Source: Allokutzneria sp. NRRL B-24872
GTDB taxonomy: Bacteria; Actinomycetota; Actinomycetes; Mycobacteriales; Pseudonocardiaceae
Reading direction: 5' to 3'
DNA length: 64,000 nt
Assembly (NCBI RefSeq): GCF_002155965.1
Contig: NZ_MUMH01000067.1
Coordinates: forward strand, 1-64,000
The notes below the pieces were generated by a model. It worked only from the letters and a program-made list of their open reading frames with translations. It searched no databases and was not told the DNA's origin. Made by a program: the position numbers and the translations under genes. This document shows, in pieces, positions 1 through 64,000 of the stretch; position 1 is the stretch's first letter; each line of letters opens with the position of its first letter.

Positions 1-20
1 CCAGCCAGCCAGCCAGCCAG
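1..20. repeat. (CCAG)5 tandem tetranucleotide
   Basis: Five exact head-to-tail copies of CCAG open the window. The array may continue to the left, beyond what I can see. It lies just downstream of the DUF6879 stop codon, outside any gene I call. Its function is unknown; short tandem arrays like this can change length by slippage. Confidence 0.8.
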
Positions 21-41
21 CTTTGCAGCGCCGCGCCACGG

Positions 42-563
42 TCAGGGGCGAGCATTCCACTGCCGCACCGGTACAGCGCGCGTCGTCGCGGCAGTTCGCC
101 ACTGGTGGTACAGATCCAGGTCAGGCTCCTCGACGAGCTCCCGGCCCAGCAAGCGCCCATCGTCGTCGAAGTCCAGGTGCACGACGGTGGTGCTGTCGAG
201 AAGCCAAAAATCTCGTTGTGGCACAAGAACTTCTGGATGCACGGAGAGGTCGAGAACACGCACGTCCTCACCTGCGCGGACATTTCCGGGGATGCCCCAA
301 GCGAGTTGATATCGCTGGTAGTCGGTCAGCGGCGGTGTCACCGCTCGCACCCTCGCGATGTTCTTGCCAGTGGCCGTCCAAGCCCGGATCGCTTGGTGCC
401 AGTCGGCGTTGTGATCAGGTGGTTCGGGTTCTCCGGCAAGGAAGCGCGCGAGACCGGATTGCTCGGCGGGCATGGTGTAGGTGGGTTGAGCCTCCCATCG
501 CCAGGCGGTCCGGGTGAACGATGTGAAGAGTGCCCGGTACGCCGGGCCGTCGAGTGCGGTCAT
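42..563 (-). CDS. DUF6879 family protein
   Basis: A 173-aa protein that matches the actinobacterial DUF6879 pattern: an N-terminal LFTSFTRTAWRWE block, then PLTDYQRYQLAW, GEDVRVLDL, and a C-terminal FWLLDSTTVVHLDFDDDGR block. No catalytic residues are known for the family and the function is unknown. In other actinomycetes members usually sit next to HTH regulators. Here the ATG (561-563) overlaps the stop of the upstream 92-aa gene as ATGA, so the two are probably co-translated. The frame stays open further upstream, but the family similarity begins at this methionine. It is the last gene of a four-gene minus-strand operon. Confidence 0.85.
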   Translation of the reverse strand: MTALDGPAYRALFTSFTRTAWRWEAQPTYTMPAEQSGLARFLAGEPEPPDHNADWHQAIRAWTATGKNIARVRAVTPPLTDYQRYQLAWGIPGNVRAGEDVRVLDLSVHPEVLVPQRDFWLLDSTTVVHLDFDDDGRLLGRELVEEPDLDLYHQWRTAATTRAVPVRQWNARP

Positions 564-838
564 CCTCTGTTCTGTCCCTCCGCGAGATCGAAGCGAACGA
601 ACTGCTCGTCCACTGTGGACTGTGAGGCGAGTTTGTCGCGAGCGATTGCAGCTAGCGCGGTGGCCTCGTGTCTGCGGTGAAGATCTACCGTGGCCACGTG
701 TTCGAAGACCTCCGCCTGGAGGCGGTACCAGTCGCATAGCGCTTCAGGCGTCCGCATTTCGACGGGGTATCGAGCGAGCAACCATGGCCGGACGTCGTTG
801 AGGCGAGCGGGCATGCTCGATTGCCGGGTGGTGGCCAT
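560..838 (-). CDS. small conserved-looking protein of unknown function (92 aa)
   Basis: A 92-aa protein beginning MATTRQSSMPARL, with the core WLLARYPVEMRTPEALCDWY followed by a charged, probably helical stretch. I do not recognise the family. It is called real because it fills the gap between the flavoprotein (ends 889) and DUF6879 in the same strand, and because its stop overlaps the next start (ATGA). The start is uncertain: no clear ribosome site precedes ATG 838, and in-frame GTG codons lie just upstream. It has no signal peptide or membrane segment. The context suggests it works with the HTH-TPR regulator, the flavoprotein and DUF6879. Confidence 0.65.
   Translation of the reverse strand: MATTRQSSMPARLNDVRPWLLARYPVEMRTPEALCDWYRLQAEVFEHVATVDLHRRHEATALAAIARDKLASQSTVDEQFVRFDLAEGQNRG
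608..620. repeat. GTCCACWGTGGAC palindrome, copy 1
   Basis: A perfect 13-base palindrome with W = T, inside the 92-aa gene, where it encodes Ser-Thr-Val-Asp on the minus strand. It is one of seven perfect copies in this window. Confidence 0.9.
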
Positions 839-888
839 GCGCACAGGAGAACGCAGACGGCAGGCCACTACCCGGACAAACTGTCCGG

Positions 889-1452
889 CTACTTCTGGGC
901 GACAGCTCCGTTGACGGTGGAAAGCACTGCCGACCAGGGGAGTTCCTTGCTCGGAGAGTTGCGGGGTTCGTGCAACTGCCAAACGTCGTCGCCGTAGACG
1001 AGGTGAACGCCAGCCGCGCGAAGCGCCGCTAGGTGGTTGTTCCAGGCGGGGTGCCGGGCGTGCGCCGCGTTGATGCGCGGGAAAACGACGATCGGGAGGC
1101 CAAGAGTGCCGATGGCCTCGTTCACTTGCGTGAGGGCCTGGTTGTCGGCGAGCCCGAGAGCGAGTTTGGCGATGGTGTTCGCTGAAGCGGGCGCGACCAC
1201 GTAGCAGTCGACGGGCGGGTGCGGGCTGCGTTCTCCGGGAGACCGAGGATCGATGCGAACGGACAGGCCGGTTGCGTTCTCGATCTCGGCGAGAGTTCCT
1301 GTTTCCGCGAGCCAACGTCCGGCAGTGGGGGTCAGCGTGACGCAGACCGTCCAGCCCGCTTCCATGGCTGGTCGAATCAGGCCGGGGAGCAGGTCCTCAA
1401 CCCCGCCAGCACCGGAACCGACCACGCCGAGCACTCGGCCGGACATCCTCAC
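889..1452 (-). CDS. HFCD-family flavoprotein (EpiD/Dfp-like)
   Basis: A 187-aa flavoprotein of the homo-oligomeric flavin-containing Cys decarboxylase type. The sequence shows the N-terminal GVVGSGAGG flavin-binding turn and the hallmark PASANTIAKLALGLADN. Known relatives decarboxylate phosphopantothenoylcysteine or C-terminal peptide cysteines. This copy is a single domain without the CoaB part, so a housekeeping CoA role is unlikely. The GTG start at 1450-1452 overlaps the regulator stop (GTGA); an ATG lies two codons in. The substrate is unknown. Neighbours suggest a role in a regulated small-molecule or signalling system rather than lantibiotic maturation, since no precursor peptide is visible. 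Confidence 0.88.
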   Translation of the reverse strand: MRMSGRVLGVVGSGAGGVEDLLPGLIRPAMEAGWTVCVTLTPTAGRWLAETGTLAEIENATGLSVRIDPRSPGERSPHPPVDCYVVAPASANTIAKLALGLADNQALTQVNEAIGTLGLPIVVFPRINAAHARHPAWNNHLAALRAAGVHLVYGDDVWQLHEPRNSPSKELPWSAVLSTVNGAVAQK

Positions 1453-2678
1453 TTCACCGCCCGGCAGCGTTCAGCGAATGCGAACAGAGGAGAGGACCTT
1501 GCCACTGGTGCCCGGCGACAAACCGCGCGGACGACCTGCCTCACCGCTGCGCTGTGGCGGACGATGCCAGGCGCTTTCTGTTCTGCGGTAAGGAGGATCT
1601 GCAATGCGTCATCGTCTTTCGCAACCAGGCTGAGCGCTCGTGCGACGTCGATCATGTGGCTGGCTTGCCGTTCGAGTGGGAGGTGCTCGGTGTTGACGTG
1701 CACCCCTGAGTCGGCTACCTGCCCGGCGTCGCCGAGATCGAGCGCGACGGACACGCGGTGCAAAGCGACGTTCGACGGGCCAAAACTGGTCAGCCAGTAG
1801 TTGGCGTCTCTGCCCAGGTCCGCAGCAGCGCGCTCCGCCCGGCTCAACAGCTCATCTGCCGTTGCCCGGTCCTGATGACGAGCGGCGGCGACGGCGGTGC
1901 GGAGGAACAGCATCCCGTAGAGGCTGAGCGCCGCTGGATCTCCAGCTTTCATCCGTGGGGCGAGCCAGCGAGCCGCTGCGTTGCCGAGTTCCAGCGCGTC
2001 TTCGAACCGCCCGACGGCGAGCAGTGCATGGGTTCCTGATCGGGCGGCGGATGCCAGCACGAGAGGATCTTCGGAGTCGTCGGCCGCCTGCATCGCCCGC
2101 TCCGCCGCAATCCAGGCGAGGTCAGCCTCACCGATCTTGCTCAGCGCTGTCGCAGCCAAGTGGTGAATTCGCGCGGACACCGCAGCGCATGAGCGCTTGT
2201 ACGGCGGGTCGTCAGCCGAGGCCGCTTCGAGCCGTTGGGCCGCTTTGACCAGATTCGGCATGGCTGAGACCACTCGACCCAGGTCACCACGCTGATAGTC
2301 GGACCACACAGCCTCCGCCAGAGCCGCGACGGGAGCGGGGTCGACGTGGTCGGGCGAGCTTGACGAGGAGAACAGCGTCCGCGACAACCTGCGAGGCGCC
2401 ATCAATGCATCGCGAATCGCCGGGACGTCATCGTGACATTCCTCGTCCTCCATGAGGACCGGCATACCGAGCAGATCGCCGAGCGTGACTCGAAGCGCCT
2501 TTGCCAGATCGGTGAGCACGTCCAAGCGACGGATCTCCCGTTCGCCTCGCTCGATCTTGCTCAGCCAGTCCTCGGACCGGTTGACGAGGTCCGCGAGCAC
2601 GGCCTGCGACAGTCCACGGCGACGCCGGTAGAAGGCAATGCGCTCGCCGACATTGAGTTGATCGCCGCCGCCCCTCAT
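1449..2678 (-). CDS. XRE-type HTH regulator with TPR-like sensor region
   Basis: A 409-aa protein. Residues about 8-70 form an XRE helix-turn-helix (LSQAVLADLVNRSEDWLSKI, then ERGER). The remaining 300 or so residues are alanine-rich helical repeats that look like TPRs, as in peptide- or protein-sensing regulators. It is the first gene of the operon and its stop overlaps the flavoprotein GTG. A 71-bp gap separates its ATG from the divergent phosphoribosyltransferase gene, so it may control both directions. The ribosome site before the ATG is weak. The ligand is unknown. Confidence 0.88.
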   Translation of the reverse strand: MRGGGDQLNVGERIAFYRRRRGLSQAVLADLVNRSEDWLSKIERGEREIRRLDVLTDLAKALRVTLGDLLGMPVLMEDEECHDDVPAIRDALMAPRRLSRTLFSSSSSPDHVDPAPVAALAEAVWSDYQRGDLGRVVSAMPNLVKAAQRLEAASADDPPYKRSCAAVSARIHHLAATALSKIGEADLAWIAAERAMQAADDSEDPLVLASAARSGTHALLAVGRFEDALELGNAAARWLAPRMKAGDPAALSLYGMLFLRTAVAAARHQDRATADELLSRAERAAADLGRDANYWLTSFGPSNVALHRVSVALDLGDAGQVADSGVHVNTEHLPLERQASHMIDVARALSLVAKDDDALQILLTAEQKAPGIVRHSAAVRQVVRAVCRRAPVARSSPLFAFAERCRAVK

Positions 2679-2749
2679 CAGCTCAGGCTAGCAACAGACC
2701 AGCGGAATCACGTCGCTTCGTCCAGGCGAACGCGTGAAGATCGACGGTT

Positions 2750-3274
2750 ATGGGGTCTGCGCGTGAGCTGTTGCTGGAGCGGTTTCGGTGGGTGGATGGT
2801 CACGCGGACATGTGGCCGGTGTTCCGTGACGGGCAAGCGTTCAAGGCGGTGATCGCGGCGTTGGTGGAACCGTTTCGTGGCAAGGGGATCACGGCGGTGT
2901 GCGGGATCGAGTCGCGGGGATTCCTGCTGGGCGGGGCGGCGGCGATGGAGCTCGGAGTGGGCTTTGTGGCGGTGCGCAAAGGCGCGGGGATGTTCCCGGG
3001 CGAGAAGCTGGTCAGGGAAACGGAGCCGGACTATCGCAAGATTCGGCACGCGTTGAGGCTTCAACGGGCGTCGGTGGGACAGGCCGATCGTCTGCTGCTG
3101 GTGGATGACTGGATACAGACGGGGAGCCAGGCGCTGGCTGTTCGCGAGTTGCTCGAAGAGGCGGGTGCGAAGTTGGCGGGTTGCTCGGTGGTCGTCGACG
3201 AGGCGAGCACGGATGTCAAGGCGGTGCTGGGGGAGTTCCACGCGCTTGTCGGCAGCGATGAACTGGGCCGGTAG
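2750..3274 (+). CDS. adenine phosphoribosyltransferase-like protein
   Basis: A 174-aa type I phosphoribosyltransferase. Residues 115-128 hold the PRPP loop (LLLVDDWIQTGSQA), and GIESRGFLLGG near residue 52 matches the APRT signature. APRT makes AMP from adenine and PRPP. The loop is DDWIQTGSQ rather than the usual DDVxATGGT, so base specificity may differ. It is divergent from the HTH-TPR regulator with only 71 bp between, which suggests shared control. It is probably not the housekeeping apt gene, which in actinobacteria I would expect elsewhere near secD/F-rel; that point is inference. Confidence 0.8.
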   Translation: MGSARELLLERFRWVDGHADMWPVFRDGQAFKAVIAALVEPFRGKGITAVCGIESRGFLLGGAAAMELGVGFVAVRKGAGMFPGEKLVRETEPDYRKIRHALRLQRASVGQADRLLLVDDWIQTGSQALAVRELLEEAGAKLAGCSVVVDEASTDVKAVLGEFHALVGSDELGR

Positions 3275-3373
3275 GTCGCACCAAAGTGTCGATGTGCGCC
3301 GAAGTGATGGCGCGATGAGGCGTGAGCCGATAACTGTTGTGTCCCAGGGTAAAACCGACGCGGGGGAGCGGCG

Positions 3374-4294
3374 ATGGCGAATCCCTACGAGATGTGCGAT
3401 GGGTTCCACGTATTGACGGACACGCAAGCACATCGTTGGTGCACAACAGAGTTCCGGGCGGGGCGCACGACGACAGAGCGCTGGGTGGTGTGGGACAAGG
3501 TCGCGGCTGTCCCACAGGCGAAATGGGTGGGACCAGCTCCGATCGCGCCGCAGATCGCTGGAATCCTTGAAGCATCGGGGGAAATCGGAGCACTGCCGGT
3601 CTTCGTCGCCTACGCGATCCCGTTCCGTGACGCGGGCGGGGCGTCCTCCGGCGGTTTCCGGAGCGTGAAGGAGTACCAGGCGTGGGCGAAGTCCTTCGCG
3701 CAACTGGTCGGAGCGGCGCCCGCGGTGGTGCTCCTGGAGCCGGACACGCTGATCCACATGCCGGGCCTGACCGCGGAGCAGCGCAGGAATCGGTTGGCCT
3801 GCTTGACGTTCGCGGTTCAAGCCTTCAAGCAGTACGCGCCCAACACCTACGTGTACCTCGACGGCGGGGACGGCCGTTACAACTCGCCGGAGTCGCTGGC
3901 GCCGTGGCTTCGCCAAGCCGGTGTCGCTGACGCGCGCGGCTTCGCGGTCAACGTCTCGAACTACAACACCACGGAGATGTGCGAGTCCTTCGCGGCGGAA
4001 TTGCGCGACCTCCTCGGCCTGCCAGACGTCGGCTTCGTCATCGACACTTCCCGCAACGGCAACGGCCCCCCGCCGGACTCCTACATCCACGCCAACCCGA
4101 GCACCTGGTGGGGCAATCCGCCGGGCCGGAAACTGGGGGACCGGCCGCAGTACCTGGGCGGCGTGAACGGCTTCGACGCGAAGCTGTGGGTGAAGTTGCC
4201 GGGGGAGTCGGACGGCCCCTTCGGTGTGGCGCCGCACAGCAGTTCGTCGGAGTTCCTGCCCCGCGTGGCCCAGGGGTTGTACTACGGGAGGTAG
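3374..4294 (+). CDS. GH6 family glycoside hydrolase without signal peptide
   Basis: A 306-aa protein of the GH6 endoglucanase/cellobiohydrolase family. Key sites are visible: the acid region YAIPFRD (D86), LEPDTLIHM (D124), YLDGGDG, NVSNYNTTE, IDTSRNGNG (227-231) and KLPGESDG (274-281). GH6 enzymes hydrolyse beta-1,4-glucans with inversion and are normally secreted. This one has no signal peptide: a TAA (3350-3352) stands in frame just before the GGGGGAG ribosome site, so none can be added upstream. It may act in the cytoplasm, leave by another route, or be a truncated relic. A lipoprotein GH6 paralogue lies at 52591-53628. Confidence 0.9.
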   Translation: MANPYEMCDGFHVLTDTQAHRWCTTEFRAGRTTTERWVVWDKVAAVPQAKWVGPAPIAPQIAGILEASGEIGALPVFVAYAIPFRDAGGASSGGFRSVKEYQAWAKSFAQLVGAAPAVVLLEPDTLIHMPGLTAEQRRNRLACLTFAVQAFKQYAPNTYVYLDGGDGRYNSPESLAPWLRQAGVADARGFAVNVSNYNTTEMCESFAAELRDLLGLPDVGFVIDTSRNGNGPPPDSYIHANPSTWWGNPPGRKLGDRPQYLGGVNGFDAKLWVKLPGESDGPFGVAPHSSSSEFLPRVAQGLYYGR

Positions 4295-4435
4295 TCGCGC
4301 GGTTCAGGAAAATGCCCACAAACCGGTACCGCCCCCGGAGGGGAAGTCACGGCGTGGGTGGACTAACATCGCAGCCCTCACGCGGGGCTACGACGCGTGA
4401 TGGGGATTCGGCCGTTCGTGGAGATGGGCCATCAA

Positions 4436-4513
4436 GGGGCAGTAGCTCAGCTGGTCAGAGCAGCAGACTCATAATCTGTCAGGTCGTGGGTTCGAGCCCC
4501 ACCTGCCCCACCA
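4436..4513 (+). tRNA. tRNA-Met (CAT anticodon), encoded CCA
   Basis: A full cloverleaf folds by hand. Acceptor GGGGCAG pairs with CTGCCCC, the D arm is GCTC/GAGC, and the anticodon stem GCAGA/TCTGT carries loop CTCATAA. The T arm is GTGGG/CCCAC with loop TTCGAGC; discriminator A and CCA (4511-4513) follow. The anticodon stem lacks the three consecutive G:C pairs of an initiator, so this is an elongator tRNA-Met or, less likely, the lysidine-modified tRNA-Ile2, which shares the CAT anticodon. Confidence 0.93.
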
Positions 4514-4526
4514 GCTCCGTTGACGG

Positions 4527-4943
4527 CTACGGCCGCGGAGTCCGCAACTTCTTCAACCGTTCCCAGTCACCGCGTTCGCCGCCGCCGAGCAGCTTCCCCA
4601 TCACCAGCATTTCCAGGAACAACGTTTCGTACGCGTCGTTCTGCCGCCGATACCTGTCGGTGTCGGACTCGACCCATGCTTCGGTGATCTGCCAGCCTTC
4701 GGGACGCTCGACGAAAACCGCCTCGTAGACGCCGTAGCCGGTCCATGACCGATGCAGGAAGAGCCGGTCCGCCTCGACCAGTGCCAACCAGCGCTCGTCC
4801 ATGTGCCCCGCCGCTCGGCCCAGCCCGATCACCCGCATCTCCTCGGCGGTCCACACACGGGCCGGCGGCGGCAGGGCGACTGGCTGGGTGATCGGCTGGA
4901 GCGTCGGGAGCTGTTCCCGTTTCACGAGGTCGCGGGCGGTCAT
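4527..4943 (-). CDS. hypothetical protein (138 aa)
   Basis: A 138-aa soluble protein with a central block LVEADRLFLHRSWTGYGVYE, then VFVERPEGWQITEAWVESD. I do not recognise a named family; the pattern of alternating strands and tryptophans suggests a small beta-rich domain. There is no signal peptide or membrane segment. The start is the ATG at 4941-4943. It ends 14 bp after the tRNA on the opposite strand and stands alone, with the alpha/beta hydrolase gene upstream on the same strand but 40 bp away. Confidence 0.7.
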   Translation of the reverse strand: MTARDLVKREQLPTLQPITQPVALPPPARVWTAEEMRVIGLGRAAGHMDERWLALVEADRLFLHRSWTGYGVYEAVFVERPEGWQITEAWVESDTDRYRRQNDAYETLFLEMLVMGKLLGGGERGDWERLKKLRTPRP

Positions 4944-4970
4944 GGGCGCATGCTAGCTCCGAATCAGGGC

Positions 4971-4983
4971 GTCCACTGTGGAC
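4971..4983. repeat. GTCCACWGTGGAC palindrome, copy 2
   Basis: A perfect copy with W = T, lying directly after the stop codon (4984-4986, minus strand) of the alpha/beta hydrolase gene. It is the one copy outside coding sequence, which argues that the motif is kept as DNA and not only as a Ser-Thr-Val-Asp peptide. Confidence 0.9.
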
Positions 4984-5721
4984 TCACGGTGCGAGCCAGC
5001 TCCTCAGTCGCTGAGCGAACCAGTCCGGTCGTTGCAGCGGGATGCCGTGACCGCACCCGTCGACGATCTCCAGTTCGCTCCCGGGGAGCGATTCGTTGAG
5101 CGAAAGCGCTGACTTCTTCATGAAACCGCGTTCGCCTGTGCCAGCGAGGATGAGCGCCGCGCCGGGAAACATCGCCCATCCCGGTGGCTCGGTGAACCGG
5201 ATGTTCTCGCTGACGGTCGTGAGGAGCGTTTCCCTGGAGATGTGGGCAGAAGTACGGAGGTAGTCGCTCATCAGCGGCGCCGGTATGAACAACGCCGTTG
5301 CTTGCAGTTTCGCGAACCACTGGCGCTTCGCGAGCGGTGCCGAGGCGCTGAGAAGGCCGAGCGTCAACGCCGGTGCGCGTGTCGGTTTGGCTTGCGCGCT
5401 CACAACCGCGACTCGCTCCACGAGGTCGGGCCGACTCGCGGCCAGAAGAATCGCGAGCTGAGCCCCGAGGGAGAACCCGACGACAGTCACGGGCCGTTCA
5501 GTTTCCCGCTCGACAACGGATGCCAGCTCGCTCACCGTCTGGTCATGCGACACGTACCTTTCCGCAGAGCTTCGATCATGTCCGGGAAGGTCGGGGACGA
5601 TGAGTCGAAGCCCTGCGGGAAGACGCTCCATCGTCGGTTCCCACATCCAGCCTGCAACGCCACCACCGTGCAGGAAGAGAACGGGGCGCGCGTCTTTTCC
5701 ACCCGACGATCTGACGTACAT
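4984..5721 (-). CDS. alpha/beta hydrolase
   Basis: A 245-aa alpha/beta-hydrolase-fold protein. The sequence shows the oxyanion HGGG near residue 18, the nucleophile elbow GFSLGAQ, a late acid region, and the catalytic histidine in DGCGHGIPLQRPDW. The substrate cannot be predicted; the family includes esterases, lactonases and C-C hydrolases. The start ATG is at 5719-5721. It lies 15 bp after the polysaccharide-deacetylase-like gene on the same strand, so the two probably form an operon driven from the MerR-type operator at 6614-6629. Confidence 0.85.
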   Translation of the reverse strand: MYVRSSGGKDARPVLFLHGGGVAGWMWEPTMERLPAGLRLIVPDLPGHDRSSAERYVSHDQTVSELASVVERETERPVTVVGFSLGAQLAILLAASRPDLVERVAVVSAQAKPTRAPALTLGLLSASAPLAKRQWFAKLQATALFIPAPLMSDYLRTSAHISRETLLTTVSENIRFTEPPGWAMFPGAALILAGTGERGFMKKSALSLNESLPGSELEIVDGCGHGIPLQRPDWFAQRLRSWLAP

Positions 5722-5736
5722 GCTCTGCCCCCGCCG

Positions 5737-6597
5737 CTAGTCGATCCGGTTCACACGGTAGTGGTCGGCGATCTCGTCGCTGGTGGTCAGCCAGATGTCG
5801 GGCTGCGCGGCGAGGAACTCCAGCGCCTGGTCGAGGTACTTGGCGCGGAACGCCTGGCCGATCACGAAGGGGTGCAGCGCGAGCGCGAGGACGCGGCCGC
5901 TGTGCTCGGAGTCGGCGAGCAGCTGCTCGTACTGGTCCTTCACGATCTGCACGAAGTCCGGCCCGGTGAAGCTCTTGCCGAACAGGAGCAGGTCGTTGAG
6001 CTCGACGGTGTACGGGACGCTGATCAGGCCGGGCACCTTCAGCGGGTACGGCTGGTCGTCGTTGGTCCAGTCGAGCACGTAGTCGAGGCCGAGTTCGGCG
6101 AGCAGAGCCGGGGTGTTGGCGGTCTCGGTCAGGCCGGGACCCATCCACCCGCGCGGCCGTTGACCTGTCGCGGTGGCGATGGTGTCGATGACGTCGGTGA
6201 GGAACGCGCGCTCCTCCTCGACGGACATGCCGGTGTGCAGGATCGAGTTGGTCTTGCCGTGCGCGAGCCACGCCCAGTCCCGCTCGCGCCCGGCTTCGAT
6301 GATCTGCGGGTAGTGCTCGGCGACGTCGGAGTTGAGCAGCACGCTCGCGCGGAACCCGTGCCGGTCAAGGCTTTGCATCGTGCGCCAGATGCCGACCCGG
6401 GTGCCGTAGTCGCGCCAGCCGTGGTTCAGCGGATCGGGTACGAGGTCGGCGGTGCCGGGCCAGATGCTGGTGGACGGGCGGCCGGGCAGGAAGTGCTCGA
6501 CGTTGAGGCCGACGTAGGCGGCGACCTTGGCCCCGCCGGGCCAGGTGATCGGCGCGCGCTCGGTGATCGGGCTGTAGTCGTAGAGGTCGTTCGTCAT
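5737..6597 (-). CDS. polysaccharide deacetylase family protein (allantoinase PuuE-like)
   Basis: A 286-aa protein of the NodB-fold carbohydrate esterase family, closest in pattern to the PuuE-type allantoinase and cyclic-imidase branch. It has an N-terminal YSPITERAPITWPGG block, SVLLNSDVAEHYP, a HGKTNS segment, and a C-terminal LALHPFVIGQAFRA region. It lacks a signal peptide, which fits a cytoplasmic amidohydrolase and not a wall polysaccharide deacetylase. It is transcribed away from the MerR gene across a 16-bp dyad, so MerR is its likely regulator. The true substrate is open. Confidence 0.83.
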   Translation of the reverse strand: MTNDLYDYSPITERAPITWPGGAKVAAYVGLNVEHFLPGRPSTSIWPGTADLVPDPLNHGWRDYGTRVGIWRTMQSLDRHGFRASVLLNSDVAEHYPQIIEAGRERDWAWLAHGKTNSILHTGMSVEEERAFLTDVIDTIATATGQRPRGWMGPGLTETANTPALLAELGLDYVLDWTNDDQPYPLKVPGLISVPYTVELNDLLLFGKSFTGPDFVQIVKDQYEQLLADSEHSGRVLALALHPFVIGQAFRAKYLDQALEFLAAQPDIWLTTSDEIADHYRVNRID

Positions 6598-6604
6598 GCG
6601 ACCA

Positions 6605-6635
6605 CGGTAAAATCTGACATCAGTGTCAGGTTCAA
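6605..6635. promoter_or_regulatory. MerR-type operator and promoter between divergent genes
   Basis: CTGACA (6614-6619) and TGTCAG (6624-6629) form a perfect inverted repeat around TCAG. On the minus strand a -35-like TTGAAC (6630-6635) abuts the dyad and an A/T-rich stretch lies on its other side (6607-6613). A dyad inside a stretched promoter spacer is the classic MerR layout. It would serve the deacetylase-like operon and allow autoregulation of the MerR gene. Confidence 0.78.
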
Positions 6636-6652
6636 GTCCGAGGACGGCCGAG

Positions 6653-7018
6653 ATGAAGATCGGTGAGCTCGCGCGCCGTACGGGTGTAAGCGAACGGTCG
6701 TTGCGCTACTACGAGCAGCAGGGATTGCTGGTCTCCGAGCGCACGCCGGGTGGTCAGCGCGACTACGCGGAGCGCGCGGTCGATCGGGTGATCCGCATCC
6801 AGGAACTGTTCGCGGCCGGGCTGAACAGCAAGAAGATCGCGCGTGTTCTGCCCTGCATGCGCGACGGCGACGGCGGGCCCTCGGAGATCGCCACCGGCAA
6901 GCTGGTCACCGAACTGGCCAAGGAGCGCGCGCGGATCGATCAGATGATCAACAGCTTGGTGAATTCCCGCGACGTGCTCGACGGGGTGATTGACGCGGCC
7001 TCGGAGGCAGAGCGCTAG
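6653..7018 (+). CDS. MerR family transcriptional regulator
   Basis: A 121-aa regulator with an N-terminal MerR winged helix (KIGELARRTGVSERSLRYYE, then QQGLL) and the usual antiparallel coiled coil toward the C-terminus (LVTELAKERARIDQMINSLV). A short loop, PCMRDGDGG, sits where metal- or ligand-sensing members carry their effector site; one cysteine is present, so metal sensing is not clear. The ATG at 6653 follows GAGGACGG and begins exactly at the HTH. An upstream in-frame ATG exists but falls in the operator. It probably controls the divergent deacetylase/hydrolase pair. Confidence 0.9.
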   Translation: MKIGELARRTGVSERSLRYYEQQGLLVSERTPGGQRDYAERAVDRVIRIQELFAAGLNSKKIARVLPCMRDGDGGPSEIATGKLVTELAKERARIDQMINSLVNSRDVLDGVIDAASEAER

Positions 7019-7092
7019 CGCACGTGCTGAACGGGGGCAGAAATGGCGGTGGTGGCCCCGAAAAGCAGTGGTGCCACCACTCGCTGGACCGA

Positions 7093-7419
7093 TCAGCAGG
7101 TGCCGATCTCCGAGGCGTAGACGGGCTCCTCGCGGCCCTGGAACGTGTCCCCGAGATTGGTGATCCCCGGACGCACACACACTTCGGCGATCCTGAAAAC
7201 CGCTCGAACTTTCAGTTTCACGTGGTGTCCCTCGCAGTTGTTCCAGTGCAGCGCCCTGGGGAGGCCGTGGGTGGGGCCGTCGGGCGACCGGATGATGCCG
7301 CACGGTGCTGCTGGGGCGGCGGCCTCGGTCGCGCTCGCGATGACGGGCAGGGCGAGCGCGGTCGCTGCCGCGATCAGCGAGCCGGTGATCCAGTGGAGCG
7401 GGCGTGCGGCGGCCATCAT
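7093..7419 (-). CDS. secreted small protein, DUF6355-like
   Basis: A 108-aa protein from ATG 7419. It has a signal peptide (hydrophobic WITGSLIAAATALALPVIAS, Ala-rich cleavage area), then a mature part of about 70 residues with four cysteines: CGIIRSPDG, HWNNCEGHHV, VCVRPGITNLG and a C-terminal Cys. The Cys spacing and the CVRPG...LG motif resemble the DUF6355 family of small secreted actinobacterial proteins, whose function is unknown. Two adjacent ATGs and an upstream GTG (7467) are possible starts; GAGGA just before the tandem ATGs favours them. Confidence 0.65.
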   Translation of the reverse strand: MMAAARPLHWITGSLIAAATALALPVIASATEAAAPAAPCGIIRSPDGPTHGLPRALHWNNCEGHHVKLKVRAVFRIAEVCVRPGITNLGDTFQGREEPVYASEIGTC

Positions 7420-7724
7420 TCCTCGCAAGTGATTGTTCGAAGGAGTGTCGAATTCGAGCGTGGCCACACCGGTTTTTTCGGGGAAGGCGATGTCGCTTTT
7501 TGGGAGAATTCGATTGGTGCGAGTTCTCTCAAACTGTGCGCCGTGACCTGTGGGATCTGCGGGCGGTGGCGGCCGAGATGGCGACGTGTTTGCCCTGAAC
7601 GGGTGACCGGCGCCGACGAGTGCCGAACTGCCGCTTGTCCGATCGGGTGAGGAGCGGCGCGCGGGCTAACGAATCCGGGGACGGGACGAAACGCGGGGTA
7701 CCGATCGAGGAGAAGGTGGGGGAC

Positions 7725-8879
7725 ATGGCGGCGGAGTCCTGGCACGCGGCACGGCTCATTCCGACCTCGGACGTCGGAGGTGTCGAGGAGCGGCAGCGGC
7801 GCTCGGTGTCCGCCCTGCTCGCGGTGCTCGCGGCGGTGCCGGAGTTCGGCGCGGCGTTCAGCGAGGTGCTGGGCGCGCCGTGCGGACGCGTCGAGTCCTT
7901 CGTGGACGTGCCTTTCCGGGTCGGCGAAGCGGTTTTCGTGCCGGGCGGGCTGATCCGGATCACCAGGGGAGCCTGTCGCTGGACGGCGTTGGTGGAGGTG
8001 AAGACCGGCGCGGACGTCATCCCGGCTGACCGGCTCGGCACGTGCCTGAGCCTGGCGCGGGAACAGGGCTTCGACGCGGTGCTCACCGTTTCCAACGAGG
8101 TCCCCGCTGTTCCGGCGCCACCTCTGTCCACAGTGGACGAAGCGCGGCGGCTCCAGATCTCCTGGTCGCAGCTGCTGTGCAAGGCGGTCGCGGTGCGGGC
8201 GGCGGTCAACGCGGAGCGCGCGTGGATTCTGGGCGAGCTGATCGGGTACTTGGAGCACCCGAACTCCGGCACCGTCGCGTTCGACGACATGGGCGAGGCG
8301 TGGGAGCCCGCACGCGCAGCGCTTGCCGCCGGCACGTTGCGCGCGGAGGACAACGCGGCGACGGAGGTCGCGGCCCGCTTCGACGAGCTATTGCGCTTCG
8401 CCAGCCTCCGGCTCGGGGTGGAGGCCACGCCTGCCTTGTCCCGCAAGGAAAGCGTCGATCCGCTGCTGCGCACGCGCACCCTCGCGGAGCGGCTCGCCGA
8501 GGACGGTTCGCTGGCCGGAGCCATCAGGATTCCGGGCAGCGCGGCGTTGTTGCACGTCAAAGCTGACCTGCGCGCGGACCGGCTCGCCTGCTACGTCGAC
8601 ATGGACGTGCCACGCGAGGGGCGGCCGACGACCAGGGTGAACTGGGTGGAGCGCCAGATCAGGAACGCGCCGTCGAGCGTGCGGGTCGAGCAGCAGCGGG
8701 AACTGCGCGCGTTCCGCATCTCGCAGGACTTCGCGATGGGCACCGGGCGCGCGGGATTCGTCGGCTCCGTGCTGAGCGCGGTCACCGCGTTCTACGCGGA
8801 CGTCGTGCAGAACCTCCGGAAGCGCGCGGCGCCCGTGCCCAGGATGCGGTCCGGAGAAGCCGTCGCGGGCGCGTTGTAG
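7725..8879 (+). CDS. PD-(D/E)XK-like family protein, probably inactive paralogue
   Basis: A 384-aa paralogue of the 9836-11212 product; both begin with a near-identical ESWHAARLIPTS block. The family shows a nuclease-like arrangement, and ALVEVKTG is kept here (E91, K93). However, the preceding Pro-Asp has become Pro-Gly (G74), and the helix Gln at 103 is Arg. About 28 residues are missing before the C-terminal LRAFRIS block, and a shorter piece before ISWSQLL. I infer loss of catalysis with the fold retained. The ATG at 7725 has a strong ribosome site (GGAGAAGG). No partner gene is visible. Confidence 0.8.
   Translation: MAAESWHAARLIPTSDVGGVEERQRRSVSALLAVLAAVPEFGAAFSEVLGAPCGRVESFVDVPFRVGEAVFVPGGLIRITRGACRWTALVEVKTGADVIPADRLGTCLSLAREQGFDAVLTVSNEVPAVPAPPLSTVDEARRLQISWSQLLCKAVAVRAAVNAERAWILGELIGYLEHPNSGTVAFDDMGEAWEPARAALAAGTLRAEDNAATEVAARFDELLRFASLRLGVEATPALSRKESVDPLLRTRTLAERLAEDGSLAGAIRIPGSAALLHVKADLRADRLACYVDMDVPREGRPTTRVNWVERQIRNAPSSVRVEQQRELRAFRISQDFAMGTGRAGFVGSVLSAVTAFYADVVQNLRKRAAPVPRMRSGEAVAGAL
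8126..8138. repeat. GTCCACWGTGGAC palindrome, copy 3
   Basis: A perfect copy with W = A, inside the 7725-8879 gene, where it encodes Ser-Thr-Val-Asp. The intact paralogue has a related but imperfect sequence at the matching place (ACCACGGTGGAC). Confidence 0.9.
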
Positions 8880-8885
8880 TCCTGG

Positions 8886-9653
8886 CTAGAACCTCGGCGG
8901 GCGCTTGTCGAGGAACGCACGCACGCCCTCTGCGTACTCCGGACTGGTGTAGCTGGCCTCGAACAGTGCGTGCAGCTCGTCGTTCTCCGCGTGCAGGCCG
9001 TCGGTGATCCCGTTGACCACCGCCTTCGCGCCGCGCACGCTCACCTGGGCGCGAGTGGCCAGGACCTCGGCCAGCTCCTTGGCCCGCGCGGCGAGATCGG
9101 CCGCGGGGTGCACCTCGTTGACCAGCCCGATGCGCAGCGCGGTCGCCGCGTCGATCAGGTCGGCGGAGAACAGGATCTGCTTCGCCCACGCTGGCCCGAC
9201 CGCTTCGACGAGTCGCTTGGTCGACATGAAGTGGTAGATGATGCCGAGCTTCGCCGGAGTGATGCCGAACCGCGCGTCCTCGGTGGCGATGCGGATGTCG
9301 CACGCCAGCGCGATCTCGCAGCCCCCGCCGACGCAGAACCCGGTGACCGCGGCGATCACGGGCTTGCTCAGCGAGGCGATCGCGCGCTCGCCCGCGTGCA
9401 CGACCTCGCCGTAGGCGCGAGCCCCCTCCGCCCCCTTGCGCAACGTCTGGAACTCGCTGATGTCTGCGCCCGCCGAGAAGTTGTCGCCGCCCTGGACCAC
9501 CAGGACCCGGACCGCGTCGTCGTGCTCCACCCGGTCCATCAGCCCGGGCAGCGCCGACCACATGGCGTGGCTCATCGCGTTGCGCTTGGCGGGGCGGTCG
9601 ATGGTCAGGGTCGCCACCGCGCCGTCGACGGTCAGCTGGAGGTGCTCGCTCAC
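8886..9653 (-). CDS. enoyl-CoA hydratase/isomerase family protein
   Basis: A 255-aa crotonase-fold protein. It carries the CoA-binding AKRNAM region, the oxyanion segment FSAGADISEF, and the second catalytic region GFCVGGGCEIALACD with FGITPAKLGI after it. Members hydrate or isomerise acyl-CoA substrates; the exact substrate is unknown. I chose the GTG at 9651-9653, where family similarity begins and GGTGG lies upstream; the frame is open for another 31 codons. It sits on the opposite strand between the two PD-(D/E)XK-like paralogues and ends 7 bp from the first. Confidence 0.9.
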   Translation of the reverse strand: MSEHLQLTVDGAVATLTIDRPAKRNAMSHAMWSALPGLMDRVEHDDAVRVLVVQGGDNFSAGADISEFQTLRKGAEGARAYGEVVHAGERAIASLSKPVIAAVTGFCVGGGCEIALACDIRIATEDARFGITPAKLGIIYHFMSTKRLVEAVGPAWAKQILFSADLIDAATALRIGLVNEVHPAADLAARAKELAEVLATRAQVSVRGAKAVVNGITDGLHAENDELHALFEASYTSPEYAEGVRAFLDKRPPRF

Positions 9654-9835
9654 CCGGCCACCGTATCTGGCGAGCCGGGCAGATAGCGGTGGAGTAACGC
9701 GGTTATGTACTTCCGTGCCTGGATGTGGGTGTGTGCCCATGCTCATGTGGACATTCGGGTGAAGCCGTTGGGTCAGCTAACGGAGCCTCTCTCCTGTCCG
9801 AAACGCCGACTGTTCCCGGAGAAAGAGGGCACCTC

Positions 9836-11212
9836 ATGGCAGAAGAGTCCTGGCACGCGGCAAGGCTCATTCCGACCTCGGGCATCAGCGGCGCCGAAGA
9901 GCAGGAGCGGCGGGCCACCTCCGCGCTGCTCGCCGTCATGTCCATCGTGCGGGAGTTCGGCAGGGCTGTCGTGCAGCCCTTCGGCGCACCTGCCGGCCGG
10001 GTTGAGACCTTCATCGAGGTCCCGTTTCAGTTGGGAGAGAAGAAGTTCATTCCAGACGGTCTGGTCCGCGTCACGCGTGGTGGCCGCACGTGGACCGCGC
10101 TCGTGGAGGTCAAGACCGGCAACAACTCGCTTCACGCCGAACAGCTCGAGGCGTATCTCGATGTCGCGCGGGAACAGGGATTCGACGCGTTGCTGACGAT
10201 ATCCAACGAGATTCCAGCTGTTCCCGGCCAGCACCCGACCACGGTGGACAAGCGCAGGCTGCGCAAAGTCGCCCTGCACCATCTCTCCTGGTCTCAGCTG
10301 CTGTGCGAAGCGGTGATGCAGAAGGAACACCGCGGTGTCGCAGATCCCGAACAAGCGTGGATTCTGGGCGAGTTGATTCGCTACCTGGAGCACCCTCGTT
10401 CCGGAGCGATGATGTTCGACGACATGGGACCGTCGTGGGTGCCAGCACGGGAGGCTCTCGCCGCGGGCACGTTGCGAGCGACCGACAGCGCCGCTTCCGA
10501 GGTCGCGTTGCGCTTCGACGCGCTGGTGCGGTTCGCGTGCCTCCAACTCGGAAGGCAGTTGGGCGCTGAGGTCACGCCATCCTTGAGCCGCAAGGAGATT
10601 GCCGATCCTGGAACGCGGACGCAGGCACAAGCCGCGCAGCTGGCGTCCACCGGCGTGCTTGTGGGCGCGGTCCGGATTCCGGACACAGTGGGGGTCCTGC
10701 ACATCACGGCGGATCTTCGCGCTGGTCAGGTCGTCTGCCACCTCGACGTGGACGCACCCAAGGAAGGACGCCCGACCACCCGCGTGAACTGGCTGGTTCG
10801 CCAGCTCAAGAACGCGCCGGAGACCGTGCGGGTGGAGAGCTTCTTGCTGCACTCCCGAGGGCAGGGCGCCGCTGAGCTGCTGCGCGACGTTCGGCTCCGA
10901 CCAGAGCTGATGGTGGTCGACGCGAAGCGGGACCTCCGATCGTTCCGAATCGCACAGAGCTTCGCGATGGGAGCCAAACGCGGTTCCGGGCGCGGCGCGT
11001 TCATCGACTCGGTGCTCTCGGCGATCAACCAGTTCTACGAGGGCGTCGTGCAGAACCTCAAACCGTGGTCGGCGCAGCCGCCGCGCATCCGGCCGGACGA
11101 GTCCTTCGCACCGCCTGCGGAAGTGCCGGTCGCGCTCGTCTCCACCGCCCCGTCCTCCCAGGACGGAGCTGAGGCCGCACCTCCGCAATTTCCCACGGCT
11201 GGCGCCCTGTAA
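9836..11212 (+). CDS. PD-(D/E)XK-like conserved actinobacterial protein
   Basis: A 458-aa cytoplasmic protein. Residues 57-103 show a PD-(D/E)XK-type arrangement: E61, then FIPDGL (D74), then ALVEVKTG (E91, K93), then Gln 103 in a helix. This fold covers many nucleases, but activity is not shown for the family, and similar Streptomyces proteins are unnamed as far as I recall. A long C-terminal part holds EGRPTTRVNWLVRQLKNAP and DLRSFRIAQSFAMG. The tail after residue 410 is Pro/Ala-rich. The ATG at 9836 follows AAAGAGGG. It is the intact partner of the 7725-8879 paralogue. Confidence 0.82.
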   Translation: MAEESWHAARLIPTSGISGAEEQERRATSALLAVMSIVREFGRAVVQPFGAPAGRVETFIEVPFQLGEKKFIPDGLVRVTRGGRTWTALVEVKTGNNSLHAEQLEAYLDVAREQGFDALLTISNEIPAVPGQHPTTVDKRRLRKVALHHLSWSQLLCEAVMQKEHRGVADPEQAWILGELIRYLEHPRSGAMMFDDMGPSWVPAREALAAGTLRATDSAASEVALRFDALVRFACLQLGRQLGAEVTPSLSRKEIADPGTRTQAQAAQLASTGVLVGAVRIPDTVGVLHITADLRAGQVVCHLDVDAPKEGRPTTRVNWLVRQLKNAPETVRVESFLLHSRGQGAAELLRDVRLRPELMVVDAKRDLRSFRIAQSFAMGAKRGSGRGAFIDSVLSAINQFYEGVVQNLKPWSAQPPRIRPDESFAPPAEVPVALVSTAPSSQDGAEAAPPQFPTAGAL

Positions 11213-11267
11213 CCCGGCGACGCTCGGTCGAGCCAGTCGTGGAGCACGGTCGCCGCCTGACGTCCGG

Positions 11268-13142
11268 CTACTGTGGAGCGCTGATCCCCACGCAGAGCAA
11301 GGCGTCCGGCGTCTTCGCCCTGCCGACGACGCGTCCGGTCCACGCGACGCCACCGACGTACTCCGTCTCCGCGCACTGGCCCTTGAAGCGCCCGTGCGCG
11401 AAGTCTCCGCCGCGCGCCGCTGCCGGACGGTTGTCGCCGCGGTCGAACCACACCGTCCTTCCGTTGGCGCCCAACGGTTGCCCAACCCGTTGGCACAGCA
11501 CCGAGGACATGTCGGCGCCGCGCACCGCGTAGCCGGTCACCACGTGCCCCGGCGGGCACTGGAACTTGGTGTAGCCGCTCGCCCAGTCAGCGCCGACGTT
11601 GCGCTCATCGCGCACCACCTGCCGCCCCAGCGGATTCGCGTCGAGCCCCGCGTCGGTGCACAGGCCGCGACCGCCGGTCTGCGCGAGGCCGATGAGGCGC
11701 TGACCGTCCGGACAGGCGGCCTTGCGCGCGCCGGAGTCCCAGTCGGGCTCGGCGAGCGTCCGCGCCGACCGCACCGCGTCGCCGTGGTCCGGCGCGAGCA
11801 CGCTCCACGCGTCGGACCTCGGCACCGGGCCGGTTCTCCCTTGCGCGCCAACGAGTCGGCGCCACGCAGGAGCCCGCCAGTCGTCGCCGTCGTCCACGCT
11901 CATCCGGTTGCCCGCGGCGTCCCAGTGCAGCATCGCCCAGCCGTTCCCGCGCCGGTCCTGGTGCCAGCCCACCAGCGGCCAGTACGCGAAGTCGGTGTCG
12001 TTGCGCACCAGGTGGTCCACGAAGTTCTCGAACCACGCGCGCGACTTCGGGTCGGTCTCCTCGCGCCCGCCCGAGCCGAACTCGCTGATCCACACCGGCG
12101 CCGTGAAGTGCTGACCGCTCTCCTGCGCCACGAAGAACGCCTGCCGGTCCAGGACGGCGAACAGCTCCTCGCGGCTGAAGTCGCGGTAGCGGGGGTCGCT
12201 GGTCTCGCCGATCCCGGTGGCACCGCTGTGGTTCGGGCCGGTGTAGCCGTAGAAGTGCGCCGAGTACACCAGTTTCCGCGACCGCACCAGGGTGTGCGAG
12301 AGCGTCCGGACCGGCTCCAGCGTCGGCCTGCCGTGCGGGAGCCCGTTGACGGGGAGGCCGAACCAGTTGATGCCCTCGATGACGATCAGGATGTCCGGGT
12401 TGGCCTCGGTCAGGATGCGGTCGGCCGCCCGCTGCGCCGCCGCGTGCCAGTCGTGTTCGTTGCCCCACCCCCAGTTCGGGTCGTCCAGGATGTTCCGACG
12501 GACCTCGTTGTACAGATCCGCACCGACAACCCGGGCGTTGGAGCGGTAGCGCTTGACCATCAGCAGCCAGTCGGCTTCCCACTTCTGGGTGGCCTGGCTG
12601 GTGTTCCACCTCTCGTTCCCGTCTACACCGCAACACCATCGGCTGGTGTTGGTGTGGTTGTTCAAGATCACCGCGAAGCCCGCCGCCGTCAGCGCATCGA
12701 CCACGGCGTCGTAGACCTGGAGCGGGGTCTTCCCGCGCAGCGCGGGGTTCGCGCGCACGGCCGCGTCGGGAACGGGGCGGGTGTCGTGCACCATCTCGTT
12801 GGAGAACGGCAGCCGGACGCTGTTCAGCCCGATCCCCCGGAAGCTCTCGATCATCGCCGCCATCGGCGCGCGGTCCAGGCCGAGCGGGATCTGGTCGGAC
12901 TTCTCTCCCGCGTGGTGGTTGGCCGGGTCGGCGACGTCGCCGGAGCCCTTCCACGTGCCGCTGGCCCCGTGCCAGTTCCCGGACTTCAGCTTGAAGCGAT
13001 TGCCTGTCGCGTCAACGATGTAGCGCCCTTCGGTGTTCAACGGCGCGGTCCACGACACCGCCTCCGGAGCGGCCCGTGCCGGAGCGGCAACAGTCATCGA
13101 TGCCAGCAACAGTCCCGCCACCAGGGCTCGCGTCAGCGCCAT
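11268..13142 (-). CDS. secreted GH5-type glycoside hydrolase with C-terminal triple Cys repeat
   Basis: A 624-aa secreted enzyme. After a signal peptide (residues 1 to about 26) comes a GH5 (beta/alpha)8 domain with the acid/base in DLYNEVRR (E213) and the nucleophile in WISEFGSG (E354). Such enzymes cut beta-1,4-glucans or mannans. Behind it lie three copies of a D[WF]xxGxxK..C....GxA..G....LC unit at about 467-495, 519-550 and 578-617. I read this as a repeat domain, perhaps for binding polysaccharide. ATG 13142 is preferred; ATG 13178 would give a longer, charged n-region. Confidence 0.87.
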   Translation of the reverse strand: MALTRALVAGLLLASMTVAAPARAAPEAVSWTAPLNTEGRYIVDATGNRFKLKSGNWHGASGTWKGSGDVADPANHHAGEKSDQIPLGLDRAPMAAMIESFRGIGLNSVRLPFSNEMVHDTRPVPDAAVRANPALRGKTPLQVYDAVVDALTAAGFAVILNNHTNTSRWCCGVDGNERWNTSQATQKWEADWLLMVKRYRSNARVVGADLYNEVRRNILDDPNWGWGNEHDWHAAAQRAADRILTEANPDILIVIEGINWFGLPVNGLPHGRPTLEPVRTLSHTLVRSRKLVYSAHFYGYTGPNHSGATGIGETSDPRYRDFSREELFAVLDRQAFFVAQESGQHFTAPVWISEFGSGGREETDPKSRAWFENFVDHLVRNDTDFAYWPLVGWHQDRRGNGWAMLHWDAAGNRMSVDDGDDWRAPAWRRLVGAQGRTGPVPRSDAWSVLAPDHGDAVRSARTLAEPDWDSGARKAACPDGQRLIGLAQTGGRGLCTDAGLDANPLGRQVVRDERNVGADWASGYTKFQCPPGHVVTGYAVRGADMSSVLCQRVGQPLGANGRTVWFDRGDNRPAAARGGDFAHGRFKGQCAETEYVGGVAWTGRVVGRAKTPDALLCVGISAPQ

Positions 13143-13193
13143 GCGGCGATCGTCCCGCCTGCGTGAGAGCGCGCACATCCGACGAACGGAGCT

Positions 13194-13742
13194 TTATTCA
13201 CGTTCGTAGCTCGCGGCGAAGTGCTCCAGCGCCGCTGTCGTGCCCTCCCGGTCGCCGGTGGCCAGCAGGTCGAGCAGCAGTCCGCGCATCACGGCGAGGC
13301 CGAGCCGGGCTTCGGCGCGGGCGGTCGCCGGGTCGAGCCCCCAGTGCTCGGCGGCCCGAACGCCCGGCTCAAGCCAGTTCTCGACGACGCCGTCGAGTAG
13401 GGCGGTGGTGCCGGGGCGACCTTGCAGGGCCTGGCCGTAGATCTCGAAGAACAGGCGTTCGTGCGGCCACATCGACGGGTCGGACAGGCGTCGCCAGAAC
13501 TCGCGGAGCACCTCGGCGGGTGATCCGGCGGAGTAGTGGTCGGCGAAGGCCTCGCGCTGGCGCAGTTCCACGGCGCGGATGACCTCGACGAGCAGCCCCT
13601 CCTTGGAGCTGAAGTGGTAGATCAGCATGCGGTGGCTCGTGCCGAGCGCGGTGGCCAGCTGGCGCAGGCTGAGATCGGTCAGGCCGTGCTCCGCCAGGTG
13701 CTCCACCGCCGCGTCGAGCAGCCGTTGCCGGGCCTCGCTCAT
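13194..13742 (-). CDS. TetR family transcriptional regulator
   Basis: A 182-aa TetR repressor with an N-terminal HTH (LSLRQLATALGTSHRMLIYH, then FSSKEGL) and a helical ligand domain beginning near residue 75. The ATG (13740-13742) has a good site, AAGGGG. It is divergent from the SRPBCC gene, and the 35-bp gap holds the GTACCA/TGGTAC repeat, its likely operator. It is therefore the probable repressor of the SRPBCC gene and of itself. The effector is unknown. The secreted GH5 gene follows 51 bp downstream on the same strand and could be read through. Confidence 0.92.
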   Translation of the reverse strand: MSEARQRLLDAAVEHLAEHGLTDLSLRQLATALGTSHRMLIYHFSSKEGLLVEVIRAVELRQREAFADHYSAGSPAEVLREFWRRLSDPSMWPHERLFFEIYGQALQGRPGTTALLDGVVENWLEPGVRAAEHWGLDPATARAEARLGLAVMRGLLLDLLATGDREGTTAALEHFAASYERE

Positions 13743-13763
13743 CGCATCCCCTTGTCAGCCCGT

Positions 13764-13777
13764 GTACCAGTTGGTAC
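13764..13777. promoter_or_regulatory. TetR operator candidate
   Basis: GTACCA and TGGTAC form a perfect 6-2-6 inverted repeat that ends one base before the first ATG of the SRPBCC gene. A third GTACCA-like half site follows at 13781. Bound repressor would cover the start region of the SRPBCC transcript and the tetR promoter. Confidence 0.75.
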
Positions 13778-14251
13778 ATGTACCACATGGTTCACACTAT
13801 CGAGGTCGAGCACTTCGCCGCCGCCGAGCCCTCCGTCGTCCACGGCCTGCTCCGCGACGGGGCGAGCTGGCCGACGTGGTCGCCGCTGGGCTCCTTCGAG
13901 CTGGAGCGGCCGGGGGAGACCGGGCGGGAGGGGGTCGGCGCGATCAGGGTCTTCCGCACCTGGCCGCTGCGCAGCCGCGAGCGGATCGTCGAGCTGGAGC
14001 GGGACCGGCGCCTCGCCTACGTGCTGGAGTCGGGACTGCCGATCCAGGGCTACCGGGCGCAGGTCGACCTGGAGCCGCGCGACGGGGGGACGGTGATCCG
14101 CTGGCGCTCGATCTTCAGTGCCAGGAGGCCGTTGCTGGGCCGTTTGGTCCATACCATGCTTGATCGTTTCATCCGCCGACTGGTCGCCGGTCTCGCGGCC
14201 GCCGCCGAGTCGGCGAGCGGGACCCGTACTATGGATGGCCACGGCCGCTGA
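13778..14251 (+). CDS. SRPBCC (START/polyketide cyclase-like) protein
   Basis: A 157-aa lipid- or ligand-binding-fold protein: HTIEVEHFAAAEPSVVHGLL at the front, a WPTWSPLG turn, a middle of beta strands (RERIVELERDRRLAYVLESG) and a long C-terminal helix. The family binds hydrophobic ligands or acts on them; no specific activity can be assigned. The ATG at 13778 directly abuts the operator and has no ribosome site, so the message may be leaderless; ATG 13787 is the alternative. TetR control from the divergent gene is likely. Confidence 0.83.
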   Translation: MYHMVHTIEVEHFAAAEPSVVHGLLRDGASWPTWSPLGSFELERPGETGREGVGAIRVFRTWPLRSRERIVELERDRRLAYVLESGLPIQGYRAQVDLEPRDGGTVIRWRSIFSARRPLLGRLVHTMLDRFIRRLVAGLAAAAESASGTRTMDGHGR

Positions 14252-14252
14252 C

Positions 14253-14273
14253 CTGCGCAAACTCTGTGCGCAG
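14253..14273. terminator. hairpin after the SRPBCC gene
   Basis: CTGCGCA and TGCGCAG pair perfectly around a 7-base loop, two bases after the SRPBCC stop. It probably acts as a terminator, though no T-run follows. Confidence 0.55.
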
Positions 14274-14280
14274 CGTAATG

Positions 14281-14309
14281 GGTTGCACACGCATCGCAAC
14301 GGTGCAACC
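14281..14309. promoter_or_regulatory. GGTTGCAC/GTGCAACC inverted repeat upstream of the LCP gene
   Basis: A perfect 8-bp inverted repeat with a 13-base spacer. A second, weaker pair, GTTGCT (14312-14317) and AGCAAC (14342-14347), lies just after it, so the same half-site theme occurs four times ahead of the LCP gene. It could be an operator or part of a leader structure. Confidence 0.5.
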
Positions 14310-14425
14310 TGAGTTGCTCGTCATGCGTCTTCTGTATGAAAAGCAACCCGGCGCGACGCGGCCCGGAGTAGCGTTGATCAGCGGGGCGGCCCTGTTTCCG
14401 GCCGACTGGAGAATGAGGAGCACCA

Positions 14426-16006
14426 GTGGGCCGACATCACCGTGCGTTCCGGTACCAACCGGAGCCCATTGTGACGCCGCCGCCGAAGTCCCAGGTCAAG
14501 CGCGCGCGCACGATGGGCGGCGCTCTGCTGCTCGCCCTGTTCTCCGCCGTGCTGCCCGGGTCCGGGCACCTCGTGCTGCGCCGCCGCGTCGGCTACTTCG
14601 TCCTCGGCCTGTTCCTGCTGCTGGTCGGCACGGGCGTCTACTACGCGCTCACCACCTCCACCGACGAGGTGCTGGAGTACGTCGCCTCCTCGGAGTTCCT
14701 GCTCTACGTCATGGGCGCGCTCGCGCTGGTGGCGGTGCTGTGGATCACGGTGGTCGTCAGCGCCTACGTGGCCGCGCTGCCGCGGCGCAGTGCCACGGGT
14801 CACCGCGTGCTCGGCGCGACCCTGGTCACGGTGCTCTGCCTCGCGGTCGCGACGCCGTTCGGCTACGCCGCCTACAACCTCGACGCCCACCGCAACCTGC
14901 TGGACACCGTCTTCCCCTCCGGCTCCGCGGGCGCCAACAGCCAGGCGGCGGACGTGAAGGGCTTCCGCAAGCCGCGGATCAACGTGCTGCTGCTCGGCAG
15001 TGACGCGGGCGCTGACCGGATCGGCACCCGCACCGACACGATGATGACCGCGAGCATCGACACCAAGACCGGCAGGACCACGCTGTTCGCGTTGCCCCGC
15101 AACACGCAGAACGCGCTGTTCCCGCCCGGCTCGAAGCTGGCGAAGCAGTTCCCGAACGGCTTCACCGACCCGCGCAGCCCGAACTCCTCGGAGTACCTGC
15201 TCAACGCCATGTACAAGTACGGCAACGAGCACCCCGACGCGGTCCCGCCCGGCGGGCCGAGCAAGATCGCCGGGCTGAACCTGCTGTGGTCCTCCATCGG
15301 CACCATGCTCGGCCTGGAGCTGGACTACTACGTGCAGGTCAACATGGAGGGCTTCGCCTCGATCATCGACGCGCTCGGCGGGCTGGACGTCAACGTCGGC
15401 CCGCACCGGGTGCCGATGGGCGGCATCGGCCCGTTCGGCGAGGTCGTCAAGCCCTTCGGCTACATCGAGGCCGGTCGCCAGCACCTCACCGGCGACCAGG
15501 CGCTGTGGTTCGCCCGCTCCCGCACCAACACCGACGACTACACGCGGATGGGCCGGCAGCGCTGCCTGATCAAGTACGTGGTCGAGCAGAACCCGCCGTC
15601 GAAGATCCTCAACAACTTCCGCAGCGTTGCCGAGGCGACCAGCGCCAACGTGGCGACGAACATCCCGCAGGACGTCCTGCCCGCGCTGCTCCAGCTGGCC
15701 ATGAAGATCAAGGAACAGCCGCTGGAGAGCATCTCGTTCGACCCGAACCTGCCCAACCCGAGGGCCAAGGACGGCAAGTTCGACACCGCGCGCCCGGACT
15801 ACGCGTTCATGAAGCAGGTCGTGCAGGCCGCGATCAGCCCGCCGCCGAACCCGCACGCCGCGCCGGTTCCCGGCACCACCACGACCACGGTCCCGCCGAC
15901 CACCACCACGAAGGCGGGCGGCAAGACCACCACCGGTAGGCCCGGCGGCTCGGTCAATCCGTCCTCGGCCCCCGCGACGTCGCTCGACGACGCCTGCGCC
16001 GCCTGA
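14426..16006 (+). CDS. LytR-CpsA-Psr (LCP) family cell-wall ligase
   Basis: A 526-aa membrane protein. The N-terminal 140 residues hold three to four hydrophobic helices, followed by an extracytoplasmic LCP domain with INVLLLGSDAG, the diagnostic TRTDTMM, LFALPRNTQ and QALWFARSR. LCP enzymes transfer undecaprenyl-linked glycopolymers to peptidoglycan or arabinogalactan. The tail is Thr/Pro-rich and probably spans the wall. The GTG start at 14426 follows a strong GAGGAG site. The multi-helix N-terminus is longer than the single anchor of many LCP proteins. It may attach the polysaccharide made by the 39-58 kb locus, but that link is only inference. Confidence 0.93.
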   Translation: MGRHHRAFRYQPEPIVTPPPKSQVKRARTMGGALLLALFSAVLPGSGHLVLRRRVGYFVLGLFLLLVGTGVYYALTTSTDEVLEYVASSEFLLYVMGALALVAVLWITVVVSAYVAALPRRSATGHRVLGATLVTVLCLAVATPFGYAAYNLDAHRNLLDTVFPSGSAGANSQAADVKGFRKPRINVLLLGSDAGADRIGTRTDTMMTASIDTKTGRTTLFALPRNTQNALFPPGSKLAKQFPNGFTDPRSPNSSEYLLNAMYKYGNEHPDAVPPGGPSKIAGLNLLWSSIGTMLGLELDYYVQVNMEGFASIIDALGGLDVNVGPHRVPMGGIGPFGEVVKPFGYIEAGRQHLTGDQALWFARSRTNTDDYTRMGRQRCLIKYVVEQNPPSKILNNFRSVAEATSANVATNIPQDVLPALLQLAMKIKEQPLESISFDPNLPNPRAKDGKFDTARPDYAFMKQVVQAAISPPPNPHAAPVPGTTTTTVPPTTTTKAGGKTTTGRPGGSVNPSSAPATSLDDACAA

Positions 16007-16015
16007 CCCGAGCGG

Positions 16016-16822
16016 TCAGCGGTAGCGCCGGAGCTCCTCGGGGTCGTGGGCGCTGAAGATCTCGATCTCGGCGCCGTGGTTGGCGGCCAGCTCCTGGAGG
16101 CGGTCGCGGTTGGCCCGGCGTTCGGCGTGGTCGGTTCCCACCGCGTACTGGAAGTACTTGAGGCCCGGAGTGCAGTGCGGCCGCCTCGGGTCGATCTCGC
16201 CCCGGTAGAAGTAGGCGTCTCCGGCGTGCAACAGCCACCGTGAGCCGTCGCGGATCGCCACGGCGCTGTGCCCTCTCGTGTGCCCGGCGAGCGGGACGAG
16301 CAGGAGGTCCTCGCCCAGGCCGTCGAGCCCGCGCACCGCGTCGAAGCCGAACCAGCGGTCGCCGCCCGCGCGGTAGGTCGTCCAGTCCGGGCCGTGCGCC
16401 CACTGCTCGGTGAGGTAGCGGCGGCGCTCGGGGAGGCTGAGCTCGCCGCTGACCGTGGCCAGTTCGTCGGCGTGCACGTGCACCTTCGCCCACGGGAAGT
16501 CGCGCAGGCCGCCCGCGTGGTCGTAGTCGAGGTGCGTCAGCACGACGTGCCGGACGTCCTCCGGGGCGAAGCCGAGGGCGCGCACCTGCTCCACCGCGGT
16601 CTCCGAGCGCCGCAGCGACGGTCGCATGAAGCGGCGGAACTCGGCGGTGGTGTCCCACGGGCGGGAGCCGACGCCGGTGTCGACCAGGACGAGCCCGGTG
16701 CCCGTCTCGACCAGCAGGCAGTGGCAGACCAGCTCGGCGCGGTCGAAGAGCCCGCCGTCGCCGTTGACCAGCCTGCGCAGGGGCGGGGCCAGGCTGCCGC
16801 AGTTCAGGTGGTGGACGCGCAT
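16016..16822 (-). CDS. metallo-beta-lactamase-fold hydrolase
   Basis: A 268-aa MBL-fold protein with metal motif THLDYDHAGG, later GHTRGHS, LLHAGDAYFY and a final FSAHDPEE. The second His of the classic HxHxDH is Asp (HLDYDH), as in a known hydrolase subgroup that still binds zinc. The substrate could be a lactone or thioester, and no partner gene helps decide. It ends 10 bp from the LCP gene on the opposite strand. Upstream of the ATG the minus strand is A/T-rich (TATATA-like), a likely promoter. Confidence 0.87.
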   Translation of the reverse strand: MRVHHLNCGSLAPPLRRLVNGDGGLFDRAELVCHCLLVETGTGLVLVDTGVGSRPWDTTAEFRRFMRPSLRRSETAVEQVRALGFAPEDVRHVVLTHLDYDHAGGLRDFPWAKVHVHADELATVSGELSLPERRRYLTEQWAHGPDWTTYRAGGDRWFGFDAVRGLDGLGEDLLLVPLAGHTRGHSAVAIRDGSRWLLHAGDAYFYRGEIDPRRPHCTPGLKYFQYAVGTDHAERRANRDRLQELAANHGAEIEIFSAHDPEELRRYR

Positions 16823-16863
16823 GCGCCCGAATATATAACGAACGGTCTAGCTAGAGAGCGGGC

Positions 16864-16891
16864 CGCCCCGTCCCTGGAGCGGGACGGGGCG
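16864..16891. terminator. GC-rich hairpin between the zinc-ribbon and MBL genes
   Basis: CGCCCCGTCCC and GGGACGGGGCG pair perfectly over 11 bp with a 6-base loop. The hairpin lies 27 bp after the zinc-ribbon stop and before the MBL start, so it should end the small transcript. Confidence 0.78.
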
Positions 16892-16918
16892 ACCGCAGGG
16901 GCGCGCTCAGGAACTGGC

Positions 16919-17020
16919 TCAGTACTGGGCGCCGCACTGGGTGCAGACGAGTCGCCCGTTGTACCGGACGACCTCGCCGTCGCACTTCGAACAGGTACCG
17001 ACGTGGTCAGTGGCGTACAT
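16919..17020 (-). CDS. 33-aa zinc-ribbon microprotein
   Basis: A 33-aa protein beginning MYATDHVG, then CSKC, a short beta-hairpin linker around GEVVRYNGR, CTQC and the end GAQY. Two CxxC knuckles 12 residues apart make a complete rubredoxin-like zinc ribbon with almost nothing else. A clear ribosome site (AGAGGTGAG) lies 4 bp before the ATG, and an 11-bp hairpin follows the stop. Those signals, plus the intact Cys pattern, argue that it is a real, separately transcribed gene. It could be a stand-alone adaptor or a metal-binding regulator; no function can be given. Confidence 0.8.
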   Translation of the reverse strand: MYATDHVGTCSKCDGEVVRYNGRLVCTQCGAQY

Positions 17021-17128
17021 CGCTCACCTCTGGAACGGATCTCGACTGGGGTGCCCTGCAGGGGTGACGTCCCCGAGTCCGATCCGTGACGTGACGCGAG
17101 CGGATGACTACTTTCTGTCTGGGTAACT

Positions 17129-17695
17129 TCAGCCCGGCTCGGGCGCGTCCAGCGTCGCCTCGATGTCCAGCGTGATGGTGATCTGGTCGCTGACCAGCTG
17201 CCCTCCGCCGGGCAGGCGGGCGTCGAAGCTCAGCCCGAACTCGCGCCGCCGGATCGTGGTGTGCGCGCTGAACCCCGCCCGGGTCACCCCGCTGTAGGGG
17301 TCCTCGATGATCCCGTTGAAGGTCAGCTTCAACCGCACCGGCTTGGTGTGCCCGTGCATCGCCAGCTCGCCGTCCACCAGGAAGTCGGTGTCGTGGGCGT
17401 GCACGGCCGAGGAGCGGAACTCCATCGTCGGGTAGGTCTCGGACTCCAGGAACTCCGAGGAGGCGAGGCTGCGGTCCCGCTTCACGCTGCCGGTGTCCAG
17501 CGAGGTCGCGTCGATGATCGCGCGCACCGCGGACTGCTCGACGGTCTCACCGGTGAAGACCTTGCCGACGAAGCGCCGGAACCGGCCGTGCACCTTGCCG
17601 ACGGCCATGTGCCTTGCGGTGAACAGGACGCTGGAGTGCTCCTGGTCGATGGACCAGAACCCGCTGCGATATCCCGCGACCTCAGGTGTCGTCAT
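17129..17695 (-). CDS. YceI family protein
   Basis: A 188-aa lipocalin-like YceI-domain protein: WSIDQEHSSVLFTARHMAVG at the front, then GRFRRFVGKV, RSLASSEFLESETYPTMEFR and a C-terminal FGLSFDARLPGG. The fold binds polyisoprenoids or other amphiphiles. There is no signal peptide, so it is probably cytoplasmic, as in many actinobacterial members. It stands alone between the zinc-ribbon gene and the epimerase gene, with 74 bp before the latter. Confidence 0.93.
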   Translation of the reverse strand: MTTPEVAGYRSGFWSIDQEHSSVLFTARHMAVGKVHGRFRRFVGKVFTGETVEQSAVRAIIDATSLDTGSVKRDRSLASSEFLESETYPTMEFRSSAVHAHDTDFLVDGELAMHGHTKPVRLKLTFNGIIEDPYSGVTRAGFSAHTTIRRREFGLSFDARLPGGGQLVSDQITITLDIEATLDAPEPG

Positions 17696-17769
17696 CCGCC
17701 CCGCCCTCCGTTGTCGATCACCCGAAAGGGGGGATCTTGGCGAACGGGGCGGTCACGCGCAAGGGCGAC

Positions 17770-18705
17770 TCAGACCGATCTCAGTTCGGTTCGGCACTGG
17801 TCGGCGACCAGCTGCTCGAGCGACGAGCTCTTCGGCTGCCAGCCCAGCTTGCCGCGCAGCCTGCCGTTGTCGGCCATCAGCTTGGGGGCCTCGCCCGGGT
17901 GCGCCGGGTGGTGGGTGACCGCGAGCTTGCGGCCGGTGAGCTTGCGCGCGGTCTCCAGGATCGAGGACACGCTGGCCGGGGTGGCGCCGACGTTGAACAC
18001 CCGGTGGGTGCCCGTCTCGCACGCCTCCAGCGCCAGCAGCACCGCCCGCGCCACGTCGTTGACGTGCACGAAGTCCCTGATCGCCGAACCGTCGCCGTAG
18101 ACGTCGACCCGACGGGCCCTTCCGGCGGCGACCGCGGCGACCTTGGGGATGATCCGCGAACCGTCCGGGTCCCCGGTCTCGCCGACCGCTCCGGCGATGT
18201 TGAAGATCCGCAGGCTGACCGCGCCGAGCTGGCCGGTCGCGCACTGCCAGGCGATGGCCTGCTCGGCGGCCAGCTTGGAGGCGGCGTAGGGGTTGCGCGG
18301 GTCCGGCGGCGCGTCCTCGTCGATCGGCTGCCGCTTGGGCACGCCGTAGACGCTGCCGGTGGAGGCGAAGACCAGGCGCGCGGGCGGGGCGTCCCCGCCG
18401 GAGATCGCCAGCGCCTCCATCAGGTTCAACGTGCCCGCGACGTTGACCCGGTAGTACCTGGTCGGGTGTGCGAAGGCCTCGCGGACCCTGGTCAGCCCGG
18501 CCAGGTGCACCACGGCGTCCACATCGGAGGTCGCCAGCACCAGGGAGTGGAAGTCCAGCAGGTCACCCCGCCGCCACTCCACCCTGGAGAAACCGCGCGG
18601 CTGGTGCCGGTGCACGAGGCCGACGACCTCGTGGCCCTCGGCGTCGAGCAACCGCACCGCGACGCGGCCCAGGTACCCGCTCGCCCCCGTGACCAGAATC
18701 CGCAT
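17770..18705 (-). CDS. NAD-dependent epimerase/dehydratase (UDP-glucose 4-epimerase-like)
   Basis: A 311-aa extended SDR enzyme. The NAD site ILVTGASGYLG is at the N-terminus; the catalytic pair appears as STGSVYG and then NPYAASKLAAE (YxxxK). GDGSAIRDFVHVNDVA is the usual NDP-sugar epimerase segment. It probably acts on a UDP- or dTDP-hexose. The ATG at 18703-18705 follows GGGGATG; a short upstream extension is possible. It sits apart from the exopolysaccharide locus 20 kb away, which has its own epimerase. Confidence 0.9.
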   Translation of the reverse strand: MRILVTGASGYLGRVAVRLLDAEGHEVVGLVHRHQPRGFSRVEWRRGDLLDFHSLVLATSDVDAVVHLAGLTRVREAFAHPTRYYRVNVAGTLNLMEALAISGGDAPPARLVFASTGSVYGVPKRQPIDEDAPPDPRNPYAASKLAAEQAIAWQCATGQLGAVSLRIFNIAGAVGETGDPDGSRIIPKVAAVAAGRARRVDVYGDGSAIRDFVHVNDVARAVLLALEACETGTHRVFNVGATPASVSSILETARKLTGRKLAVTHHPAHPGEAPKLMADNGRLRGKLGWQPKSSSLEQLVADQCRTELRSV

Positions 18706-18828
18706 GACATCCCCGCACATCCACCGCTGTGACGCTCCCGACAGCGCCGCCGAGGAGTATGCCCGTACGGCGACAGGCGGTTTGGAACCACCCGTCGCCG
18801 GGGAAAACCGCGACGCGTGGAACCGATC

Positions 18829-19200
18829 TCAGGCAGGGCTGTTGGTCACGGTGAACAGCGAGGTCACGCCCGCGATCTCCAGGATGCGCAGTGCGTACTT
18901 GCTCAGGTGCGTCAGCTCCAGCTCGCCCCCGGCCTCCTTGGCCGACTCGCGCGCCCTGACCAGCGCGCTGAGGCAGGCGGAGTCGAAGAAGGAGACACCG
19001 GAGAAGTCCACGGTGAGCCGGGTGGCGCCAGCCGTGAGCAGTCGCGCGACCTCGGCGTCCAGCTGCGGGGCCCCCGCGTAGTCGATCTCACCGACCAGCT
19101 TGATCCGCCCGGCCGTGCCCTCGACCTCGCCGTGCACGGAGCTGCCGATGCCGGCCTCGGCAGCGTCGCTCACCGGCTGCGTGGGGTTGTTGCTCGTCAT
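18829..19200 (-). CDS. STAS-domain anti-anti-sigma factor
   Basis: A 123-aa STAS protein. The phosphoacceptor region reads VDFSGVSFFDSACLSAL, with the serine at 74, as in RsbV/SpoIIAA. Such proteins bind an RsbW-type kinase when dephosphorylated and so free a sigma factor. A 30-residue N-terminal tail precedes the domain. It is divergent from the RsbR gene, 166 bp away, with an inverted repeat between, and very likely belongs to the same pathway; its kinase partner could be the RsbW-like product at 23525-23935. Confidence 0.9.
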   Translation of the reverse strand: MTSNNPTQPVSDAAEAGIGSSVHGEVEGTAGRIKLVGEIDYAGAPQLDAEVARLLTAGATRLTVDFSGVSFFDSACLSALVRARESAKEAGGELELTHLSKYALRILEIAGVTSLFTVTNSPA

Positions 19201-19313
19201 CCTGAACTCCCGCTGAGGTCGTCTTCCACCGTGCCACTGCCCGGACATTCCCGGCAGTTTTCTACAGAGGTGTCCCGCCGGGGCCGAGTTGAACCCCGAA
19301 GAGGCACTCCGAA

Positions 19314-19337
19314 TATGTTTGCCGTAAGACAAACATA
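19314..19337. promoter_or_regulatory. inverted repeat between STAS and RsbR genes
   Basis: TATGTTTG and CAAACATA form a perfect 8-bp repeat with an 8-bp spacer in the divergent intergenic region. On the minus strand its edge reads GGGTAT, similar to the -10 of SigB-type promoters, but I find no well-spaced -35. It is a candidate operator or promoter for both transcripts. Confidence 0.6.
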
Positions 19338-19366
19338 CCCGTCGTACGCAGTGAGGCAGGAAGTCC

Positions 19367-20230
19367 ATGGGTGAACAGCAGCGCCATTCCGGAGCAGAGG
19401 TCGCTTCCTTCCTCCTGGAACGCGAGTCCGAGGTCATCGACTCGTGGCGGCGGCTGCCCTTCTTCGACTCCGGTGACGCCGACGCCGCGCAGATCGAGCG
19501 GGACTGCGGGGCCGTCATCCGCGCGCTCGCCGAGGCCGTGCGCACCGGGGACGGGGACGATCCTGCCGCAAGTCCGTTCAACGCGCTGCGCGGCCTCTTC
19601 ATGGAGCTGGCAGGACGGCGAACCCGGCTCGGCGACACCGCCAGTGAGATCGCGGTGGAGGTCGGCAAGCTCAAGCGCCCGGTCGTGCGGCTGTGGAAGT
19701 CCGTGGAGGGCCAGCGCGGCGTCGAGGAGACCGCGCTGCTCGTCGACGCGCTCGGCACGCTGCGGGTGGCGGTCATGGAGATCGCCGTGGCCACCAGCGC
19801 CGAGCTGATCCAGCAGCAGCAGGAGCAGCTGCTGGAGCTGTCCACCCCGGTGATCCGGCTGTGGCGCGGCATCCTGGCCGTTCCGCTGATCGGCACCCTG
19901 GACAGCGCGCGCAGCCAGATCGCCATGGAGAGCCTGTTGCAGGCCATCGTCGACCAGAGCGCCGAGGTGGCGATCCTGGACATCACCGGTGTCTCCATGG
20001 TCGACACCATGGTGGCCCAGCACCTGCTCAAGACCGTGATGGCGGCCAGGATGATGGGCGCGGAGTGCATCATCAGCGGCATCCGCCCGCAGATCGCGCA
20101 GACCATGGTGCAGCTGGGGATCGACCTGGAGGAGGTCACCACCCGCGCCGGTCTCGCGGACGCGCTGGCCTTCGCGCTCGCCAAGATCGGCTACCAGGTC
20201 AGCGCCCCGAGCGGAACGGTCGGGCGGTGA
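19367..20230 (+). CDS. rsbR: RsbR-type stressosome co-antagonist
   Basis: A 287-aa protein. The N-terminal 145 residues are helical and variable, the likely sensor; the C-terminal STAS domain has LDITGVSMVDTMVAQHLL (T214) and GIRPQIAQT (T246). These match the two phosphorylated threonines of Bacillus RsbRA. RsbR forms the stressosome core with RsbS. The ATG at 19367 follows AGGAAG. It is the first gene of a six-gene operon with stop-start overlaps. The sensor region is not the globin-like domain I would recognise from RsbRA; its signal is unknown. Confidence 0.92.
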   Translation: MGEQQRHSGAEVASFLLERESEVIDSWRRLPFFDSGDADAAQIERDCGAVIRALAEAVRTGDGDDPAASPFNALRGLFMELAGRRTRLGDTASEIAVEVGKLKRPVVRLWKSVEGQRGVEETALLVDALGTLRVAVMEIAVATSAELIQQQQEQLLELSTPVIRLWRGILAVPLIGTLDSARSQIAMESLLQAIVDQSAEVAILDITGVSMVDTMVAQHLLKTVMAARMMGAECIISGIRPQIAQTMVQLGIDLEEVTTRAGLADALAFALAKIGYQVSAPSGTVGR

Positions 20231-20604
20231 ACGCGCTGCCGCTGCTGCGGATCGGCGACATCCTGCTGGTCAGCATCCAGGTCGAGCTGCACGACGAGCT
20301 GGCGCTGCGGTTCCAGCGGGAACTGGCGGAGAAGGTCGCCGACGAGGGCGTCCGGGGCGTGATCATCGACATCTCCGCGCTGGAGATCGTCGACTCCTTC
20401 CTCGGCCGCGTGCTGCACGACATCGCCGCGACCACCTCGGTGCTGGCCGCGCGCACCGTCGTCGTGGGCATGCGGCCCGCCGTGGCGATCACCCTGGTGG
20501 AGCTGGGGCTGTCGCTGCACGGGCTGCGCACCGCGCTCAACGTCGAGGCCGGACTGCGCCAGCTGGGCATCCGCAGGCTCGACGTGTCCGGGGAGGCGCG
20601 ATGA
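20227..20604 (+). CDS. rsbS: RsbS-type stressosome scaffold protein
   Basis: A 125-aa single STAS domain. The phosphorylation segment IIDISALEIVDSFLGRVL keeps the serine at 57 that RsbT phosphorylates in Bacillus RsbS. RsbS holds RsbT in the stressosome until phosphorylated. Its GTG (20227) overlaps the RsbR stop (GTGA), and its own stop overlaps the next ATG, so RsbR, RsbS and RsbT are tightly coupled. Confidence 0.93.
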   Translation: MNALPLLRIGDILLVSIQVELHDELALRFQRELAEKVADEGVRGVIIDISALEIVDSFLGRVLHDIAATTSVLAARTVVVGMRPAVAITLVELGLSLHGLRTALNVEAGLRQLGIRRLDVSGEAR

Positions 20605-21020
20605 GCCGAGTCCTGGCGGCGGACACCATGCCGATCAGGTCCGAGGGTGACATCGTCGGAGTCCGGCAGCTGGTCCGCGAGCACGGTTCGGCCGCGGAGC
20701 TGTCGCTGGTCGAGCAGACGAAGCTGGTGACCGCCGCGAGTGAGCTGGCCCGCAACACCCTGCTGCACGGCGGGGGAGGCGAGGTGGAGGTGCGCTCCAC
20801 CGAGGAGGACAAGCTGCGGACGATCCTGCTGCGCTTCGTCGACTCCGGTCCCGGCATCGAGGACCTGGAGCTGGCGCTGACCGACGGCTACACCACCGCG
20901 GGCGGGCTGGGGCTCGGCCTCGGCGGCACGCGCAGGCTGGCCAGCGAGTTCGAGATCGACTCGAAGCCCGGCGAAGGCACCACTGTCACGGTGCGCTTCC
21001 ACACGCGGGTCCGCAGGTGA
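20601..21020 (+). CDS. rsbT: RsbT-type serine/threonine kinase (switch protein)
   Basis: A 139-aa GHKL-fold kinase. N box ASELARNTLLHG, G1 box VDSGPGIED, and G2 box GLGLGLGGTRRLASEF are all present. RsbT phosphorylates RsbS and RsbR, is released, and then activates a PP2C phosphatase (RsbU). The next genes encode SpoIIE-type phosphatases that could be its targets. It starts by ATGA overlap with RsbS and ends by GTGA overlap with the next gene. Confidence 0.93.
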   Translation: MSRVLAADTMPIRSEGDIVGVRQLVREHGSAAELSLVEQTKLVTAASELARNTLLHGGGGEVEVRSTEEDKLRTILLRFVDSGPGIEDLELALTDGYTTAGGLGLGLGGTRRLASEFEIDSKPGEGTTVTVRFHTRVRR

Positions 21021-22015
21021 GCGAACGCCGGCTGGACATGCGGGTGAACGAGCCCAGCCACGTGGGCAGGGCGCGGGCGCTCGCGGTCGAGGCGGCCAAG
21101 CGCGCCGGGCTGTCGGAGGACTCGGTCGGCCAGGTGGCGCTCGCCGCGAGCGAGCTGGCGAGCAACCTGGTCAAGCACGCGGTCGACGGCATGCTGCTGG
21201 CCCAGCACGCGCCGGGCCGGCTGAACCTGGTCACGGTGGACCGGGGGCCGGGCATGCGCGATCCGAAGCGCTGCCTCACCGACGGGTTCTCCACCGCGGG
21301 GAGCATGGGCACGGGGATGGGCGCGATCCGCCGCGCTGCGGACTTCTTCGACCTCTACTCCTTGCGCGACAAGGGAACCGCGGTGCTCGCGCGGTGGCTC
21401 GAAGGCGGTGCCGACGCGGGTGCGGCCGGTATCGTGCTGCCCGCCCCGGGGGAGTCGGCCTGCGGTGACGGCTGGCGGGTCGCCGACGACGGCCGGCGGG
21501 TGACGGCCGTGCTCATCGACGGCTCCGGGCACGGAAGGGCCGCCGAGGCGGCCGCGGCCAGCGCCTTGCGGGTGGTCGACGAGTCGCCGTTCGTGCGGCC
21601 GCTGGACATGCTGGAGCTGATGCGCGAGCGGATCGCGCAGACGAGGGGGGCCGCGGCCGCGGTCGTGGCGATCGACCGCGAGGCCGGGGTGCTCCGCTTC
21701 GCCGGGGTGGGCAACATAGTGGTGAAGGTGCACGAACCCGGGGCGGAGCACAGCGTTCAGCTGGTGTCCTCCCCTGGCATAGTCGGCCACCGGGCCCAGC
21801 GCCACCGGCCGGTGGAGACGCTGCGGGAGTGGACGACGGAGACCATGGTGATCATGAACACCGACGGGATCAGCCAGCGGTGGTCGCTGGCGGACTGGCC
21901 CGGCGTGCGCGCGGTCGACCCGCTGCTGCTGGGAGCGCTGATCCTGTGGCAGGCCAACCGACTGCGGGACGACGCGGGGGTGCTCGTGCTCGCCGGGAAC
22001 GGCGGCGGCCGATGA
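21017..22015 (+). CDS. GHKL kinase-SpoIIE phosphatase fusion (RsbX-like)
   Basis: A 332-aa protein with two halves. Residues 1 to about 130 form a second RsbT-like ATPase domain (ASELASNLVKHA, VDRGPGMRD, MGTGMGAIRRAADFF). Residues about 140-332 form a PP2C/SpoIIE domain with VLIDGSGHGRAAEAAA and NTDGIS; the metal-binding Asp is kept. In Bacillus, RsbX removes phosphates from RsbS and RsbR; here a kinase-like domain is fused to that activity. It is coupled to its neighbours by overlapping codons on both sides. Confidence 0.9.
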   Translation: MSERRLDMRVNEPSHVGRARALAVEAAKRAGLSEDSVGQVALAASELASNLVKHAVDGMLLAQHAPGRLNLVTVDRGPGMRDPKRCLTDGFSTAGSMGTGMGAIRRAADFFDLYSLRDKGTAVLARWLEGGADAGAAGIVLPAPGESACGDGWRVADDGRRVTAVLIDGSGHGRAAEAAAASALRVVDESPFVRPLDMLELMRERIAQTRGAAAAVVAIDREAGVLRFAGVGNIVVKVHEPGAEHSVQLVSSPGIVGHRAQRHRPVETLREWTTETMVIMNTDGISQRWSLADWPGVRAVDPLLLGALILWQANRLRDDAGVLVLAGNGGGR

Positions 22016-23535
22016 GCCAGGACAGGACCGATCTGGTCGTCCGCGAGGTCCGCGGCGAGGCCGACGCGGCGCGGCTGCGCGAGCTGGTGCTGCGCGTGGT
22101 CCTCCAGCTGCCCGTCGACGACGTGAACCGGGCCGAACTGCTCGTGGCGACCTCGCGGGAGCTGCGCGCGCTGGTCGGTGCCGGGGGCGGCACGGTGCGG
22201 ATCGCGGTGGAGGACCTGCCCGAGGGGACACCGCTGCCGGTGCTCGGCGAGGAGCAGGAGCGGCTGGGCGAGGAGGCCCTGCTGGTCCCGCTGCTGCGGG
22301 TGATCACCGAGCAGCGCAAGGTGCTCGGCTGGCACCAGACCGAGCTGCAGCAGACCAACGCGGGCCTGCTCGCCCTGCACGCGGAGCTGGAGCAGCAGCG
22401 GCGCAGGCTCACCTTCCTCGACGAGATCAGCAGGATGCTGGTCACCTCGCTGGCCGAGGACGAGGTCCTGCAACGGCTGGTGCAGCACCTGGTGCGCGCG
22501 GGCTTCGCCGAGACGGCCACCGCGTGGGTGCCCGTCGAGGAGGTGCTGTCCTGCGCCGCCACGACCGAGGACGAGATCCCGCGCATGCCCTCGCAGCGGG
22601 TGGTCGCCGCCGCGCGGACGCACCGCACGCAGAGCGGTGAGGGCACGCTCGTGCTGCCGTTCCTGGTCGGCACCCAGAGCCTCGGCGTGCTCGAACTGCG
22701 GCGGCAGCAGCCCGACTACGACGAGGACGAGCGCGAGCTGGGCAACCACGTGGCCAGCCGTGCCGCCGTCGCCATGCGCAACGCCCGCGAGTACGAGCGC
22801 GAGCGCGACCTCGCCGAGACGCTGCAACGGGCGATGCTGCCCGCGCTGCCGCACCCGCCGGGCATGCGGGTCTGCGCGCGCTACCGCCCCGCGACGCGCG
22901 GCATCAACGTCGGCGGCGACTGGTTCGACGCGTTCACCCGGCCGGACGGGCGGCTCGTGCTCACCGTGGGCGATGTGACCGGGCACGGCATCGACGCGGC
23001 GCTGATGATGGGCCAGCTGCAGAAGGCGTTGCGCGCTTACGCGATCGAGGGGCACGGGCCCGCGACCACGCTCGGCCTGGTGCACAAGCTGATGCGGACG
23101 CAGGAGACCGACCTCTTCGCGACCGCGGTGCTGGCCGAGCTGGACCCGGAGACCGGGGTGCTGCGGTGGGCGGGCGCCGGGCACCTGCCGATGGCGTTGC
23201 GGTCCCCGGACGGCGCCGCGCGACTGCTCACCGAGCGGCAGGCTCCGCTGCTCGGACTGCCGTTGGCCAGCCTGGACGTGCCGGAGCACACCACGGTCAT
23301 CGAGCCCGGTGGGGGCCTGCTGCTGTACACCGACGGTCTGGTCGAACGACGGCACTACGACATCGATACCGGTTTGAGACGTTTGACCGGTGCGTTTGCT
23401 GCCGATCCCGGTATCCAGGGGGAGCCGTTGGTCCGGTCGATGCTGGCCGATCTGTTGACGGACAGTCGGCACGAGGACGACATGTGTCTTCTCCTGTGCG
23501 AGCGAGTGGCACCTGAGAACCCTGATGCGGAGTGA
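22012..23535 (+). CDS. GAF-SpoIIE serine phosphatase (RsbU-like)
   Basis: A 507-aa cytoplasmic phosphatase. Residues 1-85 look like a worn GHKL remnant, 100-135 are coiled coil (HQTELQQTNAGLLALHAELE), about 135-265 a GAF domain, and 280-500 the SpoIIE catalytic domain with GGDWFDAF, VGDVTGHGIDAALMM and LYTDGLVERR, all metal ligands kept. It is the likely RsbU equivalent that dephosphorylates the anti-anti-sigma factor. ATG 22012 overlaps the previous stop; a longer frame upstream is only read-through. Confidence 0.92.
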   Translation: MSQDRTDLVVREVRGEADAARLRELVLRVVLQLPVDDVNRAELLVATSRELRALVGAGGGTVRIAVEDLPEGTPLPVLGEEQERLGEEALLVPLLRVITEQRKVLGWHQTELQQTNAGLLALHAELEQQRRRLTFLDEISRMLVTSLAEDEVLQRLVQHLVRAGFAETATAWVPVEEVLSCAATTEDEIPRMPSQRVVAAARTHRTQSGEGTLVLPFLVGTQSLGVLELRRQQPDYDEDERELGNHVASRAAVAMRNAREYERERDLAETLQRAMLPALPHPPGMRVCARYRPATRGINVGGDWFDAFTRPDGRLVLTVGDVTGHGIDAALMMGQLQKALRAYAIEGHGPATTLGLVHKLMRTQETDLFATAVLAELDPETGVLRWAGAGHLPMALRSPDGAARLLTERQAPLLGLPLASLDVPEHTTVIEPGGGLLLYTDGLVERRHYDIDTGLRRLTGAFAADPGIQGEPLVRSMLADLLTDSRHEDDMCLLLCERVAPENPDAE

Positions 23536-23935
23536 GTGCGTGCCAGAGGCAGCGAGTTCGGAGTCCACGCGGACCGTCGTCCCGTTGCAACGCGATCCCG
23601 GAGCCTGCGCGGCGGTCCGGGCCCTCGTGACGCGGGTGCTCGGCGACTGGGCGATGCCGGAGGAGCTCGTGCGCGACGCTGTGCTGGTCGCGAACGAGCT
23701 GGTGGCCAACGCCGTCGAGCACGGCGAGGGTCAGGTGTGGTTCGGCCTGAGCAGGGTGGGAGCCGGTATCCGGATGGAGACCGGCGACAGCGGTGTCGAG
23801 CTGCCCCGCCTGCGCAGCACCGGCCCGACCGACGAGCGGCACCGCGGCCTGGTCATCGTCGGAGCGCTGAGCACCGGCTGGGGGATCGAGCACCACCCCG
23901 ACGGCAAGGTCGTCTGGGCCACCATGACCCCCTGA
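23525..23935 (+). CDS. RsbW-like anti-sigma GHKL kinase
   Basis: A 136-aa HATPase_c domain protein: ANELVANAVEHGEG (N box), ETGDSGVELPRL (a diverged G1 box) and HRGLVIVGALSTGWG (G2). The pattern is the short actinobacterial RsbW/SpoIIAB-like type, which binds a sigma factor or phosphorylates an anti-anti-sigma protein. Its ATG lies 11 bp inside the preceding gene. It closes the stressosome operon; a 61-bp hairpin follows. No sigma factor gene is adjacent, so the target must be encoded elsewhere. Confidence 0.87.
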   Translation: MRSECVPEAASSESTRTVVPLQRDPGACAAVRALVTRVLGDWAMPEELVRDAVLVANELVANAVEHGEGQVWFGLSRVGAGIRMETGDSGVELPRLRSTGPTDERHRGLVIVGALSTGWGIEHHPDGKVVWATMTP

Positions 23936-23953
23936 CCACCACGCCCGTGTTGA

Positions 23954-24014
23954 GCGTTTTGGCAACTCGTTGCGAAAGAGAGCGCTCCCCAATCGCAACA
24001 AGTAGCCAAAACGC
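23954..24014. terminator. long two-part hairpin between convergent genes
   Basis: Left arm 23954-23975 and right arm 23993-24014, 22 bases each. GCGTTTTGGC pairs with GCCAAAACGC (10 bp) and GTTGCGA with TCGCAAC (7 bp), separated by a symmetric 5x5 internal loop; the apical loop is 17 bases. It lies between the stress operon and the convergent SpoIIE gene, so a two-way terminator is the simplest reading. Confidence 0.78.
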
Positions 24015-24039
24015 GAAGGACCGCGTCGTGGGGTGGGGG

Positions 24040-25191
24040 TCAGGAGGGGCGGCCGCGCCAGTCGAGGCAGACCGCGACGGCGTCGTCCTCGGGGTCGGCT
24101 TCGCCGCCGAAGCGGCTGAGGTCGGCGAGGAGCGCGCGGACGGCTTCCGCCGCCGAGAGGTCCCTGGTGCTCGCCAGCAACGCGGACAGGAGCTCGTCGC
24201 CGTAGCTGCGCTCGCCGGAACGCGCTTCGTAGACACCGTCGCTGATGATCATCAGGCGGTCGCCCGGCACCAGCTCGAAGCGCTGCTCCAGGTAGTGGGT
24301 GCTGTCGAACATGCCCAGCGGCAGCTGCGGCTCCAACCGCATGTCCAGCACCTCATCGCCGCGCAGGCGCCAGATCTGCGGGGAGCCCGCGTCGATCACG
24401 GCGAGCCGCCCGGTGGCCAGCTCGATCTGCAGCAGCAGCGTGGACACGTGCTGCTTGCCGCCGTGCTGCGCCCAGATCGCCTGGTCGGCCAGTGCCGCCT
24501 GGTCGGCCAGTTCGACACCGGCGCGGCGGGCGTTGCGCAGCGCGTGGATGGCCAGGCTGGTCAGCAGCGCCGCGTCGACGCTCTCGCCCATGCCGTTGGT
24601 GACCGCGATGGTCAGGTGCTCCTCGTCGGAGCTCCAGTCGAAGTTGTCCCCGCGCACCGCGTAGGCGGGCTCCAGCTGACCGGCGAGGCTGAACTCCGCC
24701 TGGTCGAGGCCGCGGCCGGGCAGCAGGTCCCACTGCATCTCCGCGGCCAGGGTGAGCCGTTCGGTGCGGCGGGCCCTGCGGAAGCGGTCGGTGACGACCT
24801 CGGCGGCGACGAGCGCCTGCCCGACGCGCGCGGCGAGCTCGGTCAGCTCCGCGAGCTCGAGATCCCCCGGCGGTGTCCCCGCCCAGCGCAGGCGCAGCAC
24901 GCCGAGGCGGTCACCCCTGACGCTGATCGGCAGGTGGTGGAAGTCCCCGTCGACCACCGTCCTCTGCTGGGCAAACGCGGTGCCGGCCGGGGAGGAAGGG
25001 ACGGGGTGCCCGCCCGATCCCGGGTGCAGCACGGGCTCCAGGGAGCGCGACCGGTAGTCGGCAAGCAACACCTCGGCTTCCGCGGCTCCGTAGCGGGTGT
25101 GGAGAATGTCCCGCACGGCGTCGCCGAGGCTGTGCGCGGGCGCGCTCGCCATGGCACGCTCGACGTCAGCCAGCCGATGGGTCGGGTGCAA
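24040..25191 (-). CDS. SpoIIE-like phosphatase family protein with altered metal site
   Basis: A 383-aa protein with a GAF-like N-terminal half and a SpoIIE-type C-terminal half (GDNFDWSSD, DAGSPQIW, ISDGVYEARS, DDAVAVCLDW). Where the intact neighbour has GDVTGHG, this one has TNGMGES, so a metal-binding Asp is replaced by Asn. It may be weak, inactive or regulatory. The TTG start (25189-25191) is supported by a perfect AGGAGG five bases upstream. It is convergent with the stress operon but probably part of the same signalling network. Confidence 0.85.
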   Translation of the reverse strand: MHPTHRLADVERAMASAPAHSLGDAVRDILHTRYGAAEAEVLLADYRSRSLEPVLHPGSGGHPVPSSPAGTAFAQQRTVVDGDFHHLPISVRGDRLGVLRLRWAGTPPGDLELAELTELAARVGQALVAAEVVTDRFRRARRTERLTLAAEMQWDLLPGRGLDQAEFSLAGQLEPAYAVRGDNFDWSSDEEHLTIAVTNGMGESVDAALLTSLAIHALRNARRAGVELADQAALADQAIWAQHGGKQHVSTLLLQIELATGRLAVIDAGSPQIWRLRGDEVLDMRLEPQLPLGMFDSTHYLEQRFELVPGDRLMIISDGVYEARSGERSYGDELLSALLASTRDLSAAEAVRALLADLSRFGGEADPEDDAVAVCLDWRGRPS

Positions 25192-25256
25192 CAGGTCCTC
25201 CTGGGGCGCCGGGCGCGGAATGGACGGCCCCGCCCGTGGCCGTTGTTCTAGTGGAT

Positions 25257-25272
25257 GCCCCGAAAGCGGGGC
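25257..25272. terminator. short GC hairpin ahead of the MarR gene
   Basis: GCCCCG and CGGGGC pair around an AAAG loop. It covers the region just after an upstream in-frame ATG (25255) of the MarR frame, which would be buried in the stem; this favours the later ATG. It may be a leader structure of the MarR message. Confidence 0.5.
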
Positions 25273-25302
25273 GGAGATGTCGACTTCTCGTCAGAGTGGA
25301 GT

Positions 25303-25779
25303 ATGACGCCGGTGCGGCACACCAACCACCAACCGGCCGACATCGCGGCCGCAGTGGAGGCTGCCGCGGAGGCCTTGGTGATCGTCTGGGGCCGCAGCTC
25401 GGAGCGCCTGCACCCGAAGGTCTCGCCGTCCCAGCTGCGCGCGCTGCTCGTGGTGGAGCAGCACGGCGCGCTCACCCTCGGCGGACTGGCGGAGGAGCTG
25501 GGCGCGATCCCGTCCTCGGCGAGCCGGCTGTGCGATCGGCTGCAGGCCGCGGGTCTGCTCGCGCGCACCACGGGGTCCACCGACCGCCGCGAGGTGTCGC
25601 TGCGGCTGACCAAGGACGGCCAGCGCCTGCTCGAGGAGCTGCGGTTGACCAGGCGGGAGGAGCTGGCCAGGGTGCTGGAGGCGATGAACCCGCAGGCCAG
25701 GGAGGCGCTGCTGGCGGGGTTGGACGCCTTCCGGGTGGCCGCCGTGCGCGCGGGGCTGCGCAGCGGGGAGACCGGCTAG
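25303..25779 (+). CDS. MarR family transcriptional regulator
   Basis: A 158-aa winged-helix MarR protein: LTLGGLAEELGAIPSSASRL forms the recognition region, followed by TTGSTDRREVSLRLTKDGQ, the wing. The start at ATG 25303 is preferred because the HTH-proximal helix follows at family distance; ATG 25255 would add 16 residues over a hairpin. No target gene is adjacent on either side. Two MarR-like palindromes lie 58-105 bp past its stop and may be left from a lost target gene. Confidence 0.87.
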   Translation: MTPVRHTNHQPADIAAAVEAAAEALVIVWGRSSERLHPKVSPSQLRALLVVEQHGALTLGGLAEELGAIPSSASRLCDRLQAAGLLARTTGSTDRREVSLRLTKDGQRLLEELRLTRREELARVLEAMNPQAREALLAGLDAFRVAAVRAGLRSGETG

Positions 25780-25837
25780 CGCCGAGGAGTGCCCAGACCC
25801 GTGAAGCCTCGACATGCCGCCAGCCTCCAGAAGATGT

Positions 25838-25884
25838 TTGCCCTAGGGCAAGAATTCTAGCGAGCGACTGTTGCCCTTGTGCAA
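25838..25884. promoter_or_regulatory. paired MarR-like palindromes
   Basis: TTGCCCTAGGGCAA (25838-25851) is a perfect 14-bp palindrome. TTGCCCTTGTGCAA (25871-25884) is a near copy starting 33 bp later. The TTGCC...GGCAA form is typical of MarR operators. The location is odd: the flanking genes converge here, so no start codon follows closely in either direction. Confidence 0.7.
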
Positions 25885-25918
25885 GTAGTAGGTCAAGTAC
25901 CCCCTCGGCGTGTCCTCG

Positions 25919-26470
25919 TCAGCGGCTGGGCGGCGGCGCGACCGTGGTGCCCGCGGGGGTCGTCGCGGTCGTCGTCGGCGTCGTGGTGACGAGTCGCGCC
26001 GAGGTGGTCGTCGTCGGCGGGTCGTCCTGGCTCGGCACGGGCAGCACCACCGTGGGCACGACGATCGAGGGCAGCTGGATCAGCGACGGGCTCGGCGTGA
26101 CCAGCGTGCTCCCGTTGATCACCGTGGTGGTCGGGACGAGCGTGACCGAGGTGCGGCCGGGCTGGTACTCCATCGGCCTGCCGTCGGGGTTGGTCTCGTA
26201 GCGCTGGTCCGCGCCGCCCTCGCCCGGGTGCGTCGCGCTGCCGTCCCTGCCGGGGGTGCCGGTGGAGGTGAGCTGGTCGGTCAGCAGGACGCCGAGCACG
26301 ACCGCGATTGCCGCCGAGGTCGCCAGGGCCAGGGACCAGACCGGGAACGGAAGTCGGACGCCTCGCGCGGGGCTTCCCGGTGAAGAGGATTCGTGTTCCG
26401 GGGCGGTGTTGTCGGCGGGGAGGTCGGACAAAGGGGACTCCTGGGCAGGGCGCGACACACCGCCGCGCAT
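25919..26470 (-). CDS. membrane-anchored Thr/Pro-rich protein of unknown function
   Basis: A 183-aa protein with about 42 cytoplasmic residues, one membrane helix (VWSLALATSAAIAVVLGVLL), and an outer part rich in Thr, Pro and Val that ends in repeated TTT/PTTT runs. The topology is that of a wall-spanning stalk without a recognisable globular domain. I know no family for it. It is divergent from the murein peptidase gene (150 bp), so the two may be jointly controlled and act in the cell envelope. Confidence 0.72.
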   Translation of the reverse strand: MRGGVSRPAQESPLSDLPADNTAPEHESSSPGSPARGVRLPFPVWSLALATSAAIAVVLGVLLTDQLTSTGTPGRDGSATHPGEGGADQRYETNPDGRPMEYQPGRTSVTLVPTTTVINGSTLVTPSPSLIQLPSIVVPTVVLPVPSQDDPPTTTTSARLVTTTPTTTATTPAGTTVAPPPSR

Positions 26471-26620
26471 GGCTCCCCGAACCGCGCGGTCATGTAATCA
26501 CCGAGGCCCGCAAGGACTCGAATCCGTTCACTCGTCCGGGTGGTCCAGGTGGTGGATTGCCGCATCCCGGACTCCATGGGAAAAAGTCTTAACAAATTCC
26601 CCCGGGGACGGAGACCGTTC

Positions 26621-27604
26621 ATGTTGAAGTGCACGTCAACCCTGGTCAGAAGCCTGGCAGTCGGTGCGGTGGCGGTGCTGGCGCTGGGCGTGGCGACACC
26701 GTCGGCGCTGGCCTACTCGGGGGCCTTCCACCACGCCCAGAGCGCGGGCAACCGGGGCGCGGACGTCACCGCCGTGCAGTACCTGCTGCGCCAGCACGGG
26801 CAGGCCACCACGGCGGTCGACGGGGTGTTCAGCGCGGACACCGCGACCGCCGTCAAAGCCTTCCAACAGGCCAAGTCCCTGCCCGCCGACGGCATCGTCG
26901 GGCCGAAGACCTGGGCCGCGCTCGTGGTCCAGGTGCGCGAGGGCGACAAGGGCGACGCCGTCTCCGCGTTGCAGGCGCAGCTCAACGCCAAGCGCAAGCT
27001 CTCGCTGAAGGTCACCGGCACCTTCGACGCCGCGACCAAGCAGGCCGTGACCAGCTTCCAGTCGCACGCGGGCATCGGCGCGGACGGCGTCGCGGGACCC
27101 ATCACCTGGGAGAACCTGGTGTGGCACTTCGACTACCCGGACTTCGGCGCCGGGCTGTGCGACAAGGACCCCGACGGCAACGGCACCGCCAACTGGGGAA
27201 CCGCGAGCACCGTCGCCCAGCTCGAATCGGCCGCTCGCACCTTCGCCGCGACCAACCAGGGCAAGATCCCGCTCGGTGACGTCAGCTACGAGCACGGCGG
27301 CGCGATCAACGGCCACTCCAGCCACCGCGTCGGCATGGACGTCGATCTCTGGCCCATCCGCACCGACAGCAAGCAGTGCTCGGCGGGGCGGATCACCTGG
27401 GAGTCCGCCACCTACGACCGCGCCGCGACCCGGCAGCTGGTCAAGGCGATCAGGGCGGCGGCGCCCGGTCACGTCAAGGTGGTCTGGTTCAACGACCCCG
27501 TGCTGATCAAGGAGGGCCTGACGCAGCCACTGGTCAACCACTCCAACCACCTGCACGTCCGCTACTGCGCGAAGGCCCACCCCAGCAGTCTCTACACCTG
27601 TTAG
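26621..27604 (+). CDS. secreted murein peptidase, two peptidoglycan-binding domains plus MepA/M15-type domain
   Basis: A 327-aa exported protein: signal peptide 1-31, then two PG_binding_1 domains (about 36-100 and 106-166), then a zinc peptidase domain with GHSSHRVGMDVDLWP (H235, D242) and NHSNHLHVRYC (H310, H312), as in penicillin-insensitive endopeptidases of the MepA type. It should cut cross-links in peptidoglycan outside the cell. The ATG at 26621 follows GGGACGGAGA. It is one of several envelope genes in the window. Confidence 0.92.
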   Translation: MLKCTSTLVRSLAVGAVAVLALGVATPSALAYSGAFHHAQSAGNRGADVTAVQYLLRQHGQATTAVDGVFSADTATAVKAFQQAKSLPADGIVGPKTWAALVVQVREGDKGDAVSALQAQLNAKRKLSLKVTGTFDAATKQAVTSFQSHAGIGADGVAGPITWENLVWHFDYPDFGAGLCDKDPDGNGTANWGTASTVAQLESAARTFAATNQGKIPLGDVSYEHGGAINGHSSHRVGMDVDLWPIRTDSKQCSAGRITWESATYDRAATRQLVKAIRAAAPGHVKVVWFNDPVLIKEGLTQPLVNHSNHLHVRYCAKAHPSSLYTC

Positions 27605-28432
27605 CTAACGGGTGTGCGCGACGAGCGCCGGGACGAAGGTGTGCCACAGCTGCCTCGGGACCTCGTGCCCCGCGCCCGCCAGGACCAGCAGTTCCGCGCC
27701 GGGGATCGCATCGCGCAGCGCTTCGCCGTGGGGCAGCGGGAACACGGGGTCGAACTCGCCGTGCACGACGAGCGCGGGCACGGCGATGTCCCCGAAACCG
27801 CCTGAGGTCGGGCCGTCGAAGTCGATGAGGAAGTGGTTGGTCAGGGCCGAGGCGATGTTCGTCGTCCGAGCCACGTCCTCTTCGACGAGCGCGCGCGTCG
27901 CGTGCTCGTCGAAGTGGGGCGAGCCGCCCGAGTACGCCCTGAGCAGGCCTACGACGAACTCCACGACGGCCGCGCTGTCGGTCGGGTCCGGGTTCTGCGA
28001 GGTGTGCGCGAGGAAGTCCTCGGACATCGGCGGCAGGTCCTCGCCGCCGGGCGTGGTGGTCACGAAGGTCAGCGACGCCACCCGGTCCGGGTGATCGACG
28101 CCGAGCGTCAGCGCGATCGCCCCGGCCATCGACCTGCCCACGACGTGCGCGCGCTCGACGCCCAGCGCGTCCAGGACTCCGACGGCGTCACGGGCCAAGT
28201 CCGACAAGGAATATCCGGGTTCGCCGGGCGGGTAGCTGACCGAGCGGCCGGTGTCGCGGTTGTCGTAGCGGATCACGAAGCGGCCCTGCTCGGCGATCGC
28301 CGAGCAGAGGTCGTTCTCCCAGCCGAGCATCGACGCGCCCGCGCCGTGGATCAGCAGGATCGCCGGGTGGGTCGCGTCGCCGAAGGTCTCCACGCACAGC
28401 CGCACGCCGTTCGCGGTGATCAGTTCTTCCAT
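27605..28432 (-). CDS. alpha/beta hydrolase
   Basis: A 275-aa alpha/beta hydrolase: LLIHGAGASMLGWE near the front, the nucleophile elbow VGRSMAGAIA, the acid in HGEFDPVFPL and the final His in AGAGHEVPR. It resembles esterases close to the rifamycin/aclacinomycin methylesterase group, but the substrate is unknown. The ATG (28430-28432) has AAGGAG at good spacing. It lies 32 bp behind the LLM oxidoreductase gene, so both are probably one operon under the divergent LysR. Confidence 0.9.
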   Translation of the reverse strand: MEELITANGVRLCVETFGDATHPAILLIHGAGASMLGWENDLCSAIAEQGRFVIRYDNRDTGRSVSYPPGEPGYSLSDLARDAVGVLDALGVERAHVVGRSMAGAIALTLGVDHPDRVASLTFVTTTPGGEDLPPMSEDFLAHTSQNPDPTDSAAVVEFVVGLLRAYSGGSPHFDEHATRALVEEDVARTTNIASALTNHFLIDFDGPTSGGFGDIAVPALVVHGEFDPVFPLPHGEALRDAIPGAELLVLAGAGHEVPRQLWHTFVPALVAHTR

Positions 28433-28464
28433 CGGCTTCTCCTTGCTGGTCATGGGGATGCTGG

Positions 28465-29286
28465 TCACAGGACTGCCGTGATCGCCGGGCCGTCGCGGAG
28501 CACGCCGCGCACCTCGTCGGCGGAGACCGAGTGCGGGTCGAACGCGGTGAGGCACCAGGTCGCCCCGGCCCGGACGTAGGCCGAGACGTCGGCGCCGGGC
28601 TCGACCTCCGCCACGAAGTCGTAGGGCCGGTCGTCCCCGGCGCGCAGGTCGTTGACCTGGCTCACCGCCTCGGCGAACTCGTCGGGCGAAGTCAGGTTGA
28701 CGGGGAAGAACCCGTCGAGGCGGGCGGCCCTGCGCATTGGCCGGATCTTGCCCGGGAAACCCGCCGCCCACACCGGGATGCCTTCCGGTCGCACCGGCGT
28801 CGGCAGGAACCGGATGCCGTCGACGGTGTAGTGCTCGCCGTGGTGGTGCACGGTCTCGCCGGACCACGCGGCGGCCAGGATGTCCAAGGCTTCATCGAGC
28901 TTTCGGGCGCGCACGCGGTCGTCGGCCTCCTCGCCGGTGCGGGAGAACTCTTCGCCGAAACGGTCGCTGCCCAGGCCGACGCCGAGGGTGAGCCGCCCGT
29001 TGCCGAGCCGGTCGAGCGTCACGGTCTCCCTGGCCAGCTTCGTGGGCCTGCGCCGGGCGATCGCCGAGACCATCGGCCCGAACCGCAGCTTCTCGGTGGC
29101 CGTGGCGACGGCGGCGAGGGTGATCCACGGGTCAGCCGTCTCGCGCACCGGCTCGCGCCAGCGGATGTGGTCCCAGACGAAGAGCCCGGACCAGCCCGCC
29201 TCCTCGGCCTCGGCGGCGAGGCGGGTGATCAGCATCGGGTCGGCCAGCTCGTCGAAGAGCGGCAGCCAGAGCGCGCACTTGGTCAT
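28465..29286 (-). CDS. LLM-class flavin-dependent oxidoreductase
   Basis: A 273-aa TIM-barrel luciferase-like monooxygenase: GLFVWDHIRWREPV, then the LTLGVGLGSDRFGEEF loop typical of F420- or FMN-dependent members, and IPVWAAGFPGKIRP. These enzymes oxidise small molecules with FMNH2 or use F420. The ATG (29284-29286) faces the LysR gene; the 84-bp gap holds a TTGAT/ATCAA repeat. Together with the alpha/beta hydrolase it may form a short degradative or detoxifying pathway. Confidence 0.9.
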   Translation of the reverse strand: MTKCALWLPLFDELADPMLITRLAAEAEEAGWSGLFVWDHIRWREPVRETADPWITLAAVATATEKLRFGPMVSAIARRRPTKLARETVTLDRLGNGRLTLGVGLGSDRFGEEFSRTGEEADDRVRARKLDEALDILAAAWSGETVHHHGEHYTVDGIRFLPTPVRPEGIPVWAAGFPGKIRPMRRAARLDGFFPVNLTSPDEFAEAVSQVNDLRAGDDRPYDFVAEVEPGADVSAYVRAGATWCLTAFDPHSVSADEVRGVLRDGPAITAVL

Positions 29287-29326
29287 GCGAGAAACGCTAA
29301 GGACGCGAAGACATCAAGAAAAGCGA

Positions 29327-29340
29327 TTGATAGTGATCAA
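29327..29340. promoter_or_regulatory. LysR binding-site candidate
   Basis: TTGAT and ATCAA pair around AGTG. Two more GATCA/CTGAT-type half sites follow (29335-29361). The repeat lies midway between the divergent LysR and LLM genes, as expected for a LysR activator site. Confidence 0.65.
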
Positions 29341-29370
29341 AGCGATCAGCCACGCTGATAATTCGGCGCT

Positions 29371-30303
29371 GTGGTGACCTTCGAGTTGCGGCATCTGGCG
29401 ACCCTCGACGCGGTCGTCGAGGAGGGCACGTTCGGCAGGGCCGCCCAGCGCCTCGGCTACACGCAGTCCGCGGTGAGCCAGCAGATCGCCGCGCTGGAGC
29501 GGGCGGTCGGCGGCGCGGTGTTCGACCGGCCGGGCGGGCCGAAGGCGGTGCGGCTGACCCCGCTCGGCGCGGTGGTGCTCGCGCACGGCCGGGAGCTGCT
29601 GGCCCGCGCCGCGTCGACGGCCGAGGCCGTGGAGCGGTTCAACGCGGGTGAGGGCCGGGTGGACATCGGCACCTTCCAGAGCGTCACCAACGAGATCCTG
29701 CCGCCCGTGGTGCGGCGGATTCGGGACGAGCTCCCGGCCGCGGACATCCGGCTGTTCGAGGAGGAGACCGATCCGCCGCTGTCGGACGGCCTCGACCTGC
29801 TGTTCTTCGACGGCCGGATCGGCGGCGACGTCGAGCAGACCAAGGTGATCGAGGACCCGTACGTGCTCGTCGCGCGGCGCGGTGACTTCCCGGACGGGCC
29901 GGTGCCGCTCGAAGCCCTGCACGGGAGGCCGATGGTGGCCCAGCCGCCGATCTGCGACCAGGCGCGGGTGGAGCGGGTGTACGCCGAGGCCGGGGTGGCG
30001 CCGCGGATCGTGTTCCGGACAGCCGACAACCGCGGGGTCATCTCGATGGTCCGCGCGGGCATGGGTGTTGCAGTCATGCCCTTGCTGGCGCTCGATCTCC
30101 GCGCGGACAACGAGATCCTGTGCACGCACGAGCTGGTCCCGGTGCTCGCCCTGCGCGAGATCTACCTCGCCTGGCACGCGGGGCGGACCCTGTCACCGCT
30201 GGCGCGCCGCGTCCTCGACATCACCCTTGAGGTCACCAGGGACATCGCGGCGCGGTGGCCGCTCAGCGCAGGTGGCGGTAGCCGGGGTGGACGCCGGGGA
30301 TGA
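29371..30303 (+). CDS. LysR family transcriptional regulator
   Basis: A 310-aa LysR protein with an N-terminal HTH (TFGRAAQRLGYTQSAVSQQI) and a C-terminal effector domain (VDIGTFQSVTNEILPPVVRR onward; AGMGVAVMPLLAL). The GTG at 29371 is the start. It is divergent from the LLM/hydrolase pair, the usual LysR layout, and probably activates it in response to a related small molecule. Its last 41 bp overlap the 3' end of the convergent MarR gene. Confidence 0.92.
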   Translation: MVTFELRHLATLDAVVEEGTFGRAAQRLGYTQSAVSQQIAALERAVGGAVFDRPGGPKAVRLTPLGAVVLAHGRELLARAASTAEAVERFNAGEGRVDIGTFQSVTNEILPPVVRRIRDELPAADIRLFEEETDPPLSDGLDLLFFDGRIGGDVEQTKVIEDPYVLVARRGDFPDGPVPLEALHGRPMVAQPPICDQARVERVYAEAGVAPRIVFRTADNRGVISMVRAGMGVAVMPLLALDLRADNEILCTHELVPVLALREIYLAWHAGRTLSPLARRVLDITLEVTRDIAARWPLSAGGGSRGGRRG

Positions 30304-30721
30304 GGTTGTGGGCGGCGGAGAGGCGGCCGAGGAGCTGGGCGAGGACGTCGCGCTCGTCCTGCGACAGCGGCGCGCAGACCTCCTCGTTGTGCTCCACGGA
30401 GATCAGCATCGCCTGGCGCAGCATGGCTGTGCCCTTGTCGGTCAGGTGCAGCGCGTAGGCACGGCGGTCCGTGGGGTTGCGCCTGCGCTCGACGAGCCCC
30501 CGTCCCTCCAGGTCGTCGATGAAGGAGACCATCCGGCTCGGCACCACGCCCATGCGCTCGCCCAGTTCCTGCTGCGACGCGCCTTCGGCCGCCGAGATCA
30601 TCCGCAGCAGGCCGACGTGCCTGGGCTCGATCTCCAGCGGCCGCAGCCGCTCGGCGAAGCGCTGCGCCCCGAACGCCCCCAGCTGGGAGAGCAGGAACGC
30701 CACGCCCTTCGGTGTCTCCAT
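30263..30721 (-). CDS. MarR family transcriptional regulator
   Basis: A 152-aa MarR protein: GASQQELGERMGVVPSRMVS as the recognition helix region and RRRNPTDRRAYALHLTDKG as the wing. The ATG is at 30719-30721. A perfect 10-bp inverted repeat sits 20 bp before its start and 29 bp before the divergent DUF2269-type gene, so it likely represses both. Its 3' end overlaps the LysR gene by 41 bp. Confidence 0.92.
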   Translation of the reverse strand: METPKGVAFLLSQLGAFGAQRFAERLRPLEIEPRHVGLLRMISAAEGASQQELGERMGVVPSRMVSFIDDLEGRGLVERRRNPTDRRAYALHLTDKGTAMLRQAMLISVEHNEEVCAPLSQDERDVLAQLLGRLSAAHNLIPGVHPGYRHLR

Positions 30722-30740
30722 GCCCCAGACACTACCGCTG

Positions 30741-30769
30741 AGAAACCATTCAGGTCACGAATGGTTTCT
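30741..30769. promoter_or_regulatory. MarR operator candidate, 10-bp inverted repeat
   Basis: AGAAACCATT (30741-30750) and AATGGTTTCT (30760-30769) are exact reverse complements with a 9-bp spacer, between the divergent marR-type and DUF2269-type genes. It is the strongest operator in the window. Confidence 0.85.
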
Positions 30770-30797
30770 TTGTGGAAGTCACAGGGGAGGAGTCACC

Positions 30798-31406
30798 GTG
30801 AGCCGTCAGTTCAAGCCCAAGGCGCGCAAACTCGCGCTGCTCGTGCACGTGCTGTTCGGGGTCGCCTGGATCGGCTTCGAGGTGATGGCGCTGATCCTCG
30901 CGATCACGGGTGTGACCACGGAGAACCCGCGCGTGCTGCACGCCGCCTACGTGGTGCTCGGCGAGTTCGGGCCCGCGCTCTACGCGCCCTTCAGCTTCGG
31001 CACGCTGGTGAGCGGCATCGTGCTCTCGGTGGGCACGCACTGGGGGCTGGTGAAGCACTACTGGGTCGTCGCCAAGATCGCGATCAACGTGGCGACGCTG
31101 CTCGGCGGCAACCTGGCGATCGCCGGGCTGATGCGCGAGGCGGGCCAGCGCGTGCTGGGCGCTGACATCGCCACCCTCGACGCCTCGGTCGTCGGCTCGA
31201 TCCAGAACTCCCTCCTGATGAACGCGATCGTGGTGATCACGTTGCTGGTCTTCGCGACCGTGCTCTCCTACTACAAGCCCTGGGGCAAGCTCAGGCGAGC
31301 ACAGGCCGCGCCATCGGGTGCGGCTGCCCGGCGAGGAAACCGGCAACCGCGACCCCAGCAGCGGCAGACCACGCTTGTGGGCGGCACGCGGCCGGGTACG
31401 CCGTGA
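30798..31406 (+). CDS. DUF2269-like integral membrane protein
   Basis: A 202-aa membrane protein with four hydrophobic helices: LALLVHVLFGVAWIGFEVMA, then AAYVVLGEFGPALYAPFSFG, HYWVVAKIAINVATLLGGNL and a last one ending SYYKPWGK. This matches DUF2269-type predicted transporters or redox proteins of unknown function. The GTG start (30798) follows GGGGAGGAG. Residues after about 165 are low-complexity and lie over the 3' end of the convergent debranching-enzyme gene (116 bp overlap). MarR control is likely. Confidence 0.83.
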   Translation: MSRQFKPKARKLALLVHVLFGVAWIGFEVMALILAITGVTTENPRVLHAAYVVLGEFGPALYAPFSFGTLVSGIVLSVGTHWGLVKHYWVVAKIAINVATLLGGNLAIAGLMREAGQRVLGADIATLDASVVGSIQNSLLMNAIVVITLLVFATVLSYYKPWGKLRRAQAAPSGAAARRGNRQPRPQQRQTTLVGGTRPGTP

Positions 31407-33249
31407 CCGGATCGCCGTCAGCGGCGCTGTCCCCGCCGTAGAGCTCGGGCAGGCGGTAGTCGAAGGCTTCCCCGGCCGCGAGGAGCCCTTCGGCGAGCAC
31501 CATCGCCCGCTCCTGCTGGCCCTCGGCGAGCAGGCCGAAGATCGCGATCGCCGTGTCGTGCGGCCAGACGCTGCCGCAGTGGTAGCTCAGCGGGTTGTAC
31601 CCGGCCGTGTCGGCGGAGAGCGTGCGCAGACCGTAGCCGGAGTTCATGTCCTTGCGCACCAGGATCTCCGCGACCAACTCCGCCTCGGGCGAGGAGAGGA
31701 TGCCGGTGCCGAGCAGGTGGCCCATGTTGGACGACGGCCCGGTGACCGCGCGCTTCTGGCCGTCCAGCGCGATCGCCGGGTACCTGCCGAACTTGTCGCT
31801 CACCCAGAACGCCGCGCGGAAGCGCTCGCGCAGCGCCGCCGCCCAGTCCCGCCACCGCTGCCCGCCGGGTTCGCCCAGCGCGTCCAGCACTTCGGCGCCC
31901 CCGAGCGCGGCCGCGTGCGCGTAGCCCTGGACCTCGCACAGCGCGAGCGGTCGGCTCGCGATCCGGCCGTCGCCCCAGCGGACTCCGTCGGAGGAGTCCT
32001 TCCAGCCCTGGTTCGCCAGGCCCGCGCCGTCAGAGCCCGCGTACTCGCAGAAGCCGTCTCCGTCCGCGTCACCGGGACCGGCGATCCATTCCAGCGCGGT
32101 GAGCAGGTGCGGGAGCAGCGGGCGGACGCGCTCGATGTCGCCCTCGGCGCGCCACAGGTCGTGCAGCAGGCACACCCACAGCGCGGTTGAGTCGACGCTT
32201 CCGTAGTACAGCGGCGGAAGCGTCAGTCCGGGCAGCTTCAGCTCGCCTCGGCGCACCTCGTGGAGGATCTTGCCGGGCTGCTCTTCGGTGACGGGGTCCT
32301 CGCGCCTGCCTTGACGCGCGGCGAGCGCCCACAGCGTGCCCAGGGCGAGATCCCGGTTGTTGGGCAGCAAAAGCCTTGCAGCCCAAAGGGAATCTCGGCC
32401 GAAGAGGGTGAAGAACCACGGGCTGCCCGCTGCCAGGAACGCGGCTCCTGGCTGTTGCGGGTCGGCGAGCAGGAGACCGTCGAGGTCGGCGAGACCGCGT
32501 TCGGCCAGCCGCGCGGCTCGGTGATCTGTTGTGACGATCTTGGTGAGTTTCGGCGGATTCGCTGGCCTGCGCGGGAGAAAGCCATCCGCGCCGTCCTCTG
32601 CCGCGGCCACGGCGAGTTCGGTCCGCCAGCTCGCCCCTGGCTCCAGCGACATCCGCCACGTGATCACGGCTGAGTCCACTGTGGACTCGGCGACTCCGTC
32701 GAAGCGGAGTTCCACGCGGACGCCGTCGTTCTCCCAGCGCGCCAAGGACTTCTCGACGGTCGGGGTCAGCGGGCGGGGTACGGCGCCGGACTTGACGGCG
32801 GTGATCGCGGCGAGGTCGGTCGCGGCGATGACCCGCACGGTCGCGGTCACCGGGGTCGAACCGGAGTTGATCAGCTCGAAGCGCTCGACCAGGTCGGTGT
32901 CGGTGAGCTGGCGTTCGCGGCGCAGGTGCAGTTTCGGGTCCGCGGACGGCTCGCCGAGTCCACGCAGCACGCAGAGGAACCGCGCCCGCTCAGCCTCCTC
33001 GGCTCGGTGGGCGACGCGCGTCGGGGCGACCCCGTCCACGTCGACCTCCAGCCGGGACAACACCCGGCGGTCGTCGCGGTAGAAGCCCTGGGCGCCTTCG
33101 GCCCGCAGTTGCCCGTCCGCCGCGCTGAGAACGGCGGACGGCGCGCGCAGCACCGTGACGAGTTCGTGCAGCGTCGGTTGCAGGTAGACCCGGTCAGCCA
33201 CTGGCAGCTCCTGGTGTGCGCTCTTGACAAATCCTGTGACGGCGTTCAC
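31291..33249 (-). CDS. glycogen-debranching-type glycosidase (amylo-alpha-1,6-glucosidase family)
   Basis: A 652-aa enzyme. The N-terminal 240 residues are the beta-rich domain seen in actinobacterial debranching-like proteins (GFYRDDRRVLSRLEVDVDG). An (alpha/alpha)6 domain follows, with PWFFTLFGRDSLWAARLLLP, LANQGWKDSSDGV and LSYHCGSVWPHD. Members cut alpha-1,6 or other alpha-glucosidic bonds. There is no signal peptide, so it should act on imported sugars. It is divergent from LacI across two matching operators and is the likely intracellular enzyme for the adjacent ABC uptake system. Confidence 0.9.
   Translation of the reverse strand: MNAVTGFVKSAHQELPVADRVYLQPTLHELVTVLRAPSAVLSAADGQLRAEGAQGFYRDDRRVLSRLEVDVDGVAPTRVAHRAEEAERARFLCVLRGLGEPSADPKLHLRRERQLTDTDLVERFELINSGSTPVTATVRVIAATDLAAITAVKSGAVPRPLTPTVEKSLARWENDGVRVELRFDGVAESTVDSAVITWRMSLEPGASWRTELAVAAAEDGADGFLPRRPANPPKLTKIVTTDHRAARLAERGLADLDGLLLADPQQPGAAFLAAGSPWFFTLFGRDSLWAARLLLPNNRDLALGTLWALAARQGRREDPVTEEQPGKILHEVRRGELKLPGLTLPPLYYGSVDSTALWVCLLHDLWRAEGDIERVRPLLPHLLTALEWIAGPGDADGDGFCEYAGSDGAGLANQGWKDSSDGVRWGDGRIASRPLALCEVQGYAHAAALGGAEVLDALGEPGGQRWRDWAAALRERFRAAFWVSDKFGRYPAIALDGQKRAVTGPSSNMGHLLGTGILSSPEAELVAEILVRKDMNSGYGLRTLSADTAGYNPLSYHCGSVWPHDTAIAIFGLLAEGQQERAMVLAEGLLAAGEAFDYRLPELYGGDSAADGDPVTAYPAACRPQAWSAAAGVAVAGFLAGQPHPMARPVLA
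32674..32686. repeat. GTCCACWGTGGAC palindrome, copy 4
   Basis: A perfect copy with W = T on the plus strand, in the debranching-type gene, where it encodes Ser-Thr-Val-Asp on the minus strand. Confidence 0.9.
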
Positions 33250-33260
33250 TCTTCCGCGCC

Positions 33261-33308
33261 ATATGAACGTTCAAATCGTCGCCGCAGGGGTTGTTTGAAC
33301 GTTCATAT
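33261..33308. promoter_or_regulatory. two LacI-type operators in opposite orientation
   Basis: ATATGAACGTTCAAA (33261-33275) and TTTGAACGTTCATAT (33294-33308) are exact reverse complements. Each is centred on the palindrome TGAACGTTCA, and the centres are 33 bp apart. A central CG inside a palindrome is typical of LacI-family sites. They lie between the divergent debranching and LacI genes, so LacI should repress both. Confidence 0.88.
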
Positions 33309-33360
33309 CGGCGATGCGACACAGTCTGACACCTCGGCGGCGAACTTGGGAGGGGCTTTC

Positions 33361-34374
33361 ATGACCGGCAACCGCGCAGGGGCGACTCTGGAGCAGGTGG
33401 CGGCGCACATCGGGGTGTCACGGCAGACCGTCTCCAACGCGCTCAACGCTCCGCACAGGCTGCACCCGGACACGTTGGAGCGCGTCCAGGCGGCGATCGA
33501 GGAGCTGGGGTACCGGCCCAACCGCAGTGCGCGCGGCCTGCGAACGCGGAGCAGCGGGATGATCGGCTACCGGATGACCCCGCGCGACCGGGGAGTCCTC
33601 ACGCCCCTGATGGACGACTTCCTGCACGCCCTGTGCGCTGCGGCGGAGGCGCGTGATCGGCACGTTCTGCTGTTCACGGCGCCGCTCGGGGACGAGGGGC
33701 TGAAGGTCTACGAGGATCTGCTCGCCCAGCGCGCGGTCGACGCCTTCGTGCTGGCCGAGACGGTGGTGGGCGATCCCCGGCCGGGTTGGCTGGCTGAGCA
33801 GGGTGTGCCGTTCGCGGCGTTCGGTCGCACGTGGGGTCCCGGTCAGGCTGGCGCGTGGGTGGACGTCGACGGCGCGCACGGCATGGCTCAGGTCGTCGAG
33901 CACCTGCATTCCCTCGGTCACCGGCGGATCGGTTTCCTGGGGTGGCGGGAGGGCGACGGTGTCGGCGACGACCGGCTGCGCGGCTGGCGCGACTCGGCCG
34001 AGGGCTTCGGTCTGTCCACAGAGGACGGTCTGATCATTCGTGGTGCCAACACGATCGATGCCGGGCGCAGTGGTGCTGCGGTGTTGTTGGACTCGGCTGA
34101 GCCGCCGACCGCGCTGGTCGCGGTGAGTGACGCGGTCGCGCTCGGCGCGCTGGCGCTGCTTGCGGAGCGCGGTGTCGCGGCCGGGACCGGTGTCGCGGTC
34201 ACGGGCTTCGACGACAGCCCGCTCGCGTCGGCCACCCTGCCGGGGCTGACGAGCGTGCGGCAGCCGTTGGAGCGGGTCGCCGAACACATCTTGTTGTTGC
34301 TGGACAACCAATCCGTGAGCGGATCGCTGCTGCGCCCCGAACTGGTGGTGCGAGCGAGCAGCGGGAGGAGATGA
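33361..34374 (+). CDS. LacI family transcriptional regulator
   Basis: A 337-aa LacI protein: HTH ATLEQVAAHIGVSRQTVSNA, hinge RPNRSARGLRTRSS, then a periplasmic-binding-type sensor domain with FAAFGRTWG and VTGFDDSPLASATLPGL. The ATG at 33361 follows GGGAGGGG. It heads the transporter operon; its stop is one base from the binding-protein ATG. The inducer is probably a sugar carried by that transporter, such as an alpha-glucan oligosaccharide; that is inferred from the divergent debranching enzyme. Confidence 0.95.
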   Translation: MTGNRAGATLEQVAAHIGVSRQTVSNALNAPHRLHPDTLERVQAAIEELGYRPNRSARGLRTRSSGMIGYRMTPRDRGVLTPLMDDFLHALCAAAEARDRHVLLFTAPLGDEGLKVYEDLLAQRAVDAFVLAETVVGDPRPGWLAEQGVPFAAFGRTWGPGQAGAWVDVDGAHGMAQVVEHLHSLGHRRIGFLGWREGDGVGDDRLRGWRDSAEGFGLSTEDGLIIRGANTIDAGRSGAAVLLDSAEPPTALVAVSDAVALGALALLAERGVAAGTGVAVTGFDDSPLASATLPGLTSVRQPLERVAEHILLLLDNQSVSGSLLRPELVVRASSGRR

Positions 34375-34375
34375 C

Positions 34376-35608
34376 ATGAACCGACGACGGCGCCACATCG
34401 GGGTGGCGCTGGCGGCCTCCCTGCTCTTGGCCGGCTGCGGCGAGGGTTTCGACGACGCTCCGGGACAACAAGCCTCTGGGCCGGCGACGCTGCAAGTGCT
34501 GCTCGGGTCGGCGACGAGCGTCGAGCTGGAGGCCACGAGGTCGATCATGCAGACCTGGGCGCAGCGCACCGGCAACAGGGTGAACGTGGTGGCTTCGGCG
34601 GATCTGCCGCAGCAGCTGGGGCAGGGCTTCGCCGGTGGCACTCCGCCGGACCTGTTCGTGCTGGAGCCCGGCGCTTTCTCCCGCTACGCCCAGCCCGGCG
34701 CGCTGCACACCTACGCGGAGCGGCTGCCGGGAGCCGACGACATCTACCCCAACCTGCGCTCGATCTTCACCCACGACGGCAAGTTCGTGTGCGCTCCCAA
34801 GGACTTCTCCACGTTGGCACTGGTGATCGACACCGAGGCGTGGACGGGCGCCGGGCTCACCGACGCCGACCTGCCGAAGGACTGGGCGCAGCTGGAGGCG
34901 GTGGCCAAGCGGCTCACGACGCCGAAGCGCAAGGGCTTGGTGCTGATGGACGACGTCGACCGCATCGGTGTGTTCCTCAAGCAGGCGGGCGGGTGGCTGG
35001 TCGATCCGAGCGGCAAGAAGGCCACTGTGGACAGTCGGCAGAATCTCCAAGCCCTGCACTACGTCCAGCGCTTGTTGCGGTCGGGGAGCACGGCGTTCGC
35101 CAAGCAGATCGATTCCGGCTGGAGCGGCGAAGCGCTCGGCAAGGGCAGCGCGGCCATGGTCGTCGAGGGCAACTGGGTGATCGGCGCGCTGAGCAAGGAC
35201 TACCCGCAGCGCAAGTGGCGCGCGGTGGAACTGCCAGCGGGCCCGGCGGGCAAGGGGACGCTCGCGTTCACCAACTGCTGGGGCATCCCGTCGGTGAGCA
35301 AGAACCGGCAGGCAGCGGAGAGCCTGGTCGCGCACCTCACCGACGTCTCGCAGCAGAACGCGCTCGGCGAGGGCTTCGGCGTGATCCCGTCTCGACGCCT
35401 CGCCGCGAGCCTGTTCGCGCGCTCGCACCCGGAGCAGCAGGCGTTCCTCGCCGGGGCCGACTACGCGCAGGGCGAGCCGACCGCGAAGGGCCTGGAGTCG
35501 GTGCTGAAGGACTTCGACGCGCAGCTGCTCGGCCTCACCAGCGGCACCGACCCCAAGGCGATACTGGCGTCCACGCAGCGCAACGCCGAACAGGTGCTCG
35601 GCCGGTGA
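34376..35608 (+). CDS. ABC transporter sugar-binding lipoprotein
   Basis: A 410-aa extracytoplasmic solute-binding protein of the MalE-like family 1. The signal peptide ends in the lipobox LLAGC (Cys 21). The mature part has GGTPPDLFVLEPGAFSRYAQ, AAMVVEGNWVIGAL and LAFTNCWGIP, as expected. It should capture an oligosaccharide outside the membrane and deliver it to the two permeases encoded next. A GGGAGGAG site overlaps the LacI stop. Its own stop overlaps the permease GTG. Confidence 0.93.
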   Translation: MNRRRRHIGVALAASLLLAGCGEGFDDAPGQQASGPATLQVLLGSATSVELEATRSIMQTWAQRTGNRVNVVASADLPQQLGQGFAGGTPPDLFVLEPGAFSRYAQPGALHTYAERLPGADDIYPNLRSIFTHDGKFVCAPKDFSTLALVIDTEAWTGAGLTDADLPKDWAQLEAVAKRLTTPKRKGLVLMDDVDRIGVFLKQAGGWLVDPSGKKATVDSRQNLQALHYVQRLLRSGSTAFAKQIDSGWSGEALGKGSAAMVVEGNWVIGALSKDYPQRKWRAVELPAGPAGKGTLAFTNCWGIPSVSKNRQAAESLVAHLTDVSQQNALGEGFGVIPSRRLAASLFARSHPEQQAFLAGADYAQGEPTAKGLESVLKDFDAQLLGLTSGTDPKAILASTQRNAEQVLGR

Positions 35609-36642
35609 CCAGCACGGGGGTGAGCGCCAAGCGTCGGGAGGCGGTGGCGGGGTGGATGTTCGCGGCGCCGGGGATCGCGCTGTTGGCGACGTTCGTGCTG
35701 CTGCCGATGCTGTTGGCGCTGTGGGTCAGCGTGCTGGACTGGGACGGCACGTACAGCCCGCTCTCCGGCAAGGCGCCGGTGGTGGGGTTGGACAACTACG
35801 CGGCCCTGCTGACCGAGGACGGGTTGGCACGGCGTGACTTCGCGTTGAGCGTGCGCAACACCTTCTACTTCGTGGTGATCTCAGTACCCGTTCAGACCGT
35901 GCTCGCGCTCGGGCTGGCGATGGTGGTGCACAACAGGACGCTGCGCGGGCGCGGGTTCTTCCGCGCGGCGTTCTACTTCCCGTCGGTCACCAGCGCGGTG
36001 GCGATCTCGGTGGTCTTCCTGTTCCTGTTCTCGGGTTCCGGCGCGATCAACGCGGTGCTCGGCTTCCTCGGCATCGACGGGCCGACGTGGTTCGCCGACC
36101 CTCGTGGCGTGGTGCACGAACTGCTCGGAGCGCTGGGCTTGGTCGACCCGTCCGCGCCGCCGGAGTGGCTGAGCGGGACGAGGCTGTGGGGCCTGACGCT
36201 GTGGGAGTGGCTGTCGGGGCCGTCCGTGGCGATGTCGGCGGTGACGCTGCTGATGATCTGGACGACCTCGGGGAACTTCATGCTGATCTTCCTGGCGGCG
36301 TTGCAGAACCTGCCGGAGGACGTGCTGGAGGCGGCGGACGTGGACGGCACCACGCGTTGGCAGCGGCTGACCAAGGTCACCGTGCCGATGCTGATGCCGA
36401 CGGTCTTCGTGGTGCTGACGATGGGCCTGATCGGCAGCTGGCAGGTCTTCGACCAGATCTACGTGATGGGTCAGGGCAACCCCGCCAAGACCACGCTGAC
36501 CCCGGCCTTCCTGTCCTACCAGCGATCTTTCGCGGAGGGCTCCTACGGCCTCGGCGCGGCGATCGCCTTCCTGCTCTTCGCGATCATCGTCGTGCTGACC
36601 TGGGCGCAGCGCCGCCTGCTCCGCGACGGGAGGACGTCATGA
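35605..36642 (+). CDS. ABC sugar transporter permease (MalF-like)
   Basis: A 345-aa inner membrane permease with six or more helices and the EAA loop EDVLEAADVDGTTRWQRLTK that docks the ATPase. A roughly 45-residue insertion around LGALGLVDPSAPPEWLSG lies between helices, outside the conserved core. The GTG start overlaps the previous stop (GTGA). It works with the next permease as a heterodimer. Confidence 0.93.
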   Translation: MTSTGVSAKRREAVAGWMFAAPGIALLATFVLLPMLLALWVSVLDWDGTYSPLSGKAPVVGLDNYAALLTEDGLARRDFALSVRNTFYFVVISVPVQTVLALGLAMVVHNRTLRGRGFFRAAFYFPSVTSAVAISVVFLFLFSGSGAINAVLGFLGIDGPTWFADPRGVVHELLGALGLVDPSAPPEWLSGTRLWGLTLWEWLSGPSVAMSAVTLLMIWTTSGNFMLIFLAALQNLPEDVLEAADVDGTTRWQRLTKVTVPMLMPTVFVVLTMGLIGSWQVFDQIYVMGQGNPAKTTLTPAFLSYQRSFAEGSYGLGAAIAFLLFAIIVVLTWAQRRLLRDGRTS

Positions 36643-37463
36643 AACGCGTGTTAGCTTACGCGGTTCTGTTCGTCGGCACGGTCTGCTACCTGGGGCCGTT
36701 CGTGATCCAGCTGGTCACCACTTTCAAGACCGACGCGGACGCGGTGGCCAACCCCCTGTCGCTCGTGCCCGACCCCTTCTCGACCGCCTCCTACGAGCGC
36801 GTGGCGACCGATCCGTCCGTGGAGGTGCCGCGCTGGCTGGCGAACTCCGTGCTGGTGACGCTGTGCGTGACCTTCGGGCGGCTGCTCGTGGACGCCATGG
36901 CGGGCTACGCGCTGGCCCGGCTGCGCTGGCCCGGCCGCAAGCTCGTGTTCTCCGGGGTGCTGGCGTTGGCGGCGGTGCCCGCGGTGGTGCTGCTGATCCC
37001 GAAGTTCCTGCTGCTGCGCCAGTTCTCGATGTACAACTCCTACCTCGGCATGATCCTGCCGCTGATCACCGACGCGATCGGGATCTTCCTGCTCAAGCAG
37101 GCGTTCGAGCAGGTTCCGCGCGAGGTCGAGGAGGCCGCCCGGATCGACGGCGCCGGGGTGGTGCGCACCTGGTGGAACGTGGTGCTGCCGATGGTCCGGC
37201 CCGCGCTGGCCACGCTCGCGGTGCTGGCCTTCCAGAACTCCTGGAACGAGTTCGCGCACTTCCTGGTGTCCACTTCGGACACCCGCTACGAGACGTTGAC
37301 GCTCGGCCTGGCCCGGTTGGTCAGCGGCGCGCTCGGCGAGGGCCAGCAGCTCCCGCTCAAGCTCACCATCGCCCTGGTCTCCACGATCCCCGTAGCCGTG
37401 GTCTTCCTGCTGGCCCAACGCCACTTCATCCGCAACCAACTGGGCGGCGCCGTCAAGGGCTGA
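36639..37463 (+). CDS. ABC sugar transporter permease (MalG-like)
   Basis: A 274-aa permease with six membrane helices and the EAA loop VPREVEEAARIDGAGVVRTW. Its ATG overlaps the previous stop (ATGA). No ATP-binding protein gene follows; in actinobacteria such CUT1 transporters usually share a general ATPase (MsiK type) encoded elsewhere, so its absence does not mean the system is broken. Confidence 0.93.
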   Translation: MKRVLAYAVLFVGTVCYLGPFVIQLVTTFKTDADAVANPLSLVPDPFSTASYERVATDPSVEVPRWLANSVLVTLCVTFGRLLVDAMAGYALARLRWPGRKLVFSGVLALAAVPAVVLLIPKFLLLRQFSMYNSYLGMILPLITDAIGIFLLKQAFEQVPREVEEAARIDGAGVVRTWWNVVLPMVRPALATLAVLAFQNSWNEFAHFLVSTSDTRYETLTLGLARLVSGALGEGQQLPLKLTIALVSTIPVAVVFLLAQRHFIRNQLGGAVKG

Positions 37464-38012
37464 CGCCGTTGGCTCTCGGCCCGCGCGCGTCCAGGTGGCG
37501 GGTGCGTGTGCAGGGGTTGGTGCCTCAAGGGTGGTTGGGCGGGGATGGCGGCAGACATCGGCCCCCGACCACCCGATGCTGGTCCCCGACAACGGAACCG
37601 TGCTGGGTCGGCAGGAGCTCGCACCGTGGGGGGCGTGGGGGGCTCGGCCCCCCAACATGGTGAGGAGACGGCGAAGGTCGCGCAGCGACCGAACACGCCG
37701 ACGGAGGAAGCGGTCGGGCGTAGGTCGCCTCTCGGCGAATGGCCCGGCGTGGCTCCTGCGTGACCGGTATTCCACGACGGCCGAAGGGGTGAGGCCCGGG
37801 GGACACGTACGCACCGACCGCTTCCGTCTTCGATGGTGCCACGAGTGGTGTTTCCGTGTCTTCACACCGTTCTCCGGGCATGGCGGGGCAGAAGGGTGAT
37901 ACCGGCGGGTAGTGCCGGTGTTCGCCTGTCCCCGGCCGGGTTCTCCGGGTTGCCCGGCCCGGTGGCCGCCACGACGATCGAGTCACGGGGCGGGCCGAGC
38001 GGGGGAGTAGCG
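37464..38012. other. 549-bp intergenic region
   Basis: No convincing gene is seen on either strand. It holds two inverted repeats: the G/C hairpin at 37637-37653 and GGTCGC/GCGACC around GCA at 37676-37690. The rest is GC-rich with several GGCCGG-type blocks near 37925-37970. Open frames here look like chance frames of high-GC DNA. The region could carry the promoter of the membrane protein gene at 38013. Confidence 0.55.
37637..37653. terminator. GGGGGGC/GCCCCCC hairpin
   Basis: A perfect 7-bp G/C stem with a three-base TCG loop, 174 bp after the last transporter gene. Such stems are common actinomycete terminators; here it may end the LacI-ABC transcript. Confidence 0.65.
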
Positions 38013-38744
38013 GTGGCGGCGAGGGTTCGGGACCTGACCGAGGTGTGGACCGCGCTGACCGCGAGGCCGAGGGCGCAGCTGCTGCTGGCCGTTCCGCTGT
38101 CGCTGTGGGTGCTGGCGTGGGTTTGCGGGCAGTTCGTCGAGGGCGGGGCGCAGTGGTCTCCGCTGGATGTCGTGCGCTCGGTGACCGGGCGCTTCGGTTC
38201 TCCGGACCCGGACTGGCTCGCGGCGGTCTCGGCGTGGCTGCGCGATCCGGTCCACCGTGGACTGCTCGGCTGGTTCGCGGTGGCGGCGGGGCTGCTGTGG
38301 GCGGCGACGAGCGCTCGGGCGCAGGCTCCGGCACTGCTCGGCTGGTTCGTGCTGATGGTGGCCGGCGAGGGCCTGGGCTACAGCCCCGCGTTCGGGCGGG
38401 CGGCGGCGGCGTTCCTCGGGTTCGTCACCCTGCTGGCCGTGCTTTCGACACCCAATCGTGGCCGGATGGTCGTCCGGCGGGTCAGGTTGTTGCCCAGGGA
38501 CGTGCTGCGGGCGGGGGTGGTCGCGGCGGCGCTCTCGCTGCTGGTGCCCCTGCTGGCGCCGGGCCTGGCGCTGTCGCGGCTGCTGCGGCCGTACCTGACC
38601 AGGCCCGCGCGGCCCGATCCGAGCCGGTTGGGGGTCGCCGCACCGGGTGTCATCCCGCCTCCTCGGATCGAGGGACGAGGACGTGAAACAACGGTCACGT
38701 CTCCGCCACGTCACGGTCGTGGGCGTGCTCCGATGTCCGAGTGA
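38013..38744 (+). CDS. integral membrane protein of unknown function
   Basis: A 243-aa protein with about four membrane helices (for example LLLAVPLSLWVLAWVCGQFV and LLGWFVLMVAGEGLGYSPAF) and a basic, Pro/Arg-rich C-terminal tail. I do not recognise the family. The GTG at 38013 is chosen because GGGGGAG lies just before it; the frame stays open upstream. It precedes the exopolysaccharide locus by 329 bp and is transcribed toward it. Confidence 0.6.
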   Translation: MAARVRDLTEVWTALTARPRAQLLLAVPLSLWVLAWVCGQFVEGGAQWSPLDVVRSVTGRFGSPDPDWLAAVSAWLRDPVHRGLLGWFAVAAGLLWAATSARAQAPALLGWFVLMVAGEGLGYSPAFGRAAAAFLGFVTLLAVLSTPNRGRMVVRRVRLLPRDVLRAGVVAAALSLLVPLLAPGLALSRLLRPYLTRPARPDPSRLGVAAPGVIPPPRIEGRGRETTVTSPPRHGRGRAPMSE

Positions 38745-38824
38745 CAACGATCATGGCACGTAATCATCCCGGCGAGCTTGGTCACGGTGGGTCTACCAGC
38801 AATAATGGGCGAGCGTCACGCTAA

Positions 38825-38850
38825 GTCCGTCCGGCGTCCCCCGAACGGAC
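38825..38850. terminator. terminator-like stem after the membrane protein gene
   Basis: GTCCGTCCGG and CCGAACGGAC pair over 10 bp with one mismatch and a 6-base loop, 81 bp after the stop of the 38013-38744 gene. Confidence 0.55.
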
Positions 38851-38934
38851 GATGGCAGATGCTTTCTTGAATTGATTACGTTTGCTCGGCGACGGGGTGT
38901 AATTGATGCCCGGCGCGATGCTGGTGTGGGTGGA

Positions 38935-38955
38935 AAGTCGAAGCGGGGTCGACTT
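38935..38955. promoter_or_regulatory. AAGTCGA/TCGACTT inverted repeat
   Basis: A perfect 7-bp inverted repeat with a 7-bp spacer, 119 bp before the first exopolysaccharide gene. It is a candidate operator for that locus. Confidence 0.5.
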
Positions 38956-39073
38956 GCCGGTAATTTCCCAACGGCGTTGTGCTGTGCGCTTTTAAGGGTC
39001 CTCACCAGGGATTATTAGAAGAGTTACGCCTCGAGCACCCAAAGTGTGTGGCGTGGACCACTGAGGTGAAAAA

Positions 39074-40561
39074 GTGACATCGGTTCTGCCTGGGACATCA
39101 AAATCGAATACATCGTTTCATGACAACCCCGCGTTACAACTTCCGAAAAGTACACTCGGTTGGGAACAGCGCTACCAGCGGTCGGTGATCGCCAGTGACT
39201 TCTGCGCGATCGTGGTCGTGAACACTCTTGTGGCCGTGGGGACGGTCATGAGCGGTAGCGCCGCGTACTCACCGCGCTGGGCGGCTTCACTCGCTGGGGG
39301 AGCGGGTCTGGTCGCGATGGTCATGCTGTCGCTGTCCAGGGCGTGGGACGTCCGGGTGCTGGGACAGGGCCCGGAGGAGTTCCGCAGGGTCGGTCGGGCC
39401 GTCGTGATCGCGATGCTCGCGCTGTCGGTCGTGGCGCTCGCGCTGCGGCTGGACGAGCTGCGGCCGTGGGTCTTCGTCGGCATGCCCGCGCTCGCGGTGA
39501 CCGCCGTGAGCCAGCGCTTCCTCTTACGGAAGGTGCTGCACGCGCGCCGCAGGGACGGCAGCTGCCTGCTCCCGGTGCTCGCGGCGGGGACCGTGGAGGC
39601 CGTGCAGGACCTGATCCGGCGGACCAGGGCCGACTCGCACCTGGGCTGGCGCGTGGAGGCGGTCTGCACGCCGACGGGGCTGGGCGTCGGCAACATCGCC
39701 GAGGTCGACGGCGTCCCGGTGGTGGGCAACCTGGACGAGCTGGTCGAGCGCACGCGTCTCGGCGGGTACCGGGTGGTGGCGGTGGCGCCCGCTCCCGAGT
39801 GGACCCCCGACCGGGTGCAGCGGCTGGCATGGGACCTGGAGGGCGGCACCGCCGAACTGGTGGTCACGCCCGCGCTGATGGAGGTCGCGGGCCCGAGGCT
39901 GCACGTCGCGCCGGTGTTCGGCCTGACGATGCTCTGGGTCAGCGCGCCCACCTTCAGCGGCATCCCGCGCCTGTTCAAAGCCGTGATGGACCGGGTGGGA
40001 GCGCTGGTGCTGACGCTGCTGGCCGCGCCGGTGCTGCTGCTCATCGCGGCGGCGATCAAGCTCGACGACGGCGGCCCGGTGTTCTACCGGCAGAGCCGGG
40101 TGGGCCGGGGCGGCACGGCCTTCCCGATGCTCAAGTTCCGCTCGATGGTGGTGGACGCGCACGCGATGAAGCCCGGTCTCGCCTCGGCGAACCAGGGGTC
40201 CGGCCCGCTGTTCAAGATGCGCCGCGACCCCAGGGTGACCAGGGTCGGGGCCGTGCTGCGCCGCTACTCCCTGGACGAGCTGCCCCAGGTGCTCAACGTG
40301 CTGTTCGGCTCGATGTCGCTGGTGGGGCCGAGGCCGCCACTGGCGGAGGAAGTCGCCAGCTACGGCCAGGACGCGCGGCGCAAGCTGCTGGTGAAGCCGG
40401 GGATGACGGGGTTGTGGCAGGTCAGCGGCCGCAGCGACCTCTCGTGGGAGGAATCGGTCCGGATCGACCTGCGCTACGTCGAGAGCTGGTCGTTGTCCAT
40501 GGACCTGGTGATCTTGTGGAAAACGGTGTCGGCGGTTGTCGGCGGCAAGGGAGCGTACTGA
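39074..40561 (+). CDS. undecaprenyl-phosphate sugar-phosphate transferase (exopolysaccharide initiation)
   Basis: A 495-aa polyprenyl glycosylphosphotransferase. The N-terminal half has about four membrane helices and a CoA-binding-like domain; the C-terminal Bac_transf domain has KLDDGGPVFYRQSRVGRGG, LKFRSM, a DELPQ segment and MSLVGPRPP. It should move a hexose-1-phosphate from a nucleotide sugar onto undecaprenyl phosphate, the first step of the polymer. The GTG at 39074 starts the long plus-strand gene run, and its stop is 2 bp before the next ATG. Confidence 0.95.
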   Translation: MTSVLPGTSKSNTSFHDNPALQLPKSTLGWEQRYQRSVIASDFCAIVVVNTLVAVGTVMSGSAAYSPRWAASLAGGAGLVAMVMLSLSRAWDVRVLGQGPEEFRRVGRAVVIAMLALSVVALALRLDELRPWVFVGMPALAVTAVSQRFLLRKVLHARRRDGSCLLPVLAAGTVEAVQDLIRRTRADSHLGWRVEAVCTPTGLGVGNIAEVDGVPVVGNLDELVERTRLGGYRVVAVAPAPEWTPDRVQRLAWDLEGGTAELVVTPALMEVAGPRLHVAPVFGLTMLWVSAPTFSGIPRLFKAVMDRVGALVLTLLAAPVLLLIAAAIKLDDGGPVFYRQSRVGRGGTAFPMLKFRSMVVDAHAMKPGLASANQGSGPLFKMRRDPRVTRVGAVLRRYSLDELPQVLNVLFGSMSLVGPRPPLAEEVASYGQDARRKLLVKPGMTGLWQVSGRSDLSWEESVRIDLRYVESWSLSMDLVILWKTVSAVVGGKGAY

Positions 40562-40563
40562 GC

Positions 40564-41853
40564 ATGAGCACGACCAGCCTGACCAGCGCGGTCGACCGAG
40601 TGAGCCCGGTCAGCGGCGGACTGTCGTGCCGCCTCTGCGGCGCGCGGGAGCTGCACAGCGTGCTGGACCTGGGCGCGAGCCCGCCGTGCGAGCTGTTCCT
40701 CACCGAGGCCCAGCTCGACGAGCCGGAGCCGACCTACCCGCTGCACCTGCGGGTGTGCGCGCAGTGCCTGCTCGCCCAGCTGCCGCCGCTGATCAAGCCC
40801 GAGGAGACCTTCACCGAGTACGCCTACTTCTCCTCCTTCTCCACCTCGTGGGTGGAGCACGCGCGCCGGTTCGTCGAGACCGCGACGCGGCGGATCGGGC
40901 TCGGCCCGGACTCCTTCGTCGTGGAGGTGGCCAGCAACGACGGCTACCTGTTGCAGCACGTGGTCGCGGCGGGCATCCGCTGCCTGGGCATCGAGCCCTC
41001 GGTCAACGTCGGTGACGCGGCGCGGGAGAAGGGCGTCCCGACCGTCACGGAGTTCCTGGCGCCGGACTCCGCCGGCCGGGTCCGCGCGCAGCACGGCGCC
41101 GCGAACCTGGTGGTGGCGAACAACGTCTACGCGCACATCCCGGACGTGCTGGGCTTCACTCAGGGGCTGCGCGAGCTGGTCGCCGACGACGGCTGGGTGT
41201 CGATCGAGGTGCAGCACCTGCTGACGCTGATCAAGCACACCCAGTACGACACGATCTACCACGAGCACTTCCAGTACTACACCGTCGCTTCCGCGCAGCG
41301 TGCGCTCGCGGCGGGTGGTCTCGAACTGGTCGACGTGGAGCTGGTCCCGACGCACGGCGGCTCGATCCGCTTGTGGGCCAGGCCGTTCGGCACGGGCTCG
41401 ACGCCGACCGCCGCGGTCGAGGAGGTGCTGGCGGAGGAGCGCGCGGCCGGGCTGCACGACGTCAGCGGCTACGGGCAGTTCAGCCAGGCCGTGCAGCGCT
41501 CGCGGTGGGAGCTGATGGCCTTCCTCATCGAGGCCGCTGAGCAGGGCAAGACCGTCGTGGGCTACGGCGCGCCGGGCAAGGGCAACACGCTGCTGAACTA
41601 CTGCGGCGTCCGCCCCGACCTGCTGCGCTACACCGTGGACCGCAATCCCTACAAGCACGGCAGGTACACGCCGGGCACCAGAATCCCGATCCTGCCGGTC
41701 GAGCAGATCGCGGAGGACCGGCCCGACTACGTGCTGATCCTGCCGTGGAACCTGCGCGAGGAACTGACCGAGCAGCTGAGCTACGTCGGCGAGTGGGGCG
41801 GACAGCTCGTCTTCCCCGTTCCGACTCTGGAGATCGTCGAGGTCGCCCGATGA
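40564..41853 (+). CDS. NDP-sugar C-methyltransferase (TylCIII/NovU-like)
   Basis: A 429-aa enzyme of the sugar C-3/C-5-methyltransferase family. An N-terminal zinc-binding part has CRLCGARELHSVLDLG and CAQC; the SAM domain has VVEVASNDGYLLQHV and GIEPSVNV; YDTIYHEHFQYY carries the catalytic His/Tyr region; a C-terminal Rossmann-like domain has GYGAPGKGNTLLNYCGV. It would make a branched-chain deoxysugar from a keto-sugar nucleotide. The ATG lies 2 bp behind the previous stop, and its stop overlaps the next ATG. Confidence 0.93.
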   Translation: MSTTSLTSAVDRVSPVSGGLSCRLCGARELHSVLDLGASPPCELFLTEAQLDEPEPTYPLHLRVCAQCLLAQLPPLIKPEETFTEYAYFSSFSTSWVEHARRFVETATRRIGLGPDSFVVEVASNDGYLLQHVVAAGIRCLGIEPSVNVGDAAREKGVPTVTEFLAPDSAGRVRAQHGAANLVVANNVYAHIPDVLGFTQGLRELVADDGWVSIEVQHLLTLIKHTQYDTIYHEHFQYYTVASAQRALAAGGLELVDVELVPTHGGSIRLWARPFGTGSTPTAAVEEVLAEERAAGLHDVSGYGQFSQAVQRSRWELMAFLIEAAEQGKTVVGYGAPGKGNTLLNYCGVRPDLLRYTVDRNPYKHGRYTPGTRIPILPVEQIAEDRPDYVLILPWNLREELTEQLSYVGEWGGQLVFPVPTLEIVEVAR

Positions 41854-42659
41854 AGGTCGTTCTGTTCTGCGGCGGGTACGGGATGCGGATGCGCACCGGC
41901 TCCGCCGACGACCTGCCCAAGCCGATGCACCCGGTGGGCCCGCGCCCGCTGCTGTGGCACGTGATGCGCTACTACGCGCACTTCGGCCACACGGACTTCG
42001 TGCTGTGCCTGGGCTACGGCGCGCAGTACATCAAGGACTACTTCCTGAACTACTCCGAGGCGGCGTCCAACGACTTCGTGCTCCGCGAGGGCAAGGTCGA
42101 GCTGCTGTCCTCCGACATCAGCGACTGGACGATCACCTTCGTCAACACCGGGCAGGACTCGCCGATCGGTGAGCGGCTGCGCCGGGTGCGCCACCTCGTC
42201 CAGGACGAGGAGATGTTCCTGGCCAACTACGCCGACGTGCTCACCGACGCGCCGCTGGACGACATGGTGGCGCGCGTGCGCGAGACCGGCGCGGCCGCCT
42301 CGATGATGGTCGTCCCGCCGCAGCAGTCCTTCCACTGCGTGGAGGTGGGCGAGGAGGGCAAGGTCTCCGGTATCACCGCGGTGAGCAGCCTGCCGCTGTG
42401 GGAGAACGGCGGCTACTTCGTGCTGCGCCCCGAGGTCTTCGACCACCTGCCGCGCAACGGCGACCTGGTGGAGGACGGCTGCGGCGCGCTGGCGGAGCAG
42501 GGCAAGCTGATCGCCTACCAGTACAAGGGTTTCTGGCAGCCCGCCGACACCGTGAAGGAGCGCGCGGCACTGGAGCGCGGCTACGCCTCGGGTGACCGGC
42601 CGTGGATGCTGTGGGACCGCGAGGACGAGCGTGGCGACGTTCTGGACGGGGTGCGCTGA
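41850..42659 (+). CDS. sugar-1-phosphate nucleotidyltransferase (glucose-1-phosphate cytidylyltransferase-like)
   Basis: A 269-aa nucleotidyltransferase: VVLFCGGYGMRMR at the N-terminus, LPKPMHPVGPRPLLWHVMRY, YIKDYFLNY and ANYADVLTD. The pattern is nearer to RfbF (CDP-glucose synthase) than to RmlA or GalU. It should activate a hexose-1-phosphate with CTP or another NTP. No matching CDP-glucose 4,6-dehydratase is seen, so the pathway is incomplete here or uses the SDR enzyme encoded downstream. Confidence 0.88.
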   Translation: MKVVLFCGGYGMRMRTGSADDLPKPMHPVGPRPLLWHVMRYYAHFGHTDFVLCLGYGAQYIKDYFLNYSEAASNDFVLREGKVELLSSDISDWTITFVNTGQDSPIGERLRRVRHLVQDEEMFLANYADVLTDAPLDDMVARVRETGAAASMMVVPPQQSFHCVEVGEEGKVSGITAVSSLPLWENGGYFVLRPEVFDHLPRNGDLVEDGCGALAEQGKLIAYQYKGFWQPADTVKERAALERGYASGDRPWMLWDREDERGDVLDGVR

Positions 42660-43310
42660 GTGATTTCCCTTGTGCCGGAACAACTCGGCAGCGTGGTCGT
42701 GCTCGGCGCGCACTGCGACGACATCGCGATCGGCGCCGGTGGCACGTTGCTGGCCGCCTGCGCCGCGTCGCCGGGACTGCGCGTCACCGCGCTCGTGCTC
42801 AGCGGCGGTGGCACCAAGCGGGAAGAGGAGGAGCGTGCCGCACTGGAGGCATTCTGCCCGGGGGCGGAGCTGGACGTCGAAGTGCTCGACCTGCCAGACG
42901 GACGGATGCCCGCCCACTGGGACCGGGCGAAGCAGGCCCTGGAATCCTTGGCGCGCAAGGTGTCCCCGGACGTCGTGATCGGCCCGGCCAAGCACGACGC
43001 GCACCAGGACCACCGGACGCTCGCGCAGCTGGTGACCACGGCCTTCCGCGATCAGCTCGTGCTCGGCTACGAGATCATCAAGTGGGACAGCGACCAGGTG
43101 CAGCCGGGGGCCTTCGTGCCGCTCGCCGCCAGCGTGGCGCTGCGCAAGGCGGAGCTGCTGGACGCCCACTACCCGTCGCAGCGCGGGCGGGACTGGTTCG
43201 ACGCGGAGACCTTCCTCGGGTTGGCGCGGATGCGCGGTGTGCAGTGCCGCGCCCGCTACGCCGAGGCGTTCTTCGTGGACAAGGTGGTGCTCGGTTGGGG
43301 AGAGGGATGA
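42660..43310 (+). CDS. PIG-L family deacetylase
   Basis: A 216-aa LmbE/PIG-L zinc hydrolase: VVLGAHCDDIAIGAGG near the front (AHxDD metal motif) and KHDAHQDHR further on. Relatives remove N-acetyl groups from sugars such as GlcNAc-inositol. Its GTG follows the preceding stop directly and its stop overlaps the epimerase ATG. A role in deacetylating an amino sugar precursor of the polymer is likely but inferred. Confidence 0.92.
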   Translation: MISLVPEQLGSVVVLGAHCDDIAIGAGGTLLAACAASPGLRVTALVLSGGGTKREEEERAALEAFCPGAELDVEVLDLPDGRMPAHWDRAKQALESLARKVSPDVVIGPAKHDAHQDHRTLAQLVTTAFRDQLVLGYEIIKWDSDQVQPGAFVPLAASVALRKAELLDAHYPSQRGRDWFDAETFLGLARMRGVQCRARYAEAFFVDKVVLGWGEG

Positions 43311-44350
43311 GTTCGATGCGTGTCCTGTTGACCGGACACCAGGGGTACCTGGGCAGTGTGATGGCGGTGCGCCTGGCGGAGGCCGGTCACGACGTCGTCG
43401 GGCTGGACTCGGGGCTGTTCGCGGACTGTGTGCTCGGGCCGAACCCGGCCGACCCGCCGACCATCGCGGTGGACCTGCGCGATGTGACCGTGGAGCAGTT
43501 GGCGGGCTTCGACGCCGTCATCCACCTCGCGGCGCTGTCCAACGACCCCCTCGGTTCCCTCGCGCCGACGCTGACCTACGACATCAACCACTTCGCCTCG
43601 ACGCGGCTGGCCAAGCTCTCGCGCGAAGCCGGAGTGCGTCGTTTCCTCTACGCCTCAACGTGTTCGGTGTACGGCGCGGCGGGTGAGGACCTGGTCGGCG
43701 AGGACGCTCCGCTGCGCCCGGTGACGCCGTACGCGGAGAGCAAGGTGCGGGTCGAGGACGACCTGGTGCAGCTCGCCGACGACGACTTCACCCCGGTTTT
43801 CCTGCGCAACGCCACGGCTTTCGGCTTCTCGCCGAGGCTGCGCGCGGACATCGTGCTGAACAACCTCGTGGGTCACGCGGTGCTCAGTGGCGAGGTGCGC
43901 GTGCTCTCCGACGGCACGCCGTGGCGTCCGCTGGTGCACGCCGCCGACATCGCCGACGCGTTCCTGGCCGCGCTCGTGGCTCCGCGCGAGTCCGTTCACT
44001 GCCGTGCCTTCAACGTGGGAATGGCGGAGAACAACCTCACGGTCGCGCAGATCGCCGAGGCCGTCGTGGAGGCGGTTCCGGGCTCCAAGCTCGTGATCAC
44101 CGGGGAGGCGGGCGCCGATCCGCGCTCCTACCGGGTGGACTTCGCCCGCATCACCGAGCACCTGCCCGCCTTCGTTCCGCAGTGGACGGTCGCGGCGGGC
44201 GCGGTGGAGCTGCACTCCGCCTACGTGGAGCACGGGCTGACCGAGCAGGCGTTCACCAAGCGGTTCACCCGCCTGGCGAGGCTGGCCGACAGGCAGTCGG
44301 CTGGCAGCCTCGCCGACGACATGCGTCCGGTGGGTGCGCGCGTTCTGTGA
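43307..44350 (+). CDS. NAD-dependent epimerase/dehydratase
   Basis: A 347-aa extended SDR enzyme: RVLLTGHQGYLGSVMAVRLA (NAD site), YASTCSVYG, and TPYAESKVRVEDDL with the YxxxK pair. TPWRPLVHAADIADAF is the usual substrate-side block. It modifies a nucleotide sugar, by epimerisation, dehydration or reduction. GH[QE]GYLG N-termini occur in branched-sugar and CDP-sugar pathways. A second in-frame ATG lies three codons in. Confidence 0.9.
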   Translation: MSSMRVLLTGHQGYLGSVMAVRLAEAGHDVVGLDSGLFADCVLGPNPADPPTIAVDLRDVTVEQLAGFDAVIHLAALSNDPLGSLAPTLTYDINHFASTRLAKLSREAGVRRFLYASTCSVYGAAGEDLVGEDAPLRPVTPYAESKVRVEDDLVQLADDDFTPVFLRNATAFGFSPRLRADIVLNNLVGHAVLSGEVRVLSDGTPWRPLVHAADIADAFLAALVAPRESVHCRAFNVGMAENNLTVAQIAEAVVEAVPGSKLVITGEAGADPRSYRVDFARITEHLPAFVPQWTVAAGAVELHSAYVEHGLTEQAFTKRFTRLARLADRQSAGSLADDMRPVGARVL

Positions 44351-44355
44351 GGGAA

Positions 44356-44898
44356 CTACTCGCGTCGGGACGCCGCTGCCCAAGAACCCGCGGCGGCGTC
44401 CCTGGCGCTGATCAACTCGACCTCGGCGGGCCAGGCGATGGCCAGGTCGGGGTCGTCGTGGCGAACGGCCACGTCCTCGGTCGCGTCGTGCGGCCGGTCG
44501 ATGCGGTAGCACACGTCTGCCCAGTCGCTGAGCACCTGGAAGCCGTGCAGCAGCCCCGGCGGCACGTAGAGGTGCCGGAAGGTGTTGTCGTCCAACAGGA
44601 AAGCCTCGTGCTTGCCGAAGCTCGGCGAGTCCGGCCGCGCGTCGACGAGCACGTCGTGCACGGCTCCCCGAGCGCAGCGCACGAGCTTGGCCTCGCCGCG
44701 CCCGGAGCGCCCGTGCATGCCGCGCAGCACGCCTCGGCGGGACCGCGACTGCGAGTCCTGCGTGAAGGCGCCGGGGTCGAGCCCGTGCGCGCGGGCGATC
44801 TCGGTGTCGAAGGTCCGGGTGAACAGTCCTCGGTCGTCGTGGTGCGGGGTGGGCGTGAACACCAGCACCCCGGGCAGCGACGTCGTCTCAACCAGCAC
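44356..44898 (-). CDS. dTDP-sugar 3,5-epimerase-like cupin (RmlC family)
   Basis: A 180-aa cupin: GLFTRTFDTEIARAHGL, then QDSQSRSRRGVLRGMHGR (catalytic His 62), HDVLVDARPDSPSFG and YVPPGLLHGFQVLSDWADVC. RmlC-type enzymes epimerise 4-keto-6-deoxy sugar nucleotides at C3, C5 or both. It is the only gene in the core of the locus on the minus strand, 5 bp from the epimerase stop and 116 bp from the next plus-strand gene, so it has its own promoter. The substrate is probably the keto-sugar used by the C-methyltransferase. Confidence 0.9.
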   Translation of the reverse strand: MLVETTSLPGVLVFTPTPHHDDRGLFTRTFDTEIARAHGLDPGAFTQDSQSRSRRGVLRGMHGRSGRGEAKLVRCARGAVHDVLVDARPDSPSFGKHEAFLLDDNTFRHLYVPPGLLHGFQVLSDWADVCYRIDRPHDATEDVAVRHDDPDLAIAWPAEVELISARDAAAGSWAAASRRE

Positions 44899-45014
44899 GC
44901 GGACATCTTCGCGCCTACCGGTTTCGTTACGGCTTTCACCCGGTTCAGCAGGGGTGTAGCGAATCCGGTCACCCGCGCGATGGGGCCGATGAACGGCCTT
45001 GCGAGGGAGTGGTG

Positions 45015-46139
45015 ATGAGCGAACCTGTGTGCCGCGCGTGCGGGGGCCACAACGGGCAGATCGTGCTCGATCTCGGCCGCCAGCCGGCCTCGGACCACTT
45101 CCCGCGTCTGGTGGAGCCCGGGCCCGACGCCCGGCACCCGTTGCAGATGTGGCTGTGCGCCGACTGCGGTCTCGCGCAGCTGCTGAGCGACCCGACGGTG
45201 CCGGAAGAGCCCAAGGGCGCCGAGCCCGCCGCGCTGGTCGCTCAGGCCCGCGACGCCGTGCACCGGGTGTCCCGGGCCGGACTGCTGCCGACGGGCGCCC
45301 GCGTCGCGGAGTACGGCAGCCCGCACGGCGGTAGCTGGCTGGGCATGTTGCGCGCCAACGGGTTGCACCCGGTCCGCGACGGCGACCAGGCCGAGGTCAT
45401 CCTGGACTGCTTCGGGATGATGCACTGCCCCGACCAGGCGGCGGCGGTCGCCGAGCGCGCCGGGCGGCTCACCGAGGACGGCGTGCTGCTGATCCAGTAC
45501 CACTCGCTCGCCACGATCATCCGATGTGGACAGTGGAACGCGTTGCGGCACGGGCACTACGCGTACTACTCGACCACCGCGCTGATCACCATGCTGGCCG
45601 CGGCCGGGCTGCGCCCGCGCACCGCGTGGACCTTCGACCTCTACGGCGGCACGGTGCTGCTGGCCGCCTCCAGGACGGGGGAGCCCGACGACATCGTGCG
45701 CGCGCTGCTCGCCGAGGAGACGGCGATGAGGATCACCGAGCCGAACCGGCTGCGGGTGCTCCAGGACGAGGCCGCCGCGACCGCCGACGCGCTCCGCCGC
45801 TACCTCACCGAGCAGCGGCAGGCCGGGCGGCGGGTGTACGGCTACGGGGCCGCCTCGCGCGCGGTCGCGCTGCTGTGCCGGGCCGGGATCGACAGCGTGC
45901 TGCTGCCCGCCATCGCCGACGCCGCGCCCGCCAAGCAGAACCGCCGGATGCCCGGCAGCGGCATCCCGGTGATCTCGCCCGCCGAGCTGGTCTCGGCCGA
46001 GCCCGACGAGGTCCTGCTGTTCCTGCCCGACCTGGCGACCGAGGCCAGGACCGCGTTACCGCAGATCGAGGCTGGGGGCGGGCGATGGGTGATCGCCGAA
46101 CCGCGCCCCGACCCGCTCGCCCCCCTGTCCGTCGCCTGA
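45015..46139 (+). CDS. degenerate C-methyltransferase-like protein
   Basis: A 374-aa relative of the 40564-41853 enzyme. The zinc-binding start (CRACGGHNGQIVLDLG, CADC) and the C-terminal Rossmann-like domain (GYGAASRAVALL) are kept. The SAM site reads VAEYGSPHGGSWLG instead of VEVASNDGYLL, and the stretch with the second SAM acid is shortened, so methyl transfer is doubtful. It may be an inactive partner or bind another ligand. ATG 45015 follows GAGGGA; two GTG codons directly before it are alternatives. Confidence 0.85.
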   Translation: MSEPVCRACGGHNGQIVLDLGRQPASDHFPRLVEPGPDARHPLQMWLCADCGLAQLLSDPTVPEEPKGAEPAALVAQARDAVHRVSRAGLLPTGARVAEYGSPHGGSWLGMLRANGLHPVRDGDQAEVILDCFGMMHCPDQAAAVAERAGRLTEDGVLLIQYHSLATIIRCGQWNALRHGHYAYYSTTALITMLAAAGLRPRTAWTFDLYGGTVLLAASRTGEPDDIVRALLAEETAMRITEPNRLRVLQDEAAATADALRRYLTEQRQAGRRVYGYGAASRAVALLCRAGIDSVLLPAIADAAPAKQNRRMPGSGIPVISPAELVSAEPDEVLLFLPDLATEARTALPQIEAGGGRWVIAEPRPDPLAPLSVA

Positions 46140-46153
46140 GTCTGGGATCAGCC

Positions 46154-47101
46154 ATGGAGAACAAGGTTTCCCCCCGCACCGCGCCGTCGCTCACCGGCCG
46201 CGCGGCCGCCCCCGTCGCCATCGGCCTTCCGGTGTACAACGGCGAGCCGTACATCCACGAGGCGCTGGAGTCGCTGCTCGGCCAGACCGGCGTCGACTTC
46301 GAGGTGCACATCGCCGACAACTGCTCTGACGACGGCACCGAGGACCTGTGCCGCGAGCTGGCCGCGCGGGACGAGCGCGTCGTCTACCACCGGCGTTCGC
46401 GCAACGTCGGCGTGACCGCGAACCACAACCTGCTCGTCGACGAGGTCCGCAGCCCGTACTTCACCTGGGCGGCCTCCGACGACGCCTACCGGCCGGACCG
46501 GCTCGTCAAGCTCTACGACGCGCTGCGGCAGCGGCCGGAGGCGGTGCTGTCGTTCAGCTCGGCCACGCAGATCGGCAGCGACGGCGAGGAGGTCGGCTCC
46601 TGGGACGACGTCTGCGACACCGGGCACGCCGACCCGATCAGCAGGCTGCGCGACCTGATCGCCATGCAGCACGAGAACTACCACTGCTACGGCCTCTTCC
46701 GCCGCGAAGCGCTGCGCAGGACCCAGTTGCTGCCGCCGGTGAAGAACAACGACCGCATCCTGGTCGCCGAGCTCGCGCTGCACGGGCCGTTCGTCGAGGT
46801 GCGGGAGCGGCTGCTGCTGCACCGGCTGCACGAGCGGCGGCTCACCCAGTGCACCTCGCAGCGCGAGTGGTACCGGACCCAGCGGACCGACGACCGCAAG
46901 GTGATCCTGCCCAACGTGGAGGAAGCCGGTTGGTACCTCCGGGCGGTTCGCCGGTCGCCCCTGTCCATCGCGGACCGCGGTCGTGCCATGCTCGCCCTGC
47001 ACCCGTGGTTCCGGGCGAACGCCGTGCCGATGGCGCGCAACGTGGCCAAGGCGGCGGTCGAGGGCGCTCGGCTGGCGGCCGGCGGCCGAACGCGCTCCTG
47101 A
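46154..47101 (+). CDS. family 2 glycosyltransferase
   Basis: A 315-aa GT-A glycosyltransferase: AIGLPVYNGEPYIHEALESL, then ADNCSDDGTEDLC (metal/nucleotide region) and FTWAASDDAYRPDRL, the DxD-like site. It adds a sugar from a nucleotide donor to the lipid-linked repeat unit in the cytoplasm. No membrane helix is present. The ATG lies 14 bp after the previous stop. Donor and acceptor cannot be told from sequence. Confidence 0.93.
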   Translation: MENKVSPRTAPSLTGRAAAPVAIGLPVYNGEPYIHEALESLLGQTGVDFEVHIADNCSDDGTEDLCRELAARDERVVYHRRSRNVGVTANHNLLVDEVRSPYFTWAASDDAYRPDRLVKLYDALRQRPEAVLSFSSATQIGSDGEEVGSWDDVCDTGHADPISRLRDLIAMQHENYHCYGLFRREALRRTQLLPPVKNNDRILVAELALHGPFVEVRERLLLHRLHERRLTQCTSQREWYRTQRTDDRKVILPNVEEAGWYLRAVRRSPLSIADRGRAMLALHPWFRANAVPMARNVAKAAVEGARLAAGGRTRS

Positions 47102-47148
47102 GACCCGACCGAAGTCGCACCAGTCATGAAGCTATCGGAGAAACTACT

Positions 47149-47961
47149 GTGGACGCTCTGGACTTGCTGCGGACGCTGCGCAGGCGGTGGGCACTGGCCG
47201 CCGTGCTGGCCGTGGGGCTGGCCGCCCTGCTGACCAGCGTGGCCTTCGTCGTCCCGCAGCAGTACCGGGCCAACGCCAGCATGCTCGTGCTGCGCGCGCA
47301 CAGCGGTGAGGACCGCAACCCCTTCGCCGCCGTCGACCCCGCGCAGGGGCAGGCCGCGATCCTGCTCCTGAAGGTGGTGAACACGCCGCCGATGCGGCAG
47401 CGCATGGTCGCCCAGGGCGCCACCGCTGAGCTGGAGATCTCCAACGAGGGCAGTGGCACGGTCGCGGCGGACAGCCCGTTCATCACCGTCGTGGCGACCG
47501 GGAAGACCCCGGAATCGGTGCGCACCACCGTGGACGTCGCCATGCGCGAGCTGCGCGCTGAACTCAAGCGCAGGCAGGACGAGATGCGCGTGCCCGCCGA
47601 GGGCCAGCTGAGCCTGACCGTGATCGTCGGGCCGGAGACCATCACCACCACGCGCTCCGAGCAGCTGCGCGCGCTCGCGATCAGCGGTGGCGTCGGTCTT
47701 GTCCTGCTGCTGGCGATCGTGGTCATGGTGGACCGGGCGCAGCAGCGGCGCGCCCGCGTGCCGTTCGCACTGGCCCGCAAGCAGGAGGACGGCGAGCCCG
47801 AGCCGGTCGACCCCGCCCCGTCGGTGCAGCTGGCCGCCGAGCGCTCCGCCGCGGCGCGCGCCGCGGTGGCCAGGGTCAGCCGCGGCGCGTCGATCGACCG
47901 CGAGACCGACGTGATGGGCATCCGCTACCAACAACGCGTCGAGGACAAGGCGAGCCGGTGA
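47149..47961 (+). CDS. Wzz-like chain-length regulator without kinase domain
   Basis: A 270-aa membrane protein: cytoplasmic start DALDLLRTLRRRW, helix 1 (ALAAVLAVGLAALLTSVAFV), a roughly 140-residue outer part (PQQYRANASMLVLRA), helix 2 (LALSGG-like segment near 175-195) and a basic C-terminal tail. This is the Wzz/polysaccharide co-polymerase plan. The tyrosine kinase domain often fused in Gram-positives is absent, and no separate kinase gene is seen. GTG 47149 follows CGGAGAAA. Confidence 0.85.
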   Translation: MDALDLLRTLRRRWALAAVLAVGLAALLTSVAFVVPQQYRANASMLVLRAHSGEDRNPFAAVDPAQGQAAILLLKVVNTPPMRQRMVAQGATAELEISNEGSGTVAADSPFITVVATGKTPESVRTTVDVAMRELRAELKRRQDEMRVPAEGQLSLTVIVGPETITTTRSEQLRALAISGGVGLVLLLAIVVMVDRAQQRRARVPFALARKQEDGEPEPVDPAPSVQLAAERSAAARAAVARVSRGASIDRETDVMGIRYQQRVEDKASR

Positions 47962-47992
47962 CTCGTCACGCCCGTGACTCCGTGAGCGCCCG

Positions 47993-49357
47993 GTGATCGC
48001 CGGGGCCACCGAGCGGTTGGTGGCGATCCACCGCGCGGAGCGCCCGACGCCCCGATCCCGGCCGAAGCGGCGGAGCGCGCGCGAGTTCTTCGCGACCGTG
48101 CCCGCGCACTACGTCCTGGTCGCCTTCGCGGTGCTGCTGGCCTTGCCGCAGAACCTCGTGATCGCGGGCGTGGGCGGCTCGCTCACCCCCGCGCGCCTGG
48201 TCGCCGCGGTGTGCCTGATCTGGTGGGTCGTCGCGCGGGCCGCGGGGAACATGGGCGTGCGCGTCGCCGCGAACCCGGTGCGCGCCACGGTGCTCGGCGG
48301 GTCGCTGGTGCTCGTCGCGGCGCACGCGCTCGCGCTCGGGCTCGGGACCTCGCCGGAGCTGCTCGGTGGCGCCGACCGCGGCTGGATGCTCTACGCGCTG
48401 TGCGTCGGGGTGGCATTGCTGGCCTGCGACGGGCTCAGCGGGCTCGGCGCCCTGCGCGCGGTGCTCGGCGCGGTCGTGCTCGGCGTGACCCTCTCCGCGA
48501 TCGCCGCGGTGCTGCACTTCGCGGTGAACATCGACCTGCGCGCGCTGATCTCGCTGCCAGGCATGGAAGTCCAGGGCATGGGCAAGGTCGACCTCGCGCG
48601 CGGAGGGCTCGAACGCGCGCTCGGCTTCGCCAACCACCCCATCGAACTGGCCGCCCTTTCGGCGTCGGCGATCCCGCTCGCGCTCTACCTGGGGCGGTTC
48701 GCGCGCTGGCGCCCGCTGTGGTGGGCGTGCGCTTTCGTGCTGGCGGCGGGCATCGTCGTCAGCATCTCCCGCACCGGGCTGCTCGGGCTCGCGATGATCG
48801 GCCTGTTCCTGTTGCCCCGCTCGGGTTTCGTGCGGTGGGCTGTGGGCGCGGTCATCGCGGCGGTGTTCGCGGCGCTGGCCATGACGGCGGAGCCGAAGCT
48901 GTTCGCGGTGATCAGCCAGACCGTTGCCAGCTCCAGCAACGACTACAGCGTCTGGAGCCGCCTCGCGGACTACGAGTACGTGCTGTCCCGGCTGGCGCAG
49001 CGGCCGTTCAGCGGTCAGGGCTTCGGCACCTACCTCGCCCCGCCGCAGCCCTACCTGGACAACCAGTACCTGTTCACCACCGTGGAGTCCGGCATCCCGG
49101 GTCTGCTCGTGCTGGTCGCGCTGCTGCTGGTGCCGGTGATCTCCGCGCGAGCGGCCTGGAACCGCTTGGGGCGCACGGGAACCATGCCCGAGCTACGCGA
49201 CGCGGCATGGGCCGTCGGCAGCGCGATCGCGGTGGCGACCATGTGCTTCGCGACCTTCGACGCCCTGGCGTTCCCACAGTTCCAGGGCCTGACCTTCCTG
49301 TTGATCGGTATCGGGGGCGCCGTCGCGTCCTGGGAGCGAGCGGAGACTTCGCCATGA
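47993..49357 (+). CDS. O-antigen ligase/polymerase family membrane protein
   Basis: A 454-aa protein with about ten to twelve membrane helices and a large outer loop near residues 300-345 (SSSNDYSVWSRLADYEYVLS). The Wzy_C pattern with RPFSGQGFGTYL and DNQYLFTTVESGIPG places it among O-antigen ligase or Wzy-type polymerases. It most likely polymerises the lipid-linked repeat units on the outside. The GTG start (47993) is 31 bp behind the Wzz-like gene, and its stop overlaps the next ATG. Confidence 0.9.
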   Translation: MIAGATERLVAIHRAERPTPRSRPKRRSAREFFATVPAHYVLVAFAVLLALPQNLVIAGVGGSLTPARLVAAVCLIWWVVARAAGNMGVRVAANPVRATVLGGSLVLVAAHALALGLGTSPELLGGADRGWMLYALCVGVALLACDGLSGLGALRAVLGAVVLGVTLSAIAAVLHFAVNIDLRALISLPGMEVQGMGKVDLARGGLERALGFANHPIELAALSASAIPLALYLGRFARWRPLWWACAFVLAAGIVVSISRTGLLGLAMIGLFLLPRSGFVRWAVGAVIAAVFAALAMTAEPKLFAVISQTVASSSNDYSVWSRLADYEYVLSRLAQRPFSGQGFGTYLAPPQPYLDNQYLFTTVESGIPGLLVLVALLLVPVISARAAWNRLGRTGTMPELRDAAWAVGSAIAVATMCFATFDALAFPQFQGLTFLLIGIGGAVASWERAETSP

Positions 49358-50286
49358 GACCACCGGTGCTGGTCGCCGTTGTCACCTACAACTCCTCCGC
49401 CGAGCTCCCCTCGCTGTTCGAGAGCCTTCCCGAGGCGCTGGCCGGGGTCCCGTCCTCGCGGGTGGTCGTCGCGGACAACGCCTCGTCGGACGGCAGCGCG
49501 GAGCTGGTCAGGCGGCTCTCGCCAACGGCGGAGGTCGTGGAGACCGGCGCGAACCTCGGGTACGCGGCCGGGGTGAACGCCTGCCTCTCCAGGGCGAAGG
49601 ACGGCGAAGCGGTGCTCGTGCTCAACGCCGACGTGCGGTTGGAGCCGGGCTCCGTCGCCCGCCTGCTCGACGGCTTCGAGGACCCCGGCGTCGGCGTCGT
49701 CGTGCCCGAGGTGCGGCGTCCTTCCGGCGAGCCGGAACCGACGCTGCGCCGCAGACCGACACTCCTGCGCGTGCTCGGCGACTCGGTGCTGGGCCACCGG
49801 GCGACGGCGTTCCCGTTGCTGAGCGAGGAGATCCCGGTCGGCACCGATGAGCGGCCGGACTGGGCCAACGGCGCCATCCTGCTCCTCTCGCCGAAGGTGT
49901 GGCCGAGGATCGGCCCGTGGCGCGCCGAGCTCTTCCTGTACTCCGAAGAGGTCGACTACTGCCTTCGCGTTGGTGCCGCGGGCTGGTCGATCCGCCAGGT
50001 GTCCGGGGCTCGCGCCGTCCACCGCGGCGGTGAGGTCGCGACGGCTCCGGCGTTGTGGGCGCAGCTGGTCACCAACCGGGTGGTGCACGCGGCCCGCTGG
50101 AACAGCGCGACCGGGGCGCGGTGCGTGTGGGGTGCGCTGGTGCTCGCGCAGCTCGTGCGCCTGCCTTTGCGGCGTGGGACGCACAGTGCCGCCCTGCGCG
50201 CGTTGCTGGCTGGCCGTCGTGAGCTGCTCGCCGGCCGTCCGACCAATCCCGCCGCGCCGCGCGAGTTCGCCGGAGCGACGCGGTGA
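49354..50286 (+). CDS. family 2 glycosyltransferase (rhamnosyltransferase-like)
   Basis: A 310-aa GT2: VLVAVVTYNSSAELPSLFES, ADNASSDGSAELV, NLGYAAGVNACLSRA, LVLNADVRLEPGS and FLYSEEVDYCLRVGAAGW. This set is typical of the rhamnosyl- or related deoxyhexosyl-transferase branch. It fits with the RmlC-like enzyme that could supply a deoxyhexose donor. Overlapping start and stop codons tie it to both neighbours. Confidence 0.93.
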   Translation: MRPPVLVAVVTYNSSAELPSLFESLPEALAGVPSSRVVVADNASSDGSAELVRRLSPTAEVVETGANLGYAAGVNACLSRAKDGEAVLVLNADVRLEPGSVARLLDGFEDPGVGVVVPEVRRPSGEPEPTLRRRPTLLRVLGDSVLGHRATAFPLLSEEIPVGTDERPDWANGAILLLSPKVWPRIGPWRAELFLYSEEVDYCLRVGAAGWSIRQVSGARAVHRGGEVATAPALWAQLVTNRVVHAARWNSATGARCVWGALVLAQLVRLPLRRGTHSAALRALLAGRRELLAGRPTNPAAPREFAGATR

Positions 50287-51089
50287 ACCGGGACTACGGC
50301 TTGCTGCCGCCCGCGGCGAAGAAGTTCCTGCGCCGTGCGGTTGGCAGGTACGTGGTCGGCGAGCGGTGGTGGGCGGTGCGGTTCGCGAAGGAGCGCGCTG
50401 CGGCCGCCCGCGCCGAGCAACGCGAGGTCGCCCGTCTTGCCGCGACGCAAGGGCAGGTCGAGGCCCTGGTCACCGTCGTGGTGCCGACCTACCGGCGAGC
50501 CGACGGGCTCCGCGACGCCGTGCGCAGCGCGCTGGCGCAGACGGTGACCGACCTCGCGGTGGTCGTCGTGGACGACGGCGGCGGCGACATCGGTGACCTG
50601 CCACGGGATTCCCGGCTGACCGTGCTGCGGCTCGCCCGCAACCACGGCAGCCCGGGGCTCGCCCGCAACGTCGCGCTCCGACTGAGCCGCTCGCCGTACG
50701 TCGCGTTCCTCGACGACGACAACACGTGGCGGCCGAACCACCTGGAGACGGCGCTGCCCGCGCTGGAGTCGGCGGGGCTAGTCTACACCGACCTGCACCG
50801 CCGACGCCCCGATGAGTCCACTGTGGACGTTCTGGGACGCGACTTCGACCGCAGGGAGCACGCGGACAGCGCGTGGGTCGACGTCAACGCCGTCGTGGCC
50901 AGGCGAGCGCCCTGGCTGCGCTTCGACCCGTGGGCCAGGCCCCGCTGGGTCCACCCGAGAGAGGACTGGGAGTTCGTGCACCGCGTCTCAGCACGGTCGA
51001 CCGTGACCCACCTGCCCGTCGTCACCGTGGACTACACGGTCCACGCGGGCAGCTACTTCAGCGACTGGTCGGCGGAGGCGCTCGGGTGA
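50283..51089 (+). CDS. family 2 glycosyltransferase
   Basis: A 268-aa GT2 with a roughly 60-residue basic, helical N-terminal extension before the catalytic start VTVVVPTYRRADGLRDAVRS. DDGGGDIGDLP and VAFLDDDNTWRPNHLE hold the metal and donor sites. It starts with a GTGA overlap and ends with one. Its sugar is unknown. Confidence 0.92.
   Translation: MNRDYGLLPPAAKKFLRRAVGRYVVGERWWAVRFAKERAAAARAEQREVARLAATQGQVEALVTVVVPTYRRADGLRDAVRSALAQTVTDLAVVVVDDGGGDIGDLPRDSRLTVLRLARNHGSPGLARNVALRLSRSPYVAFLDDDNTWRPNHLETALPALESAGLVYTDLHRRRPDESTVDVLGRDFDRREHADSAWVDVNAVVARRAPWLRFDPWARPRWVHPREDWEFVHRVSARSTVTHLPVVTVDYTVHAGSYFSDWSAEALG
50816..50828. repeat. GTCCACWGTGGAC palindrome, copy 5
   Basis: A perfect copy with W = T, inside the glycosyltransferase gene, where it encodes Ser-Thr-Val-Asp. 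Confidence 0.9.
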
Positions 51090-52552
51090 GCGGAGATCCC
51101 GCAGCGGCACCGGAGGCCCCCACCGCGCACGGTGGTCTCGCCGGCCGGTTCCGCCGAGGGCTGTGGCTGAGCCTGCTCAACACGCTGCTCTCCCGCGTCG
51201 GCACGTTCGTGATGGGCATCGTGCTCGCGCGCCTGCTCGTCCCCGAGGAGTTCGGCCTCTACGCGACCGCTCTGGTCGTGCAGGGCCTGCTGCTGGCGTT
51301 CAACGACTTCGGCGCCGCCGCCGCGGTGGTGCGGCGCTCCGGTGACGTCCGGCCGATGCTGCCGACGGCGTGGACGATCTCCGTCGTCGGCGGGGGGATC
51401 GCGTTCGCCGTCTGCGCGCTCAGCGCTCCCGCGCTGTCCACGGCGCTCGGCAGCCCGCACGCCACCGAGATCGTGCGGTTCCTCGCGATCAACGTGCTGC
51501 TGGACGGATTCGCCTGCGTCCCGGGCGCGATGCTCTCCCGCGAGCTGGCGCAGGCCCGCAGGCTCGTCGCCGACCTCACGGGCACCGTGGTGAACCTCGC
51601 TGTGACCGCCGTGCTCGCCTTCCTCGGGTGGGGCGCGTGGGCGCTGGCGATCGGACACGTCTCGGGCACCGCCGTCGTGGTGGTGCTGCTGTTCATCCTC
51701 AGCAAGCACTGGCCGCGCCTGGGTTTCTCCGCCGAGCACTTCAAGGAGGTCGGCGGCTACGGCGTCTCCGTGGTGGCGTCCTCGCTGCTGCTGATGCTCG
51801 CGCAGAGCGTGCCGCAGATGGTCACCGGCAGCGTGCTCGGAGCGACCGCGCTGGGCTTCTTCTACCTGGCCAGCAACGTGTCGAACTGGCCGGTGTCGAT
51901 CATCTCCGGCACGGTCGAGCGGGTCGCCCTCGCGGTGTTCGCCCGCGCGCGCGACAACGGCAGCGACCTGGACCGGGCCTCCGGCGGGGTGATGGGGCTC
52001 GTCGGCGTCGCCGTGCTGCCCGGCGGGGTGGCGCTGGCCCTGCTGGCCGGTCCGCTCGTCGAGGTCGTCTACGGCCACCAGTGGATCCCGGCCGCGCTCG
52101 TGCTGAGCGGGCTGGCGATCGCCGCGATCGGCCGGGTCTTCGCCGACATGGCGCTCAACCTGCTGCTCGCCGTCGGCGCCCCGCTGTCCTCCGCGCTGAT
52201 CCAGCTCTCCTGGCTGGTCGCCCTCGTGCCGACGACCGTGGCCGCCGCGCACCTGTGGGGGCTCGCCGGGATCGGCTGGGCGCAGGCCGTGGTGGCGCTG
52301 TTCGTCGCGGTGCCGGTGCACCTGTGGGGTCTGCGGCGGGCCGGGATCGGGATCGTGTCACTAGTACGGGGGATCGTGCCCTCGTTGCTGTCCGCTGTCG
52401 TGGTGGCGGTGGGCCTGGTCCTGATCCGGGTGTTCTCGACGAGTCCGCTACTGAGCGTCTCGCTCGGTGGCGCGTTCACCGCCGCGGTCATCGCGTACGG
52501 GTGGTTTCGGTTCCGCCACACCTTGGACTCGGCCCTGCTGCCCACCGGGTAG
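51086..52552 (+). CDS. Wzx-type polysaccharide flippase
   Basis: A 488-aa membrane protein with about 12 to 14 helices, of the MATE/MOP exporter superfamily (LSLLNTLLSRVGTFVMGIVL, ARLLVPEEFGLYA, LGFFYLASNVSNWPVSIISG). It should flip the lipid-linked repeat unit to the outer face for the polymerase. The GTG start overlaps the glycosyltransferase stop. It closes the co-translated part of the locus. Confidence 0.93.
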   Translation: MSGDPAAAPEAPTAHGGLAGRFRRGLWLSLLNTLLSRVGTFVMGIVLARLLVPEEFGLYATALVVQGLLLAFNDFGAAAAVVRRSGDVRPMLPTAWTISVVGGGIAFAVCALSAPALSTALGSPHATEIVRFLAINVLLDGFACVPGAMLSRELAQARRLVADLTGTVVNLAVTAVLAFLGWGAWALAIGHVSGTAVVVVLLFILSKHWPRLGFSAEHFKEVGGYGVSVVASSLLLMLAQSVPQMVTGSVLGATALGFFYLASNVSNWPVSIISGTVERVALAVFARARDNGSDLDRASGGVMGLVGVAVLPGGVALALLAGPLVEVVYGHQWIPAALVLSGLAIAAIGRVFADMALNLLLAVGAPLSSALIQLSWLVALVPTTVAAAHLWGLAGIGWAQAVVALFVAVPVHLWGLRRAGIGIVSLVRGIVPSLLSAVVVAVGLVLIRVFSTSPLLSVSLGGAFTAAVIAYGWFRFRHTLDSALLPTG

Positions 52553-52590
52553 GAACGCGCGCTCCGACGTAGCATTTCCCCTGGTGAGAG

Positions 52591-53628
52591 GTGGTGGTTG
52601 AGGTGCGGGGACGCAAGGCTCGGTTACTGACCGCACTGGTGTCCGCGGCGGTGCTGCTGACCGCGTGCGGCACCGGTGGCGAATCGGCACCGCCGCCCGA
52701 CCGCTCCGACCGCAGCTCCCAGCGAGCCCCGATCCCGGTGCCCAACCCGATGCGCCCCGGCACCTTCTTCTACGTCGACCCCGACGCCAACGTCGTCTCG
52801 TGGTTGCGGCGCAACGGCTCCGACGGCAGGGCGCCGACGATCGAGGAGCAGATCGCCAGGCAGGCGACCGCGCGCTGGATCGCCGCGGGCGATGACACCC
52901 GCAGCCGTGTTTCGAACTTCGTCTCCGGCGGCTACGCCAAGGGGCAGTTGCCCGTGCTGGTCGGCTACAACATCCCCAACCGCGACTGCGGCAGCCACTC
53001 GGCGGGTGGAGCCCGCTCCCCGGAGGACTACCTGAAGTGGATCGACGTGGTCGGCCGCGCGATCGGTGACCGGCCTGCGCTGCTCATCCTGGAGCCCGAC
53101 GCCGTGATCCACCTGGAGTGCCTCGACGACGCGCAGCGCAAGGAGCGCACGCGGACCCTGACGGCCGCGGTGTCCGCCCTCAACCAGCTGGCCACCTCGA
53201 CGTGGGTCTACCTCGACGGCGGCGACGGCGTCCAGAACCCGGCGGAGCGGGTGGCGGCCGGTCTGGTCGACTCCGGCATCGGCGCGGGCGCGCGGGGCTT
53301 CGCGGTCAACGTCTCCAACTTCAACAGCACCGAGGACGCGACCCGGTACGCGGGCAGGCTCAAGCAGATCCTCGCGACCAAGCACGGGATCGACGCGGGA
53401 TTCGTCATCGACACCAGCCGCAACGGCAACGGCTCCGACGGGAACTGGTGCAACCCGGGTGGGCGCAGGCTCGGCGGGGCACCGCAGGTCGGCGGTCCCG
53501 GTGGCGCGGACGCGCTGCTGTGGGTGAAGCGCCCAGGGGAGTCCGACGGCAACTGCGGCATCGGCTCCGGCACCGACTCCGGGGCGTTCTACCCGGAGCT
53601 GGCCATGAAGCTCATCAACGGCGACTGA
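52591..53628 (+). CDS. GH6 glucanase lipoprotein
   Basis: A 345-aa GH6 enzyme with a lipoprotein signal (lipobox LLTAC, Cys 26), so it is likely tethered to the outer membrane face. Catalytic sites: GYNIPNRDC (D132), LILEPDAVIH (D170), YLDGGDG, RNGNG (277-281) and KRPGESDG (313-320). It cuts beta-1,4-glucan. The gene follows the flippase by 38 bp, as GH6 or GH8 glucanases do in bacterial cellulose clusters. It may trim the polymer. Three in-frame GTG codons (52591, 52594, 52603) compete as starts. Confidence 0.92.
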   Translation: MVVEVRGRKARLLTALVSAAVLLTACGTGGESAPPPDRSDRSSQRAPIPVPNPMRPGTFFYVDPDANVVSWLRRNGSDGRAPTIEEQIARQATARWIAAGDDTRSRVSNFVSGGYAKGQLPVLVGYNIPNRDCGSHSAGGARSPEDYLKWIDVVGRAIGDRPALLILEPDAVIHLECLDDAQRKERTRTLTAAVSALNQLATSTWVYLDGGDGVQNPAERVAAGLVDSGIGAGARGFAVNVSNFNSTEDATRYAGRLKQILATKHGIDAGFVIDTSRNGNGSDGNWCNPGGRRLGGAPQVGGPGGADALLWVKRPGESDGNCGIGSGTDSGAFYPELAMKLINGD

Positions 53629-53677
53629 TCGGTAACAACGTTCACGTGCGCGCCGTCGGTTCGCTAGCCTCGGCGGC

Positions 53678-54277
53678 ATGAATGACCAGCCCGAGTTGCG
53701 GGTCGGCGATGTCGAGCGCGAGCAGATCGCCCAGTTGCTCAACCAGGCCGTCGGCGAGGGCCGGCTCACCCTGACCGAGTACAACGAGCGCGTCGGTCTC
53801 GCCTACGCCGCCCGCACCAGGGGCGAGTTGGACCTTGTCGTCGCGGACCTCCCCGTCGCCGCCCGCCGCCCCGCCGCAACGTCCCTGCCCGCCGTCCACG
53901 AGGGCGGCACCGGCAAGCGCCAGTGGGCCGTCGCGGTGATGAGCGGCGCCGTGCGCAACGGCCGCTGGCGGGTGGAGTCCGATGTCACCGCGTTCGCCAT
54001 GATGGGCGGCGTGGAGCTGGACTTCCGCAAGGCGGTGCTCACCTCCAAGGTCACCACCATCACCGCCGTGGCGATCATGGGCGGCATCCAGATCACGGTC
54101 CCGCCCGGCGTGCGCGTTGAGGTCGGCGGCTTCAGCATCATGGGCGGCAAGGACGTCAACGTCGACGAGGACTCGGTGACCGCCGACTCGCCGACGATCC
54201 GCATCAACGGCTTCGCGCTCATGGGCGGCATCGAGATCGTCACCAAGCACCCCAAGCGCAAGCAGATCGACGACTGA
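53678..54277 (+). CDS. DUF1707 protein with LiaF-like C-terminal domain
   Basis: A 199-aa protein. Residues 7-60 are the DUF1707 domain (LRVGDVEREQIAQLLNQAVG, then EGRLTLTEYNERV). The C-terminal part repeats MMGG/IMGG motifs (AMMGGVELDF, AIMGGIQI, SIMGGKDV, ALMGGIEI), a beta-solenoid-like pattern seen in LiaF-type envelope-stress proteins. No membrane segment is present. It probably responds to or binds at the envelope; its exact role is unknown. Confidence 0.9.
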   Translation: MNDQPELRVGDVEREQIAQLLNQAVGEGRLTLTEYNERVGLAYAARTRGELDLVVADLPVAARRPAATSLPAVHEGGTGKRQWAVAVMSGAVRNGRWRVESDVTAFAMMGGVELDFRKAVLTSKVTTITAVAIMGGIQITVPPGVRVEVGGFSIMGGKDVNVDEDSVTADSPTIRINGFALMGGIEIVTKHPKRKQIDD

Positions 54278-54310
54278 CCGCCGCACTCCGCCACCCTGGT
54301 GGTGAGGGGA

Positions 54311-55423
54311 CTACGGCGCGAGCAGGGGGGTGGGGTTGGCGGTGGCGTTGTGGCGGGTGAGCCAGGTGGTGACGTCGACGGGGGACGGGGAAGTGCTGCC
54401 GGAGCGCCACTTGGCGATCACCGCGGCCGTTTCCGCTGGGCCGTCGGCGATGAGCCAGGGGCCGTCGGGGTCCACCGCGGCGGCGAGCTGAGGGGGCACC
54501 ACGGAGGGGCGGCCGTGCTCGGCGGCCTCCAGCATCTTCACGCTGATGCCCGTGGACGCGCCGAATCGCGGTACCACCACGACGCCGACTGCTCGGTAGA
54601 AGTCGGCCTCCTCCTCGACGCGGCCGAGCGCGGTCACGTTGCGGTGACCCGCGTAGCTCTGGGTTCCGTTGCCCGCCAACACGTACGGCACGTCCTGGCC
54701 GAGCCGGTCCAGCTCCGCGCGCACGGGTCCGACCAGTGCCGCGAGCGCGCGCTCGTTGGGCGGCCAGCTCGCCTTGCCGATGAAGCCGACAGCTTCGGCC
54801 TCCGCCGAAATCGCCTGCGGCAGCAGGGGAAGCGGCAGGTGCGAAGCACCGATACCCCAGCCGCGCAGCACGTAGGCGTCAGTGCGCGACAGGGCGAAGA
54901 CCTTGTCCGGCAAGGAAAGCAGCCGTCGTTCGGCGCGCGGGAGGCGCCAGGTCTCGCCCAGCAGGCGAAGCGGGCGCGGAGAGTGCTCCGCCGCGATCGT
55001 CGCCTCCACGTTGTGCGCGATGTGCGAGGCCACGGGCACTCCGGCCGCCTCGGCGAGCAGGAGGCCGGGCCAACCGCTGGTGATCACCTGACGGCCCACG
55101 GCGCGTTCCCGCAGCAGGGCCGCTGCCCGCCGCCATCCTGGGAAAACGGTGAACTTCCTGGCCAGGTAAGGCTCAGGGCTGGTCAGCATGCCCGCCGCGA
55201 CGCGAAGCAGCCGAGCGCGGTCTCCGCGCACCTCCAACGGCACCGAGCCCGCGGAGTGGCACGGAACGCCCTCCTCGGTCCAGCTGCCCTCGTCGCCGGT
55301 CACGCACACCACGTCGACGTCGTGCTCCGCGCGCAGCACCGCGAGCAGGCGCCGGTCCACCCAGCCGCTGCCGCCGAGCGCGCGATTGCCCAACGGATAC
55401 GTGGTCACAAAGCAGATCTTCAC
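54311..55423 (-). CDS. GT-B glycosyltransferase (GT4/GT1-like)
   Basis: A 370-aa GT-B enzyme: KICFVTTYPLGNRALGGSGW at the N-terminus and VPRFGASTGISVKMLEAAEH, the donor-binding E-rich block of GT4, near the C-terminus. The GTG start (55421-55423) has GGAGGGG upstream and overlaps the stop of the WecG-type gene (GTGA). The two are thus a minus-strand operon flanking the main locus and likely add sugars to the same polymer. Confidence 0.9.
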   Translation of the reverse strand: MKICFVTTYPLGNRALGGSGWVDRRLLAVLRAEHDVDVVCVTGDEGSWTEEGVPCHSAGSVPLEVRGDRARLLRVAAGMLTSPEPYLARKFTVFPGWRRAAALLRERAVGRQVITSGWPGLLLAEAAGVPVASHIAHNVEATIAAEHSPRPLRLLGETWRLPRAERRLLSLPDKVFALSRTDAYVLRGWGIGASHLPLPLLPQAISAEAEAVGFIGKASWPPNERALAALVGPVRAELDRLGQDVPYVLAGNGTQSYAGHRNVTALGRVEEEADFYRAVGVVVVPRFGASTGISVKMLEAAEHGRPSVVPPQLAAAVDPDGPWLIADGPAETAAVIAKWRSGSTSPSPVDVTTWLTRHNATANPTPLLAP

Positions 55424-56178
55424 GCGCCCCTCCGAGGCCGAAGTCCGAGCCGCTGCGCCAGAACCCGGCCCAGGAACAGCGGGTTGCCCACGACGTAGCG
55501 CTGGAACAGCCGACGGGGTTCCCGCGAGAGCCGGTAGAGCCACTCGATCCCGGCGCGGCGCATCCACGCGGGAGCTCGCTCGACCTTGCCCGCGGTGAAG
55601 TCCAGGAAGGCGCCCACGGCAACACCCAACCTGGCGCCGGTCGCGGTGAGGTAGCGGTCCAGCCACAGTTCCTGCGCCGGGTTTCCCATCGCCACCACCA
55701 GGACCTCGGCGCCGCTGGCCCGGACGCGCCCGACGACGGCCTCCACGTCCTGCGAGAACCCGTGCTCCGCCCCCGCGATCTTCAGCCCGGGGATCGCCGC
55801 GGCCAGCTTCTCCCCGGCCGCATCCGCGATCCCGGCCTCGCCGCCGAGCAGGTACACCGAGACACCGCGATCGGCCGCCTCGCGCAGGATCTTCGGGGTG
55901 AAGTCGGTCCCGTTGAGATTGGCCGGGAAGGCATCGCCCAGCAGCTTCGCCGCGATGGCCAGGCCGGAACCGTCGTTGAGCACCAGCGCCGCGTCCTCCA
56001 GCACCCGCCGGTACCGGGCGTTCGCGCAGGCAACGTTCAGCGAGTGCGCGTTGGCGTAGGCGACGACCGAGGCCGATGGTCCCTCGAACAGCCGCTTGAC
56101 TTCGGCGAGGGCCGCCTGCTCGGTCAGCTTGGCGACGCGCACACCGAGGATCGGCACGGTCGGGATGTCCGTTCGCAT
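55420..56178 (-). CDS. WecG/TagA/CpsF family glycosyltransferase
   Basis: A 252-aa GT26 enzyme: AYANAHSLNVACANARYRRV, LNDGSGLAIAAKLLG, NLNGTDFTPKIL, and GNPAQELWLDRY with GAFLDFTAGKVERAPAWMRR. Relatives transfer ManNAc(A) or glucose onto undecaprenyl-diphospho-GlcNAc, the second step of envelope polymers. It is the first gene of a two-gene minus-strand operon. Confidence 0.94.
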   Translation of the reverse strand: MRTDIPTVPILGVRVAKLTEQAALAEVKRLFEGPSASVVAYANAHSLNVACANARYRRVLEDAALVLNDGSGLAIAAKLLGDAFPANLNGTDFTPKILREAADRGVSVYLLGGEAGIADAAGEKLAAAIPGLKIAGAEHGFSQDVEAVVGRVRASGAEVLVVAMGNPAQELWLDRYLTATGARLGVAVGAFLDFTAGKVERAPAWMRRAGIEWLYRLSREPRRLFQRYVVGNPLFLGRVLAQRLGLRPRRGA

Positions 56179-56207
56179 GTAACTATCTTGCCGCCCTCGC
56201 CGATGGG

Positions 56208-56918
56208 GTGAACGTCAGCACCGTCTTTGTACAACAACACATTCCGGTCTCGAGGAAGTCCTATGTGCACAGTTGGTCGACCGCGGTGAGGGCGCGCTCG
56301 CTCGTGGGTGCCGTCGCCCGCAGGCTCCGCCCCGACCACCCCGGCTGGCCCGCGGTGCTCGGCCCCGAGTTGGACCAGGGCAGGCGCCTGCGGCTGCGCC
56401 CGCCGCGCGCGGAGGACGCCGAGGAGTGGGCGCGCGTCGTCCGCGCCGACCAGGCCCTGCTGGAGCCGTGGTGGCCGAGCAGTGAGCAGCCGTGGACCGA
56501 GCGCTCCGCCGCGGCGCGCTGGCAGGAGCGCGTGTGGTCGGTCTCGCGCACCGCGCGCAAGGGGCACCTGGTGCCGATGGTGATCGAGGTGGACGGGCGC
56601 TTCGGCGGTGAGATGGTGCTGGACCGGGTCGACCGGGGGCACGGAACCGCCGAGCTGGGCGCCTGGGTGGCTTCGGACTTCCACGGGTCCAGCGTGGCGC
56701 GGCGGTCGCTGAGGCTCATGGTGCGGCACGCCTTCTCCGAGGTCGGGCTGCGGCGGATCGTCGCCCCGGTCGGCATCGGCAACCGCGCGGCGAAGCTCGT
56801 GCTGGCGCGCAACGGTTTTCGCAAGGAGGGCGTGCTGCGCGAGCACATGCACGTCGGCGGTAAGTTGCTTGACCACGAGTTGTGGTCGCTTCTGCCCGAG
56901 GACGTGGACTGGCTGTGA
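56208..56918 (+). CDS. GNAT family N-acetyltransferase (RimJ/RimL-like)
   Basis: A 236-aa GNAT protein: RRLRLRPPRAEDAEEWARVV begins the domain, ELGAWVASDFHGSSVARRSL carries the acetyl-CoA site and ARNGFRKEGVLREHMHVGG the end, as in RimJ-type enzymes. The first 55 residues are unlike the family, so a later start, such as the GTG at 56265, is possible. Its stop overlaps the aminotransferase GTG, so the two may make and acetylate an amino sugar; that is inference. Confidence 0.87.
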   Translation: MNVSTVFVQQHIPVSRKSYVHSWSTAVRARSLVGAVARRLRPDHPGWPAVLGPELDQGRRLRLRPPRAEDAEEWARVVRADQALLEPWWPSSEQPWTERSAAARWQERVWSVSRTARKGHLVPMVIEVDGRFGGEMVLDRVDRGHGTAELGAWVASDFHGSSVARRSLRLMVRHAFSEVGLRRIVAPVGIGNRAAKLVLARNGFRKEGVLREHMHVGGKLLDHELWSLLPEDVDWL

Positions 56919-58264
56919 ACCAGCACAACACCTTCGCCCGCTCGGCGAGCATGCAGGCGCGGTTGCACGAGCTGGTCCCCGGCGGGGCGCACACCTACGC
57001 GCGCGCCTCCGACCAGTACCCCGAGCACATGACACCGGTCCTGGAGCGCGGCAGCGGCGCGCACGTCTGGGACGTCGACGGCAACCGCTTCGTCGAGTAC
57101 GGCATGGGGCTGCGCGCGGTGACGCTGGGGCACGGCTACGAGCCGGTGCTCGCCGCCGTCCGCGAGGCCATGGCCAACGGGATCAACTTCACCAGGCCGA
57201 CCGCGTTCGAACTCGCCGCCGCCGAGGACTTCCTGGCCGGGGTGCCGGGCGCGGACATGGTGAAGTTCGCCAAGAACGGCTCCGACGCCACCACCGCGGC
57301 GCTGCGGCTGGCCCGCGCGGCGACCGGGCGGGACAAGGTCGCGATCTGCGCCGACCAGCCCTTCTTCTCCGTCGACGACTGGTTCATCGGCACCGCGGGC
57401 ATGAACGCGGGCATCCCGGAGTCCACGCGCGAGCTGACGGTGTCCTTCCGCTACAACGACCTGGATTCGCTGCGCGCGCTCTTCGAGGTCCACAGTGGAC
57501 AGATCGCGGCGGTGTTCCTCGAAGCCGCCACCGCGCTGCGCGAGCCCGAACCCGGCTTCCTCGAAGGCGTGCGCGAGATCTGCGACCGCGAGGGCGCGGT
57601 GCTGGTCTTCGACGAGATGATCACCGGCTTCCGCTGGTCGGCCGGTGGGGCGCAACAGGTCTACGGCGTGCGCCCGGACCTCTCCTGCTGGGGCAAGGCG
57701 ATGGGCAACGGCTTCCCGATCGCAGCGCTGGCGGGCAAGCGGGAGCTGATGGAGCTGGGCGGGCTGCGCACCGACGCTGCGCGGGTCTTCCTGCTCTCCA
57801 CCACGCACGGCCCGGAAACGGCTTCGCTGGCGGCTTTCCGCGCTGTCGTTCGCGCCTACCGCGAGACCGATCCGGTCGGCGCGATGGAGCGGCGGGGCGC
57901 CGTGCTGGCCAACGCGGTCAACGAGCTCTCCCGCGAGATGGGGACCTCCTCGGCGGTCTCCGTCCTCGGCAGGCCGTCGTGCCTGGTGTTCACCACGGCC
58001 GACGCCGAAGGCAAGCCCTCGCAGGAGTTCCGCACGCTGTTCCTCCAGGAGCTGCTGCGGCACGGCGTGCTCGGCCAGTCCTTCGTGATCTCCGCCGCGC
58101 ACACCGACGCCGACGTGGAGCACACGGTCAACGCCGTCCGCGCCGCACTGGAGGTCTACCGCAAGGCGCTGGACGCGGGGAGCGTGGGCGGGCTGCTCGA
58201 CGGCCGCCCGGTCGCTCCCGCGCTGCGCTCCCACGCGGAACCGAGGCGACTGCCCGACCGCTGA
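56915..58264 (+). CDS. class III PLP aminotransferase (glutamate-1-semialdehyde aminomutase-like)
   Basis: A 449-aa fold-type I PLP enzyme: GGAHTYARASDQYPEHM, DVDGNRFVEYGMGLR, FAKNGSDATTAALRLAR, VFDEMITGFR (D233) and CWGKAMGNGFPIA (Lys 261). The sequence is GSA-aminomutase-like, but the context at the end of a polysaccharide locus and the coupled GNAT point to a sugar or polyol aminotransferase. It overlaps the convergent acyltransferase gene by 109 bp at its 3' end. Confidence 0.9.
   Translation: MNQHNTFARSASMQARLHELVPGGAHTYARASDQYPEHMTPVLERGSGAHVWDVDGNRFVEYGMGLRAVTLGHGYEPVLAAVREAMANGINFTRPTAFELAAAEDFLAGVPGADMVKFAKNGSDATTAALRLARAATGRDKVAICADQPFFSVDDWFIGTAGMNAGIPESTRELTVSFRYNDLDSLRALFEVHSGQIAAVFLEAATALREPEPGFLEGVREICDREGAVLVFDEMITGFRWSAGGAQQVYGVRPDLSCWGKAMGNGFPIAALAGKRELMELGGLRTDAARVFLLSTTHGPETASLAAFRAVVRAYRETDPVGAMERRGAVLANAVNELSREMGTSSAVSVLGRPSCLVFTTADAEGKPSQEFRTLFLQELLRHGVLGQSFVISAAHTDADVEHTVNAVRAALEVYRKALDAGSVGGLLDGRPVAPALRSHAEPRRLPDR
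57488..57500. repeat. GTCCACWGTGGAC palindrome, copy 6
   Basis: A perfect copy with W = A, in the aminotransferase gene. Here the reading frame differs and the copy encodes part of Val-His-Ser-Gly-Gln, so the peptide is not what is being kept. Confidence 0.9.
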
Positions 58265-59487
58265 GCCTCCACCAGCAGCACGGCCACACCGATCGTCATC
58301 GCGAGCACGGCGTGCGAAGCGTGCGGGTTGGTCAGGTCGAGACCGTGGCGGGTGCCTTCGCGGACGCCATAGGCGCAGATCAGCATGCCCGCGAGCGGCC
58401 AGCGCGAGTCCACAGTGGGCAGTGCGCGGTCAACGCGCCGGACCACGCGCAGCACGCCGATCAGCGCGATCGTGCTGACCGCGAGCCACAACGGCCTGCT
58501 GAGCCACCAGCCGAGCCCGGGTGAGGGCAGCAGGATCTCCGGCGCCAGCAAAGCGAATCCGAGCAGCATCGCTCCGGCGGGCAGGTGCCACAGGTACACC
58601 GACATGGCGAGAGGGTTGGTGCGCTTGAGGAACCGCTGAGCCCGGACGCCGGACAGCTTGCGCGTGGCCCACGGCTCGATCAGCAGGAACACGCACACCT
58701 GCGCGAACGCCAGCACGATCATCGCCAGCGTCGGCGGGGACAGGTTGGAGACGGGAACACCCGGCAGGCCCAGCATGCTCGGCGGGTACGGCCCGGCGAA
58801 CACCATCGTCACCATCGCACCGACTGCGGCGAGGACGAGTACGTACAGCCACGGTCGCGTGAGCTTCGCGAAAGAGCCTCGTGCGCAGGCGATTCCGAAC
58901 TGGTGCGCGGTCAGCCAGACGAACAGGAAGTTGACGTCGCCGCCGATGCCGATGTCCGCGACCAGGCCCACGGTGGAGAACCGGATGAAGTCCACAGTAG
59001 ACACAACGGCCGTCATGGCGAGCGGCACGGCCAGGCCGAACCTGTCGTGCAGCCGCACCATCAGCGGCGCGAGCGCGACAACGACGAGGTAGATCGCCAA
59101 GAACCACAAGGGTTTCATCATCTGGTGGCCGACCGTCGCGACCGGCTGGAGGCCGAGCGCGCCGCCCGCCGTGCTCGCCGCCGAGAACAACGCGATCAGC
59201 GGGATGGCCGGGATCATCAGGGCCATCGCGCGCTTCGCCAGGAAGGACTCCCCGCGCGCCCGCGCCGCGTCGACCCCGGCCGAGTTCGCGTAGCCGCCAG
59301 CGAAGAACACCAGCGGCATCACCTGCAGAACCCAGGTGAGCGCCCACACCACGGGTCCGCTGACGCCGATCCCCACGCGCACCGCGCCGTTCTCCACGCC
59401 GACGTGCGCGCCGAACCAGTGGGCGAACACGACCAGCGCCACCGATCCGACGCGCACGGCGTCGATCACCGGGTTGCGTTTCATCAT
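58156..59487 (-). CDS. acyltransferase-3 family membrane protein
   Basis: A 443-aa membrane protein with ten or so helices: RNPVIDAVRVGSVALVVFAH carries the active-site His, and MPLVFFAGGYANS follows. Members O-acylate sugars of surface polymers or antibiotics. ATG 59487 is chosen after GAGGGG; a second ATG is adjacent. The last 36 residues are low-complexity and lie over the aminotransferase 3' end. It may decorate the exopolysaccharide. Confidence 0.9.
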   Translation of the reverse strand: MMKRNPVIDAVRVGSVALVVFAHWFGAHVGVENGAVRVGIGVSGPVVWALTWVLQVMPLVFFAGGYANSAGVDAARARGESFLAKRAMALMIPAIPLIALFSAASTAGGALGLQPVATVGHQMMKPLWFLAIYLVVVALAPLMVRLHDRFGLAVPLAMTAVVSTVDFIRFSTVGLVADIGIGGDVNFLFVWLTAHQFGIACARGSFAKLTRPWLYVLVLAAVGAMVTMVFAGPYPPSMLGLPGVPVSNLSPPTLAMIVLAFAQVCVFLLIEPWATRKLSGVRAQRFLKRTNPLAMSVYLWHLPAGAMLLGFALLAPEILLPSPGLGWWLSRPLWLAVSTIALIGVLRVVRRVDRALPTVDSRWPLAGMLICAYGVREGTRHGLDLTNPHASHAVLAMTIGVAVLLVEAQRSGSRLGSAWERSAGATGRPSSSPPTLPASSALR

Positions 59488-59593
59488 GTCCGTCCCCTCA
59501 CGTTCGCCGAACCGCTCTACCCAGGCTGACGACGGGAGCGCCCGAAACGGATCTGGCAGACCTCCGACCTGCACGGCGGCCCGCCCCAAGCTC

Positions 59594-59615
59594 GGGGTGG
59601 GGCCTACCCCACCCC
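59594..59615. promoter_or_regulatory. GGGGTGGGG/CCCCACCCC inverted repeat
   Basis: A perfect 9-bp inverted repeat around CCTA, in the gap between the divergent acyltransferase and thioredoxin-fold genes, 26 bp before the latter's start. It could be an operator for one or both. Confidence 0.65.
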
Positions 59616-59641
59616 CGGAGGCGCGTCGGTACGGTGAACGG

Positions 59642-60406
59642 GTGAGCGAGCAGCAGCAGGACTTCACCGCCTCCAAGCCCGACCAGCGCATTCCGGTGAG
59701 CCGCTGGCTGGTCCCCGCTCTGGTGGTGGTCGCTCTCGTGGCCCTGGTCTTCGTCTCGACCGGCAGGGGCGGGGGCGAGAAGCCCGTCGCAGCGCCGCCG
59801 TCGGCCTCCCAGTCGAGCGCTCCCGCCGTCGACGACGGCACGACGGGCAACATCGACGTCTCCGTCGGCCGCCGCAAGGCCGGTGACCCCTACGCGATGG
59901 GCAAGGTCGACGCGCCGGTCGTGCTCGTCGAGTTCGCCGACTACCGCTGCCCGTACTGCGTGAAGTTCGCCACTGACACCAAGCCCGAGCTGATCCGCCG
60001 CTACGTCGACACCGGCGTGCTGCGCATCGAGTGGCGCGACTACCCGATGTTCGGCGAGGAGTCCGAGTACGCCGCGCTCGCCGCCCGCGCCGCCGGGCGC
60101 CAGGGCAAGTTCTGGCCGTATCACGAGCTCGCCTTCGCCGAGGCCCCGCGCCAGGGCAGGGCGTCCTTCCCGCGCGAGCGCCTGGTCGAGATCGCCAAGC
60201 GCGTCGGCGTCGCCGACCTCAAGCGCTTCGAGGCCGACCTGGCCGACCCGAAGATCGCCGAGGAGATCAAGGCCGACATCGACGAGGGCCGCAGGCTCGG
60301 TGTGAGCGGAACGCCCGCGTTCGTCCTCAATGGACGGCCGATGGTCGGTGCCCGCCCGCTCGAGGAGTTCGTCGCGGCGATCGAGCGCCTCAAGAACCAG
60401 CGATGA
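59642..60406 (+). CDS. DsbA-like membrane-anchored thiol oxidoreductase
   Basis: A 254-aa protein: one membrane helix (LVPALVVVALVALVFVSTGR, about 26-45), a linker, and a thioredoxin-fold domain with FADYRCPYCVKFA (CPYC), and the cis-Pro in VSGTPAFVLNG. It should form or isomerise disulfides outside the cell. The start GTG (59642) is in a GTG-rich context without a strong ribosome site. Its stop overlaps the CcdA-like gene, so the pair passes electrons across the membrane. Confidence 0.92.
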   Translation: MSEQQQDFTASKPDQRIPVSRWLVPALVVVALVALVFVSTGRGGGEKPVAAPPSASQSSAPAVDDGTTGNIDVSVGRRKAGDPYAMGKVDAPVVLVEFADYRCPYCVKFATDTKPELIRRYVDTGVLRIEWRDYPMFGEESEYAALAARAAGRQGKFWPYHELAFAEAPRQGRASFPRERLVEIAKRVGVADLKRFEADLADPKIAEEIKADIDEGRRLGVSGTPAFVLNGRPMVGARPLEEFVAAIERLKNQR

Positions 60407-61227
60407 GCTCGGAGGTCGGCTACCTCGGCGCGCTGCTCGGCGGGGTGCTCGCGCTGGCGAGCCCGTGTTCGGCGTTGCTGCTGCCCGCTTTCTTCGCCTA
60501 TGCCTTCGAGAACCCGAAGCGCCTGCTCGCCCGCACCTCGGTGTTCTACTGTGGACTGATCACCACGCTCGTCCCGCTCGGCGTGGCCTCGGCGGCGCTC
60601 GGCGCGCTGTTCACCCAGCACCGCTCCACGGTCACGCTCATCTCCGGCATCGTGCTGATCGTCCTTGGCACAGCACAGATCCTGGGCAAGGGCTTCGGTT
60701 CGCGGCGCGCTCAGGAAGCCGCCGCGCGCATCACGGTCGGCTCGGCCGCGTCCGTCTTCGCGCTCGGTGCCGTGTACGGCTTGGCGGGCTTCTGCTCCGG
60801 CCCGATCCTCGGCGCGGTCCTCACCGTCGCCGCCGCGGGCGGAGATCCCGTGTACGGCGGAGTGCTGCTCGCGGTCTACGGGCTCGGCATGGTGCTGCCG
60901 CTGTTCGCGCTGGCGTTGTTGTGGGAGCGCCTGAAGCTCGGCCAGCGGGCGTGGCTGCGTGGCCGCGAGGTGAAGCTCGGTCCGCTGCGCGTGCACAGCA
61001 CGACCTTGATCTCCGGCCTGCTGTTCATCGCGATCGGCCTGCTGTTCGTGTTCACCGAGGGCACCGCTGGCTTGAGCGGACTCCTCGACGTGGACACGGA
61101 GTTCTCGCTCGAAGTCTGGGTTCGCGGTCTCGCGCAGTCCGTTCCCGACCTCGCGGTGATCGGAGTGATCGCGCTGGTGCTCGCCGCCGTGTTCGTCGTG
61201 CGGCGCCGCCGTCGATCAGCCCGGTAG
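60403..61227 (+). CDS. CcdA/DsbD-like thiol-disulfide transporter
   Basis: A 274-aa protein with six to seven membrane helices. ALASPCSALLLPAFFAYAF and GLAGFCSGPILGAVLTVAAA carry the two cysteines and prolines of the CcdA core. It moves reducing power from cytoplasmic thioredoxin to the outside partner, here the DsbA-like protein encoded just before with an ATGA overlap. Its 3' end overlaps the convergent gene by 12 bp. Confidence 0.92.
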   Translation: MSSEVGYLGALLGGVLALASPCSALLLPAFFAYAFENPKRLLARTSVFYCGLITTLVPLGVASAALGALFTQHRSTVTLISGIVLIVLGTAQILGKGFGSRRAQEAAARITVGSAASVFALGAVYGLAGFCSGPILGAVLTVAAAGGDPVYGGVLLAVYGLGMVLPLFALALLWERLKLGQRAWLRGREVKLGPLRVHSTTLISGLLFIAIGLLFVFTEGTAGLSGLLDVDTEFSLEVWVRGLAQSVPDLAVIGVIALVLAAVFVVRRRRRSAR

Positions 61228-62481
61228 CGGCAACCGCAACGCCCGCGCGGCGATCCCGCGCAGCGACACGTCGTCCGGAGTGGACGGTGCGCCGATCCAC
61301 ACCGCCTGGACGACGCGGACGCGCTTGGTGTCGCGCGAGGACGCGAACGCGGCTCCCTCGAAGGAGTTCGGCCCGTTGGTCCAGCCCTTGCCCGATGTCA
61401 CCAGGTCGCTGACCGCGCCGGTGCCCGGGGTGTCGGCGAGCTTCTGGAAGTCCTCGGCGTCCTCGGCGTCGGCGAAGCTCACCACCGCGATCGACACGGC
61501 GGCCCTGCGCGGCTCCGTGACCTCGAACAGCGTCCGGATCAGCCCCGCGCACGGGTGCGCGTCGAACCACGTCTGAACGTCCCCGTAGGACTCGCGCGCG
61601 CAGTTCGTGGCCTTCTCGTTGCCCCTCGGCGTGAAGTCCAGATCGTCCACAGTGGACCGTGTGCTGGTCGGAGCCGGGGGCTGCGCGGCGGGCTGCTCTC
61701 CGCCGCCGCCGGCGCTGATCAGCACGACCACGAGCGCCACCACGGCGAGCAGCAGCGCCCCGATGAGCACCGGCCCACGTTTCCGCTTGGGCGGCAAGGA
61801 AACCTGAACCGTGTCAGCGACATCCCGGTAGCGGGGGATGAGCGCGGTGCTGGCGCTGGCGAGGTCCGCGGTGACCGCGTTCGGGAAACCCTCGGCGATC
61901 AGATCGCCCGAGTGCATCTTGCCCGTTTCCTCGTGCAGGCCCGCGAGCACCTTGCACGCCTGCTCGGCGGTGCACGGGCGGTCGCTGGTCGCCAGCTCGC
62001 GCACGGCGCTGAGCAGAGTGGACGGTTTCGGGTGCAGCACGCGGACTCCGCGATGGATGTCCGAAGTGGGCTGGATGACCCGTTCGACGTACGGCCCCAC
62101 CGCGATCACCGTGCACACCGGCAGCGGCTCGGCCCGGACCTCCTGCAACCGCGCGGAGACCGCCCGCGTCGCCGCCAGCGCCTCGTCGGCCGGACTGCTC
62201 GCGCCGTCGTGGCGGGTCAGCGGCCAGCCGTCGACCTTCCACTGCCCCTGCAACGGAGCTTCCACGCGCAGCGCCGGGCTCGGCAGGTCGATCCCGACCA
62301 CCACGAGCACCACGCGCGGTAAGAGGATCAGCGCGTCCAGCGGTCGCGTGCAGCCGGGCGGGGTGACTCCGAGCAGCGCGACACCGCCGAGCACCGAGGT
62401 GCCGTCGCCCCACGCGGCCAGGGCAGCTCGCACGTCGGCACCGACCTTGGTCGGCTCACCACCGAGCCGAACCAGCCGCAC
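61216..62481 (-). CDS. membrane-anchored protein with NERD-like N-terminal region
   Basis: A 421-aa protein. The N-terminal part, RLGGEPTKVGADVRAALAAW and LDALILLPRVVLVVVGIDL, looks like the nuclease-related NERD-type region; this is a weak assignment. One membrane helix (VLIGALLLAVVALVVVLISA) follows near residue 260, with an outer C-terminal domain of about 140 residues with two Cys. The GTG start (62479-62481) has a strong AGGAGG upstream; an ATG-like frame further up is not needed. Confidence 0.65.
   Translation of the reverse strand: MRLVRLGGEPTKVGADVRAALAAWGDGTSVLGGVALLGVTPPGCTRPLDALILLPRVVLVVVGIDLPSPALRVEAPLQGQWKVDGWPLTRHDGASSPADEALAATRAVSARLQEVRAEPLPVCTVIAVGPYVERVIQPTSDIHRGVRVLHPKPSTLLSAVRELATSDRPCTAEQACKVLAGLHEETGKMHSGDLIAEGFPNAVTADLASASTALIPRYRDVADTVQVSLPPKRKRGPVLIGALLLAVVALVVVLISAGGGGEQPAAQPPAPTSTRSTVDDLDFTPRGNEKATNCARESYGDVQTWFDAHPCAGLIRTLFEVTEPRRAAVSIAVVSFADAEDAEDFQKLADTPGTGAVSDLVTSGKGWTNGPNSFEGAAFASSRDTKRVRVVQAVWIGAPSTPDDVSLRGIAARALRLPLPG
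61645..61657. repeat. GTCCACWGTGGAC palindrome, copy 7
   Basis: A perfect copy with W = A on the plus strand, in the linker region of the membrane-anchored protein gene, where it encodes Ser-Thr-Val-Asp on the minus strand. Confidence 0.9.
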
Positions 62482-62792
62482 GGCCCACCTCCTGCACACG
62501 ACGAACTTCGGGGAGACTCTTCGCGGCACACACGGTAGCCTCGGTCACCCCGACCGGTGACCGCGGCCATCCGATCACGGTGCGCGGTCGGTGGCCGATC
62601 GTCGCAGGCGGTGTCGTGGAGGCGGTACTCCGTTCGCGTCGAAGGTCTCGGGTGGATGTCGCCGCATTGGTTCTTATGGCGCACCACCGCGGTTAGGGGC
62701 AAAATGACGCCATGTGATCGCCGGAAGATCACCTGCTGGAGCACTGACAGGGCGTAGGGGAAGACGTCCCTCGTCAGCAGCGGAGGTCAGCA
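62482..62792. promoter_or_regulatory. divergent intergenic region (311 bp)
   Basis: This gap separates the minus-strand membrane protein gene from DUF3145. It holds GTGATC/GATCAC (62714-62719 and 62727-62732), a perfect 6-bp repeat with a 7-bp spacer, and a GGAGG site at 62782-62786 for DUF3145. I see no small gene here. The section around 62670-62710 is A/T-richer and may carry the DUF3145 promoter. Confidence 0.5.
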
Positions 62793-63293
62793 GTGAGCAA
62801 CCGGGGCATCACCAGTGGGGTCGTGTACGTCCACTCATCGCCGTCAGCGGTCTGTCCGCACGTCGAGTGGGCGATTTCGGGCACCCTGGGCGTCCGCGCT
62901 GACCTGAAGTGGACAGCACAGCCCGCGGCGCCGGGGCAGCTCCGTACGGAGTGCTCCTGGACCGGCGACGCCGGCACGGGAGGCAAGCTCTCCTCAGCGC
63001 TGCGCGCGTGGCCGATGCTGCGCTTCGAGGTCACCGAGGAACCCAGTCCCGGAGTGGACGGCGAACGCTTCTGCTACGCGCCCGGGCTCGGCCTGTGGCG
63101 TGCGCGCACCAGCGCCAACGGCGACATCGTGGTCAACGAGGACCAGCTGCGCTCCCTCGTCGGCAACCGCGGCGTCGAGGCCATCGCGCACCGCGTCTCC
63201 GAGCTCGTCGGCTCCGCGTGGGACGACGCCCTCGAACCGTTCCGCAGAGCCGGCGACGGCGCTCCGGTGACCTGGCTGCACCGGGTGGGCTGA
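62793..63293 (+). CDS. DUF3145 family protein
   Basis: A 166-aa protein that matches the DUF3145 family, widely conserved in actinobacteria: GVVYVHSSPSAVCPHVEWAI, LRTECSWTGDAGTGGKLSSA, then RFEVTEEPSPGVDGERF. The function is unknown. The GTG at 62793 follows GGAGG. It is soluble, without signal peptide or membrane segment, and transcribed in the same direction as the anchored protein gene that follows. Confidence 0.93.
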   Translation: MSNRGITSGVVYVHSSPSAVCPHVEWAISGTLGVRADLKWTAQPAAPGQLRTECSWTGDAGTGGKLSSALRAWPMLRFEVTEEPSPGVDGERFCYAPGLGLWRARTSANGDIVVNEDQLRSLVGNRGVEAIAHRVSELVGSAWDDALEPFRRAGDGAPVTWLHRVG

Positions 63294-63328
63294 GCCGGGC
63301 TACGCGGCGGTTGTGGCACGCTGGTGCC

Positions 63329-63922
63329 GTGGTGCCGGTGAGGACGTCGAAGCGCGCCGGGCAACGCTGGTTGCTTCCGGTGGTGTTGGTGGCTGCCGTG
63401 TTCGCGGTGGGGGTCGGGCTCGGGGTCCGCGAGCTGTCCGCCCGCGTCGAGACACCCGTGGTGCCCGCCGTCGTGCTGCCCGAGACCACCTCGCGCAACC
63501 CCGTGAACCAGCCGGGGCCCGACACCGTCCAGCTCACCAAGGACGCGGCGGGCCACCCGCACGCCGAGGAGATCCGCGAGCTGTTGCAGCGCCACTTCAG
63601 CGCCATCAACCGCGGTGACTACGAGGTCTGGAAGACCACCGTCGTCCAGGCTCGCGTGCAGGAGATGTCCCTCGCCAAGTGGCGCGCCGAGTACGAGTCC
63701 ACACAGGACGGCACCATCTACGTGCACCGCGTGGACGTCGCCCCCGGTGGCGCGCTGCGCGTCATGCTGACCCTCGTCAGCGTGCAGGACCCCAGCAAGG
63801 CCCCACCCGAGATGCGCGCGAGCTGCGTCCAGTGGCGCGTCGTCTACCCCCTCGTGCCCGAGAACGGCAACTGGAAGATCAACCACGGCCTGTACAACAG
63901 CGCCCGCACCGCCCGCTGCTGA
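63329..63922 (+). CDS. membrane-anchored protein of unknown function
   Basis: A protein of about 197 aa: a short basic N-terminus, one membrane helix (WLLPVVLVAAVFAVGVGLGV), a linker of about 45 residues, then a small outer domain (HAEEIRELLQRHFSAINRGD, YESTQDGTIYVHRVD) resembling the NTF2/SnoaL-like folds of Mce-associated proteins. That resemblance is weak. Three in-frame GTG codons (63329, 63332, 63338) are possible starts, and none has a strong ribosome site. Confidence 0.7.
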   Translation: MVPVRTSKRAGQRWLLPVVLVAAVFAVGVGLGVRELSARVETPVVPAVVLPETTSRNPVNQPGPDTVQLTKDAAGHPHAEEIRELLQRHFSAINRGDYEVWKTTVVQARVQEMSLAKWRAEYESTQDGTIYVHRVDVAPGGALRVMLTLVSVQDPSKAPPEMRASCVQWRVVYPLVPENGNWKINHGLYNSARTARC

Positions 63923-63924
63923 CT

Positions 63925-63934
63925 CCCCCCCCCC
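63925..63934. repeat. C10 homopolymer
   Basis: Ten cytosines in a row two bases after the stop of the anchored protein gene. Such runs can vary in length or be assembly errors; here no gene is affected. Confidence 0.8.
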
Positions 63935-64000
63935 GCCGGTTCTCCGCGCAGCTCCACTGGCTCTCCGAGAACGCAGCTCTCCGTCACCTCGCTCCGCTCC

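Follow-up and report, generated by a model that had tools for sequence, protein, structure and literature searches.

The locus considered here lies in the genome of Allokutzneria sp. NRRL B-24872, in a window (the whole stretch of DNA that was analysed) of 64,000 nt; it begins 18.8 kb into the 110-kb contig C440, with unrelated genes on its flanks. It comprises eight genes (Table 1): V diverges from the series R>S>T>X>U>W, and E2 converges on it. The R/S, S/T, T/X, and X/U overlaps are 4 nt each and the U/W overlap is 11 nt; an in-frame GTG at 23540, as an alternative start for W, would abolish the latter. A first-pass annotation of this DNA gave the genes, their coordinates and overlaps, the diverging STAS gene, and the converging SpoIIE-like gene correctly to the base; phosphosites T214, T246, and S57 lie where it placed them, and the kinase motifs are intact. 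Seven of the eight genes are 84-97% identical in two congeners (W, about 85%), and dN/dS for all eight against both congeners is 0.13-0.31, indicating purifying selection; the locus is therefore not a chance arrangement.

Table 1. Genes and other features of the locus; positions are those of the window, residue numbers those of the protein.
Feature	Position	Strand	Domains and sites
V	18829-19200	minus	STAS_2/STAS (Pfam), TIGR00377 over cut-off; stand-alone STAS, RsbV-type anti-sigma antagonist
Dyad TATGTTTG-N8-CAAACATA	19314-19337		29 nt before rsbR
R (RsbR)	19367-20230	plus	RsbRD_N sensor domain + STAS (Pfam); T214, T246
S (RsbS scaffold)	20227-20604	plus	STAS (Pfam); S57
T (RsbT switch kinase)	20601-21020	plus	HATPase (Pfam); N-box E48/N52, D81
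X	21017-22015	plus	HATPase_c_2 + SpoIIE (Pfam); RsbT-like HATPase domain fused to RsbX-type PP2C domain
U (RsbU-type phosphatase)	22012-23535	plus	SpoIIE (Pfam) + sub-cut-off GAF; putative half HATPase fold ~6-66, coil 88-144, GAF, SpoIIE/PPM
W	23525-23935	plus	HATPase_c_2 (Pfam); RsbW-like HATPase, second lineage
E2	24040-25191	minus	SpoIIE (Pfam); Asn199 replaces metal-ligand Asp

Judged by its sequence, the locus is a complete, conserved stressosome (RsbRST) gene set. RsbR has a C-terminal STAS domain with two phosphothreonines, RsbS is a single STAS domain with a phosphoserine, and RsbT, encoded directly after RsbS, has the N-box and G1 residues. Whereas the N-terminus of Bacillus subtilis RsbR is globin-like, that of the window protein is an RsbRD_N domain. 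RsbR also matches the RsbR chains of solved stressosomes (7o0i, 7b0u, and 6qcm). Related loci were compared in a set of 100 (80 of 207 confirmed relatives plus 20 others), with five duplicate records entered once in the residue and later counts. Among 99 stressosome loci, the window included, S57 is always serine, R246 is threonine in 98, and R214 is threonine in 50, serine in 48, and alanine in one; E48 and N52 of RsbT are kept in 100/100 and D81 in 99/100.

The X phosphatase adjoins RsbT but, unlike single-domain RsbX, carries an N-terminal HATPase domain, which falls in the T/X clade of the tree. Its PP2C part matches 3zt9 (a SpoIIE-type stressosome entry) and 3w40 (RsbX) with the Asp residues kept, and its motifs are kept in 93-94 of 94 relatives. 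Among the matches listed, 92 of 100 loci (74/80 and 18/20) encode a kinase+RsbX fusion after RsbT, so the kinase and phosphatase parts that had been annotated as extra are not unusual; the usual form of the locus in actinobacteria is R-S-T-[kinase+RsbX]-[SpoIIE], which is also seen in Proteobacteria and Acidobacteria. Contig ends or merged frames account for some of the eight loci without the fusion (L044, L045, L065, L118), and others are genuine (L147).

The GAF domain of U, just below cut-off in Pfam (27.7 vs 28.6 bits), is supported by the predicted structure (mean pLDDT 88.6), in which residues ~125-263 match GAF structures at Z 17-19; U also matches the RsbU domain of Rv1364c (3ke6, Z 29.0). 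The N-terminus of U appears to be half a kinase fold, a minor novelty. This reading draws on an hhalign probability of 88 against RsbT profiles (two unrelated controls gave 1 and 0.1) and on the predicted beta-alpha-alpha-beta order, since the structure comparison barely probed residues 1-126. The coil that follows carries a TNxGxxALxAEL motif common to the histidine-kinase-like proteins found after RsbT in seven of nine non-actinobacterial loci.

In SpoIIE, D628, the Asp of the (D)GMG motif, is an M2 metal ligand (PMC5468089). Asn199 of E2 aligns with the D628 motif, so that E2 lacks the conserved Asp of an active SpoIIE/PPM phosphatase; among 26 locus homologues this position is Asn in 24 and Asp in two, and the other ligand Asp residues are kept in all 26. 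This conserved D-to-N replacement, read from the alignment, is a minor novelty, and E2, itself conserved, may be an inactive phosphatase (its predicted structure is only fair, with mean pLDDT 79.6). Strict co-occurrence of E2 with the stressosome was rejected: only five of 14 places matching at E<1e-60 in 60 genomes adjoin RsbT, and two genomes (G048 and G059) have E2 without an RsbT match.

The dyad upstream of rsbR is a possible operator or RNA hairpin. Its arms are identical across three Allokutzneria genomes and its centre differs; its pattern occurs within two mismatches only here in the genome, with a reversed control also matching once per strand, and an inverted-repeat scan at its minimum length did not report it. 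SigF-type promoters follow the pattern GTTT N13-18 GGGTA. A scan of the locus for this pattern found none, and a scan for sigma-70-type promoters found 0 (0.2 expected).

Gene sets of this kind have been described before in streptomycetes and mycobacteria. According to the excerpted text of PMC8115616, RsbRST of M. marinum acts on SigF, and the mycobacterial RsbR-S-T-X-UW module has the same functional set (RsbRST, RsbX, RsbU/RsbW parts, RsbV) with SigF and its own RsbW; U and W are named there as one gene, rsbUW, but are separate here. A relative from the same taxonomic order, L147 of genome G055, has an X without a kinase domain, unlike the window X, and a phosphatase with a C-terminal HATPase domain. 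The B. subtilis sigB operon is rsbR-S-T-U-V-W-sigB-rsbX (PMC7522486, in excerpt). Counterparts of RsbR, RsbS, RsbT, RsbU, RsbV, and RsbX occur in both, but the window locus has no sigma gene, its RsbX follows RsbT and is kinase-fused, and its V diverges.

The RsbV of S. coelicolor, SCO7325, contributes to activation of the remote SigB SCO0600 (PMC7244524, PMC8346170, PMC11472566, all in excerpt); the stressosome operon runs from SCO7324, adjacency to SCO7325 being read from the gene numbers. A close relative, S. violaceoruber (L096), has R, S, T, kinase-RsbX, and U in the order of the window, with V on the same strand as R; W is not at the operon end there, unlike in the window. Nine SigB homologues are given for S. 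coelicolor (PMC8346170, in excerpt) vs one here. Orthology of the window V to the Streptomyces stressosome V is not supported by the tree, which places the latter in another STAS lineage, and the S. coelicolor case is therefore an analogy.

The first-pass annotation proposed a remote sigma factor or none as the output, and noted that this would be an ordinary sigB locus if its operon had a sigma gene just beyond the window edge. There is no SigB-type sigma gene in the operon, and the 59 Sigma70_r2 matches in the genome all fall on contigs other than C440. The genome-wide SigB/SigF search that it had suggested found a single SigB/F/G-type (SigBFG) sigma factor over cut-off, on contig C40 (308 bits vs a cut-off of 234; next match 136), and a linked sigma gene just outside the window is thus rejected. 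Encoded beside the C40 sigma factor are an RsbW of its own, a SpoIIE-HATPase-STAS fusion, and an RsbV. With the genome 95% complete and split into 475 contigs, a second sigma factor may have been missed, but both congeners agree, each having exactly one SigBFG at E<=1e-50; in the congener whose genome is a single contig, the stressosome and sigma loci are ~3.4 Mb apart. The absence of a local sigma factor thus stands, a remote one is plausible, and the C40 SigBFG is the best candidate.

A sigma gene lies within about 10 kb in three of 23 RsbT-bearing genomes and in none of the other 20, the search reaching ~8-11 kb on each side of RsbT in most genomes and less at contig ends (G043, an 11.4-kb contig). 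In those three (G003, G019, and G031), the sigma factor beside the stressosome is a second SigBFG and not the remote one, so the former partner of V may be a sigma factor absent from Allokutzneria; the split between linked and remote sigma factors in the tree has support of 88 and 82, not starred. A single SigBFG at E<=1e-50 was found in seven of the 23 genomes, and any SigB-type output there must be that sigma factor. The missing sigma neighbour is ordinary, because the likely target, one general-stress sigma factor, is encoded far away in the genome.

One Pfam name hides two RsbW-like kinase lineages, which are separated here. In the careful tree, the W clade (16 rows, support 100/98) is separate from the clade of sigma-adjacent RsbW (33 rows, 98/95), which takes in 30 of the 31 kinases whose genes lie upstream of a sigma gene; the sigma-clade RsbW of this genome is the C40 protein. 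W, the sixth gene of the series, had been annotated as an RsbW-like kinase: the HATPase_c_2 fold holds, but two trees place W outside the clade formed by kinases whose genes immediately precede SigB/F genes. For this reason W is probably the switch kinase of V and not an anti-sigma factor. V and a W-clade kinase adjoin on one strand in four relatives (L072, L098, L114, and L139). No meaningful match to W was found among PDB sequences.

A remote sigma factor is more likely to be linked through V, because in two Streptoalloteichus species a relative of V is the first gene of a V-RsbW-sigma operon that adjoins the stressosome. The V clade consists of 16 stressosome-locus proteins (supports 96, starred, and 94), and the phosphoserine S74 is present in 20/20 relatives. 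Contig C40 has V-like proteins of its own, which may suffice for SigF.

It is judged somewhat better than an even chance that the locus is a complete stressosome module of the actinobacterial kind and that the gene for its sigma factor lies elsewhere, with V acting on that sigma factor through the C40 RsbW. We infer the protein contacts, the direction of every phosphate transfer, and the action of V on the C40 RsbW as follows. R and S would form a sensor shell that holds the kinase T; on stress, T would phosphorylate R and S and depart, and free T would act on the N-terminal half-kinase domain and coil of U and so activate it. U would then dephosphorylate V, and unphosphorylated V would displace the remote sigma factor from the C40 RsbW, leaving SigF active; W would re-phosphorylate V, and X would reset R and S. 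No sequence test ties V to the C40 RsbW.

Alternatively, though with a clearly smaller chance, something other than a sigma factor is the output: V and W would make up a closed switch, and the partner left free would act on another target, as in stressosomes that drive histidine kinases or diguanylate cyclases elsewhere. The 20 of 23 genomes without sigma in the stretch examined, the place of W outside the sigma-adjacent clade, and the coil motif of U are consistent with this, and V. vulnificus has a stressosome without SigB (PMC10436020, in excerpt). Against it, U ends in an RsbU-type phosphatase, and V is of an ordinary anti-sigma antagonist family with relatives in sigma operons in two species. 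That W itself is the anti-sigma factor of a remote sigma factor, as the first-pass annotation supposed, is unlikely. W is RsbW-like in fold by Pfam, a sigma gene lies in the stretch around six of 15 W-clade members, and one of these (L191 of G017) is encoded directly downstream of a sigma gene on the same strand; however, five of those six also have a sigma-clade RsbW, nine of the 15 have no sigma gene in the stretch, the two clades are separate, and the sole SigBFG here already has its own RsbW. Two trees disfavour the view that SigF has W as its anti-sigma factor. That the locus is what remains of a decaying sigB locus, with sigma gene and function lost, is highly improbable: relatives with a linked sigma gene exist (3/23), and the Saccharomonospora loci L067 and L072 still encode a sigma-clade RsbW although no sigma gene was detected next to it, but here the motifs are intact, the overlaps are unbroken, and all eight genes are under purifying selection.

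The favoured reading, a stressosome acting through V on a remote sigma factor, may be extended, as a rather improbable speculation, to a two-kinase switch. V would be shared between two kinases: W, which is not an anti-sigma factor, would set the amount of active V, and the remote RsbW, bound to its sigma factor, would read that amount. E2 would be a decoy or tuned phosphatase on V or on R and S, and the kinase-derived domains of X and U would dock both of these phosphatases to the stressosome, competing there with T.

In this actinobacterial family it is the rule for a stressosome locus to lack a sigma gene. Many stressosomes have beside them the conserved E2, a phosphatase that may be inactive. 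The wiring offered here is testable: with a single SigB/F-type sigma factor in seven of 23 genomes, the output could be settled there by one deletion.

The eight genes at 18829-25191 are arranged as the first-pass annotation had them (gene coordinates, Pfam and motif checks), and the phosphosites it called intact are both intact and conserved in locus-homologue alignments, as are the catalytic residues. Comparison with two congeners indicates purifying selection on 8/8 genes. RsbR (R) matches the RsbR chains of solved stressosomes (7o0i, 7b0u, 6qcm), and two structures, RsbX (3w40) and 3zt9, a stressosome entry, match the phosphatase half of X, a fusion of a kinase and RsbX; the phosphatase of the RsbU-type protein U has its nearest structure in Rv1364c (RsbU domain, 3ke6; Z 29.0, 225 residues). 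The locus is a real and complete stressosome module that looks functional, and its kind is already known from actinobacteria. Literature searches gave no published description of it; for the one that named Allokutzneria, the name was absent from the best 10 of 139 papers.

Features of the stressosome locus and of related loci
Feature	Position	Description
Dyad	window 19314-19337	24 bp, TATGTTTG-N8-CAAACATA; 29 nt before rsbR
V		STAS gene, divergent from R-S-T-X-U-W
R, S, T, X, U, W		plus strand; overlaps: four of 4 nt, one of 11 nt
E2	window 24040-25191	SpoIIE-like gene, convergent
Three-domain fusion	L123 10520-11956 (source genome, contig C40)	SpoIIE-HATPase-STAS, divergent from rsbW-sigF
W-clade kinase	L191 2501-4693 (genome G017)	
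W-clade kinase	L223 2764-3687 (source genome, contig C257)	
RsbW	L067 12811-13308 (Saccharomonospora)	sigma-clade
RsbW	L072 12825-13325 (Saccharomonospora)	sigma-clade

The dyad arms are identical in three Allokutzneria genomes/species while the centre varies; the genome holds one site at ≤2 mismatches, and a reversed control pattern also occurs once per strand.

U appears to begin with half an RsbT-like fold, because its N-terminus matches RsbT profiles (hhalign probability 88; controls 1 and 0.1) and is beta-alpha-alpha-beta in a predicted model. Next comes a long coil whose core is invariant; the coil motif, TNxGxxALxAEL, is also present in histidine-kinase-like proteins that follow RsbT in 7/9 non-actinobacterial loci. 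At L055, L069, L079, L085, L117, L119 and L122 (Massilia/Duganella and others), such a protein with the coil motif replaces U. The build of U and the spread of the coil motif fit the published idea, as outlined in PMC12143880, that the coiled-coil linker of exchangeable outputs is the route of RsbT action.

In alignment, E2 has Asn at the position of SpoIIE D628, described as an M2 metal ligand (PMC5468089), as do 24/26 locus homologues; the remaining ligand Asp residues are kept. E2 may be a pseudo-phosphatase or use its metals differently. The family is represented at L043, L125, L126 and Streptomyces loci and is not limited to stressosomes; NGMG is also present in three more remote copies (L217, L219, L220).

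The kinase-RsbX fusion follows RsbT in 92/100 distinct RsbT loci, and loci of this order span Pseudonocardiaceae, Streptomyces, Massilia/Duganella and Acidobacteria. A SigB-type sigma gene is present in the fetched stretch of 3/23 RsbT-bearing genomes (G003, G019, G031), and among 80 named loci one lies within 6 kb in 16 and within about 10 kb in 34, chiefly in Streptomyces; sigma-less stressosome loci are thus common, and linked sigma genes occur too. In mycobacteria, rsbV and SigF/RsbW are described as accompanied by rsbR, S, T, X and UW (PMC8115616). The linked genes of G003, G019 and G031 are second SigB/F/G-type (SigBFG) copies in genomes that each have a remote copy too; Allokutzneria has the remote copy only. 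A linked copy may have been lost in Allokutzneria or gained in the other three.

The absence of a sigma gene at the locus, reported in the first-pass annotation, extends to the whole 110-kb contig, of which the window is bases 1-64000: 0/59 Sigma70_r2 matches of the 8.2-Mb genome fall there. A genome-wide profile search finds one SigBFG over the 234-bit cut-off (308 bits; next best 136), located on C40, where an RsbW gene immediately precedes it; an RsbV-like gene is nearby, as is a divergent three-domain fusion that resembles mycobacterial RsbUVW (Rv1364c type). Each of the congeners G001 and G002 has exactly one (E≤1e-50); on the single contig of G002, its position is 4.28 Mb, against 7.69 Mb for the stressosome. 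At least one match at this threshold occurs in 60/60 genomes (56 over the curated cut-off) but a stressosome in only 23/60, so SigF presence alone is no tie to the stressosome.

In HATPase trees of 128 and 68 domains, 30/31 kinases whose genes precede a sigma gene fall in one clade, which includes the C40 RsbW but not W, the RsbW-like kinase of the locus. The W clade (16 rows; support 100/98) comprises kinases at stressosome loci, the C257 kinase and some near sigma genes. Six of 15 checked members have a sigma gene in the stretch, directly beside in G017, and five of these six also have a sigma-clade RsbW. In G017, two RsbW-like kinases thus flank one SigBFG gene, the sigma-clade RsbW upstream and the W-clade kinase directly downstream. 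The C257 kinase, the second W-clade member of the source genome, adjoins a STAS gene, and the fetched 6 kb around this partner-switch pair contain no sigma gene. Saccharomonospora (L067, L072) has a sigma-clade RsbW gene that converges on the stressosome operon, and no neighbouring sigma gene was detected; these kinases are nearest to the RsbW of G031, which has a sigma gene.

V falls in a clade made up of 16 STAS proteins from stressosome loci (support 96, starred, in one tree and 94 in another). Four relatives (L072, L098, L114, L139) have V next to a W-clade kinase on one strand, and two Streptoalloteichus species have a V-RsbW-sigma operon with V first; V is therefore the natural link from the stressosome to the sigma factor, with W as its likely kinase. 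In S. coelicolor, activation of SigB (SCO0600) is described as involving RsbV (SCO7325) and RsbA (SCO0599) (PMC8346170, PMC11472566, PMC9739823); the stressosome gene SCO7324 and SCO7325 are adjacent judging by gene numbers, and by tree the V of Streptomyces stressosomes is of another STAS lineage than the V of this locus. The most likely output of the Allokutzneria stressosome is the remote SigF, which it would reach via V.
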